Shown here: positions 1-60,293 of the stretch, piece after piece | How the letters are laid out: the number at the start of each line of letters is the position of its first letter | Numbering within the stretch: the stretch's first letter is position 1 | Assembly: GCF_000429945.1 (NCBI RefSeq) | Contig: NZ_AUCV01000039.1 | Coordinates: forward strand, 1 to 60,293 | DNA from: Desulfogranum japonicum DSM 18378 | Lineage (GTDB): Bacteria; Desulfobacterota; Desulfobulbia; Desulfobulbales; Desulfobulbaceae | Direction of reading: 5' to 3' | Length of the DNA stretch: 60,293 nt | The notes under the pieces: generated by a model | Told to the model about the DNA's origin: nothing | Seen by the model: only the letters and a program-made list of their open reading frames with translations | Database searches by the model: none | Made by a program: the position numbers and the translations under genes

Positions 1-253
1 GCATTGAGTGAGGATTTTCAATCGATTTGCCCGTTACCGAGGCAAAAGACGCAAAAATCTTTTGTCAGAACACTGCTACGCATGGTCGCGTAGGGGAATC
101 TACTCATAGGTGAGACGAATAAGCTTGGAGATTTACTGCATTTGTAACTGGTACAGGGTGCCTGAAGTTTTTGCAAACAGGCTGGCTACGTATTGGGTCA
201 TATGTAAAGCCAGGCTGATCGCGGAAAGGTCTTTGCGCTGTGAGCAGTTACGT
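1..253 (+). other. Window edge, possible 3' end of a gene
   Basis: The first forward frame is open from base 1 to a TAG at 91-93, giving 30 codons that could be the tail of a gene starting outside the window. The other two forward frames close within the first nine bases. Nothing in the short peptide is recognisable, so this is only a possibility. From 94 to 253 I see no gene or clear regulatory structure. Confidence 0.15.
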
Positions 254-1159
254 TTAATCAATAGATCTTGAATGAGTAGATGCTCCTTTGGCATAAAGAA
301 GCAATCCCAATGAGCATCCCAATATGCCTATACCTTCGTGCAGGATAAGTGGTTCCTGCAGAAATATCCAGGCAAGTATTGATGTCATAACCGGTACTGT
401 GGACATAAAGAGTGCTACAGTCATAGTACCGAGGTGACGGATGGCATAGGCCACGCAAGTTAACGCGATTATATTGACTAAAATTCCCTGATACAGAGAT
501 TGGCAGATGATATCGTTAATGTTGGCAGTGGTGAGAGATGTTGGCAGAAAAAACCATATCGGCAGAAAAAGGCCTACATTAATTACCGGCACGACAAGAA
601 GAACATCTTTCCAGGTAAAATGCCAAAGTCTTACGCCTGTCATATGTATCGTATAGATTGAGGCTGCACCAAGGAGGAATACAATACCCGTGAGATGGTC
701 CCTGGAAAAGATATCTGAACCGGCCATGATAAGATTGGCCAGGCATATTAATACAACCGCTGCCCACTGCCTGATGTATAGCTTTTGTCGAAATATACAC
801 CATGCAACTATTGCTCCCATAACAGGTAACATCCCGTTAACAAGTACGCCCGCATGGGCGGCCTTTATTTTCTGTAAACCATAAAATGATAACATGGTAT
901 ACGGAAAGCCCACCCCCACTCCAACGAACAGGTATTGGTAAAAACGAAATTTTGCCCATGGATACGTCAACAGCCAGGGTGAAACACAGAGTAGTGCTGT
1001 ACAATATCGGAGTAAAGTGATATCAGCCGGTAGCAGGTTGGTATGAACACCATAGCGTGAAATGGTAATCCAGCCAGACCAGATGCATACCACAAGGGTG
1101 GCTGCTAAATACGGAATTGCCTTATTTGTATTTTGATGGAAAGGGTACAGGGAAATCAC
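254..1159 (-). CDS. EamA/DMT-family inner-membrane transporter
   Basis: This 301-residue protein is almost wholly hydrophobic, with about ten predicted membrane helices arranged as two repeats of five, which is the drug/metabolite transporter (EamA, RhaT-like) layout. Family-typical stretches include a charged first-helix boundary (SGWITISRYG near residue 29), the end of the first repeat (VNGMLPVMGAIVAW near residue 107) and its second-repeat counterpart (MSTVPVMTSILAWIFLQE near residue 250). The family exports or imports small metabolites across the inner membrane, and the substrate cannot be read from sequence. The start is a GTG at 1159 with no strong ribosome site. It stands alone; coaD lies upstream on the same strand about 240 bases away. 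Confidence 0.8.
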   Translation of the reverse strand: MISLYPFHQNTNKAIPYLAATLVVCIWSGWITISRYGVHTNLLPADITLLRYCTALLCVSPWLLTYPWAKFRFYQYLFVGVGVGFPYTMLSFYGLQKIKAAHAGVLVNGMLPVMGAIVAWCIFRQKLYIRQWAAVVLICLANLIMAGSDIFSRDHLTGIVFLLGAASIYTIHMTGVRLWHFTWKDVLLVVPVINVGLFLPIWFFLPTSLTTANINDIICQSLYQGILVNIIALTCVAYAIRHLGTMTVALFMSTVPVMTSILAWIFLQEPLILHEGIGILGCSLGLLLYAKGASTHSRSID

Positions 1160-1400
1160 ATGGTATGTTTGGGTGGAATTTTTTCGTGTCTAGTTTGTAC
1201 ATGGGAGAGTCTGGAATAAACTGCCGTTCATAGAGCGATTCTCCGGTGATAGAAAAAATGTGCTTGAAATCAGAAGATGTATTTGTGATCAACTGCTGAG
1301 TGATGAGTTATCGTTTGTCTGCTGGAAGGGAAACCGTCCATAGCAAGAGCAGTTTGCGGCATGAGGCAAGTTGCTATTCTTGTGCAGTAATATATATGCA

Positions 1401-1910
1401 TCAAAAGAGATGTCTGCTTCTTTGCCCGCCAAATTTTTTTAACATACGCCGGTACACAGGTTCTGGGACATATTGTTTGATAATTTCCTCCCAGCAGTCA
1501 GCTCCGACCAATCCTTTAACCAGACTGGAACTGACTTCCACCAGATCGCGGGGTGACATCATGAATATGGTCTGAATGTTGTTATTTATGTTGCTATTCA
1601 CGTAGCGCATGCCACGTTCGTATGTGTAGTCCCCCTCGTTGCGAATACCTCTGAAAATATAATCTGCACCTACCGATTCGGCGTATTTTACTAAAAACTT
1701 ATTTTCAATGGTCACTACTGTTACATTGGTGTGTCCCTCACACAGTTCCATAATCATTTCAAGACGTTCGTCTAAAGTAAATGAATAGTGTTTGTGTGCA
1801 TTTTCTCCTACGGCGATGAAAAATTTATCAAACAGTTTCATCCCCTGTTCGAACATCCACAGGTGTCCATTGGTAGGAGGATCATAACTACCAGCGTAAA
1901 TACCAATCAT
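1401..1910 (-). CDS. coaD: Phosphopantetheine adenylyltransferase (CoaD)
   Basis: This enzyme transfers AMP from ATP to 4'-phosphopantetheine, the penultimate step of coenzyme A synthesis. The 169-residue length fits CoaD. The nucleotidyltransferase signature GSYDPPTNGH is at residues 7-16, so the T/HxGH-type site is present. The family motif RGIRNEGDYTYE is near residue 86, and the C-terminal SSSLVK block that binds ATP phosphates is near residue 127. The RGIRNEGDYTYE block differs slightly from the usual RGLR(A)xSDFEYE, so a related nucleotidyltransferase is possible, but CoaD is the best reading. CoaBC, which supplies its substrate, is encoded elsewhere in the window at 26242-27462. Confidence 0.85.
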   Translation of the reverse strand: MIGIYAGSYDPPTNGHLWMFEQGMKLFDKFFIAVGENAHKHYSFTLDERLEMIMELCEGHTNVTVVTIENKFLVKYAESVGADYIFRGIRNEGDYTYERGMRYVNSNINNNIQTIFMMSPRDLVEVSSSLVKGLVGADCWEEIIKQYVPEPVYRRMLKKFGGQRSRHLF

Positions 1911-2205
1911 ATCTGCGCCTGATCAAAATTTTTTTACTGAACAGATTTTCCCACTTCCCCAGGTGAGCCTTTTAGATGGTGAGCGAACCTACTCAGTGTT
2001 TTCACAGCTGTCAATGTTTACCCGGATATGTTGTGATTTTTTTAAAGTCATCTCAATGACAGGATCAAATATGAGAGTCTTTTGACTTGGGAAGAGGGAA
2101 GACGTACAATGTTATTGAGTGGGTTTTCGTCTTTGTCATTCTATCTGCTTTGTCTTTGTAAAAGGCAAAGATTCTCTTGGATCGTCGCTATATTGAGAAC
2201 GTTCT

Positions 2206-2394
2206 ATGGAAAAACCAGACTATCTCACCAATGAACACCTTGTCTACTTTGATAACCTGTTGGATGAAGCCAAAATGTCTTCATTTACGGCTAGTCAACT
2301 CTTTATGCACCGTTTTCCGACCTTGAGCCTTGACCAGGTCAATACCATCCTTACATATTGGCTCTATAGCTATTCAGAAAGAAAACATTTTTGA
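2206..2394 (+). CDS. Small uncharacterised protein
   Basis: This is a 62-residue ORF with an ATG start and no cysteines or membrane segment. The sequence is amphipathic and aromatic-rich, with a likely helical pair (residues 8-28 and 38-56). I do not recognise a family. Nothing overlaps it on the other strand, and it sits alone between coaD (divergent) and the VanY-like gene. The ribosome site is weak, so coding status is plausible rather than certain. Confidence 0.4.
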   Translation: MEKPDYLTNEHLVYFDNLLDEAKMSSFTASQLFMHRFPTLSLDQVNTILTYWLYSYSERKHF

Positions 2395-2745
2395 TGTGCC
2401 TTTTTTAGGGAAGTGGCAAAAAATACTTGTCATATTTTGTCGGGTTCTCAACTCATTCTTGTAACTGTTTCAAAGGCTTACTGCAGTCAGTATGTAATCA
2501 TTGCGGCAGTCATGCGAATGAGCCAGTATCTTGTGCACTTTTTTTGGATAATTAAGTTTTTCTGCAACTCTTAAAATCGGGAAAATTATGTTAGTTCTCT
2601 GGAACTTATGAAAAATATTATGTAAATTGGGTGGAGCCTAACTGGCCGAAGTAAAGAAGGTTATTGCTCCTTTGTGCATGGAGTTTTTTTGACATCGAGT
2701 ATGTAAGATCTATCTTGGCATGTAGTAATGCCCTGGTGACTGACA
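2395..2745. other. Intergenic region, no clear content
   Basis: This stretch of about 350 bases is AT-rich and contains no ORF worth reporting. I see no strong terminator hairpin with a T-run and no recognisable riboswitch. It presumably holds the promoter of the downstream peptidase gene. Confidence 0.3.
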
Positions 2746-3540
2746 TTGTTTCGTAACATTCGGATTACCTATATGTTCTATTTATTAGTTTTTCTTGATC
2801 GGAAGCTAACGCATTTGTTTAGCCTATTTTTCCCTCTTTTATTGCTGTCTTGTACAGGTAGTCTGCAGCAATCCACCTCTCAGTCGGCATCAAAAGTTGT
2901 GCCCGAAATACAAGCACAGACCATTAAAAGGCAAGCTCCTCAACATGAAGAATTAACCAAGGAAACAATTCCTGAACTGGATTCTAGCACGGTTAAAAAT
3001 GTTGCATCCGGAACAGACACGAAAGAACACCTCCTGCTTAGAGGGCAGGAATATGAAATTCCTAGGCAGTGGATGGGCAAAAGGCTTGCTTCCCCTGTTT
3101 TTACTGCTGCTGATTTGGAGATGATTCCCAAAGATTTGACCTTTAATGGTACAAAACTCTTCTTGCTTCCTGAAGCTAATGTGGCCCTGCAAAAAATGGC
3201 AGAGGCTGCATCTGCCAATGGTTTACATCTGAAAGTACATTCTTCGTATAGGAGTGAGTGGTTTCAGCGAAAAATTTTCCTTAAAATGATGAAAGAAGGG
3301 CGTCCTTTCGAAGATATTGTCAGATACGTGGCTCCTCCTGGATATTCTGAGCATATGCTCGGGACTGTTGTAGACTTTTATCCAAGTAATTGGGAGTTTG
3401 CCCAAACAGCAGCTTACAGTTGGCTACAACAACATGCTGAGGAATTTGGTTTTTATGAGAGTTATCCTCAAGACCAACCTGAAGATATGCCCTGGGAAGC
3501 ATGGCACTGGCGATGGTTTCCGTCCGATCTCAGTAATTAA
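2746..3540 (+). CDS. VanY-type D-alanyl-D-alanine carboxypeptidase lipoprotein (peptidase M15B)
   Basis: This predicted periplasmic zinc peptidase trims the terminal D-Ala from peptidoglycan stem peptides. The N-terminus has a hydrophobic segment ending in the lipobox LLLLSC (cysteine near residue 36), so it is probably an anchored lipoprotein, followed by a low-complexity linker to about residue 95. The catalytic M15B domain follows. It shows SSYRSEWFQ near residue 165, the metal-binding PPGYSEHMLGTVVDF near residue 200 (His and Asp ligands), and EAWHWRWF near the C-terminus carrying the general-base Glu and third His ligand. The longest reading starts at a TTG at 2746. An in-frame ATG at 2773 gives a more normal signal peptide and may be the real start. 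Confidence 0.8.
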   Translation: MFRNIRITYMFYLLVFLDRKLTHLFSLFFPLLLLSCTGSLQQSTSQSASKVVPEIQAQTIKRQAPQHEELTKETIPELDSSTVKNVASGTDTKEHLLLRGQEYEIPRQWMGKRLASPVFTAADLEMIPKDLTFNGTKLFLLPEANVALQKMAEAASANGLHLKVHSSYRSEWFQRKIFLKMMKEGRPFEDIVRYVAPPGYSEHMLGTVVDFYPSNWEFAQTAAYSWLQQHAEEFGFYESYPQDQPEDMPWEAWHWRWFPSDLSN

Positions 3541-3636
3541 GGGACGCGGGAAAAGTGAGAATGAGTTGAGAGAGCAATAGGATAGGATACATTATTTTGT
3601 CCGTGACCCTAAAGCCTCTGAATAGGCATAATTGTT

Positions 3637-3787
3637 AGGAGCCTGTCGGAGAAAGCTCTTTTACCTTATATTTATGTTATTTTTCAGAAAATCAATGCTT
3701 GCAATATCCAAGTATATGGCTGTGCTTGATTGATTTCCTGAAAATATCTTAATCTGAGAAAAAATAGCAATTCTCCGACAGACTCCT
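3637..3787. mobile_element. MITE-like element, copy 1
   Basis: This 151-base non-coding element has nearly perfect 17-base terminal inverted repeats: AGGAGCCTGTCGGAGAA at 3637-3653 and TTCTCCGACAGACTCCT at 3771-3787. An inner inverted pair (TCAGAAAATCAA against TTGATTTCCTGA) lets the whole unit fold into a long imperfect hairpin. A near-identical copy lies at 35992-36136. The structure fits a miniature inverted-repeat transposable element mobilised by a transposase encoded elsewhere. It lies between the VanY-like gene and thiD, about 140 bases before thiD. Confidence 0.8.
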
Positions 3788-3925
3788 AGGTTTAGTATTT
3801 TAAATATATATTCAGTGTGCTATTTCCTCCCTGACACAGTAGATGATGTGGAGTAAAAAAGGGATAAAGCAAATACTCCTGAAACCTGAATACGGCTGTT
3901 TCGTGTTTTCTTTCGAATAGCAGCC

Positions 3926-4747
3926 ATGGATCTAACCATGACAAAGACATATCGACGAGTATTGACCATAGCTGGTTCTGACAGTGGAGGCGGTGCTGGA
4001 ATTCAAGCTGACTTAAAAACCATATCTGCAAACGGCTGTTACGCCATGAGTGTTATTACTGCTCTGACAGCACAAAACACTGTCGGTGTAACGGGAATTC
4101 ATCCTGTCCCGGTGGATTTTGTCTGTGAGCAGCTGGACGCTGTCCTTTCCGATATAGGTGTGGATGCCATTAAGATAGGCATGCTGTTTTCTCCTGAACT
4201 TATCATCGGTATAGCTGACAAGTTACGTTCATTTGAGGTTGATACAATAGTCCTTGACCCGGTAATGGTTGCCCAGAGTGGTGACAAACTGTTGCAGGAT
4301 GAAGCCATTGATGCCTTAAAGCAGCATTTGATTCCAATGGCAACACTTATTACACCCAACCTTCCAGAGGCCTCTGAACTGCTCGGGTACCGCATTACTT
4401 CTTTGGACATGCCGGATCTGGCTGCCAGGCAACTTTGTGAGCTGGGATGCCGTCACGTACTGCTTAAAGGAGGACATTTGGAGACAGAAAATAGTGACGA
4501 CTGTCTGTATAACGGTCTGAATAATGAGATAACATTTTTCCCTGCTAAGCGTATTACAACCAACAACAATCATGGTACAGGTTGCACGCTGTCTTCAGCC
4601 ATTGCCTCGCAGTTAGCTCTTGGGAAAACAGTAGAAAATGCGGTTGCTGAGGCAAAACAGTATGTTCATGGCGCGATCCAGGCTGGCGCCGAATATACAA
4701 TAGGTCATGGACATGGTCCTGTTCATCACTTCTATCGTTTTTATTGA
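3926..4747 (+). CDS. thiD: Hydroxymethylpyrimidine (phosphate) kinase ThiD
   Basis: This enzyme phosphorylates HMP and HMP-phosphate to HMP-diphosphate, the pyrimidine half of thiamine. The protein has 273 residues, typical for ThiD. Diagnostic features are the N-terminal TIAGSDSGGGAGIQADLK block (residues 14-31), VLDPVMVAQSG near residue 111, TPNLPEASEL near residue 151, and the ribokinase-family anion hole and catalytic Asp region NNHGTGCTLSSAIA near residue 214. The ATG at 3926 is used here; an ATG four codons later is possible. It is followed within about 30 bases by three transporter genes, so all four are probably one thiamine-precursor operon. No TPP riboswitch is visible upstream. Confidence 0.92.
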   Translation: MDLTMTKTYRRVLTIAGSDSGGGAGIQADLKTISANGCYAMSVITALTAQNTVGVTGIHPVPVDFVCEQLDAVLSDIGVDAIKIGMLFSPELIIGIADKLRSFEVDTIVLDPVMVAQSGDKLLQDEAIDALKQHLIPMATLITPNLPEASELLGYRITSLDMPDLAARQLCELGCRHVLLKGGHLETENSDDCLYNGLNNEITFFPAKRITTNNNHGTGCTLSSAIASQLALGKTVENAVAEAKQYVHGAIQAGAEYTIGHGHGPVHHFYRFY

Positions 4748-4779
4748 AATGTTTGAAGTTGAGTTCTGGAATGTACAAT

Positions 4780-5520
4780 ATGAGTGCTCCTGCGGTACGT
4801 TTTCAAAAAGTTGGCCTTGTCTTAGGCAGGCAAACAATTTTTCGAGACCTGACTCTCGATCTCCCTGCCGGTAAATGCAGTTGCCTGTTAGGTCCAAGTG
4901 GGTGCGGTAAATCAACTTTACTCAGATTGATTTCCGGAGATCCTTCGTATGCGTATAGTGGAGACCTCATCATCGGCACAGATCCACATCAGCAGCATAA
5001 GGTGGCATGGATGAGCCAGAATGATCTTTTGCTGCCGTGGATGACATTGCAGGATAATGTTTTGCTGGGCAGCAAGTTGCGGGGTGAAGTAACTGAAGAG
5101 AGGCAGGCTCTCGCTGCAGAACTTATTGAAAAAGCGGGGCTAAAGGGGTGCGAACAGGCTCTTCCCAAGCAATTGTCTGGAGGAATGAGGCAACGCGGAG
5201 CTCTGTTAAGAACACTGATGGAAGAGTGTTCCATCTTGCTGATGGATGAACCATTTTCAGCATTGGATGCATTGACCAGAGTGAAATTGCAGAATCTTTC
5301 AGCTGAAATGATTAAGGGAACGACAACGGTGCTTGTCACCCATGACCCAATGGAAGCATTACGTATGGGGCAGGTTGTTCTGGTGCTGTCAAAAGCACCC
5401 GCATCTGTGTGCAGCATTCTTGAATTGGATGGAGAACCGCCCCGTGACCCGGATGATGTGGAAATTCATAAGCACTACGGCCCATTGCTTCATCAACTGA
5501 TGCAGGAAAGCGTATTGTGA
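4780..5520 (+). CDS. thiZ: ABC transporter ATPase, ThiZ-like (HMP uptake)
   Basis: This is the cytoplasmic ATPase of an importer in the nitrate/taurine/HMP group. Walker A is GPSGCGKST near residue 38, the Q-loop lies around WMSQNDLLLPWM, the signature is LSGGMRQR, Walker B is ILLMDEPFSALD, and the switch His is in LVTHDP. The LPWMTLQDNV stretch is typical of the ThiZ/SsuB/TauB subgroup. The reading frame opens at a TTG at 4744, but the sensible starts are ATG at 4771 or 4780; the latter has GGA at a good distance. The stop overlaps the permease start by four bases (GTGA), so translation is coupled. Substrate assignment rests on thiD and the ThiY-like binding protein next to it. Confidence 0.8.
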   Translation: MSAPAVRFQKVGLVLGRQTIFRDLTLDLPAGKCSCLLGPSGCGKSTLLRLISGDPSYAYSGDLIIGTDPHQQHKVAWMSQNDLLLPWMTLQDNVLLGSKLRGEVTEERQALAAELIEKAGLKGCEQALPKQLSGGMRQRGALLRTLMEECSILLMDEPFSALDALTRVKLQNLSAEMIKGTTTVLVTHDPMEALRMGQVVLVLSKAPASVCSILELDGEPPRDPDDVEIHKHYGPLLHQLMQESVL

Positions 5521-6269
5521 AGTTAGCTCGATTCATTATTCTTGCTTTCAGCAGCCTGTTGTTGTGGCAGGTCTTGGTTTGGAGCACGGGCATCCCCGTT
5601 TACATTCTGCCTGGCCCATGGGTAGTATACAAGGCAATTATTAGTCACTGGTCACCATTAATCCAGCATTTGGGCACCACTTTTATGGAAATTGTGCTTG
5701 GTCTGGTCTTTGGTATTGTTTTAGGCAGTTGTTCTGCACTTGCCATGACACTGCTGCCGGGGTTGCGAAGGTGGATGCTTCCAATGTTGGTAGTCAGTCA
5801 GGCTGTACCTGTGTTTGCCCTGGCGCCAATTTTAGTGTTGTGGCTTGGGTATGGCATGGGATCCAAAGTGGCCATGGCTGTGCTCATTATCTATTTTCCG
5901 GTCACCTCTTCTTTCTTTTATGGGATGCAGCGTACAAATCCTGACCTTCTGGAACTTGCCAGGGTTATGGAGGCCAAACAGCTTGCTGTTTTTCGCTTTA
6001 TTATTATTCCTGCTGCAATGCCTGCCTTTGCATCAGGGGTCAGGGTTGCTGCAGCTGTTGCCCCTATTGGTGCCATTGTGGGAGAGTGGGTGGGATCCAG
6101 TTCCGGGCTAGGGTTTTATATGCTGCATGCCAATGCCCGAATGCAGGTTGATGTTATGTTTGCAGCATTGACCTTGCTTGCCGCAGTTTCCTTGACTTTA
6201 TATTTTAGCATTGATTTTTTACTCTCTAAAATCCTCTATTGGGAATCAAAACAGGGATATATGATATGA
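5517..6269 (+). CDS. thiX: ABC transporter permease, ThiX-like
   Basis: This 250-residue inner-membrane protein has about six helices and belongs to the binding-protein-dependent permease family. The coupling (EAA-like) loop is visible as ELARVMEAKQLAVFRFIIIPAAMP, split across residues 142-165, followed by VAAAVAPIGAIVGEWVG. Such permeases form a dimer that passes substrate from the periplasmic binding protein. It starts with GTG at 5517 inside the ATPase stop, and its own stop overlaps the ATG of the binding protein (ATGA at 6266). The tight packing supports a single three-subunit importer for hydroxymethylpyrimidine or a breakdown product. Confidence 0.8.
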   Translation: MKLARFIILAFSSLLLWQVLVWSTGIPVYILPGPWVVYKAIISHWSPLIQHLGTTFMEIVLGLVFGIVLGSCSALAMTLLPGLRRWMLPMLVVSQAVPVFALAPILVLWLGYGMGSKVAMAVLIIYFPVTSSFFYGMQRTNPDLLELARVMEAKQLAVFRFIIIPAAMPAFASGVRVAAAVAPIGAIVGEWVGSSSGLGFYMLHANARMQVDVMFAALTLLAAVSLTLYFSIDFLLSKILYWESKQGYMI

Positions 6270-7216
6270 AAAAATCCTTAATTGTATTTGTTTGCGGTAT
6301 CTGGGCGCTGTGTACGATGAGTATGCCTGTACATGCACAAGAGAAGGTAACTGTTCTTCTCGACTGGTTTGTTAATCCTGATCATGCCCCACTTTTTATT
6401 GCTTTGGAACAAGGTTATTTTAAAGAGAAAGGCCTTGATGTCGAGCTCATTTCACCGTCAAACCCTAATGATCCTCCTAAGCTTGTAGCGGCTGGTAAGG
6501 CAGATATTGCTGTTTCCTATCAGCATCAGCATCAGATGCAGGTTGATCAGGGGCTCCCGTTGGTTAGAATTGCCACGTTGATAGCGACTCCACTAAATTC
6601 TCTGGTAGTGTTAGATGACGGCCCCATTAAAACCATTGCAGACCTCAAAGGTAAAACCATAGGGTATTCTGTAGGTGGTTTTGAAACTGTGTTGCTCAAA
6701 GTTATGCTGGAGAAACATAATTTGACCTTGGATGATGTCACTCTGGTGAATGTGAATTTTTCGCTTTCTCCGAGCCTGTTCACCGGTCAAGCTGATGGAG
6801 TCATTGGGGCTTTCAGAAACTTTGAGATTAACCAAATGGCGATAGAAAAGCGACCAGGGCGAGCATTTTATGTAGAAGAATATGGTATCCCTGCATATGA
6901 CGAGCTTATTCTCGTGGCCAATAAGAAATCACTGGCTGATCCTAAATTGCGTAAATTTGTTGATGCTCTGGAGCAAGGCGTGCAGTATCTGGTCAACCAT
7001 CCTCAGCAAAGTTGGCAGCTATTTATCAAGGGAAATCGTTCGGATCTGGATGACGAATTAAATAGACTGGCCTGGAAAGATACGTTACCGCGTTTTGCGC
7101 TGCGCCCTGGCGCACTTGATAAAAAACGGTATAAACGTTTTGCTGAGTTTATGCTTCAACAGCAGACAGTTAAAAATGTTCCTCCCATGGAAGAATGGGC
7201 AGTGGAACTCGATTGA
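6266..7216 (+). CDS. thiY: HMP/thiamine-precursor-binding periplasmic protein, ThiY-like (NMT1/THI5 family)
   Basis: This is the periplasmic solute-binding subunit of the importer. A cleavable signal peptide of about 24 residues ends at PVHAQE. The mature domain begins with VTVLLDWFVNPDHAPLFIA, the hallmark of the NMT1/THI5-like and ThiY group, in which the Trp/Asn/His region contacts the pyrimidine. IGYSVGGFETVLLK and an FRNFEINQMA block also match that group. The reading frame extends upstream to 6239, but the ATG at 6266 fits a GGGA ribosome site and a four-base overlap with the permease stop. The substrate could be HMP or formylaminopyrimidine. Confidence 0.82.
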   Translation: MKKSLIVFVCGIWALCTMSMPVHAQEKVTVLLDWFVNPDHAPLFIALEQGYFKEKGLDVELISPSNPNDPPKLVAAGKADIAVSYQHQHQMQVDQGLPLVRIATLIATPLNSLVVLDDGPIKTIADLKGKTIGYSVGGFETVLLKVMLEKHNLTLDDVTLVNVNFSLSPSLFTGQADGVIGAFRNFEINQMAIEKRPGRAFYVEEYGIPAYDELILVANKKSLADPKLRKFVDALEQGVQYLVNHPQQSWQLFIKGNRSDLDDELNRLAWKDTLPRFALRPGALDKKRYKRFAEFMLQQQTVKNVPPMEEWAVELD

Positions 7217-7294
7217 TGAATGGACAGAAAGGCAGAGATTTATCTGTTTTTCCTTTTTGAATTGTTTTTGTTTGTACCGCGTTTGAAAAGATTT

Positions 7295-7336
7295 CGGGCA
7301 TAAAGTCATAGCTGCCATACTGCTGCTTTATGCCCG
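7295..7336. terminator. Hairpin between convergent genes, probable bidirectional terminator
   Basis: A perfect 11-base inverted repeat, CGGGCATAAAG (7295-7305) and CTTTATGCCCG (7326-7336), encloses a 20-base loop. It lies between the end of the thi operon and the end of the convergent gene at 7393. No long T-run follows immediately on either strand, so efficient intrinsic termination is uncertain. Confidence 0.5.
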
Positions 7337-7392
7337 GATGAAGGTCAGGTTTTTGAGGTCTTTTTTTTAAGGTCATGAGAAAACTTGGGATG

Positions 7393-8250
7393 TTAAGAAG
7401 TGACCATGGCCTCAAAACAGTTTTTACAATGCTCTTCCATGTTCAGAATACACGCACGAAGGCCTTGTTGTATCGTGGTAAAATCATCATATTTCTGGCA
7501 AGATAATAACAACCCATACATACGGAGGACATTTTTTTCACCTAACCACTGGTCTAGAATTTGAACGGGGTAGTCTTCATCGATGGAAGATGGTGCAGGT
7601 TGATTCTGATAAAAGGCAAGTTCTCCCAAATAGGAGGCCAGGTCATTGAAGAGCTCCCATAGATTTTCACGCAAGGCCGGACTGTCTGTTGTTTTTGTTA
7701 ACTGCTCCAGGCGGTTAAGTACAGGTGTTGTTTGAATATTGATTCCACTGAATGTGTAGTGACCATCTTTTGGTGATTCCTCTCCATGTGTTTCGTGCCA
7801 GTTCATCAGCAAGTATGTTCGTGTACTGATTTTACGTGCCTGAAATTTTGTCCATAAAAGAAATTCAAAATAATAGGTCTGGATGAGTTTATCTTGATTA
7901 AAGGTGTAGAGATGCCCGTGATCTTTGAAAAAACGAAGGAAGTTATACAGGTGAATGAGCTCTTTGCTCAATGAGTAAACATATGAGATGCCCTGGATAA
8001 GTTCTTTGTTAAGAATGATTTTATGTTTTGCTGTGCGGTTGTTAGGAAAAATTACCACCCCACGATCATTTTCTGTGCCCAGAATACGTTCCGGGTCAAT
8101 AAACTCTTCGCATTCTGATTGAAAATTTTCTGTTCTAATGACAGGCAGATCTGTGGGAAGCGAAAAAATATCGAGCTCTTCTTGGGTAATAAACCGTAAC
8201 GCCTTTTGAATCTTCTTTTTTTCTTGACTGGAAAAATTAAAAAACTCCAT
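7393..8250 (-). CDS. Uncharacterised protein with degenerate metalloprotease-like core
   Basis: This 285-residue soluble protein is not confidently assignable. The ATG at 8250 has a good GAGGAA ribosome site, so I prefer it to the longer frame opening at 8295. Around residue 120 it has SLSKELIHLYNF, and about 40 residues on YYFEFLLWTKFQARK. This spacing recalls M78/IrrE-like zinc proteins, where HExxH is followed by a downstream E-x-x-AR. Here the first His is replaced by Lys (KELIH), so metal binding is doubtful. The C-terminus carries two nearby cysteines (HCKNCFE). The fold resemblance is my inference, and an unrelated helical protein remains possible. Confidence 0.55.
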   Translation of the reverse strand: MEFFNFSSQEKKKIQKALRFITQEELDIFSLPTDLPVIRTENFQSECEEFIDPERILGTENDRGVVIFPNNRTAKHKIILNKELIQGISYVYSLSKELIHLYNFLRFFKDHGHLYTFNQDKLIQTYYFEFLLWTKFQARKISTRTYLLMNWHETHGEESPKDGHYTFSGINIQTTPVLNRLEQLTKTTDSPALRENLWELFNDLASYLGELAFYQNQPAPSSIDEDYPVQILDQWLGEKNVLRMYGLLLSCQKYDDFTTIQQGLRACILNMEEHCKNCFEAMVTS

Positions 8251-8502
8251 GTTCTTCCTCGTTAGTGGGTATCGATCCTGAGATGAGGGATACAATCTTG
8301 ATTTTCAGAGGCTAAAGATGCCTTCTCTTAAGCAAGAGTCCTCATTATGGGCAGACTTGTATCTACAGGATTTAAAAATACTGCATTCACTGAAAAATTA
8401 CACTGTCTTATTGAGAGGCTTGAGTTTGGCGCATTATAAGTTGTTTATGGTACAATTCGACATGATATTTACAATGTAACAGCTCTATGGATTGCTAATA
8501 TA

Positions 8503-9156
8503 ATGAAAACAGAATCGGTTATTGTCTTTGATTTTGAGACCACCGGTGGATCGATTTCTGGGGGTGACCGCCCCATTGAAATCGGTGCGGTACGAATTGA
8601 AAAAGAATGTATTGTGGAACGGTTTCAAAATATTATGAATCCGGGGTTCCCTATCACTTCGTTTATCGAATCCCTGACCGGAATTTCCAGTCAGGCTGTG
8701 GAAGAGGCTCCTGATTGCGAAGTGGTTATGGAAAAATTCGCCCGTTTTATTGGAGATCATCCTTTAGTGGCGCATAATGCCTCCTTTGATATAAAATTTC
8801 TCGATAATGAGATGTCATACCTGCAGCAATACAGGCAAAATGAATTTGCCTGCTCAATGCTTGTGGCAAGACGTATTTATCCGGATGCTCTCAACCATAA
8901 ACTTCGATCCCTTGTTGAACACTGTGGAATACAGACTGATGACGTGTATCATCGTGCATTGGCAGATGCTGAGAAAACAGGTCTTCTCTGGATTGCTATG
9001 GTCAACTATCTGAAACAGATGTATGGTCTTCAAGATGTTCCATTCCATCTAATGCAAAAGGTTAGTAAGGTGTCCAGGCGTAAATTGGATTCTCTGATGG
9101 ATACGTATAAGCAACAGGAAAAGCACACTGCGCTGTCCCTCTTTCCCAACAACTGA
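8503..9156 (+). CDS. DnaQ-like 3'-5' exonuclease (DEDDh family)
   Basis: This 217-residue exonuclease belongs to the DNA polymerase III epsilon family. Exo I is FDFETTGG (residues 9-16, with catalytic Asp and Glu). Exo II is VAHNASFDIKFLD near residue 88. Exo III is YHRALADAEKTG near residue 150, with the DEDDh His. The remaining C-terminal part is too short for a full PolC or UvrC-like fusion. It may proofread, or it may act in repair as a stand-alone nuclease. The next gene begins only 13 bases downstream on the same strand, suggesting co-transcription. Confidence 0.85.
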   Translation: MKTESVIVFDFETTGGSISGGDRPIEIGAVRIEKECIVERFQNIMNPGFPITSFIESLTGISSQAVEEAPDCEVVMEKFARFIGDHPLVAHNASFDIKFLDNEMSYLQQYRQNEFACSMLVARRIYPDALNHKLRSLVEHCGIQTDDVYHRALADAEKTGLLWIAMVNYLKQMYGLQDVPFHLMQKVSKVSRRKLDSLMDTYKQQEKHTALSLFPNN

Positions 9157-9169
9157 TAGTACTATTGAT

Positions 9170-9487
9170 ATGAAACAGGTCCCTGTTGAGAGAAATCAAA
9201 CAGTTCGTCAGCAGCTTCTGACATTATTAGAGGAAGATGTTCTCGGTGTTCGGGAGCTTTCACAACATCTTCAAATTACAGAAAAAGAGGTTTACAGCCA
9301 TCTCGAACATATAGAACGAGGGGTGAAGGCAAGTGGCAAAAGACTCAGGGTAGAACCTGCCCGCTGCCTGTACTGTGATTTTGTTTTTGAAGACAGAACC
9401 CGTAAAAAAACACCTGGAAAATGTCCCGTCTGTCGAAAGACGAGAATTCAAAGACCACAATTCACCATTGTTAGTAGTAGTACATAA
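9170..9487 (+). CDS. Small HTH plus zinc-ribbon protein, predicted transcriptional regulator
   Basis: This 105-residue protein has an N-terminal winged-helix-like segment (residues 10-55; LGVRELSQHLQITEKEVYSH resembles a helix-turn-helix). The C-terminal zinc ribbon has its cysteine pairs in CLYC (about residue 66) and CPVC (about residue 90). This arrangement is seen in conserved small ArsR-like/zinc-ribbon proteins of unknown role. It follows the exonuclease gene by 13 bases, so the two are probably one transcript. DNA binding is inferred from the domain layout only. Confidence 0.7.
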   Translation: MKQVPVERNQTVRQQLLTLLEEDVLGVRELSQHLQITEKEVYSHLEHIERGVKASGKRLRVEPARCLYCDFVFEDRTRKKTPGKCPVCRKTRIQRPQFTIVSSST

Positions 9488-9521
9488 TTCTTAAAATGAT
9501 CTGTCAATCAAAAGGCATATT

Positions 9522-10439
9522 ATGGTTCTGAACGCACTGTTTCCTGTATTTGCCCTGATTCTCACAGGTATACTCCTTCGTCGCATTGGAATCGTAGAAA
9601 AAACCTTTTTTAGAAACAGTGACCGACTTGTGTATTACGTTCTTTTTCCGGTCATGTTGTTTTGGAAAATTGGCGCTGCATCACTGGCGCAAGGGAGCGA
9701 GTGGCACTACCTGATTGCCTCGCTATGTGCTGTAACAGCAGTTTTTTTTCTCAGTCTCCTATTCATTCGCTTGACCAGGATGAATGCATATAAAGCTGGA
9801 ACCTTCAGCCAAAGTTGTTATCGCTTTAATACATACATCGGTATGGCTGTGGTTATTAACCTGTTTGGGGAAAAAGGAGTTCAACTGTTTGCAATTTTGG
9901 TTGGAGTTCTCATTCCAATAATTAATGTCATGAGTGTGGGAGTTCTTGTCTGGCACGATAGCAGTGCAGAAAAGGTATCGTCTCGTTTGGCATCAACAAT
10001 GAAGACGTTGATGACCAATCCCTTAATCCTGGGTTGCCTGGCCGGGATAGGCTATGCGCATTACATCGGAGGATTTCCACAATACATCGATAATTTTCTT
10101 CGGCTGCTTTCTTCTACCACTCTTCCTCTAGCTCTTTTCTCCATAGGTGGTGCACTTTCGTTTCAGAGTGCACGTGATAATGCCATTCTGGCTGGTTTGG
10201 GTGCTGTAATCAAACTGGTTTTTCTCCCATTAACAGGGTGGTTTTCTCTTTACCTTTTTCATGTGCAGGGGATAACCTGGCAGGTGAGTATGCTCTTTTT
10301 TTCTTTACCTGCTTCCACTGCCATATATGTGCTTTCTGCACAGTTGCATTCAGACACCGAGCTTGCTTCTGCTGCTATAGTTCTTTCTACCCTCAGTGCA
10401 TTTTTTACCATGTCTGTTCTTATCACCTGGATCACATAG
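9522..10439 (+). CDS. AEC (auxin efflux carrier) family transporter
   Basis: This 305-residue integral membrane protein has about ten helices, split into two five-helix halves. Characteristic segments are the start FPVFALILTGILLRRIGIV, the mid-first-half YVLFPVMLFWKIG, and the second-half LPLALFSIGGALSF with LFFSLPASTAIYVLSAQ. Bacterial members carry small organic acids such as malate or malonate; the substrate here is not readable. The ATG at 9522 has an AAAGG ribosome site. It is close behind the HTH/zinc-ribbon gene but may be independent. Confidence 0.8.
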   Translation: MVLNALFPVFALILTGILLRRIGIVEKTFFRNSDRLVYYVLFPVMLFWKIGAASLAQGSEWHYLIASLCAVTAVFFLSLLFIRLTRMNAYKAGTFSQSCYRFNTYIGMAVVINLFGEKGVQLFAILVGVLIPIINVMSVGVLVWHDSSAEKVSSRLASTMKTLMTNPLILGCLAGIGYAHYIGGFPQYIDNFLRLLSSTTLPLALFSIGGALSFQSARDNAILAGLGAVIKLVFLPLTGWFSLYLFHVQGITWQVSMLFFSLPASTAIYVLSAQLHSDTELASAAIVLSTLSAFFTMSVLITWIT

Positions 10440-10465
10440 ACAGATCCCTGTCAGCAGACATTTGG

Positions 10466-11428
10466 CTATGGAGTGAGGAGAATTTTACCACACTTACCGT
10501 TCGCCATAACCTGTTGATGTGCTTTACAGGCATCCTCAAGGGAGAAAACCCGGGCAATCACCGGTTTCAGGGTACCTGTTGTCAGAGCAGCCTGAATTCC
10601 TGCCTGTGCTTGTTTCAATTCCTCACCTGTACTGTTAAACAATGATAAGCCACGAATATCGAGTTCCGGTCCCATGGTAGATCTGGGGTCGAACGTAATT
10701 GTTCCGCGGCTGCCAATAACCACTACTCGACCACGTGGGGCAAGTAATTCCATGTCTCTAGAAAGGTTGACATTGGCAAGCATTTCCAGGATGAGGTTGA
10801 ATCGATTATTTTGTAGTTCTTTCTGTAATGTACTTAAATATTCCTGTTCTCTATGATTCCATACGCCAGATATGCCAAGGCTTTTCAATCTGTCTATTCC
10901 TGCCTTAGTACCAGCTGTGCCGTAAACTTTTAGCCCTGCGGCTCTAGCCATCTGCACAGCGCACATGCCCACAGAACTGCTGGCGCCATGAATAAATACT
11001 TTTTCTCCCGCTTGGGCACAGCCCCTGATAAATAAGGCTCGCCAGGCAGTTGTGGCTGGTACACCCAGGGAAGCGCCTTCCTGAAAACTGATTCCATCCG
11101 GTAAATGAAAAACCTGGGATGTTTTGGCGGTTACCCGTTGCGCGTATCCACCGGAGATGGTTCCGCAGGTATATACACGAGTTCCACAGGTGAAAGACGG
11201 TTCTTGCGATCCACATTGCTCTATTATACCTGCAACATCGGATCCGGGAATGTACGGTAGACTTGGGAGCACAGGGTACTTTCCGCTACGTATATAGGTG
11301 TCAACAGGATTGACGCCTATTGCCTTAACCTTGATCAATACTTCGTCTATTGCAGGAGTCGGCCTGTCAATGTCTGTGTATTGTAGCACTTCTGGTTGGC
11401 CAAATTTAGAGACTTGAATTGCCTTCAT
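10466..11428 (-). CDS. Quinone oxidoreductase, zeta-crystallin-like MDR family
   Basis: This 320-residue NADPH-dependent medium-chain dehydrogenase/reductase lacks the structural and catalytic zinc cysteines, as expected for quinone oxidoreductases. The N-terminal GroES-like half includes KVKAIGVNPVDTYIRSGKYP. The Rossmann half includes VFIHGASSSVGMCAVQMARA near residue 145, an AxxGxxG-type nucleotide motif. The substrate is probably a quinone or enone. A strong AGGAGG ribosome site precedes the ATG. It lies about 93 bases downstream of ridA on the same strand, suggesting a stress- or detoxification-related transcript. Confidence 0.85.
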   Translation of the reverse strand: MKAIQVSKFGQPEVLQYTDIDRPTPAIDEVLIKVKAIGVNPVDTYIRSGKYPVLPSLPYIPGSDVAGIIEQCGSQEPSFTCGTRVYTCGTISGGYAQRVTAKTSQVFHLPDGISFQEGASLGVPATTAWRALFIRGCAQAGEKVFIHGASSSVGMCAVQMARAAGLKVYGTAGTKAGIDRLKSLGISGVWNHREQEYLSTLQKELQNNRFNLILEMLANVNLSRDMELLAPRGRVVVIGSRGTITFDPRSTMGPELDIRGLSLFNSTGEELKQAQAGIQAALTTGTLKPVIARVFSLEDACKAHQQVMANGKCGKILLTP

Positions 11429-11521
11429 CGGACCCTCCTTGATAATAGGAATTCTTCTCTTGAGAGAGGATCATTTATTTGCAAGAGACTGTTGATAAGA
11501 CTATCCACGGATAGCCAAAGT

Positions 11522-11908
11522 TCATACTGTAAGAACGGCAATAGCTTCGATTTCTACCATCACATCTTTTGGCAGGCGGGAGACCTCTACACAGGATCGT
11601 GAGGGTGGATTGGAGTCAAAATATTTTCCATAAACTTCGTTAAATTCAGCGAAGTCATCCATGTTTTTCAAAAAGCAGGTTGTTTTAACGATGTTTGATA
11701 GATTCCCACCGGCATTTTCTACAATTGTTCGCAGATTTTTCATAACCTGTCTGGTTTGCTCTGTAATGGAAGTTCCTACAATTTCCATGGTTGCTGGATC
11801 AAGAGGAATCTGTCCCGATGTATAAAGAAAGTTAGTAACCAGTACTGCCTGTGAGTATGGGCCAATTGCAGCAGGTGCTGCATCTGTGGCCAGTATTTTT
11901 TTTTCCAT
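11522..11908 (-). CDS. ridA: RidA-family enamine/imine deaminase
   Basis: This 128-residue cytoplasmic trimer-forming enzyme hydrolyses reactive 2-aminoacrylate and related enamines made by PLP enzymes. The family pattern is clear: AAPAAIGPYSQAV (residues 9-21), TSGQIPLDP near residue 30, and the C-terminal PSRSCVEVSRLPKDVMVEIEA, split over residues 102-122. The catalytic Arg and Glu of this block are present. It is probably co-transcribed with the quinone oxidoreductase downstream. Confidence 0.93.
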   Translation of the reverse strand: MEKKILATDAAPAAIGPYSQAVLVTNFLYTSGQIPLDPATMEIVGTSITEQTRQVMKNLRTIVENAGGNLSNIVKTTCFLKNMDDFAEFNEVYGKYFDSNPPSRSCVEVSRLPKDVMVEIEAIAVLTV

Positions 11909-12112
11909 GGTGAAACCTTATAGTACCTGATGGGTGATGGTGAGAGAATGGTTATTGTCAGAGTAACACTGAATTGTCTTCTGTACAAATACCAGTATGG
12001 TGGAGAACGGTTTTGAGTTCTCAGCAAAAGAGCTATTGGAAATTCTGTCTTATCGGGATACGTTAATTCCTGGTTTAAGTTTGTAAACCTTATAGCCTGA
12101 AAGGAGATAATT

Positions 12113-12694
12113 ATGACAGGTACAACAGGTCCGAAAGATGCTTTACTTCTTGTCGACCTCCAAAATGATTTTTTTGAGCAGGGGCGTCTGGCTGTTCCCG
12201 GTTCGAATGCTTGTATTTCTACGATTAATTCTTACATAGATTTATTTACAACAAATCAGCTTCCTATCATAGCCACTCGTGATTGGCATCCTGCAGACCA
12301 TTGTTCATTTGTTAGCCAGGGAGGAATTTGGCCGGAGCATTGCATAGCTGGTAGTTCTGGAGCAGCATTTCACGCAGAGCTCAATATTCCCTGTTCCATA
12401 CACATCATTTCCAAAGCAACCAAAAAAGACGCCGATGCCTATTCTGGGTTTGAGGGAACAGATCTCAAAGACTACCTAAGTTCTCAGGGGATTCGACGAC
12501 TGTTTATTTGCGGTTTGGCAACAGACTACTGCGTATTGGCGACTGTCAAAGATGCCTTGGCCAACAGGTTGCATGTTGTGGTGCTTGTGGATGCAATCAA
12601 AGCGGTAAACGTACAACCTGACGATGGTGATCATGCCTTACAAAGTATGCAGGAGCTCGGCGCTGAGCTGATTAGACGAGAGGAGCTGTTTTGA
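12113..12694 (+). CDS. pncA: Nicotinamidase
   Basis: This enzyme hydrolyses nicotinamide to nicotinate for NAD salvage. The 193-residue isochorismatase-fold protein has the catalytic triad in the expected places: Asp in LLVDLQNDFF (about residue 16), Lys in ISKATKKDADAYSGF (about residue 102), and Cys in FICGLATDYCVLATV (about residue 143). The metal site is visible as TRDWHPADHCSF. An AAGGAG ribosome site precedes the ATG. The stop overlaps the start of the next gene, nicotinate phosphoribosyltransferase, so the two consecutive salvage steps are coupled. Confidence 0.93.
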   Translation: MTGTTGPKDALLLVDLQNDFFEQGRLAVPGSNACISTINSYIDLFTTNQLPIIATRDWHPADHCSFVSQGGIWPEHCIAGSSGAAFHAELNIPCSIHIISKATKKDADAYSGFEGTDLKDYLSSQGIRRLFICGLATDYCVLATVKDALANRLHVVVLVDAIKAVNVQPDDGDHALQSMQELGAELIRREELF

Positions 12695-14028
12695 TGGGGA
12701 TTGAGTCGCCTTTGCTAACAGATTTATACCAGTTGACGATGATGCAGGCCTATCTTGATCATGGAATGCAAGACACTGCAGCTTTTGAATTTTTTGTGAG
12801 ACGCCTGCCAAATGAAAGAAATGTTCTTGTTGCAGCTGGCCTGGAGCAGGTCATCGAATATCTGCAAGAGTTGCATTTTTCAAGTGAAGAGTTGGCGTAT
12901 CTGGGCTCAACAGGTTTTTTTCATGAACGTTTTCTGGAGTATCTTCAAGGGCTGCGGTTTACAGGTGATGTGGATGCCATGGCTGAAGGGACCTTATTTT
13001 TTGCCGATGAACCAATTATACGTATAACGGCTCCTTTGCCTCTGGCTCAGCTTGTTGAAACCAGAATTATCAATCTGTTACAATTTCAAACAATGATTGC
13101 TTCCAAGGCCTTGCGTATGCAGCTTGCTGCTCCAGAAAAGCTGCTTGTTGATTTTGGGTTGCGACGGAGCCATGGCGCAGAGGCAGGGCTTTTAGCTGCG
13201 CGGGCTGGTTATATTGCGGGTCTTCACGGAACCGCCACTGTTCTGGCAGGTATGCGTTTTGATATTCCTATCTATGGGACCATGGCCCATTCCTATATCC
13301 AGGCACATCAATCTGAACAAGATGCCTTTCGAAATTTTGCAAACAGTCATCCTGACAATGTTGTTTTATTAATTGACACATATGATACTCTTCAGGGGAT
13401 ACAACGTGTCATTGAGTTAGCCCCGGCACTTGCGAAACAAGGCATTGCAGTCAAGGGGGTACGGATTGACAGTGGCGATCTTGCTCTTTTGAGTAAGCAG
13501 GTACGGCGGGCACTCGATGATTCAGGGCTTGACAAGGTTAAGATAATGGCGAGCAACAGCCTTGATGAGTATGCCTTACGGCAGCTCGAACAGCAAAATG
13601 CCCCAATAGATGGATATGGAATAGGGACCCGTCTGATTACTTCCTCAGACGCACCATATCTCGATTGTGCGTATAAAATGGTTGAATACAAAGGTCAGGG
13701 GAAAAGAAAAAAATCTGCAAGTAAGACAACTTGGCCAGGTCGTAAGCAGGTATATCGTTATTATGACGAAGACGGTTTCATGCAGACAGATACCCTGGAT
13801 CTTGATACGGAAAGTCAATCTGGCAAGCCATTACTTGCACCGGTTATGCGTCAGGGCAAGGTAGTTGAGCAACAACCAGAACTTACAGAAATTCGTGATT
13901 ATGTAAGCAAACAGATATCCACTATGCCAAAGGATATGCTGGCATTGGATAAAAGCACTGCCTATCCTGTTTGTGTTGCAGAAAATCTCCAAAGATTGGC
14001 AGCTCAGGTTGATCAGGAAATTGTATGA
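12694..14028 (+). CDS. pncB: Nicotinate phosphoribosyltransferase
   Basis: This enzyme converts nicotinate and PRPP to nicotinate mononucleotide (Preiss-Handler NAD salvage). The protein is about 444 residues. Typical blocks are the start LLTDLYQLTMMQAYLDHG, EFFVRRLPNERNVLVAAGL, the phosphoribosylation region DFGLRRSHGAEAG near residue 151 with its conserved His, GTMAHSYIQAH near residue 195, and VRIDSGDL near residue 255. The ATG at 12694 overlaps the pncA TGA and has a GAGAGGAG site; a TTG one codon earlier is less likely. The length matches the bacterial short PncB group. Confidence 0.92.
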   Translation: MGIESPLLTDLYQLTMMQAYLDHGMQDTAAFEFFVRRLPNERNVLVAAGLEQVIEYLQELHFSSEELAYLGSTGFFHERFLEYLQGLRFTGDVDAMAEGTLFFADEPIIRITAPLPLAQLVETRIINLLQFQTMIASKALRMQLAAPEKLLVDFGLRRSHGAEAGLLAARAGYIAGLHGTATVLAGMRFDIPIYGTMAHSYIQAHQSEQDAFRNFANSHPDNVVLLIDTYDTLQGIQRVIELAPALAKQGIAVKGVRIDSGDLALLSKQVRRALDDSGLDKVKIMASNSLDEYALRQLEQQNAPIDGYGIGTRLITSSDAPYLDCAYKMVEYKGQGKRKKSASKTTWPGRKQVYRYYDEDGFMQTDTLDLDTESQSGKPLLAPVMRQGKVVEQQPELTEIRDYVSKQISTMPKDMLALDKSTAYPVCVAENLQRLAAQVDQEIV

Positions 14029-14818
14029 AGTTTTAACGGAAGTCCAATGCTTTGGTTGTGTTCACCTGATGGCCTGATAAATAGTGTCTGTCCACACATG
14101 GTATTCTGGACCAATTTTGGCATTATGCTCACAGTTTTTCAAAGGTAAGCGTAGGCTCCGATATGAGATATATGACTGCGGTAACATTTTTCATTTGCCT
14201 CGGAGGCTACGTTTACCTCAACTTAAGGGTCACGGAAAAAATAAATTATCCAATCTTGTTTGTCTCTCGACTCGGTAACGTAGTCGCGTCAATGGCTCAA
14301 TACGGCCAACATGGAACCTTTGACGCTACGACGTTACCAAACCGATATCCTACGCAATTTTTGTATATTTATTATTTTCCGCGCCCCTAGGTAAACCATC
14401 TTTATTGTGGGCTCTGGCTAACTCTTTGTAATTCTATTTTTTTATCTTTTCCGCGCCCAACATATGGATTTTTGATTGCCCATAAAAATAACAATATGTT
14501 GCGATAAATGGCTGTGCTCCATCAGTATAATTGATCCCACTGTAGTTCGGTACAGTTGCATGCTGTGAAGCTATCAAGTTACAGCAAGATATACTGAAAA
14601 AGTCAGTGCTCTTTTCTCTGCCCCCCCTCCCATTATGATTTCACCAGTGTGTCAAGAGATTGCAATAATAAATAACCAACGGAAATATAACAAATTGTTA
14701 ACAAGCGTTGGCTATGTAGTACAATATAAAGAGCCATTTCTTCCTGTAATATAATCTTATTTACTGCATAGAGTTACGCCTTTAACCATCATAATTTTCG
14801 TTAACAATCATATTTTGC
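14029..14818. other. Long intergenic region with structured repeats
   Basis: About 790 bases separate pncB from the next gene. The first third carries two strong inverted repeats (listed separately). The short string TTTTCCGCGCCC occurs twice, at about 14376 and 14446. No ORF here is convincing. The last 250 bases are AT-rich and probably contain the promoter of the gene at 14819. Confidence 0.4.
14144..14338. repeat. Two successive hairpins with related arms
   Basis: Hairpin one pairs GGTAAGCGTAGGCTCCGA (14144-14161) with TCGGAGGCTACGTTTACC (14200-14217), with two mismatches. Hairpin two pairs GGTAACGTAGTCGCGTCAA (14274-14292) with TTGACGCTACGACGTTACC (14320-14338), also with two mismatches. 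Both left arms start GGTAA and contain CGTAG, so they may descend from one unit. The first left arm resembles part of the dispersed repeat at 42725-42846 and 56328-56447 (GGTAAGCGAAGACTCCG), suggesting a diverged third member. Confidence 0.6.
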
Positions 14819-16546
14819 ATGGATATATTTCTCATAGATGCCATAGGTCCTTTTTTCAAAGGGTATAATAAGAAAAGGATTAATTGGTCAAAAATTCCCT
14901 TTCATTATTTGGATCTCCAGGATCCGCAAACACGGCAGGAACATTTTAAAAATATAAGAGAAGAGCTCAACAGATTTTCTGCAGCCGTGAGTCAGGAGGG
15001 CTATAATTATCTCAGCCTTGATGATGTCGCTCATCTTGCACCTGACAGGTTTCATAGCAGGGAAATTAACAGCCTTATAGGCATGTACCAGCAAGAATAT
15101 GATCATTTGTTTGAGATCATTTACAAGTATGAACTGGGCTGCTTTCTGACTATGGACATTCTTTCCTTTTCATTAGACCTTCAAAAACAACTAGGGCATT
15201 CTTTTGAACTGCAACTGGAGTACATTTGCAGGCAAATTCATTCAATCTTTCTTCGTTTTCCATGCATATCTGGTGTTATCCTGCGGGTAGGAGAAAGTGA
15301 TGGTACTGATGTTCAGGGTGTATTCAGAAGCGAACTTATTCTTAAAAAGCCAAGTCAGGTGAACAGGCTGCTACATCGTCTGCTACCTGTATTCGAACAT
15401 TATGATAAACTCCTCATCTTAAGAACATGGACCGTTGGTGCGTATAAACTTGGAGATTTTATCTGGCACCGGCGAACCACCGCAAAGGTACTTGAGGGAA
15501 TAGTCAGTCCTTGCTTTATTCTTTCAATGAAATTTGGAGAAACTGACTTTTTTCGATACCTTCCTCTAAATAAGCATTTTTTCAGGTTACCCCATGTCCA
15601 AAAGATGATTGAATTTCAGGCTCGTCGAGAATACGAAGGTTGTGGAGAATACCCCTCTTTCATCGGGTGGGATTACCATGATTATGCCGTGCAGTTACAG
15701 GAAGCAGAAAATCTCGCAGGCATCTGCGTCTGGTGTCAAACTGGTGGTTGGGTACCTTTTCGTCGATTGACTTATCTTGAACCTGAAGGGTTTTGGAATG
15801 AATTAAACAGCCACGTTACTGTACAGATTTTTAGATATGGTACATCTGTTGAGGCTGCTATTAGAAGTTTCTGTGTAAAAAAACAGATAACACAAGTAGA
15901 AGAATTTACACGTCTGCTACAACTTGATGATCTAGTTATTAAAGATTTGCTGTACATACGCGAGCTGGCTGGAAGAAAATTTTTTTTTCGCAGAATTCGT
16001 ATTCCACCTCTTCTCTCTGTGTTCTGGAATACAATATTTATCAATCATTCTATCCGGAAGATTTTACAAGCACTGACAGTTTGTCCTCAACAATGCCTGA
16101 TCGAGGCGGAGCAGGCGTTGCAAAATCTGGAAGAAATGGAGATTTGTGCAGAAAGGGCAGGAGTGTCAGTGGAAGATATCCTTTTTATGAAAGATACTTT
16201 TGCAATTTTAGCCCTGGCCCGGAGATATTATTATGAACCATATTCTGAGGATATCCGTGTACAGGTAAAAGAAGCAAAAAAAGCTTATAAGCGTAAATAT
16301 CCTAAAAGCAGGCGGTATAGATACCGCATCAAAACGAATTATACCCCATTTCCTCTCCAGGGCAGGTATTTGAAGCTGCTGTTAAAATTAGCATTAAGAA
16401 AAAAACGGGGATACAGGCTCCTTGATCATTTGGTGATGTTACATTTTTTAGCTCTTCTTTTCCGCATACTCATTATGCATCGGCCAAAAATGATACCCAA
16501 ATTTGCTCGTAAACATGCAATGGGGATTGAAACTATCTTTAAGTAA
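14819..16546 (+). CDS. Large uncharacterised protein with TIM-barrel glycosidase-like features
   Basis: I do not recognise this 575-residue protein with certainty. No signal peptide is visible. The first ~340 residues alternate short hydrophobic strands and helices, with acidic residues at strand ends, such as YLSLDDVAHL (about 63), GVILRVGESDGTD (about 155), LILRTWTVGAYK (about 196) and FIGWDYHDYA (about 284). This pattern resembles (beta/alpha)8 glycoside hydrolases, and FQARREYEGCGEYP faintly recalls the alpha-glucuronidase group. The C-terminal 200 residues are helical and very basic (repeated KR and RYRYR runs), perhaps contacting membrane or polysaccharide. It is monocistronic after a long leader. 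The function is unknown. Confidence 0.6.
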   Translation: MDIFLIDAIGPFFKGYNKKRINWSKIPFHYLDLQDPQTRQEHFKNIREELNRFSAAVSQEGYNYLSLDDVAHLAPDRFHSREINSLIGMYQQEYDHLFEIIYKYELGCFLTMDILSFSLDLQKQLGHSFELQLEYICRQIHSIFLRFPCISGVILRVGESDGTDVQGVFRSELILKKPSQVNRLLHRLLPVFEHYDKLLILRTWTVGAYKLGDFIWHRRTTAKVLEGIVSPCFILSMKFGETDFFRYLPLNKHFFRLPHVQKMIEFQARREYEGCGEYPSFIGWDYHDYAVQLQEAENLAGICVWCQTGGWVPFRRLTYLEPEGFWNELNSHVTVQIFRYGTSVEAAIRSFCVKKQITQVEEFTRLLQLDDLVIKDLLYIRELAGRKFFFRRIRIPPLLSVFWNTIFINHSIRKILQALTVCPQQCLIEAEQALQNLEEMEICAERAGVSVEDILFMKDTFAILALARRYYYEPYSEDIRVQVKEAKKAYKRKYPKSRRYRYRIKTNYTPFPLQGRYLKLLLKLALRKKRGYRLLDHLVMLHFLALLFRILIMHRPKMIPKFARKHAMGIETIFK

Positions 16547-16953
16547 TACTGTCTTTCAGTATGGAGAGTTCATGGTCGAAAGGAGTATTTGTAGCATGGG
16601 AAGGGTAGCTAAAAATACACTCGCATGAATTCACATACAGTATATATTATCAGACCATTTTGAAGACATTGTCGCAGATAATAAAAAAAAGATCACTTTT
16701 TTTTAAGCTTTGTCTGAAGCAACGAGCGTGTTGGCAATGCTCAATAATATAGTTTTTGTCTATGATGTTTTGGGGAGTCATTCCATTGATCATACGATTC
16801 TTTGTTTACAACAAAGCCATGATTTGATAGGGATATAGCGCGTTGCGCATCGCTTGGTTGACGTAACCTGAGGATAGTGAATTTTTTTAAAGTAAAAAAA
16901 TAAATAAAGCAAACTGTCTCCAGGTAGATGTAAAAGGAAAAAAGGAGGAATGT
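16547..16953. other. Intergenic region, no gene recognised
   Basis: This stretch of about 400 bases is AT-rich, with only tiny ORFs and an A-run/T-run near 16684-16705 that could form a weak terminator for the preceding gene. The final 15 bases hold a strong AAAGGAGG ribosome site for the gene at 16954. Confidence 0.3.
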
Positions 16954-17202
16954 ATGAATATCAAATCACTTGCAGGCTATTCAATAATCTTGATTACTAC
17001 GGTTGTTTTCATTGGTTGCAGTGTATCTGTTGCTGCGGATTGCAAAGGGCTGGAACAAGGAAAATGCGAGGATAGCAGTAGTTGCACGTGGGTTAACAGT
17101 TATACAACTCAATCCGGAAAGACAGTGTCTGCATATTGCCGGAAAAAAGGAGGCAAAAGCAATACTTCGACTGCTGGTAAAACATCAACTGATAAGAGTT
17201 AA
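16954..17202 (+). CDS. Small secreted cysteine-rich protein
   Basis: This 82-residue protein has a very strong AAAGGAGG ribosome site. The first 28 residues form a signal peptide with either a lipobox-like VFIGC or ordinary cleavage after SVAA. The mature part has four cysteines in the pattern C-K-G-L, G-K-C-E, S-S-C-T-W-V and A-Y-C-R, then a Ser/Thr/Lys-rich tail. The layout suggests a small disulfide-bonded domain exported to the periplasm. I cannot assign a function. It is monocistronic and converges with the ParB-domain gene. Confidence 0.65.
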   Translation: MNIKSLAGYSIILITTVVFIGCSVSVAADCKGLEQGKCEDSSSCTWVNSYTTQSGKTVSAYCRKKGGKSNTSTAGKTSTDKS

Positions 17203-17373
17203 GCGTTGTCTCCTGTTATGGAAAAAATATTGAATAATTACAAAAATATAGCTGTTTGAGTAAGGCGAGTGTCGTGTTTGTCGTATGCTGAACAGTGAAT
17301 TTGTCATTTTCAATTTTCATAAATGCGGGCTGAGAATATATCGTTCATTATGCTTGGCCCGCACCTCATTTTA

Positions 17374-18348
17374 TTACTTTGCGATCAAGGTTTTAGCCAG
17401 TTCTAAGTTTTTAATTAATTTTTTGCGATTTGCAAATTGTATCATTAAAGAGCAGCTGTCATTTTCAAATGATTGACAAGGGGACAGGTGCATGCCTGGC
17501 GGCAAATGAAGGCCATCCGCAAAGGCTTCAAATTCTTTTGTAGCTTCATAAAGATGAGGAGTATGGCGTTTTTCGATATATTCCAAAAATCTTTTGGCTA
17601 GTTGCGGAGTGTTTTTGGGATCAGTTTTCTTGGCAGTTTCTTCCCACTCTTGACATAGAATTTCAGCAGAAGTGTTTTCACGTCTGATCAAATCCATCAT
17701 TCTACGTATCATTTGCTTTTGTTTTGAGCCGGAAAGAGTGTATTGCTCAATGTAGTGAATGAGTATAGAGGAGTTTGCTAAAGAAAGTGTACATAATTGC
17801 AGCGCAGAATGTGTAGAAAGTGTTCCGCTGTGGAGAGGGCGGAGAATCTGCCTGCCTGCAGAAGCGAGGGTCAAAAAATTTTTCAGCGTTCCTTTGCCTG
17901 GTTTGTACCCCATGGCAACCATCAATTGGTCAATTTCTTCTTTGTCTAGATGACGTGAAGCGTCTTGCAAAAGTAGTGCTTCCATAGCCGGAGTCAGCCC
18001 ACGTTCTTTGAATATATGACAGAGAAACAAGTAATACTGTACTGGTATAAGTGAAGATGCAATGATGGCACACGGCAGCATCTGCAATCCTAATTCCTGT
18101 GTGGCTAAAAGTATTTCAAGGCCAAAGACGAGTTCATATTGGTTATGATTTGTTTCGCGAACCAGTGGCGGGTTGATAACTCCAAACTGAGCAATGCTAT
18201 TTTGAACGTCTTTGGAAGGAGCATCAGGTATGAGCTGTGCAAAAATACAGGGCTCAACTGTAATTTTATTTAATGATAAATGTGTATAGTGCAACATTGA
18301 TTGCAAAAATGTTAGTGTAGAAAAAAGAAAACAGGATCCATTTATCAT
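17374..18348 (-). CDS. ParB N-terminal-domain protein
   Basis: This 324-residue protein has an N-terminal ParB/Spo0J nuclease-like domain (about residues 27-100). It shows the family pattern SIAQFGVINPPLV, a Y-E-L-V-F-G-L segment in place of the usual Y-x-L-I-x-G-x-R, and LPCAII. The usual GERR-like motif is changed to GLEILLA, so CTP/DNA-binding activity of a true ParB is doubtful. The rest is helical and may include an HTH (GKGTLKNFLTLASAGRQILR). An ATG at 18297 is an alternative start. It sits 45 bases after the ihfA-like gene on the same strand. There is no parA nearby, so chromosome partitioning is unlikely to be its only role. Confidence 0.65.
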   Translation of the reverse strand: MINGSCFLFSTLTFLQSMLHYTHLSLNKITVEPCIFAQLIPDAPSKDVQNSIAQFGVINPPLVRETNHNQYELVFGLEILLATQELGLQMLPCAIIASSLIPVQYYLFLCHIFKERGLTPAMEALLLQDASRHLDKEEIDQLMVAMGYKPGKGTLKNFLTLASAGRQILRPLHSGTLSTHSALQLCTLSLANSSILIHYIEQYTLSGSKQKQMIRRMMDLIRRENTSAEILCQEWEETAKKTDPKNTPQLAKRFLEYIEKRHTPHLYEATKEFEAFADGLHLPPGMHLSPCQSFENDSCSLMIQFANRKKLIKNLELAKTLIAK

Positions 18349-18393
18349 GAACCCTGTTCATTACAGACAATAAAAATAGTGAAGAGTGTTTAC

Positions 18394-18684
18394 TCAGGAA
18401 GAACCATTTATACGAGTTCGTAAAATACCTGATGGCTTAAAGGTTACCACTCTTCTGGCATCAAGAATAAGTTCGTTGCCTGTTTGAGGATTTCGTCCTC
18501 TTCTTGATTTTTTGTCTTTGATGTTAAATTTTCCAAAGCCACTTAGTAGCAGATCCTGTCCTTTTATCAAAGAGCTCTTGGAAAGATTGAGAAAAGTTTC
18601 AACAGAGTCAGTTGATTGTGACTTCGTGAGTGTAGGGTGCTTTTTGTACACTTGCTGCACTAAGTCAGCTTTTGTTAGCGTCAT
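18394..18684 (-). CDS. HU/IHF family DNA-binding protein, IHF-alpha-like
   Basis: This 96-residue nucleoid protein bends DNA as a dimer. It begins MTLTKADLVQQVY, and the core has LLLSGFGKFNIKDKKSRRGRNPQTG (the proline-tipped DNA-binding arm, split around residues 45-70), followed by LDARRVVTFKPSGILRTRIN. These C-terminal features favour IHF-alpha over HU, although an IHF-beta partner is not in this window. A GGAGG ribosome site and a good sigma-70 promoter lie upstream. The gene is followed by the ParB-domain gene. Confidence 0.88.
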   Translation of the reverse strand: MTLTKADLVQQVYKKHPTLTKSQSTDSVETFLNLSKSSLIKGQDLLLSGFGKFNIKDKKSRRGRNPQTGNELILDARRVVTFKPSGILRTRINGSS

Positions 18685-18733
18685 GGCTTGCCTCCAAATG
18701 AAACGACCAGCTAATAGTTCTCTTGTTAACTAT

Positions 18734-18763
18734 ATGATATGTCGTAAAGAGAGAACTTGTCAA
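18734..18763 (-). promoter_or_regulatory. Sigma-70-type promoter for the IHF-like gene
   Basis: On the minus strand TTGACA (18763-18758) is followed 18 bases later by TATCAT (18739-18734). These are near-consensus -35 and -10 boxes, about 50 bases before the ihf-like start. They lie directly after the enolase stop, so the nucleoid gene can be expressed independently of eno. Confidence 0.55.
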
Positions 18764-18765
18764 AT

Positions 18766-20112
<1,347 letters not shown>

Positions 20113-20202
20113 TTATCGGCCTTACGTATTTGATGCCAGAAAACAGATTTCCATTACTTGATTTTGGCTGGATAATTTGCCCAGCCGTGGTGATCGACTA
20201 TT

Positions 20203-21414
20203 TTATCCGCCAACAACAGATGCCATCTTGAAAATTGGCAAATACATAGATATCACTAGTCCCCCAATCATACCGCCTAAAAATACCATCATAAAAGGCT
20301 CTATCATGGCAGTCAGATTTTCAACGGCCTGGTCAACTTCCTCATCATAAAAATCAGCAATTTTTTCCAGCATGGTATCCAATGCACCAACTGATTCACC
20401 GACATTGATCATCTGCACAACCATGGAGGGGAAAACGCCTGACTCCTCCAAAGGTTCGGCGATGGGTCGACCTTCGGCGATGGCATCAGCCGTTCGGAAA
20501 ACGGCCCTTTCTATTACCTTATTTCCTGCAGTTTTGCCAACAACTTGTAGGGCATCTAGAATAGGGACACCACTTTGTAGCATGGTGCTCAGTGTTCGAG
20601 TGAACTTGGCAACAGCAATACGACGGGTAAGCGGGCCGATGACTGGAGCTTTCAGCATCAAGGCATCTATCTTCAATTTTCCTTTTTCCGTCGCATATAT
20701 CTTTTTGATTATCCAAACCAATGCAAAGCCTGTAAGAAAGAACCAGAACCAGTTGGATTTGAAGCTGTTACTCATATTCACAACGATCTGAGTAGGAACC
20801 GGCAGAGCATTGCCAAAATCCTTAAACATTTTGTCAAAAACAGGGATTACAAAGAGAAGGATGACAACCAAGATGATGAGACTGATACCCAAACAGATGG
20901 CCGGGTAGGTCATGGCTCCCTTGATGCGTTTCTGAAGAGCCATTGATTTTTCCTTAAAAACCGCCAGGCGTGAAAGAATGGTATCGAGGATACCTCCAAG
21001 CTCACCAGCTTCAATCATATTTGAATAGAGATTGTCAAAGGCTTTTGGATGTTTACGCATGGAGTCTGCTAGGGTGGTTCCCGTTTCAACATCCACCTGG
21101 ATTTCTGTTAGAATATTTTTAAAGGTTTTATTATCTTGTTGTTTGCCAAGTATCTGCAAGCATTGGACCAGGGGAAGCCCCGCATCAATCATGGTCGATA
21201 GCTGCCTGGTAAAAATGACAAGATCCTTTCCTGTAACCTTTGGTTTAAAAAATGTAACGTTTTCAAGAAGATCTTTCGGTTTTTCCTTGATAACAGGGTC
21301 ATCTATTCGCAATCGCCTGAGTTGAGCTCTGGCCGATGATTCGTCTACTGCTTCGATTTCACCCTTGCGCTTTTCACCGAAACTATTTTTTCCTTTCCAT
21401 ACGTAAATTGGCAT
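20203..21414 (-). CDS. pilC: Type IV pilus / type II secretion inner-membrane platform protein PilC (GspF family)
   Basis: This polytopic protein is the membrane platform on which the PilB and PilT ATPases act to assemble or retract pili. The 403-residue protein has two GspF domains (about residues 70-190 and 275-395), each with the FTRQLSTMIDAGLPLVQCL / FTRTLSTMLQSGVPILDAL repeat, and three membrane helices (about 175-195, 225-245 and 375-395). The frame extends to 21435, but the ATG at 21414 follows a GGAG site and begins MPIYVWKGKN, the usual PilC N-terminus. No other pilus gene lies in this window. Confidence 0.92.
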   Translation of the reverse strand: MPIYVWKGKNSFGEKRKGEIEAVDESSARAQLRRLRIDDPVIKEKPKDLLENVTFFKPKVTGKDLVIFTRQLSTMIDAGLPLVQCLQILGKQQDNKTFKNILTEIQVDVETGTTLADSMRKHPKAFDNLYSNMIEAGELGGILDTILSRLAVFKEKSMALQKRIKGAMTYPAICLGISLIILVVILLFVIPVFDKMFKDFGNALPVPTQIVVNMSNSFKSNWFWFFLTGFALVWIIKKIYATEKGKLKIDALMLKAPVIGPLTRRIAVAKFTRTLSTMLQSGVPILDALQVVGKTAGNKVIERAVFRTADAIAEGRPIAEPLEESGVFPSMVVQMINVGESVGALDTMLEKIADFYDEEVDQAVENLTAMIEPFMMVFLGGMIGGLVISMYLPIFKMASVVGG

Positions 21415-21605
21415 GCAGTATTCTCCAGACAGCAATAAAGATATTTTTGATCTAGGCCGAGTAAAGTGTTGACAGATCGCGTAATTGCTTATATAAAACC
21501 ATTCCTTATTCTGTTTGAAGCAGACAGATTCGCAATCTGTAATATTGTATGGAAGTTTTTTTCTTGGTTCAAGAAAAAGTTTATATTTTTTCAGGAGTTG
21601 GCGTT

Positions 21606-21854
21606 ATGCAAGTAGACAATGTAGAGAAGTTTTCTGAAGGCGGTTTTGAGCCCATTTCAGAGAAGTGTGAAGGGTGCGAAAGAATCGTAGAAGTAGCAGA
21701 TGCAAAGTATTGTAATACTTATGTTAAACCTGATGCAAAATGGCGCCTTGGAATATGCAATTTCGCGACACATGCCAAGCCGGAGGTTAAAGTGGTGAAA
21801 GTCCGCGTTAACCCATTGAAAGCAGCAAAAAGGGCTTCAAAGCGTAAATCTTGA
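21606..21854 (+). CDS. PxxKW-family cysteine-rich protein
   Basis: This 82-residue protein matches the small PxxKW family known from deltaproteobacterial genomes. It has KCEGCERIVE (C-x-x-C), YCNTYVKPDAKWRLGICNFATH containing the name-giving P-x-x-K-W (split around residues 38-60), and a basic Lys/Arg tail (NPLKAAKRASKRKS). The four cysteines suggest a metal- or cluster-binding knuckle; the function is not known. The start is the ATG at 21606, which has an AGGAG site; the longer frame from 21549 is unlikely. The gene is followed by a long palindrome and a terminator. Confidence 0.85.
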   Translation: MQVDNVEKFSEGGFEPISEKCEGCERIVEVADAKYCNTYVKPDAKWRLGICNFATHAKPEVKVVKVRVNPLKAAKRASKRKS

Positions 21855-21940
21855 TCATGTAGCTTTTAAGTACACGTCCTTGAAGGCATTGGGTGTGTAA
21901 GATAGACTTGTTTGCGTTTTAAACATCTCAGGGCTTCGAG

Positions 21941-22062
21941 CGTTTTTTTCAAAACAATGCGTTGCGTTGACAAGCGAGCGGCAACTGATTGTGTTGGATA
22001 GGTAGTCCTATCCTTCAACGGTGTAAGCAGTTCGTGAAGACGCTCTGTTTTGTCAAAAAAGG
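21941..22062. repeat. Long imperfect palindrome in a 3' untranslated region
   Basis: The centre is a strong hairpin, GGATAGG (21996-22002) and CCTATCC (22007-22013) with loop TAGT, extended by GTT and AAC. Further out, AACTG (21983-21987) pairs with CAGTT (22028-22032). At the ends, TTTTTTCAAAACA pairs with TGTTTTG-TC-AAAAAA with a two-base bulge. The whole spans about 120 bases and could form a long cruciform or structured RNA downstream of the PxxKW gene. No second copy is seen in the window. Confidence 0.55.
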
Positions 22063-22109
22063 ACTCATGCAGATATACCTGAAAAATACTGATTGTAGAG
22101 AAGCCAATT

Positions 22110-22142
22110 ACCGGCTCCCTTATACGGGTGCCGGTTTTTTTT
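22110..22142 (+). terminator. Intrinsic terminator
   Basis: ACCGGC (22110-22115) pairs with GCCGGT (22130-22135), extended by CCC/GGG after one mismatch, and is followed at once by a run of eight T. This is a good rho-independent terminator for transcription from the PxxKW gene and its structured tail. Confidence 0.8.
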
Positions 22143-22418
22143 GTGTTACCTCGTAACCTTCATCGATAAACCTGTAACAATACAATATAGGCTCCACCCT
22201 TCATCTGCGTGCAGGTTGGCTGCCGTGATTAGATGGTTTCTCACCATAAATAAGGATGTCACTCAAGTTTAGGCAAGCGTAAATTCCAAGGCACAATATA
22301 TCACAGACACAGCGTTGAGGTAGGAGAGGCGTCTGCGCTATCCTCTGAAGGTCTCATGGAGAGTAGAAGGCAAGAATTGGGTAAAAAGAGCGTTTGTGGT
22401 CGGCCTCCTGATCAATGC

Positions 22419-22473
22419 CCGGCAAGGTAACAGCTCCCTCATTCTCAATGAAGAAACCCGTGTACCTTGCCGG
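22419..22473 (-). terminator. Hairpin after ugd, possible terminator
   Basis: A perfect 11-base inverted repeat, CCGGCAAGGTA (22419-22429) and TACCTTGCCGG (22463-22473), encloses 33 bases and lies 12 bases beyond the ugd stop on the minus strand. There is no T-run, so it may be a processing or stability hairpin rather than a true terminator. Confidence 0.45.
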
Positions 22474-22484
22474 AAATATATTTT

Positions 22485-23795
22485 TCAGCAGGTTCCTACG
22501 CCTGTATATGTAAAACCTTGTTGGTTCATTTTATCAGGTTCGTAGACATTGCGAAGATCTATGAATATTGGCGAGGCCATGCTGTTGCGAATGCGCTCAA
22601 GATCCAGGGCGCGATATTGGTTCCATTCTGTCATAAGCACCACGCAGTCAGCGTTTTCAGCAGCTTCGTAGGCATTTTGCACGTATTCGATTTCCTCAGG
22701 TAAATAGCGTTTGGCCTCCTCCATCCCCTTGGGGTCATGGGCTTTTATTTTCGCCCCTTTTTCAAGGAGAGCAGGTAGGATCGTTATTGCCGGTGCATCC
22801 CTCATGTCATCTGTTTCTGGCTTAAAGGTTAGGCCGAATACACCAATTTTTTTACCGGCAATGGATCCGCCAAGGGCTTCACGTATTTTTTTGACCATGC
22901 GAGCTTTTTGGGCAGCATTGACTTCAACCGCTGCTTCAACGATACGCACATTTTCTCCATGCTCCTGAACTATGCGCAGCAGGGCCAGAGTATCTTTTGG
23001 AAAACAGGATCCACCATAACCTGGTCCTGGGTGAAGAAATTTATTCCCGATACGACCATCCATGCCGATAGCTTTTGCAATATCTGTAACATTTGCACCT
23101 ACAGCCTCGCAGACATTTGCAATTTCATTGATAAAGCTGATTTTCACTGCTAAAAATGCATTTGCAGCATATTTTGCAAGTTCAGCGGATTCAATGGTTG
23201 TACAGACAATCGGTGTATCCCGGAGGTATAAAGGCTTGTAGATTTCTCTGAGAAGTTCCTCTGCTCGTTCATCTTCAACACCAATGACAACACGGTCAGG
23301 TCTCATGAAGTCGTTGATAGCTGCGCCTTCTCGTAAAAATTCAGGATTGGATGCTACGTTGAATTCTGCCTGAGGATTGGTCTCTGCTATAATTCGTCGT
23401 ACTTGGCGGGCTGTTCCTACAGGAACAGTACTTTTATCCACCACGACCGTGTATCCCTTAAGATATTGGGCGATAGATTTGGCTGCTTCGTAAAGGTATG
23501 TTAAATCCGCATATCCGTCACCACGCCTGGAGCTAGGGGTCCCAACTGCAAGAAATACTGCATCGGCATCCGGTATGGATTCTGCAAGATCAGTTGTGAA
23601 ATGCAGCCTGGCTTCTGTGGTATTTTTTTTCACCAGGACATCCAATCCGGGCTCATATATTGGAATTTGCCCTTTTTTAAGATCTTCTATTTTTTGCGTA
23701 TTAGTATCAACACACGTTACAGTGTGACCGAACTCTGCAAAACAGGTACCGGTGACAAGACCTACGTAACCAGTGCCTATCATGTTGATTTTCAT
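22485..23795 (-). CDS. ugd: UDP-glucose 6-dehydrogenase
   Basis: This enzyme oxidises UDP-glucose to UDP-glucuronate with two NAD+, for surface polysaccharide synthesis. The 436-residue protein starts MKINMIGTGYVGLVTGTCFA (Rossmann GxGxxG). It has AVGTPSSRRGDGYADLTYL, the DKSTVPVGTARQVR block, the catalytic-Cys motif GPGYGGSCFPKDTLAL near residue 255, and the C-terminal GLTFKPETDDMRDAPA. The ATG at 23795 has a GAGGAA site and is preferred to a start nine codons earlier. It lies 10 bases after the yggS stop, so the three genes tatD-yggS-ugd probably form one operon. Confidence 0.95.
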   Translation of the reverse strand: MKINMIGTGYVGLVTGTCFAEFGHTVTCVDTNTQKIEDLKKGQIPIYEPGLDVLVKKNTTEARLHFTTDLAESIPDADAVFLAVGTPSSRRGDGYADLTYLYEAAKSIAQYLKGYTVVVDKSTVPVGTARQVRRIIAETNPQAEFNVASNPEFLREGAAINDFMRPDRVVIGVEDERAEELLREIYKPLYLRDTPIVCTTIESAELAKYAANAFLAVKISFINEIANVCEAVGANVTDIAKAIGMDGRIGNKFLHPGPGYGGSCFPKDTLALLRIVQEHGENVRIVEAAVEVNAAQKARMVKKIREALGGSIAGKKIGVFGLTFKPETDDMRDAPAITILPALLEKGAKIKAHDPKGMEEAKRYLPEEIEYVQNAYEAAENADCVVLMTEWNQYRALDLERIRNSMASPIFIDLRNVYEPDKMNQQGFTYTGVGTC

Positions 23796-23805
23796 ATAAT
23801 ATTCC

Positions 23806-24504
23806 TCAATACGTTCTGGCACCGAACAGTGCGGTGCCCACTCTGATTATAGTCGCGCCTTCTTCAATGGCGACTTCGAAATCTTGGGACATGCCCATGG
23901 ACAATTCAACTCTTTCATTGTCGTAAAAGAGATTCTGCGCAGCAAAGCTCTGGCTGAGTTTTTTGAGTTCTCTGAAATATGGTCTGGATTTTTCAGGATC
24001 CTGGTTATAAGGTGGAATAATCATCAGCCCCTTAGCGCGCAGTTGAGGCATATCCTTGATGGCTTCAAGTAAAGCCGTTGCAGCTTCAGGGGCTATACCT
24101 GATTTTTGTTGTTCAGCCCCTATATTGATTTGTATCAAAACATCGAGTGTCCTGCTACATGCTGCAGCGTGGGTATCCAGTAGTCTGGCAAGTTTAACCC
24201 GGTCAACGGTTTCAATGACAGTAAAATGTTCTGCAGCCAGCTTGGCCTTGTTACTCTGAAGATGACCTATGAAATGCCACGTAATGTCTTTGGGTAGAAG
24301 TTGTGTTTTTGTGATAGCCTCTTGGAGGTAGTTTTCTCCGAATATTCTTTGACCAGCTTGATAGGCTTCAAGAATATTTTGATCAGTTTTTTTTTTGGAA
24401 ACGGCAACCAGGCTGATCTCGTTGCTTTGCCTATCACATCTTGCAGCAGCTGCCACTATACGTTTGTTCAGGTTAGAAATATTTTCTGATATCATTAGGC
24501 TCAT
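23806..24504 (-). CDS. PLP homeostasis protein, YggS/PROSC family
   Basis: This 232-residue alanine-racemase-like TIM-barrel protein binds pyridoxal phosphate and buffers its supply; no enzyme activity is known for the family. Diagnostic features are LVAVSKKKTDQNILEAYQAG near residue 28 (PLP-binding Lys), FGENYLQEA, HFIGHLQSNKAK near residue 77, ELSMGMSQDFEVAIEEGAT near residue 201 and the end VRVGTALFG-like IIRVGTALFGAR. It starts one base after the tatD stop, so translation is likely coupled. Confidence 0.93.
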   Translation of the reverse strand: MSLMISENISNLNKRIVAAAARCDRQSNEISLVAVSKKKTDQNILEAYQAGQRIFGENYLQEAITKTQLLPKDITWHFIGHLQSNKAKLAAEHFTVIETVDRVKLARLLDTHAAACSRTLDVLIQINIGAEQQKSGIAPEAATALLEAIKDMPQLRAKGLMIIPPYNQDPEKSRPYFRELKKLSQSFAAQNLFYDNERVELSMGMSQDFEVAIEEGATIIRVGTALFGARTY

Positions 24505-24505
24505 G

Positions 24506-25315
24506 TTAGGGGAGCTTGAAAAGATTTTTTGCGTTTACAGTTGTTGCTGTTGCGACTTCCGTCAAGGGAATATCTCGGAGCTCTGCTATTTTTTCCGCTG
24601 TATAAAGCAGTAGGGAAGGGGTGTTTCTTTTTCCTCTGTATGGAACAGGCGCAAGAAATGGGCCATCAGTTTCGATGACCAGCCTTTCAAGTGGAACCTG
24701 CCGGGCAACTTGTTGTAGAGTCGTAGCATTTTTAAAGGTAACAATACCAGGGATTGATACATAAAAACCCAGTTTTAAAATTTCCTCGGCAAATTGCCAG
24801 TCACCGGAAAAACAATGCATAACCCCGCCAGCAGGAAATGGAGCATGTTCTTTCAGCAGGGTTAGAATGTCTTCATGTGCGTCGCGGTCGTGGATAACAA
24901 CCGGCAAATTCAATGCTTTGGCGAGCTGGAGTTGAGCTCTACATGCGGTTTTCTGAATATCGACAGGAGCATAAGCCTTGGCATAATCAAGCCCAATTTC
25001 ACCGTAACCTACCACTTTGGGATTTGCGGCAAGTACGTTCAATTTATCTAGCGTCTCTTTTGTTGCAGTTTTTGCTTCATGGGGATGAATGCCTACTGTA
25101 GCATAAATTCTATCATGGGCCTGTGCCAGTTCAATCGCACGGGCTGAACTTTGCAGGTCAATGCCTATTGTGATGATAGTTGAAATATGCGACTCGTGAG
25201 CTAGCCGAATAACGGCGTCCAGGTCATCTGCATAATCTGACATGTCCAGATGACAGTGGGTATCTGTAAAGACAACGGACGGGCTTTGAGGGACAGGTAG
25301 TGGTTTTTTTTTCAC
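24506..25315 (-). CDS. tatD: TatD-family metal-dependent deoxyribonuclease
   Basis: This is a cytoplasmic TIM-barrel metal-dependent nuclease. The 269-residue protein has the entry motif FTDTHCHLDMSDY (two metal His), YATVGIHPHEAKT near residue 91, GYGEIGLDYAKAYAP near residue 124 (metal Glu), VIHDRDAHED (His), GVMHCFSGDW near residue 165 (His), and VIETDGPFLAPVPYRGKRN near residue 219 (Asp). It starts with GTG at 25315 and heads the tatD-yggS-ugd set. Confidence 0.93.
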   Translation of the reverse strand: MKKKPLPVPQSPSVVFTDTHCHLDMSDYADDLDAVIRLAHESHISTIITIGIDLQSSARAIELAQAHDRIYATVGIHPHEAKTATKETLDKLNVLAANPKVVGYGEIGLDYAKAYAPVDIQKTACRAQLQLAKALNLPVVIHDRDAHEDILTLLKEHAPFPAGGVMHCFSGDWQFAEEILKLGFYVSIPGIVTFKNATTLQQVARQVPLERLVIETDGPFLAPVPYRGKRNTPSLLLYTAEKIAELRDIPLTEVATATTVNAKNLFKLP

Positions 25316-25690
25316 TGGAATGGATACGACGAGTTAAAGGTTAAATAAATGAGAGCGGTTTGCCTGTGGAGGTTTATCACCTGTGAAAAATCGTTTCTTT
25401 GTAACAGGAGAATCTACTATGTTATACATTCGCGAATGTCATGTCTTCAGGAGCAAGACAGCATACCCTGTCGGTTTGCCTGGTAAGAAAGAAAAAACCA
25501 TTCGTATGGTGTCCGCTCTATCATAGTGAATGTTTATTGACATTGAAACCTTAATTTTTTACAACCATAAAATTGATATTTTATCAGAGAGTTGGGAGGG
25601 GCAAGGCTGTCTTGTCTGTTTGTCATTCGACTTTACAAGATCGGATCGCACTCAATTATACTCAATTAAATCGCATGGAGGATCTGCCTG
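25316..25690. other. Divergent intergenic region
   Basis: About 375 bases separate the divergent tatD and lipoprotein genes. A short palindrome ATTCGCGAAT lies near 25429. A TTGACA at 25537-25542 could be a -35 box for the lipoprotein gene, but the matching -10 box is poor. A GGAGG site precedes the lipoprotein ATG. No ORF is convincing. Confidence 0.3.
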
Positions 25691-26185
25691 ATGAAAAAAA
25701 ATATCCTGTCTACAGTTACTTGTGTTGCAATGGTTGTGCTGGCATTAACCATGAGCAGCTGTACGATGAACAAAGGCTCTCTGTCATCATCGCCTGGAGA
25801 CGCTGAAGGGCTTGCTCCCATACCTGGTAACGCTGGTGATATCCTTGATATTAATGTACCGGCAGAAATGGAGATGGATCGAACAAAAACCATGGGGATA
25901 AAAACCGAATCGTTTCGCGGCGGTGTGTATGTTTATAAAGGCAATGTGTCCATGCTTTCATTGAAAGATTATATGGTGCAGTCAATGCAGGGAAATAAAT
26001 GGAAACAGGTTGGAGAGACTTCAGCCAAAGATATCATGCTTGCCTTTGTCAAGCCCAGCAAGACCTGTATGATGATTATCAGTGAAGGGGGCCCCTTGAG
26101 TAAAACCTCCCTTGCGTTCTATGTCACCATAGACCAGACAGCAGCTACTTCTCTCAATCCATTTGGTGAGGCGGTTACGCAATAG
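25691..26185 (+). CDS. Uncharacterised lipoprotein
   Basis: This 164-residue protein has a 23-residue signal peptide ending in the lipobox TMSSC, so it should be lipid-anchored, probably in the outer membrane. The mature domain contains NVPAEMEMDRTKTMGI, GGVYVYKGNVSMLSLKDYMVQSM near residue 76 and a later K-PSKTCMMIISEGG. This pattern occurs in small deltaproteobacterial lipoproteins of unknown function. It lies 56 bases before coaBC on the same strand but has no obvious link to CoA synthesis. Confidence 0.7.
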   Translation: MKKNILSTVTCVAMVVLALTMSSCTMNKGSLSSSPGDAEGLAPIPGNAGDILDINVPAEMEMDRTKTMGIKTESFRGGVYVYKGNVSMLSLKDYMVQSMQGNKWKQVGETSAKDIMLAFVKPSKTCMMIISEGGPLSKTSLAFYVTIDQTAATSLNPFGEAVTQ

Positions 26186-26241
26186 TACCGTTTTTAAAGT
26201 CATGCGTATATCGAGTATAAAAGGGTTCAACAGGTGCATAT

Positions 26242-27462
26242 ATGAATGACCTGACCGGAGTCCGCATCCTTTTAGGGACGAGCGGTTCTGTTGCCGTGTA
26301 TAAGGCTGCCGAATGGGCCAGGGAATTAGTCAAGGAAGAGGCGATTGTCACAACTCTTATGACAGCTGCTGCTCAGCAATTTGTCACGCCTCTAACCTTT
26401 GCGGCACTGACCGGTAATTCTGTATATTCAAATATGTTTTCTATTGACCCTGACGGGGTCATGGCACATATCAACCTCTCCAGGGAAAACGATGTACTTT
26501 TGGTCGCACCAGCAACAGCTCAGACTATTTCTCGTTTGGCAACGGGCAGTGCCGAGGACTTGCTTTCTGCTGTAGTTTTGGCTGCAAAAATTCCGGTCGT
26601 AATCTGTCCGGCTATGAATACCAACATGTACACACATCCTGCGACTCAGGAGAACCTGCATAAACTTATCGGTTTTGGCTACCGTATTGTCAAGCCTGAT
26701 TCTGGAAGTCTTGCTTGTGGGGAAACGGGTGAAGGGCGTCTTGCCGGTTGGGATACAGTTCGTGAATTACTGCTTTCCCTGTTAACTCCACAGGATCTCC
26801 TGGGGCAGAAGATTGTAATAACAGCAGGTCCAACACAAGAACCCATTGACCCGGCCCGTTATATCACCAATCGATCCAGTGGGAAGATGGGATATGCTTT
26901 AGCTCGCGTTGCTCAAAGACGTGGTGCAGAGGTGACGTTGATTACAGGCCCTGTTCATCTTCCTCCTCCTCCTGGGATCACGTGTGTTCACATTCTGAGC
27001 GCAGAGGATATGGAAAACGCTGTCATGGATGTTGCCGATAAGGCAACAGTCATTATTAAAGCTGCCGCAGTTGCTGATTATCGGCCCGCCGAGATCCATC
27101 AACAGAAAATGAAGAAATACAAAGAGCATTTTTCTCTGGAACTCGACAAAAATAATGATATTCTCGCTGAATTGGGCAAGCGTAAAAAAGATGAGCAGGT
27201 GCTGGTAGGATTTGCGGCGGAAAGTCAGAATCATGACCAGGAAGGGAGGCGTAAACTGCGTGAGAAGAACCTTGATCTCATTGCTGTTAATGACATATTG
27301 GGGAAAACTACCGGATTTGATGTCGATACGAATCAGGTCCTTCTAATTGATCGAGAGGATTCTACTTCTCTCCCCCTTATGAGTAAGGAAAATACAGCGT
27401 CTCACATTTTGAATAAAATTGTCGACCTGCTGAATCGGAAAGGTATGCTTGCAACTCTTTGA
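26242..27462 (+). CDS. coaBC: Bifunctional phosphopantothenoylcysteine decarboxylase / phosphopantothenate-cysteine ligase
   Basis: This protein joins phosphopantothenate to cysteine and decarboxylates the product, two steps of coenzyme A synthesis. The 406-residue protein has an N-terminal flavin decarboxylase (LLGTSGSVAVYKAAEW near residue 11; catalytic ICPAMNTNMYTHPATQ near residue 132; GSLACGETGEGRL near residue 154). The C-terminal ligase has ITAGPTQEPIDPARYITN near residue 194, SSGKMGYALA, and the AAVADYRP and K-Y-K blocks near residue 275. CoaD, the next enzyme, is at 1401-1910. Confidence 0.95.
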   Translation: MNDLTGVRILLGTSGSVAVYKAAEWARELVKEEAIVTTLMTAAAQQFVTPLTFAALTGNSVYSNMFSIDPDGVMAHINLSRENDVLLVAPATAQTISRLATGSAEDLLSAVVLAAKIPVVICPAMNTNMYTHPATQENLHKLIGFGYRIVKPDSGSLACGETGEGRLAGWDTVRELLLSLLTPQDLLGQKIVITAGPTQEPIDPARYITNRSSGKMGYALARVAQRRGAEVTLITGPVHLPPPPGITCVHILSAEDMENAVMDVADKATVIIKAAAVADYRPAEIHQQKMKKYKEHFSLELDKNNDILAELGKRKKDEQVLVGFAAESQNHDQEGRRKLREKNLDLIAVNDILGKTTGFDVDTNQVLLIDREDSTSLPLMSKENTASHILNKIVDLLNRKGMLATL

Positions 27463-27571
27463 TTTTTCTTGACAAAGTGTATCTTTCCCTGTGGTTGGAA
27501 GACTTCGGGCTCGCTTGATATTGGCGGGCCTTTGCTTTCTAAGGAATATAAAGTGTTTAAAGGTGGTTTTC

Positions 27572-28102
27572 ATGCAGTTAAGCCGATCTGAACAGAAACG
27601 CCGTATCAAACAGGTGGAAAAACTCGTCCAGGAGTTGTCAACCCTTTCTCCGCAGGTAATTCGGCAATTACCATGTGACAGTGAAACGCAGGAGTTGTTG
27701 TCCGAGCTTGACGCATTGAAAGGCGGCGCCAAGAAACGACAGTTGAAATATGTTACGAAGCTACTCCGTGATCAACCTCTTGAAGAATTGTATGCCTTCA
27801 TATCTGCACGTCGAGGTGAGCGGTTGCGGAAAAATAAACACATTCATGATGTCGAATACATGCGCGATCAGCTTATAGACGAGTGTCTGGCTAAGAAAAA
27901 ATATGTTGAAGAAGAAGGTGGTGAGTGGAGTGAACAGTGGCCAAGTGAGGTTGTGGAAATGATTGCCAGGGAAATGCCCGGCATAGAAAAACCTTCTCTG
28001 CTGAGATTGGCCTATCTTTTTGCTCAGACAAGAAATCCCAGGCACAGCAGGGAGATGTACAGGTATCTTTTGGCACAGAAAGAACAGGAGCAATACCGTT
28101 AG
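27572..28102 (+). CDS. DarP/YjgA-like ribosome-associated protein (DUF615)
   Basis: This 176-residue, highly charged helical protein matches the DUF615 family. In E. coli its relative YjgA (DarP) binds late 50S ribosomal precursors. Recognisable points are LSRSEQKRRIKQVEKLVQEL at the start, KGGAKKRQLKYVTKLLRDQP near residue 52, and MRDQLIDECLAKK near residue 98. The family normally ends with an RQIFQYLRE-like helix, here REMYRYLLAQKE. The frame opens at 27491, but the ATG at 27572 has an AAGGTGG site and begins the conserved region, so I use it. Confidence 0.75.
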   Translation: MQLSRSEQKRRIKQVEKLVQELSTLSPQVIRQLPCDSETQELLSELDALKGGAKKRQLKYVTKLLRDQPLEELYAFISARRGERLRKNKHIHDVEYMRDQLIDECLAKKKYVEEEGGEWSEQWPSEVVEMIAREMPGIEKPSLLRLAYLFAQTRNPRHSREMYRYLLAQKEQEQYR

Positions 28103-28136
28103 AGCACTGCTCCCCTGCCTGTTTTTTTGCCGACTG

Positions 28137-29054
28137 TTACTGTGATTCAGATTTCCTTTTTTTTCTCGCATAGGTAGCTGCCTCCATGCCGGCAACACAT
28201 CCTTCGCCTACTGCCTTGGCCATCTGATACGGAGGTCCGACAATATCTCCAGCTGCATAGATACCCTCTATGTTGGTTTCTTGTTTTTTGTTTGTCTGGA
28301 TATATTTAAAAGACTCACTGTCCAGCATAACTCCAATCAGGGTGGCCAATTGCAATGCACCTTTGGAGCCAAGCTCGATAAACAGTCCTTCGGACTCTAT
28401 GTGTTTACCGTTGGCAAGCTGGAGGGATTGTACGGCATTCTCTCCTTTAACAGCTACTATTTCACTTGCTATATACTCTACATTGCTGTTGTGAAGTTTG
28501 TTGCGAAGTTCTTCTGATACATCAAGGTTTTGAGCAATAAGGTAGACGTGAGATGCATAATCAAGCAAGGTCAATGCTCCGTCAACGGCCGCACTGCGAT
28601 TTCCAGTGACAGAAACAACAGCACCCCGGTAAAAGTTAGCATCGCAATCCACACAATAACTGACTCCGCGGCCGGATAATTCCTTTTCTCCTGGTACGCC
28701 GAGTTTGGTTTTTGAAACTCCCATACTGAAGATGATGGTTCGTGATTGAATTTGGCGACCATTTTCCAGTAACAGTTCAAAGAGAGTGTCTGTTTGTGAT
28801 ATTTTTAATACATCTTCCGGGGAGTATTCTGCGCCAAAGTGTCTGGCTTGCTCAAGTCCGGTTTCCAAAAGATCCTTACCATTGGAAACACCTTTTATGC
28901 AGGCATAATTTTCGATATGTGCACCATATAATGCAGAATTTTCTATACGGCCTAGCATTATAACCCGGGTTTTTCTTCGAGAAGCATGAATTGCTGCCTG
29001 GATTCCAGCCGGACCAGATCCGATTATAACCACATCGTAAAGTGAATCGCTCAT
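28137..29054 (-). CDS. Thioredoxin-reductase-like flavoprotein with altered NADPH site
   Basis: This 305-residue FAD protein is built like low-molecular-weight thioredoxin reductase. It has an N-terminal GSGPAGIQAAIHASR FAD motif, a redox CVDC at about residue 136, and a C-terminal GIYAAGDIVGPPYQMAKAVGEG flavin motif. In the NADPH domain the usual GGGxSA is replaced by VTGNRSAAVDGA, and the HRRxxxR phosphate-binding loop is absent (YLIAQNLDVSEE). It may therefore use another electron donor, as ferredoxin- or F420-dependent relatives do, but that is inference. No thioredoxin gene lies next to it. Confidence 0.8.
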   Translation of the reverse strand: MSDSLYDVVIIGSGPAGIQAAIHASRRKTRVIMLGRIENSALYGAHIENYACIKGVSNGKDLLETGLEQARHFGAEYSPEDVLKISQTDTLFELLLENGRQIQSRTIIFSMGVSKTKLGVPGEKELSGRGVSYCVDCDANFYRGAVVSVTGNRSAAVDGALTLLDYASHVYLIAQNLDVSEELRNKLHNSNVEYIASEIVAVKGENAVQSLQLANGKHIESEGLFIELGSKGALQLATLIGVMLDSESFKYIQTNKKQETNIEGIYAAGDIVGPPYQMAKAVGEGCVAGMEAATYARKKRKSESQ

Positions 29055-29717
29055 AGCGTACCTCGAGAAAGATTTCGAAAAGGGGTAAAACCCGACACAC
29101 AGCCCCTCAGGTGCCGGATAATTTTTGTCAATATTTGTACACCATACCTAGATCGAGGTCGACAGATTTATTGATTTCATTTATAGTCACATAACATATA
29201 TTGGACAAGCTACCACGGGATGTTGGACAGTTTATTGTGCTGTATGGTTAAGTGCTCTTTACCAAATCATTATTTCGTGAAGAGCTTTTCTATCCCTGCT
29301 ACAAGAGTATTGGGCCAGATTTTCTGGTGTAAAGGGGCTACAGCTCTGCTGCTTCCAAAAGGTCCACTATACAGGCATCTCTACACTTGTTCGGATTACT
29401 CACCTGTCCAAAAGCATATTTTTTTTATTGCGGCGCGCAAATTGCTTGCTCTCTGTGTTGCTCAAATGAGATAGTGCCTGTCCATAACTGAGGCTTTTTG
29501 CTCAAATTCAAGTCCTGCGATACATTGTATTGCAGGCATATAGATGATATCGGAGCCTACGGTTTATCTTTGGAGATGTTTTCAGATTTAACGAAGATAT
29601 GGGTGGGAATAACATTATCGAACAGCTTCCTGGTTATGCGTTATCTCTGCCTTAGGGTGTAGGCTTGTTATTTGTCAGCTTTTTCATTTACTTTATAATT
29701 TCGTAGAAAGGTATATT
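29055..29717. other. Divergent intergenic region before the tol cluster
   Basis: About 660 bases separate the flavoprotein gene from tolQ. One forward ORF at 29220-29474 has an unconvincing composition and no ribosome site, so I do not call it. The region presumably holds the tol promoter. I see no recognisable riboswitch or repeat. Confidence 0.3.
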
Positions 29718-30410
29718 GTGACTCTCTCAATTATTGAAATGATTTTTAATGCAGGAATGATGGTAAAGGCCGTCATGCTTACCCTGTTTTTTTTCTCACT
29801 CATATCCTGGTCCATTGTCATTACCAAATATTTAATGTTTAGAAGATCTTCAAAGGCTTCACGTATTTTTCTTGATGTCTTTTGGAGATGCAAAAATTTA
29901 AACGAGGCATTTTCCGCTGCGCAACAATACACGCAAAGCCCTGAAGCTGCGGTGTTTGTAACAGGATACAATGAATTGAAAAAACTGAATGCCAGTAGAG
30001 CGGGCGGGGAATCACAGCCTCCTCTTGAAATGCAGTTGGCAACCATGGAAAATCTGAAGAGATCTGTTCGTAAAGCCCAATTGTTGGAAAGCGACAGGAT
30101 GTCGAAATCCCTGGGCTTCCTTGCTACCACAGGTAGTTCCACGCCCTTTATAGGATTGTTTGGAACTGTTTGGGGAATCATGACTTCTTTCCAGGACATC
30201 GGGGTCCGTGGATCTGCATCCTTGGCTGTTGTAGCGCCAGGTATATCCGAAGCCCTTGTAGCAACTGCAGCAGGCCTTGCCGTAGCTATCCCAGCTGTCA
30301 TCTTTTTCAATCATTTCTCCAATACAGTAGCCGGGTGGGAATCTGATATTGACAACTTCAGTTCAGATTTTCTTAATCTCATTGAACGGGATATTCTTTC
30401 ACGGGCTTGA
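29718..30410 (+). CDS. tolQ: TolQ, proton-channel subunit of the Tol system
   Basis: This 230-residue inner-membrane MotA/TolQ/ExbB protein has three helices (about residues 10-32, 128-150 and 165-185). The second and third helix region shows TGSSTPFIGLFGTVWGIMTSF and GISEALVATAAGLAVAIPAV, the hallmark of the channel that uses proton force to drive TolA during envelope constriction. The start is a GTG with an AAAGG site. It is the first gene of tolQRAB-cpoB, and its stop is almost in contact with tolR. Confidence 0.93.
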   Translation: MTLSIIEMIFNAGMMVKAVMLTLFFFSLISWSIVITKYLMFRRSSKASRIFLDVFWRCKNLNEAFSAAQQYTQSPEAAVFVTGYNELKKLNASRAGGESQPPLEMQLATMENLKRSVRKAQLLESDRMSKSLGFLATTGSSTPFIGLFGTVWGIMTSFQDIGVRGSASLAVVAPGISEALVATAAGLAVAIPAVIFFNHFSNTVAGWESDIDNFSSDFLNLIERDILSRA

Positions 30411-30415
30411 ATGTT

Positions 30416-30844
30416 ATGGGACCATTAGGAGGACGAAATAAAAAAGGACTGGTTGCGGAAATCAATGTCACACCACTGGTTGATGTTATGCTCGTACTGC
30501 TCATCATCTTCATGGTAACTGCACCTATGATGACTCAGGGGCTGGAGGTCGACCTGCCAAAAACAACTGCCAAGGCTCTTCGCCAGCATGAAGAACCCAT
30601 TGTAATAACCATAAAACAAAGCGGTGAGGTTATGCTTGGTCAAATACAGGTTAGTGCCTCTCTTCTCAGGCAACAATTGGGAACGCTGTCTGAAGAAAAG
30701 AAGAAAGAGCCTGTGTATCTCCGTGCTGATGAAAAGGTGCCCTATGGTGTAGTGGTCGCAACCATGGCAGATATTCGGGCATCGGGTTTTGAAAAAGTGG
30801 GGATGATTACCCTGCCGTCTGATAAGGAAAAACAGGGGCAATAG
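30416..30844 (+). CDS. tolR: TolR, ExbD-type subunit of the Tol system
   Basis: This 142-residue protein has one N-terminal membrane helix and a periplasmic domain. The helix carries the essential Asp of the family in AEINVTPLVDVMLVLLIIFM. The periplasmic part includes GLEVDLPKTTAKAL and VYLRADEKVPYGVVVATMADIR. It partners with TolQ to power TolA. The frame opens at a TTG at 30407; the ATG at 30416 is preferred. Confidence 0.93.
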   Translation: MGPLGGRNKKGLVAEINVTPLVDVMLVLLIIFMVTAPMMTQGLEVDLPKTTAKALRQHEEPIVITIKQSGEVMLGQIQVSASLLRQQLGTLSEEKKKEPVYLRADEKVPYGVVVATMADIRASGFEKVGMITLPSDKEKQGQ

Positions 30845-30848
30845 TATT

Positions 30849-31841
30849 GTGTCGTACAGAAATTTTTCTGAAAAGGATTTTCTCCTTCAACAGGAATACG
30901 AAGACAATAAGTGGAAATTAGCCATAGTCCTGGCACTTGTGTTCCATTTCATGGTGCTGCTCTCATCTTTGTATATGCCTAAATTTTTTGATTCCAAGCC
31001 CCTCATTGAAAATGTGATGACGGTTGATCTCGTCTCTGTGACTGAACTGGAGAGTGATTCTGCGCCTGAACCTTCTTCTCTTCCAAAGCAAGTGGAGCCA
31101 GAGACTGTTAAAGTTACGCCTCCTCCACCTGAATCTGAGGAAATACCGGTTCCGGTACAGGAAGAAATCAGTATTCCCCAGTCAGAACCTGAAGTAGCTG
31201 TAGAAGCAAAACCTGTTTCAGTATCCCCATTAAAACGAAAGGTAAAAAAAGCCAGCGATACACGGTTAGCTGAAGAAAGAGAACGGGAAAAACTGGCAGA
31301 ACAGAATAGAGAAAGGCTGCGAGAGGAGCGCATTCGTCAGCAACAGCAACAGGAACAACTAGAGAAACAGGAACAACGCAGACGCCAGCAGCAGTTACGC
31401 CAGGCTCAACGCAGAGCAGACGAGGCTGCTCAGCGTGCCCGGGAAGAATTGGCAGCTATGATTCGTGAGCAACGTGCCATGCAGAACAGCCCTTCTCCTC
31501 AAAGAAGTGGGCAAAGATCAGGTTCAGCATCCTCACAGGTTACCTCTGCGGTGGTAAAACAGTACTATGCTATACTTTACCAGCAGGTACAATCATACTG
31601 GATTTTACCGGAAATGAAGAAGTGGGATAAAAATCTCGAAGCTATCGTGGTGGTAACCATAGATCGGAGCGGGCGTGTCCTGAATACCTCTTTTGAGAGG
31701 AAATCCAGCGATCCGTTTTTTGACCAGTTTGTTATAAAAACCATAAACAATGCCGCGCCAATGCCGAGTTTTCCTAATCTTATGAAGGAGTCAACCCTGG
31801 AAGTAGGACTTCGTTTCCGCCCTGGTCAATTGGTAATGTAA
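30849..31841 (+). CDS. tolA: TolA-like periplasm-spanning protein
   Basis: This 330-residue protein has one N-terminal membrane helix (about residues 24-42). A Pro/Glu-rich stretch follows, then a long Gln/Arg/Glu coiled coil (about residues 130-210; repeated EERIRQQQQQEQLEKQEQ-type sequence). The globular C-terminal domain has QVQSYWILPEMKKWDKNLEA and DRSGRVLNTSFERKSSDPFF, typical of TonB/TolA C-termini. It carries energy from TolQR to the outer membrane. It starts with GTG four bases after the tolR stop. Confidence 0.88.
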   Translation: MSYRNFSEKDFLLQQEYEDNKWKLAIVLALVFHFMVLLSSLYMPKFFDSKPLIENVMTVDLVSVTELESDSAPEPSSLPKQVEPETVKVTPPPPESEEIPVPVQEEISIPQSEPEVAVEAKPVSVSPLKRKVKKASDTRLAEEREREKLAEQNRERLREERIRQQQQQEQLEKQEQRRRQQQLRQAQRRADEAAQRAREELAAMIREQRAMQNSPSPQRSGQRSGSASSQVTSAVVKQYYAILYQQVQSYWILPEMKKWDKNLEAIVVVTIDRSGRVLNTSFERKSSDPFFDQFVIKTINNAAPMPSFPNLMKESTLEVGLRFRPGQLVM

Positions 31842-31875
31842 CCCTCAGGTTTAACTTTTGTGCAAAAGGAGCATG

Positions 31876-33159
31876 ATGTTTAGTAAATATATTTTAGCTT
31901 TATTCGTCTATGTCGTGTCGGTGAGTTGCTGCTGGGTATCTTCTGCACAGGCCGATAGAGTTTATCTTGATTTTTCTGCACAAGATGTCAGGAAAATTGT
32001 TGTTGCTGTTCCTTCATTTACAACAGAAGGCGTGCAGAATAAAACAGGACGTAATATCGCTGATTTACTTGGCAAAGCGATTGAGTTACACGGATTTGTT
32101 GATATTGTTGAAGCAGCAAAATATGGAGATCTGCAAAATGGTAACTGGCAGGCTCTTGGAGTAGACTATGTGGTTGTCGGACAATATTCACTTGACGGTA
32201 CCAATATCACTGTTGAGGGGCGATTATTGAATGTTGCCGAAAACAGACTGCTCGCTGGGCGTAGATACAAAGGCAATGAAGCTCAGCAAGATGACATGAC
32301 CCTGCGGTTAGCTGATGCACTGATTGAAGAGTTTACCGGTGAACTTGGCGTCAGCAGAACTTCCATTGCTTATATTTCTGATGCAACAGGAAGGAAGGAA
32401 GTATATATAAGTGATATACTTGGTCGTAATCAGCGACAGGTGACACGACATAAACATCTCTGCGTTTCACCTCGCTATACACCTGATGGAAACAGTTTGG
32501 CATACAGTACCTATCACCGTGGAAATCAAGACCTTTACATCACTGACCTGCGACAATCTCAGATTACCCGATCTTTGTCTCGGCATAAAGGTATGAACCT
32601 CGCCCCTGCATTTTCTCCGGATGGCAAGCGAATGATACTTACCCTGAGCAAAGGAGGTAGCCCTGATCTGTATCTTATGACCAGTGAAGGCAAAATTATC
32701 GAACAGTTAACCCGCAACGCGGGGATAAATGTTTCTGCAGATTACTCTCCTGACGGGCGTTTGATAGTCTTTGTATCTGACAGAAGTGGTAAACCGCAAC
32801 TTTATACCATGGACCTTAGCAGCAAAAATGTTAAACGTTTGACCTTTAAACGGTCTGAAAACAGTGAACCTGCGTGGTCCCCAAAAGGCGATCAAATTGC
32901 CTTTACCGGGATGGTTGATGGACATTACCAGATTTTTGTTATGGATACCGAAGGAAAGAATGCCAGACAATTAAGTGATGGATGGGGAGATTTTGAATCG
33001 CCTAATTGGTCACCTGATGGGAAAATGCTCGTTTTTACCCGGAAAAGAAATGGTAAATCAGATATTTGTATTGTCGGCGCCAATGGTAAAAATATGAGGG
33101 TGCTTTTTACATTCAAGGGGAATCAGTCCTACCCTCAATGGTCACCGAGACCACAGTGA
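31876..33159 (+). CDS. tolB: TolB, periplasmic beta-propeller of the Tol system
   Basis: This protein of about 427 residues has a signal peptide ending near SSAQA, an N-terminal TolB domain (about residues 30-150) and a six-bladed propeller of repeated WD40-like/TolB units. Each unit contains a variant of SPDGKRMxLxS...PDLYxM (for example FSPDGKRMILTLSKGGSPDL and YSPDGRLIVFVSDRSGKPQL). It links TolA to Pal at the outer membrane in known systems. The in-frame ATG at 31876 follows AAGGAG. The next gene is cpoB; pal is not here. Confidence 0.93.
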   Translation: MFSKYILALFVYVVSVSCCWVSSAQADRVYLDFSAQDVRKIVVAVPSFTTEGVQNKTGRNIADLLGKAIELHGFVDIVEAAKYGDLQNGNWQALGVDYVVVGQYSLDGTNITVEGRLLNVAENRLLAGRRYKGNEAQQDDMTLRLADALIEEFTGELGVSRTSIAYISDATGRKEVYISDILGRNQRQVTRHKHLCVSPRYTPDGNSLAYSTYHRGNQDLYITDLRQSQITRSLSRHKGMNLAPAFSPDGKRMILTLSKGGSPDLYLMTSEGKIIEQLTRNAGINVSADYSPDGRLIVFVSDRSGKPQLYTMDLSSKNVKRLTFKRSENSEPAWSPKGDQIAFTGMVDGHYQIFVMDTEGKNARQLSDGWGDFESPNWSPDGKMLVFTRKRNGKSDICIVGANGKNMRVLFTFKGNQSYPQWSPRPQ

Positions 33160-33292
33160 CAATAAATTCAATAAATACAAGTACGTTGTCTTTACATGAT
33201 TAGGCTGTATCCATTATGATACAGGACAAGCAACTCTACGTGTACACGGAGAACTGTTTCATCGGTTTTCATCGAAATATATGGGAGCGTAT

Positions 33293-34387
33293 ATGAATAA
33301 AATTCGTCATCTCGCTTTAGCAGGCTGTTCATTGGTTTTGCTCACGCAGTGTGCAACACAAGATGAAGTGCGTGAGTTGAGGTATCAATTACGTGCTGTG
33401 AATCAAAAACTTGAAGACGTTAAAAGTAATACCGTCAATAAGATGCAGCAACGTCAGGCAAGTTCTGTGAACAAGCTCGAACAGATAGAATCAGAGACAT
33501 TGCGGTTGAAATCTCTCATCGAAGAGAGTGCTCACCAGTCAAGCCAAATGCGGGAGCAGGCTAAAGAAGACATTGCCAATCTGCAAACTACTATTTCTGC
33601 CATGACCCAGGAGTCCCAGGCTAAACTTGAAGAGCTGAATCAAAAATTAGCTCTGTTTGAAAATCAATTGGCCGGTGTAAGCAGTAGTTACGAACGTCTC
33701 CAGAGAGCACGGGTGGAGGAGGCTGAGCGCCGGGCACGAGAAGCGGCGGAACGCGCCGCTGCTCAGAGAGCTGAGCAGGCAGCCAGGGAAAAAAAGAGAC
33801 AAGCAGCGGCTATTTCTGCATCGACAGCAGTTCGTCCAGAGGTAAAAAAAAGAAAAATCGGCGATGCATCTGTGGTAGATGGGGCATCCCAGCCAAAATC
33901 GGCTGAGACTGAAACGGTGGTTCCTGATAGAGAAGAGCGTACTCCAGTAGTATCTTCCATACCTCCTGAGAAACCATCAAGTCAGCCATCAAATGAAGTG
34001 ACAACGGTACCGGCAGATTCTCCATCATCAGATTTGGCTAAGGCTATAAGCCTATATAATGCACAAAAATATCAAGAGGCATACCGAAGCCTGGAAGATA
34101 TCGTAGCATCTGATGTTCAAGGGCATAAGCTTGCTGAAACACTGTTTTATATGGGAGAATGTTTATTTTCCCAAGGTGAGTATGATCTAGCAATTTTGGA
34201 CTACCAGAAGGTAATCTCCAATCACTCTAAAGATAGTCTTGCCCCAAAGGCTCTTCTAAAACAGGGAATGTCATTTGAAAAACTGACAGATATTGAGACA
34301 GCCAAAATCATATACAGTAAGCTCCTCAATGATTATTCGAACAGTCAGGAAGCTGCAACAGCAAAACAAAAACTTGATACCCTCTAA
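33293..34387 (+). CDS. cpoB: CpoB/YbgF-like coiled-coil TPR lipoprotein of the Tol system
   Basis: This 364-residue exported protein has a lipobox LLTQC near residue 20, a long coiled coil (about residues 25-165) and an Ala/Arg-rich then Pro/Ser-rich linker. It ends with a C-terminal TPR domain of about three repeats, which includes ALSLYN-like AISLYNAQKYQEAYRSLEDI, FYMGECLFSQGEYDLAILDY and ALLKQGMSFEKL. CpoB couples peptidoglycan synthesis to Tol-driven constriction in E. coli. The ATG at 33293 follows GGGAG. The lipid anchor differs from E. coli CpoB, which is soluble. Confidence 0.85.
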   Translation: MNKIRHLALAGCSLVLLTQCATQDEVRELRYQLRAVNQKLEDVKSNTVNKMQQRQASSVNKLEQIESETLRLKSLIEESAHQSSQMREQAKEDIANLQTTISAMTQESQAKLEELNQKLALFENQLAGVSSSYERLQRARVEEAERRAREAAERAAAQRAEQAAREKKRQAAAISASTAVRPEVKKRKIGDASVVDGASQPKSAETETVVPDREERTPVVSSIPPEKPSSQPSNEVTTVPADSPSSDLAKAISLYNAQKYQEAYRSLEDIVASDVQGHKLAETLFYMGECLFSQGEYDLAILDYQKVISNHSKDSLAPKALLKQGMSFEKLTDIETAKIIYSKLLNDYSNSQEAATAKQKLDTL

Positions 34388-34682
34388 ACGATCACGTTGT
34401 ATTATGAAACGGTGGTGATTGGAGGTTTCTGATCAGAGAGTGAGACTAAACTTCATTTCAGATTTTTTGAGTTGTGATTGTATCCCTGCAATCACTTATC
34501 TCTGCAGATGATTTGGTTGCCATGCACAGCCAAGCTATTATAGTATAGCTTGCCAGTTGACTTGTACATATATGAAACACTGGCAATCGCTAACAATAAA
34601 GAGGTTATGCCGACATTTTCAGACGTTGGTGAACGACTGCAATGACTTTTGCCGACAACGATTTTTTTTTTGAGTTTGTATA

Positions 34683-35435
34683 GTGGTTAAGAAAAAACGG
34701 CTGGATAAGCTTCTGGTGGAGCGGAAAATTACGGCAACCCTTGAAGATGCGAGAGCTTTGATAGAAAAAGGGCAGATAACCGTTAACGGTATTGTTCGCA
34801 ACAAGGTCAACAGTCAGTACCAAGAGCATGTTTCCATAGCCCAGCAGGCTACTCATAAGAAATTTGTCAGTCGTGGCGGGTATAAGCTTGAGGCAGCACT
34901 GCAAGCTTTTTCATTTTCTCCAGAGGGATACATATGCTTGGATATAGGGTGTTCGACCGGAGGATTCAGTGATTGTCTTCTGCAACACGGTGCCAAAAAA
35001 ATTTACTGCGTTGACGTCGGTTATGGAGTGCTTGACTGGAAAATCCGCAGACAGAGTAACGTGGTAGTCTTGGAGCGTACAAATGCCCGTTTCCTCACAA
35101 GCAAAGAGATTCCAGAACTTGTTCAGCTTTGCGTGATTGATGCGTCGTTTATTTCTTTGACAAAGTTACTGGAACCGGTGTTGCCGTTTTTTGGTGATAC
35201 TGTTGCCATCATCGCATTGGTAAAGCCTCAGTTTCAACTCGACCGAAACAAAATAGGAGAGGGTGGAATAGTTTCAGACCCTCGGTTGCACCAGGAAGCA
35301 ATTGACATGGTGAGCAGGTATGCCGAAAGCCTTGGCTTACAAACCGAAGGAGTGATCCCTGCACCGATACAGGGGAAAAAAGGCAACCAGGAATTTTTAA
35401 TACTCCTCAAGGGAGATCGCAGAAGCTCTCAATGA
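34683..35435 (+). CDS. tlyA: TlyA-family rRNA 2'-O-methyltransferase
   Basis: This 250-residue protein has an N-terminal S4 RNA-binding domain (KKRLDKLLVERKITATLEDA) and a FtsJ/RrmJ-like SAM methyltransferase domain. It shows SRGGYKLEAAL, LDIGCSTGGFSDCLLQHGA (SAM motif), KKIYCVDVGYGVLDW, VIDASFISL and IALVKPQFQ. In mycobacteria TlyA methylates 16S and 23S rRNA. The start is a GTG with no clear ribosome site. It lies 30 bases before the SH3 gene on the same strand. Confidence 0.92.
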   Translation: MVKKKRLDKLLVERKITATLEDARALIEKGQITVNGIVRNKVNSQYQEHVSIAQQATHKKFVSRGGYKLEAALQAFSFSPEGYICLDIGCSTGGFSDCLLQHGAKKIYCVDVGYGVLDWKIRRQSNVVVLERTNARFLTSKEIPELVQLCVIDASFISLTKLLEPVLPFFGDTVAIIALVKPQFQLDRNKIGEGGIVSDPRLHQEAIDMVSRYAESLGLQTEGVIPAPIQGKKGNQEFLILLKGDRRSSQ

Positions 35436-35465
35436 AGCACCCAAAAGGTATAAAAGGAGAAGCAT

Positions 35466-35924
35466 ATGGAAGTAAAATCAGTAAAAAAGTGGATAGTAAC
35501 GAGTTTGACAACAGCCGCCTTTCTTGGCGTAGCTGCTTTGAGTTCCTCTGCTGCTGAATATAAAAGTGTGTCCAAGGACGGTATCAATATGCGTTCCGGT
35601 CCTGGTACTAATTATGAAATTATTTATCAACTCCCTGAAGGATATCCCTTAAAGGTTTTATCTGTTAAAGACCAGTGGTACAAGGTGGAAGATTATGAGG
35701 GCGATAAAGGCTGGATTTACGGAACGTTACTAAGTGATACTCCGTATGTTATAGTCAAAGTCAATGAAGGAAATGTCCGCACTGGCCCAAGTACCAATGA
35801 CAGTAAGGTTGGCAGTGTAGCAAGAGATGTTATTTTAAAAGAGGTTGATAAAAAAGGTGATTGGTTGAAAGTCAGTCACCCGCAAATTGAAGGCTGGGTA
35901 CATAGGAGCCTGATCTGGCCGTAG
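35466..35924 (+). CDS. Exported protein with two bacterial SH3 domains
   Basis: This 152-residue protein has a signal peptide (about residues 1-30, ending SSSAAEY) and two SH3b repeats. Repeat one contains GINMRSGPGTNYEIIYQLPEG and repeat two NVRTGPSTNDSKVGSVAR, each followed by W-Y/L-K-V and GW-I/V. Such modules bind cell-wall peptides or regulate wall enzymes. A very good AAAAGGAG site precedes the ATG. The MITE copy 2 lies just beyond its end. Confidence 0.85.
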   Translation: MEVKSVKKWIVTSLTTAAFLGVAALSSSAAEYKSVSKDGINMRSGPGTNYEIIYQLPEGYPLKVLSVKDQWYKVEDYEGDKGWIYGTLLSDTPYVIVKVNEGNVRTGPSTNDSKVGSVARDVILKEVDKKGDWLKVSHPQIEGWVHRSLIWP

Positions 35925-35991
35925 TCCGGAATCCTTATGAGTATAATTACGCAGTAGATGCGCGGTGCCTGACATTCACCAGGTGTGAGTT

Positions 35992-36136
35992 AGGAGTCTG
36001 TCGGAGAAAGCTCTTTATCCCCCATATTTGTGTTATTTTCAGAAAATCAATGTTTGCAATATCTACTATATGGCTGTACTTGATTTCCTGAAAATGCCTT
36101 AATCTGAGAAAAAAAGCAATTCTCCGACAGACTCCT
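35992..36136. mobile_element. MITE-like element, copy 2
   Basis: This 145-base element has the same terminal inverted repeats as copy 1 (AGGAGTCTGTCGGAGAA at 35992-36008; TTCTCCGACAGACTCCT at 36120-36136) and nearly the same interior, differing by a few substitutions and small indels. The internal string ATGGCTGT and the CAGAAAATCAATG / CTTGATTTCCTGAAAAT blocks are shared. It lies between the SH3 gene and the end of the convergent helicase gene. Two near-identical copies 32 kb apart indicate recent mobility. Confidence 0.8.
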
Positions 36137-36249
36137 GGCAAAATCTATTCTTGCCTGAAAAACGCTGTGTTTTTCCGGTATATTCCATAGAACTCTTATT
36201 CCAGTCATTCAACATGTACTCAAACAACGTCAAGGGAAATGTGGCCGGA

Positions 36250-39180
36250 TTAGTTTTTTTGACGTTGCAAAATGTTACGTATAGCATCATGAATGTTCAC
36301 CGGAAGCCGAACTGTATTTCCAGCCTTATTTTGAAATAGCAGATGGTGCTTCCGGTATGCAAAGAGAAACAGATTTTTTGTTATCTTCACATCCTGTAAA
36401 CAGTACGCACTAAGTTTTTTCATCTCTCCTTTCCTATACCATTCAAGGGCCTGAAGACCGTTTCCTGATTTCTTAATTCCCAATGTCTTTTCAGCCAATC
36501 GATCCAGGCTCAATCGATATCCTAATTGCGTGTGAATAACCTCCAGAAGGTCCAGTGAAGGGAAGGTCGAAAGAGGTATGTCCGTATATGCTGATAGCAC
36601 CTTGTTGTCAAAGCGTTTATTATTAAAGCCAACAACCAGGTCAAAGCCAGCGAGGTGTTCCAGGAATTTTTCGATATTATTTTCTTCATAAGAAAAGTAT
36701 CTGTCTTGGACGCTGTCGTAGAGCACTGCAACGCTGATACCCATGAGATGGCATCGGTGCCAGCCGCCGACCTCCTGAGCACTTTTTTGCGTTTCCAGAT
36801 CAAAAACTCCGAATCGCAGATTTACAAGAATGCTATCCTCCTGTGCATCAGGGATGTTTGAAGGAGAGAGGCTTGTTACCCCTTGTTTTTTGATATCTGG
36901 AGATCCACTTGGCCTCAGTATGCTGGCCAGAATGTTTGTACAGGCCTGTTTATCTATGGGGCGATTTCCAGATCCACATTTAGGAGAATGTACACAACTG
37001 GGACATCCCGTATGGCATGAGCAGTTTTTTACAGCCTTCAGTGTTTCTGGGAGGAGCTTTTCCAGAGAGGCGAAACCTTCACGTGTTAGTCCCATACCAC
37101 CGGCATATCCATCGTATACAAAGACCGCTGATGCATTGAGTTGTTGATTCCAGGGAAATGATATCCCGCCAATATCGTTTCTGTCGCAGAGAACAAAAAG
37201 AGGTAAAAGCCCAATTATTGCGTGTTCCATGGCATGGATGCCACCCATGTAATGCAACTGTTCAGCATCTATTTCGTGTTTCAAGGTATCTGGAAAGACT
37301 ATCCAAAAGCCCTCTGTTTCATAAATAGTTGCAGGAAGGTCCAAGGGGGTTTTACCTATAACTCGTTGGTTTCCATGAAGAATGCGCAGGTATGAGGTTA
37401 CCTGCTCACTTACACGAAGCATACCAAAACAGACAGTGGCTCCAGGAAGTTCTTTCTGATCATAAATCTGAAGAATCTCTGTGTTTTTTTCAGTCAGCGC
37501 TTTAGTGTAATATCCTCCTTTGAAAGGAGATAGGAGAACATTTTGATTTTCCAGATCGAGATGATTAACAAGATATTGCTTCGCCATATGTAAATATACC
37601 GCACCTGTATGGCATTCTGTATACACTCTGTGTCCATCCACATCGCCAAAAGATTTTTTCTCACCTTTTTTGTACAAATTGAAGTGTGCCCCACCGCCAC
37701 GAAGATGTACATGTCGTTGCGGGAATTTTCGAGCTGCATACCAGATATCTCCGTTAGCTGACTGGAGCAGATCTCCAGAGAGGGTGAGTTCCGTCAACAC
37801 CGTGAGATGTTCATCCAGAGTTAGGATTTCTTCCCCTTCACGCAGAGGTATTTCTGCCGCAGCACAAACCAGGTGTTGTCTGGTTATAGTCTGATTGCGT
37901 GGGTTAATTATGACAGGTTCAACCGGGCGGGTATAGAATTCTTCCGGATTGCGCATAAAATATTGATCCAGAGCGTCTTCATGTCCTATGAGAATAACCA
38001 GTGATTTCTGACCTGACCGGCCAACACGTCCTGCCCTTTGCCAGGTAGCCATCATGCTGCCAGGGTAGCCGACAAGAATGCATATATCCAGATTGCCGAT
38101 ATCGATACCAAGTTCCAGTGCGGAAGTGGAAATAACTGCAAGCAGATCTCCTGAAGCCAGTCTGTGCTCTATGTCTCTACGGTCTTCAGGAAGAAAGCCT
38201 GCTCTATAAGATGCTGTGAGATGCTTTTCAGCTGGCATCCTTCTTCCTATCCACATGGCGATAAGTTCTGTCATTTTACGGGATTGAGTATATACAATGG
38301 TCCTGAGCTTTCTCCTGATCGCAGATTCTACAAGTGCAGTTGCAGCACCGGCTGCCGAATCTATCGGGTTAAGAAGCGTTATATGTTTGGGAGCAGTTTT
38401 CGCGCCTGATTCAGATATGGCGACAAAATTCAACCCTGTTAGTTCTCTGGCCAGTTCCTGAGGATTGCCTACCGTGGCGGATGCGAGAATAAATATTGGT
38501 TGAACAGCGTAATATTCACATATTCTACGAAGTCGTTTTAAAAGCCATGAAACATGAGATCCGAAGATCCCTTTGAAAGTGTGCACTTCATCGATGACAA
38601 TATAGCGTAATTTGGAAAAAAAATGTGCCCATTGTTCATGATATGGTAACAGTGCAAGATGCAGCATATCCGGGTTGGTTATGAGAACCCTTGGAGAATT
38701 CTTTCGTATCTTGCTCCTTTTGTATGCCGATGTGTCGCCATCATATATTTCGGCAAATGGAATATTTTGTGGGATGTTATCTCTAAGCTTGGCCGCCATT
38801 GTTGTCAGTGATCTATGTTGATCCTGGGCCAGAGCTTTGAGTGGAAAAAGATAGAGAGCCTTATGCTGTATTTCATCCTGCAAGGCGTGGAGAAGGACCG
38901 GGAGATTGTATACCAGACTTTTTCCGGAAGAGGTCTGGGTCGAAATAATGATATTTTTACCAGCAAGGATGTTTTCGATACTCTTGTATTGATGAGAGTA
39001 AAGAGAATGCAGGCCAATCTTTTCAAGGATTTGCTGGAGGGTATGGTGAAGAGAAATGGCAGAGACCGTCTGCTCTCTATTTCCAGAAATGAGTTTATGG
39101 GCAATAAGCTGCTGGCTGAACCTCTCTGAATTCTTCATTGCTTGAAGATATTCGTCGACATTTTCCTGTATGCTGGACAT
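36250..39180 (-). CDS. MrfA/YprA-like DNA repair helicase fused to an MrfB/YprB-like exonuclease
   Basis: This 976-residue protein has two parts. Residues 1-770 are a DEAD/DEAH helicase of the YprA/MrfA kind: Walker A STQTSSGKS (about 81), DEVH in VIDEVHTF, SAT in ILASATVG, and motif VI QRAGRVGRSGQ. A Cys-rich zinc domain (DUF1998 region) follows with CSCHTGCPSCVHSPKCGSG near residue 720. Residues 800-976 are an RNase H-like exonuclease related to YprB/MrfB, with FDLETQKSAQEVGGW (D-x-E), VVGFNNKRFDNKVL and LSAYCLQDVKITKNL. In Bacillus these are two proteins, MrfA and MrfB, that repair mitomycin damage. Fusion suggests the same role here. Confidence 0.87.
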   Translation of the reverse strand: MSSIQENVDEYLQAMKNSERFSQQLIAHKLISGNREQTVSAISLHHTLQQILEKIGLHSLYSHQYKSIENILAGKNIIISTQTSSGKSLVYNLPVLLHALQDEIQHKALYLFPLKALAQDQHRSLTTMAAKLRDNIPQNIPFAEIYDGDTSAYKRSKIRKNSPRVLITNPDMLHLALLPYHEQWAHFFSKLRYIVIDEVHTFKGIFGSHVSWLLKRLRRICEYYAVQPIFILASATVGNPQELARELTGLNFVAISESGAKTAPKHITLLNPIDSAAGAATALVESAIRRKLRTIVYTQSRKMTELIAMWIGRRMPAEKHLTASYRAGFLPEDRRDIEHRLASGDLLAVISTSALELGIDIGNLDICILVGYPGSMMATWQRAGRVGRSGQKSLVILIGHEDALDQYFMRNPEEFYTRPVEPVIINPRNQTITRQHLVCAAAEIPLREGEEILTLDEHLTVLTELTLSGDLLQSANGDIWYAARKFPQRHVHLRGGGAHFNLYKKGEKKSFGDVDGHRVYTECHTGAVYLHMAKQYLVNHLDLENQNVLLSPFKGGYYTKALTEKNTEILQIYDQKELPGATVCFGMLRVSEQVTSYLRILHGNQRVIGKTPLDLPATIYETEGFWIVFPDTLKHEIDAEQLHYMGGIHAMEHAIIGLLPLFVLCDRNDIGGISFPWNQQLNASAVFVYDGYAGGMGLTREGFASLEKLLPETLKAVKNCSCHTGCPSCVHSPKCGSGNRPIDKQACTNILASILRPSGSPDIKKQGVTSLSPSNIPDAQEDSILVNLRFGVFDLETQKSAQEVGGWHRCHLMGISVAVLYDSVQDRYFSYEENNIEKFLEHLAGFDLVVGFNNKRFDNKVLSAYTDIPLSTFPSLDLLEVIHTQLGYRLSLDRLAEKTLGIKKSGNGLQALEWYRKGEMKKLSAYCLQDVKITKNLFLFAYRKHHLLFQNKAGNTVRLPVNIHDAIRNILQRQKN

Positions 39181-39328
39181 TCGCTGGTATTTTTATTAAC
39201 GTTCTGCGGATTTTTCTGGAAGATCACGTGGGATACAGAGGATCTGCCGGAATGGGTTATAACGATGTCGTTTACCATACTCCTTTTCGTTTAGCCCGAT
39301 TTTCTCCTTTACAGCAAGGTTTTTCAAT

Positions 39329-41011
39329 ATGTTTACAATAGCCACTTTGGGGCCCGAGGGCTCTCCTGCCTGGGCCGCCGCCAAACAGTTCGATCAGCAG
39401 GCATCCATTCAAACCTGTACCAGTATTGCGGAAATACTCAGAGCATTTAACCAAAAAGAGATCGATTGTATCCTTCTCCCTGTATATAACACACGTGAAG
39501 GTGACAATAAGCAATATTTCCGATTGTTTGAGATGCTTAAGCACGGTTATTGGATCGATAATGTCATTATACATGCTGATCTGTCACTCGGTGTGCTTGA
39601 TGCGTCGATAGATATAGCTGATATTAGATTACTTGTCGGACGCGGGGAAACCTTTAGCCAGGGAGCAGATTATATTGATCTTCATTTTTCCGACATTCCA
39701 CAGATGCATGTCAGCAATGTGCAAGATGAGATTGAAAAATTTCGTGAGCAAGGTGACATGTCTATAGGATTTATAGAGTCTTTAGAGACGTTGCAAAACG
39801 AAAAACTGTCCATTCTTGAAAGGGGTATAGCTACACATAATAGGACAAGATTTGCTGTTTTTGCACATAAACTTGCTAAGCCCTCAGGATATGATGCTAC
39901 TACTTTTGTTACTGTTCCTCTAGATGATAGGGTCGGACTATTGGTTGATATCCTTCGGGAATTTTCTAACCGTGGAATCAATATCGTCGATATGAGAACG
40001 GAAAATCATGTCGCCACCCAGAAATTGCAGATATATATTGAGGCTGAGGGGCATATTCAACAGAAGCAGATGCAGGATGCCATTACCCATGTGGAAACTC
40101 AAGTCATTCAGCAAAAGGGAGCAATTCGCGTACTGGGAAGTTTTCCACGTATTGATATGCGTACCAAGCATATCAGGTCTTTCGGTTTTATTGGCACCGG
40201 AGATATGAGTAAATGGTTTGCCGACAGACTGGAAAGTGAAGGGTATGATGTATTCCTTACCGGTCGCAGTACTCCTTTGCGCCCTGAAGAAATGGTCCGT
40301 CACGTTGATGTGGTGGTTATTTGTGTGCCAATTTCTGTAACAGCCAGGACCATTGCCAGTATCGGCCCTTTGTTGGCAAGTAATAAAGCTCTTATTATCT
40401 TGGCTGGAGAATCTGAACAGAGTATTAATACAGCATTATCGGTTACCAATGATGATGTAGAGGTGATGTTAGTTCATAATCTGTGGGGACCACAGGCCGC
40501 CACTATGAAAGACAAAAATGCTATTATTGTCAAAACATCACGAAGTGGTTTGCTCTGTGCCGAGTTCGAAGCGTTTCTATACAAGCATGGTGCCGATATT
40601 TATCAGGATTCTGCGCAAAAGCATGATTTGCTAATGGGGGTAGGGCAGAAATTGCCAACAGCCATTTCTGTGGCATTGGCTCTGACGTTGCATGAAAATA
40701 ATATCACCAGTGAAGATTTGGCCAGCCATTCAACGCTGACATCTCTGTATCCTATTCTTGCCATGGCGCGGGTTCATTCACAGAATCCTCGTACTTATGC
40801 TGAGATATTGTCCACATCTGGAGATGGTCGGAAGATTGTTGTCGATTTTATACGTAATTTTGAAAAAATCATGCAAATAGCCGGACAAGCTGATATTGAC
40901 AGTCTGTCTGCTCTCATTCAGCAAAATGCGGAACAATTTGATGATGCATTTTTAGAAGCACGGATGGTACAGGCCAAAGCTGTGGATAACGTTCTTGGCA
41001 AGATGATGTGA
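39329..41011 (+). CDS. Prephenate dehydratase-like / ACT / prephenate dehydrogenase fusion
   Basis: This 560-residue protein joins three modules. Residues 1-180 are prephenate-dehydratase-like, starting IATLGPEGSPAWAAAKQF and carrying the catalytic-region NRTRFAVFA near residue 170. The family's conserved PIENSxEG-type segment reads LPVYNTREGD, so dehydratase activity needs testing. An ACT domain follows (DRVGLLVDILREFSNRGINIVDM). The C-terminal TyrA-like dehydrogenase (about 285-540) has FGFIGTGDMSKWFADRL, VVICVPISVTARTI and LVHNLWGPQAATMKD with the catalytic-region His. Together these would make phenylpyruvate and hydroxyphenylpyruvate from prephenate, controlled by phenylalanine or tyrosine through ACT. 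There is no chorismate mutase module. Confidence 0.85.
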   Translation: MFTIATLGPEGSPAWAAAKQFDQQASIQTCTSIAEILRAFNQKEIDCILLPVYNTREGDNKQYFRLFEMLKHGYWIDNVIIHADLSLGVLDASIDIADIRLLVGRGETFSQGADYIDLHFSDIPQMHVSNVQDEIEKFREQGDMSIGFIESLETLQNEKLSILERGIATHNRTRFAVFAHKLAKPSGYDATTFVTVPLDDRVGLLVDILREFSNRGINIVDMRTENHVATQKLQIYIEAEGHIQQKQMQDAITHVETQVIQQKGAIRVLGSFPRIDMRTKHIRSFGFIGTGDMSKWFADRLESEGYDVFLTGRSTPLRPEEMVRHVDVVVICVPISVTARTIASIGPLLASNKALIILAGESEQSINTALSVTNDDVEVMLVHNLWGPQAATMKDKNAIIVKTSRSGLLCAEFEAFLYKHGADIYQDSAQKHDLLMGVGQKLPTAISVALALTLHENNITSEDLASHSTLTSLYPILAMARVHSQNPRTYAEILSTSGDGRKIVVDFIRNFEKIMQIAGQADIDSLSALIQQNAEQFDDAFLEARMVQAKAVDNVLGKMM

Positions 41012-41331
41012 AGACAGAAGAGTAATCGTTGACCTTCAATATTTAGATGGTTACCTGTAATAGGATGATGCTCTCTGCTAGTTGTGTGCGTCGAGCATTT
41101 TATCGCATGCATCAATAGCTTACTTCGGTCTCAGATTTTTTATTTTAAACGCGAACTTTTCAGATTGTTCGCCAACATCTCGATGGCCGTGAAAAAATGT
41201 TTACAGGGCACATCTCCGTTGGATGCTTGCCTGCATTTGAATGAAACTTTCAGTCCTTGTAGGACACAACGATAATTCTAAACCTGTGGGCCAAAGGCGT
41301 TCCGGGTTTTGAGAAGAGGAGAATTCCATTT
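41012..41331. other. Intergenic region, nothing recognised
   Basis: This stretch of about 320 bases has no convincing ORF, repeat or terminator. A GAGAAGAGGAG site immediately precedes the gene at 41332. Confidence 0.3.
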
Positions 41332-41982
41332 ATGTTGTCCACTGCTTTAAGATACATGGAAGAAGAACATACCTGCCCCCATTGTGGTGAAGATCTTAAA
41401 CTCTGTCATGCGCCTCCTATGCATGTGGGAGATGGTCTTGGCTGGGGCTCTGAATACCTTTTTGTTTGTCTGAATGACGATTGTCCTCTCTTCGTAAAGG
41501 GGTGGAAGTATATTGAAGATCAATATGGTCATGTTGGATCGTATAGGCATATGGAGCTTCCCAACTCAAACGAACAGATTAACATGATGGTTGCCGGTAA
41601 GGATGCTTTCAAGGGGAGCGTTGTTCAAATTGATGAGCTGAAAGCTCAAAATGAGCGTTACCAGAAGGAGAAAAAAGCGATTCAGGCTTTGGATACCTGT
41701 GTGGAAACTAACGATCTTGCATCAGTACTCTATTTGCTTACCAGTGAGCATCCCTCCCTTGAAGTGAAAAAGCGGGCCTCTACGTACCTGCTGCCCTTAA
41801 ATAGTATAGATTGTATTGAACCACTACGCAACTACACCTTTAAAGACGAACACCTGGCAATGGAAGTCAATCTTGCCATTAAAGCAATTTTAGAAAATCA
41901 CTTTCTCAAAGAGTGTCCGTACTGCTCGGAATTGGTAAAAAGCAGAGCTAAATTATGTAAACATTGCCAAAAAGAGTTATGA
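41332..41982 (+). CDS. Double zinc-ribbon protein of unknown role
   Basis: This 216-residue protein has an N-terminal zinc-ribbon (HTCPHCGEDLKLC near residue 14, and CLNDDCPLF near residue 45, matching ogr-like fingers) and a C-terminal zinc ribbon (ECPYC and CKHC near residues 195-213). Between them is a helical region that may be HEAT-like (SEHPSLEVKKRASTYLLPL). A GAGGAG site precedes the ATG. It lies just before tRNA-His on the same strand. No function can be assigned. Confidence 0.6.
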   Translation: MLSTALRYMEEEHTCPHCGEDLKLCHAPPMHVGDGLGWGSEYLFVCLNDDCPLFVKGWKYIEDQYGHVGSYRHMELPNSNEQINMMVAGKDAFKGSVVQIDELKAQNERYQKEKKAIQALDTCVETNDLASVLYLLTSEHPSLEVKKRASTYLLPLNSIDCIEPLRNYTFKDEHLAMEVNLAIKAILENHFLKECPYCSELVKSRAKLCKHCQKEL

Positions 41983-42041
41983 TGTTAAATTTTTGCTTGC
42001 AAAACACGCGATATAGGTGTATATAGCGCGGGCACTTTCGT

Positions 42042-42119
42042 GGTGAGCGTAGCTCAGCTGGTGGTAGCACCGGGTTGTGGCCTCGGAGGTCGTGGGTTCA
42101 AGTCCCATCGCTCACCCCA
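42042..42119 (+). tRNA. tRNA-His (anticodon GTG)
   Basis: A complete cloverleaf can be drawn. The acceptor GTGAGCG (42043-42049) pairs with CGCTCAC (42109-42115). The D arm is AGCTCAGCTGGTGGTAGCA, and the anticodon stem CCGGG/CCTCGG region encloses loop TTGTGGC with GTG. The T arm is GTGGGTTCAAGTCCCAT, and the discriminator C is followed by an encoded CCA. The extra 5' G at 42042 can pair with that C, the usual histidine identity mark. Confidence 0.95.
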
Positions 42120-42130
42120 TTGAATATGTC

Positions 42131-42167
42131 AAGGCGGTTCAAACGTTAAGTTTGAACCGCCTTTTTT
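42131..42167 (+). terminator. Strong intrinsic terminator after tRNA-His
   Basis: A perfect 14-base stem, AAGGCGGTTCAAAC (42131-42144) with GTTTGAACCGCCTT (42150-42163), has a five-base loop and runs into a T-run. It is a textbook rho-independent terminator for the tRNA transcript. Confidence 0.93.
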
Positions 42168-43018
42168 GTTTTAATCGAACGGACGAGCGGCTCTGCTCGC
42201 CTTATGATTTCTCATAATTTTATAATATATAGTTAACGAATTGAAATAGTGAGGCTCGTCGGGTTTTCCTGTAAAATAAGGGGCAGAAAAGTCCCTCTAC
42301 AGAACAAGCAGATTATGTAGCATTGGTTACCGCACGCCCGCTGGCAAGAATAGGTTTTGATAGCTCTATAGTTGTATGTTTGGTGCCTTGTATCTACGGC
42401 AAGATACAGTTGCAAAAACTCGGTCTGTACATTTCCAAGCATGTTTTTTTCTTGGCTCGGTTAATACAGAAAATCTATGTCTACAATAAGCTACTACAAG
42501 ACTATGACATAAGATAGCGCTAGAAGGGGTACGGTGTGAAATAGTGCGCAGATGTTAGCGCGGCTATGGGGAGGCGCCGTGATGTACAAAGGGGACAGGC
42601 AAAAAACCCTCTTTTTTCCAGTTTGGTGGTATCTCTTAAAATAGTGCTCGTAATATAGCAAATATGGCTGTATCTCTTCTAAACAGTCTGTATCAAGAAG
42701 ATAATTCCCGTATCTGATTACGGGTGCCTCAGATTTGTGCAAGCGCGGTTTTTCGCAGGTAAGGCGAAGACTCCGTTAGGGCTATCTATGTGGGAAACCG
42801 CGATGGTGTAAAAAGGTAAGCGACCAGCGGGAGACTCAGTGGAGTACCTGTTATCAGTTACTAATTCCCCTTTTCAGAATCCCTCCTTGGAGGCCTTTTG
42901 AAAAGAGGAATTATCGTTCATATCTAGGTGAATCTGAAAAGTACCACCGGCATGTATTTGAAATTTCGAGGATAATTTTTTTTGAAATAACTCTATATGC
43001 TTTCGAAAAGATTTGTTG
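42168..43018. other. Intergenic region holding one repeat copy
   Basis: This is about 850 bases without a gene I trust. ORFs at 42233-42442, 42323-42517 and 42494-42742 overlap one another and have no ribosome sites or family resemblance. The notable content is the 122-base repeat at 42725-42846. Confidence 0.4.
42725..42846 (+). repeat. Dispersed repeat, copy A
   Basis: This 122-base sequence matches the reverse complement of 56328-56447 along its whole length, with scattered changes; weaker likeness continues for about 25 bases further. Shared blocks include GCCTCAGATTTGT, TTTTTCGCAGGTAAG, GCGAAGACTCCG, GCTATCTATG, AAGCGACCAG and GGGAGACTC. A diverged relative of its central part lies at 14125-14165. 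It has no ORF. It may be an end of a mobile element. Confidence 0.8.
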
Positions 43019-43219
43019 CTAGTTCTGACGAACAACTTGGTTGTACAGGGGAACGTATTCTTCACCTACACCCAGTTTTTTACAAAAACCATGTGCATCC
43101 AGTTGCTGAAGGCGAGGTGAAAGAATGCGACAGGCAGCTTTGAATAACATTGGTTTTTGGGCTTCCTCTGACTTGTCAAGAAGCTCTTTAAAATAGGGGA
43201 TACATGCTGTAACAATCAT
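43019..43219 (-). CDS. Small uncharacterised protein
   Basis: This 66-residue ORF has an ATG and an AGGAAG ribosome site at good spacing. It is rich in helix formers, with three cysteines (ACI, AACRI, FCKK) and a central PRLQQLDAHGF segment. I do not recognise a family. It is divergent from the sirtuin gene and alone on its strand. Confidence 0.5.
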   Translation of the reverse strand: MIVTACIPYFKELLDKSEEAQKPMLFKAACRILSPRLQQLDAHGFCKKLGVGEEYVPLYNQVVRQN

Positions 43220-43453
43220 AAGTCAAACTTCCTGTAATATTGTTATTGATCTTTTCTGTAAGTGTTTCTTGCACACGGTATGCCTTTTTTTAGAAAAAAA
43301 TAATAAATAGCGTGTTATCAGCAGTATATATCTTTGTTTCGGGGCCTTCTCCTTCAAGCAACAACATCTTCTTCGTCTAATAAACAGGAAAAGCTATATG
43401 TTAGAGTCGTTTTTCCGGAATTTTTTATTTTGAAACTCTCAAGTTGTCACACT

Positions 43454-44236
43454 ATGCATACCGTTGATTGTCAGAAAAATATTGCTTGGCCACAACGTTT
43501 AGCAAATTGTTTGCAACAGGCTCGTTATCCTGTAGCATTAACCGGAGCAGGTATTTCCGTTGCTTCCGGCATTCCGGATTTTCGTTCTGTTGGAGGGTTA
43601 TGGTCCATGTTTCCTCCTCAGGAATACGCGACGTTACGCGTTTTTCAAAAGAGTCCTAAAAAAGCATGGTGTCTCTATAGAGCTCTTGGAAAAATGTTAC
43701 AGGGGGCAAAACCCAATAAAGCCCACAAGGCGATTGCCCAACTACAGCAGATGCAATGGCTGAAAGGGCTTATTACCCAGAATATTGACGGATTACATCA
43801 GGAAGCAGGTTCGAACGACTGTCTTGAGATTCACGGAAATCACCACATGTTGCATTGTTTGAGGTGTATGTACAGCAGACATTTTCAAGCATCTGACCTT
43901 CTTTGCACGCCATATCCCTTCTGCCCGCAGTGTAAACAACCCCTGAAGCCACATATCGTACTCTTTGGTGAGGCAGTGCACGCGCTGGATGATGTTGCTA
44001 GAATTGCCGATCAGGCTGATCTACTTTTAGTTATTGGTACGTCATGTTCTGTATATCCCGCAGCGGATATTCCACATGTAGTGCACCGAAATGGAGGAAT
44101 GATACTGGAGTTTAATGTTGAGCCTGTATTGGGATGTGGAGACTTGTCAAAACTCACAGATTTTTATTTTCCAGGGAAGGTAACAGAGACTTTGCCATAT
44201 TTTGTGACACAAGTACAGCCTGTTGGCAGGATTTAA
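43454..44236 (+). CDS. Sirtuin, NAD-dependent protein deacylase (Sir2/CobB family)
   Basis: This enzyme removes acyl groups from lysines using NAD. The 260-residue protein shows ALTGAGISVASGIPDFRS (NAD-binding, near residue 28), the LITQNIDGLHQEAGS block, the catalytic-His LEIHGNHH near residue 122, a zinc site from CLRC and CPQC, KPHIVLFGEAV and VIGTSCSVYPAADIP. The frame opens upstream at 43334, but the ATG at 43454 begins the conserved domain; neither has a strong ribosome site. It is not linked to the NAD-salvage genes at 12 kb. Confidence 0.9.
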   Translation: MHTVDCQKNIAWPQRLANCLQQARYPVALTGAGISVASGIPDFRSVGGLWSMFPPQEYATLRVFQKSPKKAWCLYRALGKMLQGAKPNKAHKAIAQLQQMQWLKGLITQNIDGLHQEAGSNDCLEIHGNHHMLHCLRCMYSRHFQASDLLCTPYPFCPQCKQPLKPHIVLFGEAVHALDDVARIADQADLLLVIGTSCSVYPAADIPHVVHRNGGMILEFNVEPVLGCGDLSKLTDFYFPGKVTETLPYFVTQVQPVGRI

Positions 44237-44364
44237 GTTCCCTTGGCTGGCTTTTCTCATGTTTGTTTTTAATAAATGATGTACTGATTGAAATAATAAT
44301 GTTTTCCAGGAGCATCCGGAAAACAGAGTGTTTTTCAGGATATAAAAATAGTCTGCTTGTTACA

Positions 44365-45429
44365 TCAGGATGTGAGTTTTTGTACCTCCAGAGGCGTTCC
44401 TCTGTGCATATCCCGTTTCAACTCAAGTGCTTTATGGGGGCACTTGCTAATGCATACACCGCAACCCATACATTTTTCTCTGTCAATTTGAATATTATCT
44501 TCTAAAAGGTACAGCGCATTAAATTGGCATACAGGTACACATAGCCCACACATCAAACAACGTTCTTGTACTCGATCAACCACATACCCTGATGAGGCAA
44601 GCATGGGCGTGTTGTGGTTCCAGGCTTGAATGGCACCACAGCAGCATGAACAACAGTTGCAAATCGCATAAAACCTATTAAGCATCGCGTCTTTAAAAAA
44701 TGCGTGATGTACATGGCCACGTTGGTGCTCTTGCTCTAGAATCTTTATTGCCTCGTGACCTGTTATAGCTCGGCAATTTTCAGGATGATGATCAAGGACA
44801 AACGAAGCAAAAGGTTCACCAATGATGAGGCAGACGTCCACAGGGAAACAGGGATTGGGGCTGGTGACTCTGCATGGACAATCCAGTACTACGATATGGT
44901 CGGGATTTTTTAAAATAATACTCCGAGCTCGTTCATAAGGAATGACTTGCTCGAGGTCTTCAATGGTAATCGGAATATTCACTGTCACCAGTTTTTTTGC
45001 TTCTCCGAGAGCAATAACTTTACCGTGATAGGTGTTGCTGAATTCAATTTTTGCAGTTGATCTTCGTGAATTTGTATTTTTTTTGCAGGTGAGCCTGTGT
45101 AGCGTTGAGTAGAGGCGTGTAATAATTGGGGCAAGGGCGTGGCGGCCAGTCCCTATTTTGATGTATGCGTATGTCCATCTTGCGTACATGTATCCATGAA
45201 GCCACTGACTAAATGAGTAGGACGGCGTTTTCCAGGCTTCCCGGATGAATTTTCGTGTTGATGCTCTGGGCCAAAAAAATAGAAATCGCATGAAAACACC
45301 AGGGGGTCGTTGGTATTTGAAAATTGGCTTAATATAATACCCACGTTCAATTCTGTCAGCAAGGTGCAGGTGTATTTGCTTGGTAAAAAAGATCATTGCC
45401 AGCCACTGGTTATGCGTAGATTGCGACAA
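44365..45429 (-). CDS. Ferredoxin-domain iron-sulfur protein with extra cysteine clusters
   Basis: This 354-residue protein ends with two 4Fe-4S ferredoxin motifs, CLMCGLCVPVCQ and CMGCGVCISKCP (about residues 288-330). Before them is a dense ICNCCSCCCG cluster (about residue 258), and around residue 185 is DCPCR...PCFPVDVCLIIG. This combination is found in ferredoxin-family proteins of anaerobes that have no assigned role. The N-terminal 120 residues are basic and contain no clear membrane segment. The frame opens at a TTG; an ATG at 45396 is an alternative start. It has no enzyme partner next door. Confidence 0.75.
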   Translation of the reverse strand: MSQSTHNQWLAMIFFTKQIHLHLADRIERGYYIKPIFKYQRPPGVFMRFLFFWPRASTRKFIREAWKTPSYSFSQWLHGYMYARWTYAYIKIGTGRHALAPIITRLYSTLHRLTCKKNTNSRRSTAKIEFSNTYHGKVIALGEAKKLVTVNIPITIEDLEQVIPYERARSIILKNPDHIVVLDCPCRVTSPNPCFPVDVCLIIGEPFASFVLDHHPENCRAITGHEAIKILEQEHQRGHVHHAFFKDAMLNRFYAICNCCSCCCGAIQAWNHNTPMLASSGYVVDRVQERCLMCGLCVPVCQFNALYLLEDNIQIDREKCMGCGVCISKCPHKALELKRDMHRGTPLEVQKLTS

Positions 45430-45645
45430 ATTGTTGACGAAACATCACGTGTTGAATAACATGGCGTGTTTACAGCCTCATGGGGGGAGTAACACGTGTT
45501 TTGAGATGTATCTTCCTGAAAAGTAAGCATTTTTTTAAAGGTTTACTGAGGGTGCCTTTGCCGGGAATGTATTTGGGTGAATCAGCAGTGATTGCTTTTT
45601 TTTGTGGAATAACAGAAAATTGAGAGTTTAATTGAGGAGGAGAAT

Positions 45646-46806
45646 ATGAAGATACAACTAGGTTGTATACACATGTGGGTATGGTCCCTTGCGCTGTTTG
45701 TTTTTATGGCCTGTGCGGGAACGGTCGTTGCCGGGACTATTAAAATTGGAGCTATCCTCGCGGAAACCGGACCTGCATCATTTCTTGGCGCTCCTGAAAG
45801 CAGATCTCTCATGATGCTTGTTGAGCAAATTAACGAGCAGGGGGGAATTAACGGGAACTCCATAGAGTTGATTGTCAAAGATTCTCAGGGTAGTCCTGAA
45901 AAAGCAATCAGTTTTGCCAGGCAGTTGATAGAGGAAGAAAAGGTTTTTGCCATTATAGGTCCGTCTACTAGTGGTGAATCGTTAAAAATCAAGAAAATTT
46001 GCCAGGACGGCAAAACGATTCTCATTTCCTGTTCAGCCGCAGAACTTATTGTTAACCCTGTCGCACCATATGTGTTTAAAACTGCTCCCAGTGACAGTTT
46101 CGCAGCACGGCAGATTTACTCCACCATGAAAACAAGGGGAATTTCAAAAATTGCAGTGCTTGCAGGAAATACCGGGTTTGGCAAAGCAGGGAAGAAACAG
46201 TTGGAAAAATATGCAGATGAGTATGGGGTGACCATTCTTGCTGAGGAAGTTTACGATAAACAATCTACCGATCTTTCAGCTGTTGTTGCCAAGCTACAGG
46301 CTAATCCCGAAATTCAGGCCGTTGTCAATTGGTCTGTAGTCCCGGCCCAATCGATTCTGGCTAAAAATATACGTCAGGCCGGCTGGAATGTACCTCTGTT
46401 TCAGAGTCATGGGTTTGCAAACATCAAATATGTTGTTGCTGCCGGAGCTGCTGCTGAAGGAATCATGTTTCCTGCCAGCAGGCTTCTAGTTGCAGAAGAA
46501 CTTGAAGAAAGTCCTGTAAAGCAATTCTTGCTGAATTACAAAAATAGTTATGAAAAACGGTTTAAAGAGGAGGCGTCCACCTTTGGAGGGCATACCTATG
46601 ATGCCATGACCATTCTTGCCAAAGCCATTGAAACAGCGGGGACGGATAAAGAAAAAGTCCGGCAGGCCATAGAATCGACCACCGGCTTGATTGGCACAGC
46701 AGGAGAATTCAATTTTTCCACACAGGACCACAACGGTCTTGATATGGATACCTTTGTCATGCTGACAGTTAAGGATGGCAAATTTACACTTTTGCATAAC
46801 AAGTAA
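45646..46806 (+). CDS. LivK-like branched-chain amino acid / amide-type ABC substrate-binding protein
   Basis: This 386-residue periplasmic protein has a signal peptide of about 28 residues (ending TVVAG) and a type I receptor-ligand-binding fold. Recognisable parts are IKIGAILAETGPASFLGAPE, INEQGGINGNSIELIVKDSQ, IGPSTSGESLKI, and AEGIMFPASRLLVAEELEE near residue 280. Such proteins bring branched-chain amino acids, amides or aromatic acids to Liv-type permeases. No permease or ATPase is adjacent, so it is an orphan subunit here. A GAGGAGGAG site precedes the ATG. Confidence 0.87.
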   Translation: MKIQLGCIHMWVWSLALFVFMACAGTVVAGTIKIGAILAETGPASFLGAPESRSLMMLVEQINEQGGINGNSIELIVKDSQGSPEKAISFARQLIEEEKVFAIIGPSTSGESLKIKKICQDGKTILISCSAAELIVNPVAPYVFKTAPSDSFAARQIYSTMKTRGISKIAVLAGNTGFGKAGKKQLEKYADEYGVTILAEEVYDKQSTDLSAVVAKLQANPEIQAVVNWSVVPAQSILAKNIRQAGWNVPLFQSHGFANIKYVVAAGAAAEGIMFPASRLLVAEELEESPVKQFLLNYKNSYEKRFKEEASTFGGHTYDAMTILAKAIETAGTDKEKVRQAIESTTGLIGTAGEFNFSTQDHNGLDMDTFVMLTVKDGKFTLLHNK

Positions 46807-46818
46807 AACCACTACCTG

Positions 46819-47010
46819 GTGTCAGTCCGTAAAAGGAAATTTTTGTTCGTAAGTGACGCATCTTCAAAATTAAGCCACAGGCATATGGTTGATATTGCTT
46901 TCCAGGCTTACCTCTGGGGTAAAACAATTGAAGTTGAAACAGCTAATGGGCGAAAAGGTCATTATCAATGGACAGACGATACCAGGATAAACCACAGGGA
47001 GAAAAGATAG
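46819..47010 (+). CDS. Possible small protein before ndk
   Basis: This 63-residue frame starts with GTG at 46819 and has no ribosome site. It is basic and ends five bases before the ndk start, so translation coupling is conceivable. I do not recognise it, and the coding call is weak. Confidence 0.25.
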
Positions 47011-47014
47011 TATC

Positions 47015-47431
47015 ATGGAAAAAACATTTGCAATCATCAAACCCAACGCCTTTGCTGCTGGAAATGCAGGAAAAATCCTTGCCAGAATTTACAGTGAAGG
47101 TTTTGCAGTTGTTGGGCTGAAGAAGTTGTACATGAGCAAGAAAGAAGCTGAGGGCTTCTATCACGTGCATAAAGAGAGGCCATTTTTTGGTGAATTAACA
47201 GACTTTATGAGTAGCGGTCCATGCATAGTTATGGTACTGGAAGCAGATGGGGCAATAAAAAAATGGCGTGACTTAATGGGGGCAACCAATCCTGCAGAAG
47301 CTGCCGAAGGCACTTTGCGTAAAGAATTTGGAGATTCTCTGGAGGCCAATGCCACCCATGGATCAGATGCTCCTGAAACAGCTGCATTCGAAATCAGCTA
47401 TTTCTTCTCTGGCTTAGAAATGCTTATGTAA
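47015..47431 (+). CDS. ndk: Nucleoside diphosphate kinase
   Basis: This enzyme transfers phosphate between nucleoside di- and triphosphates through a phosphohistidine. The 138-residue protein has [19 protein letters not shown] at the start, [36 protein letters not shown] and the active-site His in [17 protein letters not shown] near residue 116. An intrinsic-type hairpin follows. It is monocistronic or starts after the small frame at 46819. Confidence 0.96.
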
Positions 47432-47462
47432 AGCGTCTATTTTTTGATATAGTGCATGACGA

Positions 47463-47485
47463 GGGCGGCTATCCAGCCGCCCTTT
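47463..47485 (+). terminator. Terminator after ndk
   Basis: GGGCGGCT (47463-47470) pairs with AGCCGCCC (47475-47482), with a four-base loop, followed by TTTGCT. The stem is strong and the T-run short. It is placed about 30 bases beyond the ndk stop. Confidence 0.75.
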
Positions 47486-47993
47486 GCTATTGGATGATTC
47501 CATCCTTCTCGCAATATTATTTATCATCCTGAATTTTCTCGATATATTATCTCGTAAAAGCAATTAGGCCTGTTTATTTTGTAGTTTCAGTGATTCTCTC
47601 TGAAACTTGCCAGTTCAGTAAGCATTTGCTCTCAATTGGCTTAGCTCCTCTGATGTGTCCATAGGCTTATTCACTGGTGCATGGATGAGATGCGATCAAG
47701 ATAGCAATCCAAATAGGGAATATCTGTGAAGATAATCGGCTTAAAAGAATTGAAACTGCAAGATAATTCTGTTTATGTGCAATTAGTCTGATATCTGGAT
47801 TGTTTGCTGTCGGACCACATTAAAGCCAATAGGGTGGACGCTGATTTTTACTCCAGCACCGCCTTTATCTGCTGGCCGGGGTGTTTGCGCAAACATTTGA
47901 GGCAATTTTTTAAGGGCATACCCTTCCCTTGGGTTGAAGTGTTCTATGAATTTGATATAATTCATAATAAATATCATAAACCGTCAAATAACT
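47486..47993. other. Intergenic region before the kinase gene
   Basis: About 500 bases contain no convincing gene. Frames at 47783-47977 (minus) and 47804-48025 (plus) oppose each other, lack ribosome sites and overlap the kinase start. The region presumably carries the promoter of the two-component operon. Confidence 0.3.
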
Positions 47994-50126
47994 ATGCCTA
48001 TGCCGCTCGATCAGGATTTTTTTAATACCGTTTACATCCGGTCTCCTGTAGCAACTCTGGTCGTGAACAAGTTGCACAAGATCATATCAGCGAATCAGGC
48101 CGCTGCTGATCTGTTTGAAGCAAACGATCTGGTTGGATCTGTTATCGATACCTATATTTCTCCTGAACATAGTAATTATTTTCACTCCACCCTTGATAAT
48201 GCGCTTATTACAGGGAAATCCATGTTTGGGGAATTTCTTCTGTATACTTCCAAAAAACTTACCCTTTCTGCCTGGGGCGAACTAGGGGCTTTTCCTGTTT
48301 CAGGGGAAGAGCCGGTAGCAGTTCTACATTTTGTTCACATTCACAAAGGGGGCACTTTTCGTCAACGTCTCGACAGGCAGAGATCCTACGTCTTTACTGA
48401 GAGTGGTTCAGATCAAAAACGATGGCTTTTTGAAGCTGCAGAGCATCAGAGAGCCAGACAGGAAGCTGAAGAGCTGGCCCATCAGCAGTTGGTTCTTAAT
48501 GCATTGTTAAAACTTTCCTTGCAGGACCAGAGTATAGATCAAATGCTCAGTCATTTTTTGGAAATCCTGCTTTCTTTTCCCTGGATAGGTTTGAAAACAA
48601 AGGGATGTATTTTTCTCTGTCAAAATAAGCAAGTCGTGCTCAAGGCATATCAGGGGATTGAACAACGAATTCTCGAGAGGTGCGGGCGAATAGAGTTGGG
48701 AAGTTGTCTCTGTGGTCGAGTGGCGAAAGATGGAGTTTCTCTCTATGCATCCTCCAAAGATCCCCGGCATATCAAAGGTGATCCATTTCTTCCATATCAT
48801 ACGCATTATTGCATTCCCTTAAAGACAAAATCCGGTGAAGTGCTTGGTGTGGTTACTCTGTTCTCAGAAAACAGTGGACAGTATAATCCCAATACTCTGG
48901 TACTTCTTGAGAATTCTGCAAGTATCCTGGCTGCTGCGCTGGTCAGAAAAAAAACAGAGAATCAACTCCGTGACAGGACGGAAATACTCAGTTCAATCTA
49001 TAAAGCTGCAGATAGCATAGGTCTGGTAATTGTGTCTTTAGGCGAGCAGGACGCTACTATTATAAGCTTCAGTCCAGGTGCGGAAAAAATATTTGGCTAC
49101 AAAGAAAATGAGATACTTGGCAAATCCGTAGCTGCATTATATCCGAAATCAGCATTGCATAATTTCAGTGAACAGGTCACTCATTTAATGGAAGGGGAGA
49201 GTATAGCTCTTAATGACATAGAATTGTGTCGAAAGGACGGAAGTAAGGTTTCTTCGGTTGTTTCGGTTCATCCATTTGGCTGGGGAGAAAATCGTTCTTC
49301 TAAAGCTGTGGGGGTATTTACAGAAATTACTGAATTAAAACAGGCTCAGGCCAGGTTGGAGCAAGCCAATGATGTTTTGGAGCAACGTGTTTTAGAGCGC
49401 AGTATGGAACTCAAGACCGCCCAGCAACAGGTGCTGCATGCTGAAAAACTTGCTGCTATAGGGCAATTGTCCGCTTCAATCGCCCACGAGTTTAATAATC
49501 CTTTACAGGGGGTTATGACTGTGCTGAAAGGTGTGGCCAAACGTGCTCGCCTTGAAGCGGAAGATGAACAGCTTGTCCAGTTCGCTTTACAGGAATGCAA
49601 TCGCATGACCGGGCTGATTAAAGGGCTTCAGGATTTTAACCGACCGACTAGCGGGCGATATGCAATGGTTGATATCCACCAGATGCTTGAATCGCTGTTT
49701 CTCCTGTATACCAATGAATTGAGGAAAAAAAATATACAATTACTTACTGAATACGCTTCCCAAATGCCTCTACTTCATATTGTTCATGATCAATTGCAGC
49801 AGGTGGTAATGAACCTGATGAATAATGCCACAGATGCCTGCGAGAATGGCGGAACCATCACTGTGCGTACACGGTATGTTGATGGCTATGTTGAGTTGGA
49901 TGTTGAAGATACAGGAGTTGGAATTGCTTCCGAGAATGTATCAAGGTTGTTTGATCCGTTCTTTACTACTAAATCTGCAGCAAAAGGTACAGGTTTGGGG
50001 TTGGCTGTCTGCTATGGTATTGTTAAAAATCACAAAGGATTGATTATGGTTGATTCTGAAACTGATAAAGGAACCTGTTTTACTGTGAGATTGCCTTTGT
50101 CTGGTGTTAAGTACAATGAAAGATAA
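47994..50126 (+). CDS. PAS-GAF-PAS sensor histidine kinase
   Basis: This 710-residue protein has no membrane segment and is probably cytoplasmic. It has a PAS domain (about 10-110), GAF (about 165-320; contains LGSCLCGRVAKDG), and a second PAS (about 333-455; ending GVFTEITELKQA). After a coiled coil comes a HisKA region with SIAHEFNNPLQGV (phospho-His near residue 499). The HATPase has MNLMNNATDACE, DVEDTGVGIA and DPFFTTKSAAKGTGLGL. The gene overlaps the following response regulator by 11 bases, which strongly suggests they are partners. The signal is unknown; the GAF cysteines may bind a ligand. Confidence 0.9.
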   Translation: MPMPLDQDFFNTVYIRSPVATLVVNKLHKIISANQAAADLFEANDLVGSVIDTYISPEHSNYFHSTLDNALITGKSMFGEFLLYTSKKLTLSAWGELGAFPVSGEEPVAVLHFVHIHKGGTFRQRLDRQRSYVFTESGSDQKRWLFEAAEHQRARQEAEELAHQQLVLNALLKLSLQDQSIDQMLSHFLEILLSFPWIGLKTKGCIFLCQNKQVVLKAYQGIEQRILERCGRIELGSCLCGRVAKDGVSLYASSKDPRHIKGDPFLPYHTHYCIPLKTKSGEVLGVVTLFSENSGQYNPNTLVLLENSASILAAALVRKKTENQLRDRTEILSSIYKAADSIGLVIVSLGEQDATIISFSPGAEKIFGYKENEILGKSVAALYPKSALHNFSEQVTHLMEGESIALNDIELCRKDGSKVSSVVSVHPFGWGENRSSKAVGVFTEITELKQAQARLEQANDVLEQRVLERSMELKTAQQQVLHAEKLAAIGQLSASIAHEFNNPLQGVMTVLKGVAKRARLEAEDEQLVQFALQECNRMTGLIKGLQDFNRPTSGRYAMVDIHQMLESLFLLYTNELRKKNIQLLTEYASQMPLLHIVHDQLQQVVMNLMNNATDACENGGTITVRTRYVDGYVELDVEDTGVGIASENVSRLFDPFFTTKSAAKGTGLGLAVCYGIVKNHKGLIMVDSETDKGTCFTVRLPLSGVKYNER

Positions 50127-51420
50127 TAGAATCCTCATTGTAGATGATGAACCTGTTATTCGTGCAACACTTGTTCGAGAACTTCAGGTCGCCGGTTATG
50201 ACGTGAGCAGCTGTGGTGCTGGACAGGAAGCTATTGAGCTCTTACAAACCGATAATTTTGATGTGTTGATAACCGATTTGCTCCTACCTGATATGGATGG
50301 TATTTCTTTGTTGAAAATCAGTAAGGCACAAAATATCTCCATTTTAGTTATTATTCTCACCGGTTATGGTGATATGGCTTCAGCAATAGACGCACTTCGT
50401 TTGGGCGCTGATGATTATCTGACCAAGCCATGTGACACAGATGAAATTATTCATCGTATTCAGTTCTGCATCGAAAAACAGAAATTGCTTTCACAGGCAA
50501 CTTATCATCAACTGAAGCTCGCAGGTGAGATAGAGAGGAGGCGTCAGGCCGAACACGATCTTAACCTCAATGAGCAGCGGTTGCAACTTGCTTTGGACGC
50601 AGCCTCAGACGGCGTCTGGGATCGCAATCTTTTAACACATCAATCATATTATGGTGAAAATTGGCACCGGTCGCTGGGCTATAGCGATGAAGAGGCTATT
50701 TTTGATGATGCCAGCTGGGAAGCGCTTCTGCATCCGGACGACAAAGAAAAGGTTTTACGGGCTAGAAAAGAGCACAGTGAAGGGATGGTGGATAAGTATG
50801 AAATCCAATATAGAATGCGAAACAAACAGGGGAATTGGCAGTGGATTTTATCCAGGGGCAAAGTTATCGCCAGGGATAAGCGTGGAAAACCCCTTCGTAT
50901 AATTGGTACACACACTAACATTACCCCACTTAAGGAGGTACAGACTGAACTTGAAGAAGCTCGTAGCGAACTTGAAAATCGTGTACGTGAGAGAACCGCG
51001 GAACTCGAGGAGATTAATGTTGCACTTAACACTCTATTGAAAAAAAGAGAAAAAGACAGACAGGTTGTACAACAACAGGTTCTTGATAATATTAATACGC
51101 TGGTCCAGCCTTATGTCGAGAAATTGAGAACCATTCTTGCGACACCAGAGCAACACATGTACCTTAATATTCTGGAAGCTAATCTCGGAGAGCTTTCATC
51201 ATCAATGGCTCATACAATATCTATCAAATTCTCGAGGCTGACTCCAACTGAAATACAGGTTGCGAACCTGGTGAAAATGGGAAAGAGAAGTAAAGAAATC
51301 GCAGATGTTCTTAATTTGTCTCCCGGAACAATTAATATACACCGCAAAAACATACGCAAAAAATTGGAAATCACCAATACCCGGGTTAACCTCCAGACAG
51401 TTCTTTCCACCCTATCTTGA
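50116..51420 (+). CDS. Response regulator with REC, PAS and LuxR-type DNA-binding domain
   Basis: The frame opens at 50104, but the ATG at 50116, inside the kinase stop region, is the natural start of this 434-residue protein. REC spans residues 5-125 (RILIVDDEPVIR; phospho-Asp in VLITDLLLPD; LTGYGDMASAID; YLTKPCDTDE). A PAS domain with a PAC motif follows at about 155-285, then a coiled coil (about 280-340). A LuxR-type helix-turn-helix ends the protein, with FSRLTPTEIQVANLVKMGKR and RSKEIADVLNLSPGTINIHR. A sensory PAS between receiver and output is unusual and suggests two inputs. Confidence 0.9.
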   Translation: MKDNRILIVDDEPVIRATLVRELQVAGYDVSSCGAGQEAIELLQTDNFDVLITDLLLPDMDGISLLKISKAQNISILVIILTGYGDMASAIDALRLGADDYLTKPCDTDEIIHRIQFCIEKQKLLSQATYHQLKLAGEIERRRQAEHDLNLNEQRLQLALDAASDGVWDRNLLTHQSYYGENWHRSLGYSDEEAIFDDASWEALLHPDDKEKVLRARKEHSEGMVDKYEIQYRMRNKQGNWQWILSRGKVIARDKRGKPLRIIGTHTNITPLKEVQTELEEARSELENRVRERTAELEEINVALNTLLKKREKDRQVVQQQVLDNINTLVQPYVEKLRTILATPEQHMYLNILEANLGELSSSMAHTISIKFSRLTPTEIQVANLVKMGKRSKEIADVLNLSPGTINIHRKNIRKKLEITNTRVNLQTVLSTLS

Positions 51421-51614
51421 TTTTGTATTTCCTTGACCTGTTACCGTAAGCGTAACTTTGTCTTTTTCTTCGTTTTTTATGATAGATTGTGTATCCATTT
51501 TGTATACTTTTAATATCTGTTGCGCTTTGTGAGAGAAGTATGCACAATACACTACATGTTTAAGGAGCCAATGCTCTCGAAAACATTGTAATTTCATAGT
51601 TCATAGGAGGGCAC

Positions 51615-52097
51615 GTGAAATTTGTCGGGGCTCCATCCATAGCAAGAAAGGTATTGATTCTCGAGTGGGCAGCCATTGTCTTGATAATCTCAATTTTGTG
51701 GATTGATGAAATTCTTGACATTCCCTATGTGCTCCTGGGAGGAACAGAGACGCCTATTAATTGGCGAGAGTCGCTTTTTGAAAGCATTATTATTTTATGT
51801 TTGGGACTTTTCTTCATACGTTTGTCGCAACAACTTCTTGCAAGATTAGACCATCTTGCCCGTCTTGTACCGGTCTGCGCATCATGTAATAAAGTATGTG
51901 ATGAAAAAGAGTTTTGGGAAATTATCGAGAAGAGTGTTGAAGAATATACAAAGAGAGAATTTGTGTATGGGATGTGTCCAGAATGTGTTGAAAAGTATTA
52001 TCCAGAATTCTACAACGAAGAAGCGTTGATCAAAGAAAAGGAAAGAGTACCTAGCATTGGAGACGAGCATAAAGCTAGGAACAGAAAAAATCTTTAA
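51615..52097 (+). CDS. Membrane protein with C-terminal Cys4 module
   Basis: This 160-residue protein starts with GTG after a GGAGGG site. Two hydrophobic segments (about 14-34 and 53-73) anchor it in the membrane. They are followed by a soluble domain with LVPVCASCNKVCDEKEFW near residue 83 and GMCPECVEKYYPEFY near residue 117. This C-x-x-C then C-x-x-C block is widespread after response regulator domains in anaerobic bacteria, and the same module ends the protein at 53062-53613. It probably binds a metal; its output role is unknown. Confidence 0.7.
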   Translation: MKFVGAPSIARKVLILEWAAIVLIISILWIDEILDIPYVLLGGTETPINWRESLFESIIILCLGLFFIRLSQQLLARLDHLARLVPVCASCNKVCDEKEFWEIIEKSVEEYTKREFVYGMCPECVEKYYPEFYNEEALIKEKERVPSIGDEHKARNRKNL

Positions 52098-52215
52098 CCT
52101 GCAAGTATTTTTCCCTTATTGTGGGGCAGGCTGTTTATCCGTATGAAAACCGCAGATATCGTATTTTGCGGAATCTACAGGGTTTCTTTTAACAATGTGC
52201 ATGGGGAGGTGTGCA

Positions 52216-52740
52216 ATGAAAAAAGATAAAAAAGCAGCAGGGGATAGTGTCGTCACACAAAATTCTCAAGGAAAAACACCGTTGTCAAGACCTCGCGAAA
52301 TTGATTTGCTTGATGAAATGCAACGTTTTTTTGAGACCAGTTTTGCAACGCCTTGGTGGTATCCGTTTTCTGTGCCGAAATTAATGACTAAAAACTGGAA
52401 TACCGATTTAACCGAGAAAATTCCTTCTGTTAACGTGGTAGAGCACGACGATCTCATTGAAGTCACCGCAGAACTTCCCGGCGTTGACAAAAAAGATCTG
52501 TCCCTTTCTCTGGCGAACAATGTCTTGACAATCAGTGCTGAGACAAGTCGTGAAAAGAAAGAAGATAGGGAAGGCGAGTATCATCATCGTGAGATCAGTA
52601 TGGGCGTATATAAAAGAAGCCTTGTTCTTCCTGCGGAGGTAAAAGAGGAGGAAATAACAGCCACATTGAATAATGGAGTGTTGACTATTCAACTACCCAA
52701 GCTTGCAAAAGCGAAGCGAACACAAATAGAAGTGCAGTAA
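52216..52740 (+). CDS. Hsp20 / alpha-crystallin small heat-shock protein
   Basis: This 174-residue ATP-independent chaperone holds unfolding proteins. A disordered N-terminal arm leads to the alpha-crystallin domain (about residues 72-168): PSVNVVEHDDLIEVTAELPG, VDKKDLSLSLANNVLTISAE, and GVYKRSLVLPAEVKEEEITA followed by NGVLTIQLPK. The frame opens at 52195, but the ATG at 52216 follows a strong GGGGAGGT site. No CIRCE-type operator is seen upstream. Confidence 0.92.
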   Translation: MKKDKKAAGDSVVTQNSQGKTPLSRPREIDLLDEMQRFFETSFATPWWYPFSVPKLMTKNWNTDLTEKIPSVNVVEHDDLIEVTAELPGVDKKDLSLSLANNVLTISAETSREKKEDREGEYHHREISMGVYKRSLVLPAEVKEEEITATLNNGVLTIQLPKLAKAKRTQIEVQ

Positions 52741-52791
52741 TGGCATAGGACAATTGATCAAGACCGAAAGAACTGATCATAGCGATTCGAT

Positions 52792-53008
52792 GAAGGGTGC
52801 AGCCGGTCTATATTAAAAAACCACTTTTCTATCTGACTATAATTGCGAAATTTTGAAAAAGGCATTTTCAACAATTTGTCAAAAATGGCGATTTTTGGCA
52901 TTAAAACACAATTATTGACAAATCATGGAAAAATGATGTTGTGTATCATGCTAATTTTCCTTATTTTCTTTTTTCCCTGTTTTTTTAGGAAGACCGGCTA
53001 CACCCTTC
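52792..53008. mobile_element. Candidate MITE, single copy in window
   Basis: A 217-base AT-rich segment has 18-base terminal inverted repeats with one mismatch, GAAGGGTGCAGCCGGTCT (52792-52809) and AGACCGGCTACACCCTTC (52991-53008). Each end is flanked by GAT, which could be a 3-base target-site duplication. It contains no ORF. It lies between hsp20 and the response regulator at 53062, in the likely promoter region of the latter. The ends are unlike those of the other MITE family. Confidence 0.6.
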
Positions 53009-53061
53009 GATGAACCAGGGGAACAAAACTACATCACCTGGAAGAACCATGGACAGGGGTA

Positions 53062-53613
53062 ATGGTAAAGAAAACACTGCTGCTTGTGGATGACGAACCC
53101 TTTATTCTTGATTCCCTAAAGCGTGAAATGGAAGTTGAGCCCTTTGATGTCGTGCTTGCGCATGGAGGAGTGCAGGCTGTGGAATTGCTCCAAAACAGGA
53201 CTTTTAACTTGGTTATTACCGATGTCTACATGCATGGAGTTGATGGTTTTAAAGTTCTGCGGGCAGCCAAAAGCACTATGCCTTCACCCATGGTTATTGT
53301 GTTGAGCGGAGATGGTAATGCCCAAACGGTCATTAAAGCCTTACGACAGGGGGCTGATGACTTTTTATTGAAGCCATGTGATGTGGATGAATTGATTTTT
53401 CGAGCCAATAATGTCCTGCAGAAACAAGAATTGCAGGCTCTGGTCGAGAAATATAGTTCTATGCTGCCGGTGTGCATGAAATGCCGCAGGATTCGCTGCA
53501 TCAATAGCGCGGATAATACAGAGCAGTGGTTTACTGTTGAAGAGTATTTTGCACAGATGGGCCAAAGTGGTGTCACTCGGAGTTGCTGCCCTGAGTGTAT
53601 AGAAAAGTTTTGA
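53062..53613 (+). CDS. Response regulator with C-terminal Cys4 module
   Basis: This 183-residue protein has a receiver domain (residues 5-120; LLLVDDEPFILDSL, phospho-Asp in LVITDVYMHG, VLSGDGNAQT, FLLKPCDVDEL). A short linker leads to MLPVCMKCRRIRC...WFTVEEYF...CCPECIEKF. The tail matches the Cys4 module in the membrane protein at 51615-52097. There is no DNA-binding or enzyme output domain, so it may act by protein contact. No cognate kinase is adjacent, although the PAS-GAF kinase is 3 kb upstream. Confidence 0.85.
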   Translation: MVKKTLLLVDDEPFILDSLKREMEVEPFDVVLAHGGVQAVELLQNRTFNLVITDVYMHGVDGFKVLRAAKSTMPSPMVIVLSGDGNAQTVIKALRQGADDFLLKPCDVDELIFRANNVLQKQELQALVEKYSSMLPVCMKCRRIRCINSADNTEQWFTVEEYFAQMGQSGVTRSCCPECIEKF

Positions 53614-53718
53614 TGTCTTTATAATCAGGTGAGACTGTGATCTGGTTACAGAGATGTTTAAAATGTCCTGCATGTTAAGGTGGTGAAAAAACGATATCTT
53701 TAATGAATGGAGGTTGTA

Positions 53719-53904
53719 ATGTGGCAAGTAGATGTTGATAAAGAAAAATGCACTGGTTGTGAAGAATGTGTTGGTTCCTGTCCAGCCAGTGTATTTGAGA
53801 TTGTCGATGGTAAGTCCGAGCCGACAGCTATGGATGAGTGTCTCGGATGTGAAACCTGTGTGGAAGTTTGTCCGGAAGAAGCTATTACAGTTACTGAATC
53901 ATAA
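53719..53904 (+). CDS. Two-cluster 4Fe-4S ferredoxin
   Basis: This 61-residue soluble electron carrier has two classical cluster motifs: CTGCEECVGSCP (about residues 11-22) and CLGCETCVEVCP (about residues 40-51). The frame opens at 53707, but the ATG at 53719 follows a GGAGG site. It is monocistronic and followed by a small hairpin. Such ferredoxins carry low-potential electrons in anaerobes. Confidence 0.95.
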   Translation: MWQVDVDKEKCTGCEECVGSCPASVFEIVDGKSEPTAMDECLGCETCVEVCPEEAITVTES

Positions 53905-53919
53905 TTGTTGTGTGTTAAT

Positions 53920-53942
53920 CCCCGAGCCTTTGTCGGTCGGGG
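53920..53942 (+). terminator. Hairpin after ferredoxin gene
   Basis: CCCCGA (53920-53925) pairs with TCGGGG (53937-53942) around an 11-base loop, about 15 bases past the ferredoxin stop. There is no T-run, so termination strength is uncertain. Confidence 0.4.
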
Positions 53943-54064
53943 GTTAGTAAAAGGAGGTAACTCTGAGGTTTTCGAGTTTATGATAGCGAAAACAACAGAG
54001 TTTTGGGTGGGTGTTGGGCTGTGAAGGACCAGCAAAAACCAGCAATGAAAGCAGGAGCAATTGT

Positions 54065-54271
54065 ATGTACGAAGGAAAAGTGAAATGGTTTAATGCGACA
54101 AAAGGGTATGGATTTATTCAAATGGAGAATGAAACAAAAGATGTTTTTGTCCATCACAGTGCCATAGAGATGGAGGGCTATCGGTCACTTCAAGATGGTG
54201 ATCGGGTGAGCTTTTCTGTTGTACAGGGAAAAAAAGGTCTTGCCGCTGAAGGTGTGAAGGTCCTAAAGTAG
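54065..54271 (+). CDS. Cold-shock domain protein (CspA family)
   Basis: This 68-residue single-domain RNA/ssDNA-binding protein has RNP1 KGYGFI (about residues 13-18) and RNP2 VFVHHSAI (about residues 28-35). The N-terminus YEGKVKWFNATKGYGF is typical. The frame opens at 54011, but the ATG at 54065 with AGGAG is the true start. The leader of over 100 bases could be regulatory, as in other csp genes. A shared terminator follows. Confidence 0.95.
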   Translation: MYEGKVKWFNATKGYGFIQMENETKDVFVHHSAIEMEGYRSLQDGDRVSFSVVQGKKGLAAEGVKVLK

Positions 54272-54293
54272 GGATGTGAAACCATCTTTTTAT

Positions 54294-54331
54294 GAAGCCT
54301 GGCTTGTCAATATTGTGATGTGCCAGGCTTC
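54294..54331. terminator. Bidirectional terminator between csp and the KTSC gene
   Basis: GAAGCCTGGC (54294-54303) pairs perfectly with GCCAGGCTTC (54322-54331) across an 18-base loop. The hairpin sits exactly between the convergent gene ends, with TTTTT just before it on the plus strand, which serves the minus direction as an A-run. Confidence 0.65.
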
Positions 54332-54332
54332 A

Positions 54333-54533
54333 CTAACAGGCATATTTACCACGAATATTGGCCTCAAAATATTCTTTTTTTGAAGTAGCTTCGAGTAGTC
54401 CTTCAAATACCTCCGGCGGAACAGAACAGTAGGTAAGGATTCTCTGCATTGAGAATTCTATTTTCATAGTTCGGTTCGATGCATCATACCCCGCAGCACG
54501 AATGGTCAGCGATCTTAACCTGTTCATTTTCAT
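54333..54533 (-). CDS. KTSC-domain small protein
   Basis: This 66-residue protein matches the KTSC domain: IRAAGYDASNRTMKIEFSMQ, then ILTYCSVPPEVFEGLLEATS and EYFEANIRGKY. The family occurs alone or fused to nucleases and Lys-tRNA synthetase-like proteins, and its role is not established. An AGGAG site precedes the ATG. The start of a very small frame (29 codons, 54593-54682) lies upstream on the same strand. Confidence 0.8.
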   Translation of the reverse strand: MKMNRLRSLTIRAAGYDASNRTMKIEFSMQRILTYCSVPPEVFEGLLEATSKKEYFEANIRGKYAC

Positions 54534-54921
54534 TATTTTTTTCTCCTGGTAATAACGAGAATCGTCTCGACAACTGTATTGTTTTATTGTAACTACTCAC
54601 CTTCTCCAGGTTGAACTTCTGACACATCATCCGCTAAAGCCAACTGGATTGCTACCTGGAGATTAACCCTCTGGCTTGCCATTGTCTGAAGATAACTTGA
54701 AATTCTACAATAGGCCTAAGCATATTGTTTACGTTGAAAATAGCTTGATTTTTTCAGCTTTACCTTTGTCATGCATAGATCCCCTTTTACTCTGTTATTA
54801 GTAAAAATCATAGGGCCCTTTAGCGAGTGTGTGGCCATAAACGAAGATTTTTACTCAAGTTTAAGGCATGCCTTAATTAACTTGATGTCGCCTTTGCCAA
54901 ATTCACCAGGAAAGCTTTACA
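54534..54921. other. Intergenic region with one tiny ORF
   Basis: On the minus strand 54593-54682 encodes a 29-residue frame starting MASQRVNLQVAIQLALADD. It lacks a good ribosome site and is only a possible microprotein. The remainder is AT-rich and holds no recognised element. The shift to accessory DNA begins here. Confidence 0.25.
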
Positions 54922-55671
54922 ATGGACATTCCACGGATATTTACTATTCTCGAGAGCGCTCACCGCATCCATAACCCGTTCACCGTCGACAAGTATGCCA
55001 CTCTTGGTGCGGCGCTGCGTCTGGAGCCTGGGGCACGAATACTTGATCTCGGCAGCGGCTCCGGTGAGATGCTGTGTACCTGGGCACGTGACTACGGCGT
55101 CATTGGTACCGGTGTCGATATGAGCCAATTGTTCAGTGAGCAGGCCAGATTTCGTGCCGAAGAACTTGGCGTGGCAGAACAAGTCAGATTCATCCATGGC
55201 GACGCAGCAGGCTATGTCTCTGAGGAGAAGGTCGATGTGGCGGCCTGTGTGGGCGCAACTTGGATCGCCGGGGGTGTTGCCGGCACCATTGAGCTTTTAG
55301 CACAGAGCCTGCATCCTGACGGCATTATCCTTATCGGTGAGCCCTATTGGCGGCAGTTACCGCCAACGGAAGAGGTTGCTAAGGGGTGTCTTGCCAACTC
55401 CATCTCTGACTTTCTCCTGCTTCCTGAATTTATAGCCTCTTTTGGTCGCCTTGGCTATGACGTCGTTGAAATGGTTCTGGCAAACCAAGATGGCTGGGAT
55501 AGATACGAGGCTGCTAAATGGCTCACGATGCGTCGATGGCTTGAAGCCAATTCCGACGACGAGTTCGCGAAAGATATCCGAGCCCAACTGACTACGGAAC
55601 CAAAACGCTATGTCACATACACCCGCGAGTATTTGGGCTGGGGTGTGTTCGCGTTGATGTCGCGGTTTTGA
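54922..55671 (+). CDS. Class I SAM-dependent methyltransferase
   Basis: This 249-residue protein has the SAM-binding motif ILDLGSGSGEMLCTWARDYG near residue 40. Motif II VIGTGVDMSQLFSEQARFRAE and motif III VRFIHGDAAGY follow, then a helical cap region with EPYWRQLPPTEEVAKGC. The substrate is unknown. Its codons look richer in G and C at third positions than those of its neighbours (for example runs of GGC, GCC and GTC), which by eye suggests recent transfer. It is monocistronic and sits beside an IS remnant. Confidence 0.8.
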   Translation: MDIPRIFTILESAHRIHNPFTVDKYATLGAALRLEPGARILDLGSGSGEMLCTWARDYGVIGTGVDMSQLFSEQARFRAEELGVAEQVRFIHGDAAGYVSEEKVDVAACVGATWIAGGVAGTIELLAQSLHPDGIILIGEPYWRQLPPTEEVAKGCLANSISDFLLLPEFIASFGRLGYDVVEMVLANQDGWDRYEAAKWLTMRRWLEANSDDEFAKDIRAQLTTEPKRYVTYTREYLGWGVFALMSRF

Positions 55672-55758
55672 CTCAAGTATACCTAGATAGTGTCGTCACT
55701 AGATATTACACCAAAGAGCAATGTATCTGATATATACAGCAGTAAGAAAAGTCTGAAT

Positions 55759-56060
55759 TTATAAAGATCCTTGTCGTACGATCGCTGCAAAGTCCGATTT
55801 ACCTCGGGCGGAATGACCGTGCCAAAACTTTGATCTATCGGCAAGCTGGTATTCGGCATCTATGCCGTTTATCAAGAGAGAAGCCTGCGAACAACCTGCT
55901 CTGATACCTTTCGCGAAAATAACTCTGGCCGGCATACCGTGCGCATCTACGGCCAGATGTATCTGGTTGTTTGGCCACCTTTTCTGTGAGACATATCCTG
56001 ATTGGCGCCTTCCCAACATATGAGATCTTGATCGACGTCATGGGAAACTATTTCAAAAAT
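55759..56060 (-). pseudogene. IS5-family transposase remnant
   Basis: The minus-strand frame from 56019 contains IHLAVDAHGMPARVIFAKGI and INGIDAEYQLADRS, the core of IS5/IS427-group transposases (the DDE second-Asp region). Upstream the match shifts frame, with GANQDMSHRKGGQ in another frame. Downstream the frame ends early, before the catalytic Glu region. It is therefore a truncated and frameshifted remnant. No terminal inverted repeats could be assigned. Confidence 0.75.
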
Positions 56061-56091
56061 CAGCAACTCGATCTAGGGTAGATCGGGCAGG

Positions 56092-56184
56092 CTAACCGAA
56101 GAAACTCTGTGATGACTTATGGGCCAGCTTGTACAGTTGGCACTCTGGCAGAGATTCGAATCGTTTTATTTCTGCTTTGTTCAT
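56092..56184 (-). pseudogene. Short N-terminal fragment with intact ribosome site
   Basis: A 30-codon frame starts MNKAEIKRFESLPE after a strong AAGGAG site and stops at 56092-56094. The opening resembles N-termini of small integrase-type proteins carried by some IS91-like elements, but this is a weak resemblance. It lies about 145 bases downstream, on the same strand, of the repeat copy at 56328-56447, so the two may belong to one decayed element. Confidence 0.3.
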
Positions 56185-56327
56185 GGTATACTCCTTTGCA
56201 AATAATTTGAAAATCAGACTGTTACAGAAGTATACACGCTTTTCTGCCGCATAGCGGTTCTTTCCGGTAACCAGTTTGTGCAGATAAGTTGCTGAACTGA
56301 AGTGTTTTATTTGTAACAGATCATAGC

Positions 56328-56447
56328 TACTCCACGGAGTCTCCCACTGGTCGCTTATCTCTTTGTACGATCGCGGATTCCCGCATAGATAGCCTACCGG
56401 AGTCTTCGCTTACCTGCGAAAAAACGCGCTTGTACAAATCTGAGGCA
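56328..56447 (-). repeat. Dispersed repeat, copy B (inverted relative to copy A)
   Basis: This sequence is the reverse complement of the repeat at 42725-42846, about 120 bases with scattered differences. Read on the minus strand it contains GCCTCAGATTTGT, TTTTTTCGCAGGTAAG, GCGAAGACTCCG, GGCTATCTATG and AAGCGACCAG. It precedes the truncated frame at 56092-56184. The two copies bracket about 13.5 kb in inverted orientation. Confidence 0.8.
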
Positions 56448-56536
56448 ACTGTGACCAGTTATGACTCAAAACTAATTGAAATATCAGTGTTGTTAACACC
56501 GCGATCATTTATTTATATTTTGTATGATGAATACTG

Positions 56537-56977
56537 ATGAAGATTTATACTATTAATCCAAGCGATTACAAAGAATTAATTGAGATTTGGGAAGCATCTG
56601 TTCGCGCCACACATGATTTTTTGAAAGAAGAAGATGTATTGTTTTTTAAAACGTTGATACTTGAACAATATTTTGACGCTGTTGATTTGCATTGTGCTAA
56701 AGATGAACATGGGAAAATACTTGGATTTATTGGTGTTGCAGACGATAATATCGAAATGCTCTTTATCTCTCCAGATTGTAGAAGGCAAGGTGTTGGCAGG
56801 GTCTTAATAGACTATGCGATCAATTGTCAAGGTGCAATTCAGGTTGATGTAAATGAACAAAATCCTCAAGCAATTGGTTTTTATAAACATATTGGATTTA
56901 AGGTTGTTGGTAGATCAGCTACAGACAGTCAAGGAAAACCTTTTCCTCTTCTGCACATGACCTTGAATACGATTTAA
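56537..56977 (+). CDS. GNAT-family acetyltransferase, YjaB-like
   Basis: This 146-residue N-acetyltransferase has the acetyl-CoA motif ISPDCRRQGVGRVLIDYA (R-x-x-G-x-G) near residue 77. The start EIWEASVRATHDFLKEED and the end DVNEQNPQAIGFYKHIGF followed by GRSATDSQGKPFPLLHM closely resemble E. coli YjaB. The natural substrate of YjaB is not established. It sits in the accessory region between the repeat copy and the AT-rich orphan gene. Confidence 0.88.
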   Translation: MKIYTINPSDYKELIEIWEASVRATHDFLKEEDVLFFKTLILEQYFDAVDLHCAKDEHGKILGFIGVADDNIEMLFISPDCRRQGVGRVLIDYAINCQGAIQVDVNEQNPQAIGFYKHIGFKVVGRSATDSQGKPFPLLHMTLNTI

Positions 56978-57046
56978 TAGCCACTTACAAACGGATCGAA
57001 AATAATTCTGTGTGTTCCTTGCTCCTTTTTATGTGAAGCGCACGTT

Positions 57047-57745
57047 ATGAGACAACATATAAATAAATGGCTAAAAAAATATTTATATATTTTTGTTTAC
57101 ACTTTTTTATTTGTTTTTTCATCGTATGATTATCTCTTATCCAAAGAAGAGTCTATACTTACAGAAAAATGCTACATTGATAATAATTACGTTTTATTAT
57201 ACAAAATAATTAATTGGTGGAATGATAGCAGCTCTGATGAAGATAATATTGTATGTGGGGACACTCTGAGGTATGTTGTTACAGGTGTCTCAATAATACA
57301 TTACGATAATAAAAAAGAACTTCTAACAATAAGTACCAATAGCTATCTCGAAGATTTGGTATCTCTTTTTAAAGAGTGCAGAGAATGCGAAGGTCCTTCT
57401 TATTTTAAATGCTCATATATTAATGAAAAATATTTTGGAAAAACTCAGATAGAAAATGCTTTAGATGTACATGGAACAATTAATGCTGTTAGATTCAAAA
57501 GTATAACAAATAAACAGGCTCAGTTCTTGATTGAAAATGAAAAATATATTGCTATTACTTTAGAAGGTGTTGTAGGCGGTTTGATTTTGGAGAATGGTAA
57601 AATAGCTTTGCATCACAGTGGTAATTTTTTAAAATCATGTCCGCAATCACGTAAAGGATCAGTGAAAAAATATCGAACAACTTTAACGATTAAAAACTAT
57701 CTTACTAATGATATACTAGCTACATACGATATTATTTCAGAATAA
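57047..57745 (+). CDS. AT-rich orphan gene, exported protein of unknown function
   Basis: This 232-residue protein has an N-terminal hydrophobic segment (about residues 12-30, a signal peptide or anchor). The rest is polar, with six or so cysteines (KCYID, IVCGD, KECRECEGP, FKCSY, SCPQS) that could pair in the periplasm. I do not recognise a family. Its codons are strikingly A/T-rich compared with core genes in the window, consistent with horizontal acquisition. The ribosome site before the ATG at 57047 is weak. Coding is supported by the long open frame and absence of competing frames. Confidence 0.6.
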   Translation: MRQHINKWLKKYLYIFVYTFLFVFSSYDYLLSKEESILTEKCYIDNNYVLLYKIINWWNDSSSDEDNIVCGDTLRYVVTGVSIIHYDNKKELLTISTNSYLEDLVSLFKECRECEGPSYFKCSYINEKYFGKTQIENALDVHGTINAVRFKSITNKQAQFLIENEKYIAITLEGVVGGLILENGKIALHHSGNFLKSCPQSRKGSVKKYRTTLTIKNYLTNDILATYDIISE

Positions 57746-57943
57746 TATTTATCGTTATAACCTGAATTAGTAAACTCTATTTTGATGATTGAAGTATGAA
57801 TGTAATTACTCTCACACAAAAAGACGTAATAAATCTTGATAGATTTTTTCTTGTAAAATTTTCTGAATCAGATGTTTTTTTTAGAAAAAATCTGTAAAAT
57901 ACATGTATGAGGGTATATTTTTTGGTACAGATAGAAAACGAAC

Positions 57944-58624
57944 ATGGTTACAAGCAGCAGGCTCATTTTCCAGTCTGTCAAATCGAAACAGCAGTTTACA
58001 GGGCCAGCTGCAACAAGAAAGACTTTCCAGAAAGCAGATCGTTTCTTGAAAGGATATTCGGCTAATATGATAAATATCCAGACAGGTGATGTGTTTTGTG
58101 TCCGGGGTGGGATGGAGACTACCTCAGCCATTATTCGTTTTATTGAACGTGTGTGGTCAAAAGACAATGGAGCAACCTATGGACATTCCGGAATAATTAG
58201 GGACTCCAGTGGAAACACACTTGAGTCATTGTGGGTGGTTAAAGAGGGAAACCTTGAGCAATATGTTGGCCAACAGATTGTCATCTATAGGCCTGTGAAT
58301 GACTTGAATGGATGTCAGATCGATCCGGAAACCATAGCCAAGGCCTATGTTGACCTGCGCACTGAGTATTTAGGAAGATGGTACGCAATCCCTCGCCAGA
58401 TATTGCACCTGCTGCCTCCCCTGGCAAGATTGTTTTCCAGTGATCACAGGTTTATCTGTTCTGAGTTGGTAGCAAAATTTCTTTGTCTTATCAATGCCAG
58501 ATATAAACCATATATCGGCGTTACCCCGGATAGGTTAGCCGATGAATGGCATAGAAGGAAAAATTATCAAAAAGTTTTTGAAGGTGTTTGGCGGGCATGG
58601 CCAACTGAAGAATTAAAAATGTAA
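57944..58624 (+). CDS. YiiX/YaeF-like permuted papain (NlpC/P60-superfamily) hydrolase
   Basis: This protein has up to 226 residues; an ATG at 58067 with an AGGA site would give a 185-residue protein starting MINIQTGDVFCVRGG, which I consider equally likely. The catalytic core is permuted: His in TYGHSGIIRD (about residue 78), then LESLWVVKEGNLEQYVGQ, and the nucleophile Cys in RFICSELVAKFLC near residue 172. YiiX-type enzymes are cysteine peptidases or amidases, and relatives occur in Mu-like prophages. It faces the decayed portal gene on the other strand. Confidence 0.7.
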   Translation: MVTSSRLIFQSVKSKQQFTGPAATRKTFQKADRFLKGYSANMINIQTGDVFCVRGGMETTSAIIRFIERVWSKDNGATYGHSGIIRDSSGNTLESLWVVKEGNLEQYVGQQIVIYRPVNDLNGCQIDPETIAKAYVDLRTEYLGRWYAIPRQILHLLPPLARLFSSDHRFICSELVAKFLCLINARYKPYIGVTPDRLADEWHRRKNYQKVFEGVWRAWPTEELKM

Positions 58625-58628
58625 TAGT

Positions 58629-59260
58629 TCACCCGGCGTGTAGCCCATCAATGGCCTCATCGATCAGCTCATCCCAGTCCTGCCCCTGGGGTGCAGCTTC
58701 CCTGCGGTATGCAGAGATCACTTTATCAGCCTTCAATTCACTAGCCTTGAGATCCTTGAACGACTCAACCCATCCCCACCCAGGGTCTTGATAGCCAACT
58801 GCCTCAAGAAGCGGTAATTGGTTGGTTCGGAAATCAGACATGCTCACAGGGGCAAGCCCCGCCGTCCAGGCAGCTTCGATGAACCATGCCGCAACCTTCT
58901 GATTCATTTTCTCATACATAATAAACTGCTTACCACCATAAGAAAGTCGCTCTTCCTGGGATCCTTAACGGGCAGAGGAATACGAGGCATCGGTATAATC
59001 ATTCGTTGGTAAACGCCTCGTAACTTATGCCGATACCGGTTGATTGGGTGCGGCGAGATTTCTCCGACATGCGGCTCGTGCTGATTTCCTGGGCGGTTAT
59101 GGCTGGCAACGACAATGTCTGTGCCGTAGGGGGTGGCTAAATACGGCCAGGGTTGACGTACTCAAGCATATTGTTCCAGGTAGTCGGCCAGTTGTTGTTC
59201 TCTGCGGTCTCTCCAACCTGAGATTCAATGCCAGGGTATCCTGTCATCTGTCTATGATGG
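58629..59260 (-). pseudogene. Decayed lambda-type phage portal protein
   Basis: The last clean frame (58629-58919) reads AAWFIEAAWTAGLAPVSMSD, then PGWGWVESFKDLKASELKAD, matching the C-terminus of lambda GpB-type portals. Upstream the family match continues through frame breaks: YTDASYSSAR in the same frame but ended by a TAA; STGIGISYEAFTNE and NRPGNQHEPHVGEIS in other frames; and LEYVNPGRI further upstream. At least two frameshifts and one in-frame stop therefore disable the gene. The portal is the DNA-entry ring of tailed phages, so this marks a dead prophage. Confidence 0.75.
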
Positions 59261-59280
59261 TCTGCATGGTTCGCTTGGTA

Positions 59281-59870
59281 TCAGCATCTGCAGAAAGTGG
59301 GCGTGGCCGGAAATTTTGGTTGGAGCCCAGTGGGTTCTCCAGCCACGTAGAGGTGCGGTACAGATCGCGGTGGTAGAGGTAACGGGCTGCTGTTGCAGGC
59401 CTGCCGATGGCACGCAGATTGGTAGCCAGGGATGTGAAAGCGTTGTAGGCTTTTGCCCTGGTCGATGTTTTCTCTATCGCCTGCTGCATCAACGGCGCCC
59501 TCTGAACACTGCTGAAGCATGGGGTAACCGATCCCTGCGGGAAAGGGTAGCAATGATGGCCTCCAGCCTGCGGATTTCGACCTGTATCGGAGCAAGCTCG
59601 TGCTTGGTATGCGTCTGATTACCAACACCAACCAGGCAAACACTGTAGGCAACAGCACCAGTGCAATAAACTAAACGATACAAATGTCATGTGCTCTCCT
59701 CTTTATCCCTATGGTTGTTGATTGTTCCACCCATGCGGTCATGCAGCATGTCAATTCTTTCCTGCTGGGCAACTGTTGTCTGCCGTAGCTCATTTTTTTC
59801 AGCCCTATCTGCTCGATCTCTTTTTCCATAAAAAAGATAACCCTATTATAGGTACTCTTTCTTAACCGTT
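59281..59870 (-). pseudogene. Prophage remnant fragments
   Basis: Several short minus-strand frames look like broken phage genes. One (ending at 59687) has the coil RADRAEKNELRQTTVAQQER and overlaps by ATGA a second frame that starts at 59690. That second frame appears to jump between a membrane-helix stretch (VLLPTVFAWLVLVIRR) and ELAPIQVEIRRLEAIIATLS, a layout like small DUF2730-type Mu-like phage proteins. A further frame (59244-59492) is unassigned. The order is consistent with genes upstream of a portal, but individual identities are weak. Confidence 0.35.
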
Positions 59871-60293
59871 GCAGCCGGTTCTCTATCTATCATGTATTGA
59901 CTAGCAGATTATAATACAATGCTTGGCTTATAGCCGCCGCTTTGATCCGAAATCAAACTCAATGGCATTGGTTGTCGTTAGCCCAAGTTCGTGACGCTGG
60001 ATCACAATTTATCGTAAATACAGATATTTACCGGTCCAGCATGTGCCGTTATGGCACTACTTTTTTTCTTATTCTGTGAGCAGTTACTTTTTATTCATAT
60101 TGTTGTCTTCACCTGCTTACCTGGTAGATTTTGCACTCCAAGAGCTGACAAAATTTCCTGTTGGGATGCATCCGGGCGACTACTTTTTCTCACGTGCACT
60201 GTACTGCCGTTCTTACACTTCATTGAAATTGTCATTCTGCACTGGGTAGAAAGAATCTGACGTATGCTTGCCCAGTTACTCACAATACCTGCC
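59871..60293. other. Window end, no gene recognised
   Basis: The remaining 420 bases contain only short overlapping frames on both strands (60043-60249, 60051-60260 and 60095-60283) with no ribosome sites or family likeness. The sequence continues the decayed accessory region. Confidence 0.3.

Follow-up and report, generated by a model that had tools for sequence, protein, structure and literature searches.

In Bacillus subtilis, the 3′-5′ DNA helicase MrfA (YprA) and the 3′-5′ DNA exonuclease MrfB (YprB) are separate proteins, as described in PMC12458937 and PMC11194089. The latter source reports that mrfA and mrfB are epistatic, that a predicted complex places the 3′ end near the MrfB active site, and that MrfB is a DEDDh enzyme, the histidine being His258, whose chain also has an insertion in its N-terminal part and a TPR domain at its C-terminus. 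The former, a 2025 preprint, mentions YprA helicases fused to MrfB/YprB homologs, which it assigns to the DNA-repair branch of the family, as well as TALON-type YprA proteins, described as having TOTE-like partners in the operon and, following RecA1, a BrxA-like insertion. Fusion as such is therefore not new. The fusions mentioned there are of the same general kind as the protein analyzed here; which ones they are, the taxa that carry them, and whether their nucleases are DEDDy or DEDDh are not stated in the passages that mention them. Besides this preprint, no paper on such a fusion was found by title or abstract opening, in a search that covered mainly open-access main texts.

The window, a 60,293 nt stretch of the Desulfogranum japonicum DSM 18378 genome, encodes such a two-domain protein on its minus strand, to which the feature coordinates given below refer. 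Positions 36250 to 39180 form one uninterrupted, ATG-started open reading frame of 976 aa, joining a YprA/MrfA-type SF2 helicase to a DEDDy 3′-5′ exonuclease-like domain. The helicase half (residues 1-757; 36910..39180) contains DEAD (residues 62-242, E = 2.1e-31), Helicase_C (288-390), WHD_HRQ1 (PF22982, residues 425-495, 37696..37908, E = 8.3e-9) and MZB zinc-binding (PF09369, residues 652-730, 36991..37227, E = 2.6e-21) domains, all above the Pfam cut-offs and in the layout of the YprA/MrfA family. The MZB cysteines at 720, 722, 726 and 729 are invariant in the 24-row alignment A2, which comprises the window protein and 23 of 52 long frames from the search that also supplied the nuclease rows of alignment A1. 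Further, residues 43-732 align in sequence with B. subtilis MrfA (6znp; E = 1.7e-143), and superposition on the same structure yields a Z score of 30.5 and an rmsd of 6.5 over 727 aligned residues with 35% identity. By its domain order and whole-length fold, the helicase is a member of the MrfA/YprA family.

The two halves are separated by a predicted disordered segment (residues 758-785; 36826..36909). In a whole-protein AlphaFold2 model, built on a 24-row alignment and with a mean pLDDT of 82.6, the mean pLDDT falls to 30 across residues 761-770 and to 33 across residues 771-780, so that residues 761-780 look like a flexible linker in the model. The fused frame is uninterrupted in many assemblies, including those of the isolates Desulfobulbus elongatus DSM 2908 (L033, 1003 aa), Desulfogranum marinum DSM 2058 (L039, 976 aa) and Desulfobulbus alkaliphilus DSM 24258 (L046, 989 aa). 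Across 297 genomes of the phylum, a fused-type nuclease scoring above 130 bits is found in 85, and 80 of these carry it in a frame of 940 aa or longer; the fusion is thus not an accident of assembly. In the other five of the 85, the nuclease lies in shorter frames that include the MZB domain (611 aa in G254, 581 aa in G300 and 711 aa in G104), in pieces on two contigs (G341), or in a stand-alone 219 aa protein in a genome with no MZB match (G276). Among 57 closer relatives, a single match spans both domains in 28 (L002-L028 and L030), both halves appear as two matches within one 1023 aa frame in G045, and the gene is fragmented or interrupted in five (G008, G010, G011, G013 and G055), one of which, a one-contig genome, has the interruption within the helicase half, near residue 345 (G010); the other 23 have weak helicase matches only, or none. 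A contig scan with the window nuclease's patterns returned 29 loci, all from close relatives.

The exonuclease domain (residues 786-976; 36253..36825) matches the Pfam family RNase_H_2 (PF13482) at residues 831-938, covering model positions 42-161 with 33 bits against a cut-off of 22 (E = 6.7e-8). Its motifs begin at residues 793 (FDLETQ), 851 (GFNNKRFDNKV) and 926 (YCLQDVKIT), and provide Asp-794 and Glu-796 of Exo I (FDLET; 36793..36801), Asp-858 of Exo II (GFNNKRFD; 36607..36609), and Tyr-926 to Asp-930 of Exo III (YCLQD; 36391..36405). These five catalytic residues are invariant in A2 and in the 32-row alignment A1, which comprises the window domain and 31 of 53 true nuclease rows (two of 55 listed rows were false, lying inside prephenate genes). 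In a broader count over distinct domains, excluding those shorter than 150 aa or below 100 bits, the Exo III tyrosine is present in 91 of 91 fused-type domains (90 by pattern and one by eye), two of which are stand-alone copies, and 90 domains retain the complete D-E-D-Y-D set. In the remaining one (L152, from G127), Asn replaces both the first and the last catalytic Asp, and the nuclease of that lineage may therefore be dispensable. Because Tyr-926 precedes the last Asp-930, the site is of the DEDDy type.

Sequence-only searches of the PDB with the nuclease gave best E values of 0.085 (T7 polymerase) and 0.29 (unrelated proteins), yielding nothing usable, and a comparison of folds was needed. 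When residues 791-976 were modelled alone with 31 relatives (pLDDT 96.6), the model placed the Exo I pair (D794 and E796) on strand 1; D858 lies on a helix, and a long helix carries both Y926 and D930. Among the fold matches listed, the best are to family B polymerases and T7 DNA polymerase, in each case to the 3′-5′ exonuclease domain (Z scores of 13.8-14.9 over about 150-165 residues), and a Foldseek comparison with polymerase exonuclease domains gave E = 2e-6. D794 and E796 align to D5 and E7 of T7 DNA polymerase if strand 1 is gapless, the aligned ranges beginning with residue 1 of the model and residue 2 of the T7 enzyme. D5 and E7 are the mutated pair according to the title of PDB entry 6n7w. 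MrfB (8UN9) does not appear among the fold matches listed, an absence that does not speak for a different fold. Overall, the motifs and the matching modelled fold indicate that the nuclease belongs to the DnaQ-like DEDD superfamily. The first-pass annotation had described a single protein with an N-terminal MrfA/YprA-like helicase, its zinc domain and three C-terminal nuclease motifs; each of these is borne out by the frame, domain, alignment and fold data, as is the DEDD-type site on which that annotation had made its reading depend.

The same annotation had identified the nuclease as MrfB/YprB, so that the gene would be a literal MrfA-MrfB fusion, and on this point the results differ. Such a fusion, in which the nuclease has shed its TPR domain and changed its His to Tyr, would explain why the helicase family and the Pfam nuclease family are common to both systems, the latter at the low score noted above, and why profile comparison matches the fused nuclease to MrfB with 84% probability (pairwise E = 7.6e-6). 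However, the Exo III residue is His in 26 of 26 distinct MrfB sequences, of which 22 matched the Exo I pattern and 17 the Exo II pattern, against Tyr in every fused-type domain. The MrfB Exo I signature LDTETTGL..GGTG, whose columns are invariant in 15 MrfB rows, is absent from the window nuclease; no TPR was detected by Pfam in the window protein up to E = 0.01, and its chain ends 46 residues past Asp-930. In a phylum MrfB (L092), the RNase_H_2 match runs full length, at positions 1-164 and with 138 bits, compared with the partial match of the window domain; the TPR matches of this MrfB fall below Pfam's cut-off.

Closer relatives of the fused nuclease were found outside MrfB. The best library match in PHROGs is phrog_403, a DNA polymerase exonuclease subunit (60 bits, E = 2.8e-16), a profile that scores 41 bits with a stand-alone DEDDy protein (L098) and 26 bits with MrfB. 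Profile comparisons of the fused nuclease gave probabilities of 98.3% for Bdellovibrio phage phi1422 gp06, 96.6% for the stand-alone DEDDy group and 94.0% for a cyanophage polymerase exonuclease region, while the stand-alone group matched MrfB at 97.8%; this ranking is only indicative, as the alignments are shallow (Neff of 2.1 for the fused set, and single sequences or four rows on the other side). From these sequence comparisons, MrfB is a relative of the fused nuclease, though the nearest relative found lies elsewhere. A nuclease tree, poorly resolved, with a root chosen by the author and a phage row of branch length 5.45, was used only to place two stand-alone copies (L095 and L100), which sit among the fused ones. 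The nuclease alone matches one cyanobacterial plasmid protein and three records of two phages. Among viral contigs, A1 picked up 24 stretches that all proved unrelated, and no plasmid record covers 80% of the fused protein.

The lineage of the helicase half also differs from that of MrfA. A tree of 59 hand-picked rows (37 fused, 7 nuclease-less, 13 of the mrfAB class including B. subtilis, and 2 outgroups) placed all 37 fused and 7 nuclease-less helicases on one branch with an SH-aLRT of 100, and grouped B. subtilis MrfA with 10 split-type helicases, also with an SH-aLRT of 100; the MrfB-linked L134 and L135 formed a separate branch. One row of the mrfAB class, L146, has its MrfB on a different contig. 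Constraining the fused helicases to group with MrfAB without the nuclease-less ones, a hypothesis chosen after inspection of the tree, costs 61.7 log-likelihood units and is rejected (p-AU = 7.3e-11). By tree and AU test, the window helicase is located outside the branch of helicases paired with MrfB; together with the motif and domain differences, this makes a literal MrfA-MrfB fusion quite improbable. The root of the tree is unsure because the two outgroup rows are long-branched and do not group together. All fused rows fall on one side of a branch with an SH-aLRT of 20, a weak support under which a single fusion event is likely. As its nuclease is not MrfB, the gene gives no direct evidence about MrfA and MrfB, in contrast to what the first-pass annotation had drawn from it.

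Both arrangements occur in the phylum, as a survey of fused and split forms shows. MrfB, searched with a single query sequence, matches above 80 bits in 41 of the 297 genomes, and among 20 of its loci inspected together with some 1.5 kb of flanking DNA (L106-L125), 14 have a YprA helicase adjoining it; in the genomes of the other six (G183, G233, G256, G278, G298 and G339), an MZB match lies elsewhere. The proposed extension of the MrfAB pathway to Gram-negative anaerobes is already provided in this phylum by split mrfA-mrfB pairs. Candidate MrfB fusions in frames of 1203-1247 aa (G076, G271 and G333) were rejected, the helicase being in another frame in the two examined (L145 and L144).

The fused-type nuclease and MrfB are found together in none of the 297 genomes, where 11.7 co-occurrences would be expected under independence with phylogeny ignored. 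Counted by family, 29 have the nuclease, 14 have MrfB and none has both, compared with 3.8 expected (P of about 0.008, for a nominal 107 families). These counts depend on cuts of 130 bits for the nuclease and 80 bits for MrfB, which dropped weaker matches in 11 of 96 and 23 of 64 genomes, respectively; three of the 11 dropped nuclease genomes (G121, G277 and G298) hold weak matches to MrfB itself, and another (G170) holds a piece at a contig end that may be a cut fused gene. The window genome itself has no MrfB match and no further RNase_H_2 protein. Such exclusion is what functional substitution predicts, though lineage effects remain in the counts. Further, both nucleases are missing from 21 of the 142 MZB-bearing genomes, and 4 of the 41 genomes with MrfB lack an MZB match; both observations speak against a neat one-for-one exchange.

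The gene is divergent from a prephenate dehydratase/dehydrogenase gene, with tlyA and an SH3-domain gene nearby. Across 29 loci with flanks of up to 6 kb, the prephenate gene recurs in 25, the SH3 gene in 24 and tlyA in 20; two further recurring neighbors, which we take to be CpoB-like and TolB-like, are present in 17 and 15. Its place on the chromosome is stable, like that of a housekeeping gene and unlike that of a mobile defence island. The setting bears on the proposal that the protein works as an effector against phages within the YprA defence branch (ARMADA, Druantia or TALON-like), with the exonuclease as its executioner, a proposal motivated by the YprA helicases with C-terminal nucleases found in several defence systems (PMC12458937) and by the 60 PADLOC models that match the window protein. 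However, the best 25 of these 60 matches are confined to the helicase part, with a top score of 169 bits, and reflect the shared motor; the layout is compact, with 727 residues aligned to MrfA; and the catalytic set is intact, whereas the RNase H domain of TALON is described as inactivated in PMC12458937. With neither the PADLOC matches nor the neighborhood supporting a defence island, the defence role is highly unlikely. Control by the SOS response was considered separately and rejected: a plus-strand scan for four LexA-type patterns found none at 38,900-39,500.

A third alternative is that the helicase does the main work and that the nuclease, as an accessory domain, can be lost at little cost. 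In line with it, helicases from other families on the branch that holds the fused ones lack the nuclease, and in the L152 lineage the site is probably dead. Against it, the catalytic residues are retained in all but one of the 91 distinct domains and the halves are similarly conserved, with mean identities of 50% and 51% across 37 rows; an accessory nuclease is accordingly unlikely.

The reading that we favor, with reasonable confidence, is that of a single-chain DNA-processing enzyme with two activities, which does an MrfAB-like job and was assembled separately. The N-terminal MrfA/YprA-type motor would translocate 3′-5′ on single strands and unwind duplex, while the C-terminal DEDDy domain would remove nucleotides at an exposed 3′ end. 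A flexible linker of about 25-30 residues would tether the exonuclease to the motor, taking over the role of docking between helicase and nuclease; the motor would open the damaged duplex and the tethered exonuclease would trim the 3′-ended strand. The most likely job is MrfAB-like, with helicase and 3′-5′ exonuclease acting jointly on a damaged strand. In evolutionary terms, a YprA helicase of an elsewhere nuclease-less lineage would have acquired a DEDDy exonuclease of the phage/PolB-like kind; this probably happened a single time, in an ancestor common to part of the phylum, and the pair would have been inherited as a unit since. In keeping with this reading, the pairwise distances of the two halves correlate (r = 0.78, n = 37, with none of 2000 permutations as high), a value obtainable from common species history alone. 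For the fused protein, we infer the enzymatic activities, their polarity, substrate and cooperation, the lesion type, the replacement function and any relevance to mitomycin. We know of no link of the fused protein to mitomycin.

Because its nuclease comes from a different superfamily branch than MrfB, this type of machine seems to have been built more than once. In particular, we lean slightly toward the view that the combination of a YprA helicase with a DEDD 3′-5′ exonuclease was assembled at least twice, as the split DEDDh MrfAB and as the fused DEDDy protein, that the two are mutually exclusive in the phylum, and that the fused form is a non-orthologous substitute for MrfAB, for which it probably stands in. 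The absence of overlap with MrfB leads to a directly testable complementation prediction, although according to PMC12458937 complementation depends on the alleles being closely related. Moreover, nature here offers a one-chain version, free of the TPR domain and with a nuclease from another lineage, in which docking is not needed; it is a ready test object for the question of whether a YprA helicase and any 3′-5′ DEDD exonuclease are sufficient.

Several known systems share parts of this design. The DEAD, Helicase_C, winged-helix and MZB domains of B. subtilis MrfA are also present in the window helicase, but MrfA is a separate protein that groups with split-type helicases, whereas the window helicase groups with a nuclease-less lineage. 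MrfB is likewise a 3′-5′ DNA exonuclease of the DnaQ-like DEDD superfamily and partners a YprA helicase, but according to PMC11194089 its site is of the DEDDh type and its chain includes a TPR domain as well as an insertion in the N-terminal part, compared with the DEDDy site, the absence of TPR and the other Exo I motif of the window nuclease. Besides the library match to phrog_403, Bdellovibrio phage phi1422 gp06 has a GW-x5-MGIS stretch in common with the window nuclease and, unlike the window protein, stands alone with no helicase fused. Staphylococcus aureus DinG and WRN also unite a 3′-5′ exonuclease and an SF2 helicase in one chain; their helicase families differ from that of the window protein, and in SaDinG the exonuclease is N-terminal and unwinding is 5′-3′. 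The C-terminal RNase H fold of TALON-type YprA is inactivated, according to PMC12458937, in contrast to the intact set found here. With the fusion known in general, what this analysis adds is that its nuclease is of a separate lineage, that its helicase sits on a branch of its own with nuclease-less ones, and that it shows no overlap with MrfB in the genomes surveyed.

Nucleases of the type fused to the helicase also occur as stand-alone proteins. In particular, two fetched loci encode such copies (L095, 6612-7268, minus strand; L100, 4367-4930, plus strand), and the helicase is absent from the fetched stretch around each. In the poorly resolved nuclease tree, both fall among the fused nucleases, suggesting that they either lost a helicase half or descend from a duplicated nuclease half. 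Further, several genomes of the phylum carry a separate stand-alone DEDDy family of about 250-370 aa (L098, L105, L094, L099 and L102) with a FIHLPGVG-type N-terminus, which we take to be, perhaps, a helix-hairpin-helix.

The fused protein of genome G127 (L152, 1149-4121, plus strand) has Asn in place of the first and last catalytic Asp of its nuclease, which, judged from these residues, is probably dead; L177, from the same family, retains the full catalytic set. Genome G010, which consists of one contig, has its fused gene (contig C1, 1197706-1200698) broken inside the helicase, with two frames joining near residue 345, reflecting either a pseudogene or a sequencing error.

Within the window, the SH3 gene and the fused helicase-exonuclease gene are separated by a 145-bp repeat element (35992-36136) that looks like a MITE; its terminal inverted repeats are 17 bp long and perfect. 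Scoring covered 40 of 105 candidate sites, and at least 40 sites in the D. japonicum genome, this one included, resemble the element with 81-100% identity; among them is a second window copy at 3634-3787. The gene at 39329-41011, next to the fused gene, encodes a 560-aa protein whose domain matches place prephenate dehydratase, ACT and prephenate dehydrogenase domains in one chain, apparently a bifunctional enzyme of Phe/Tyr biosynthesis.
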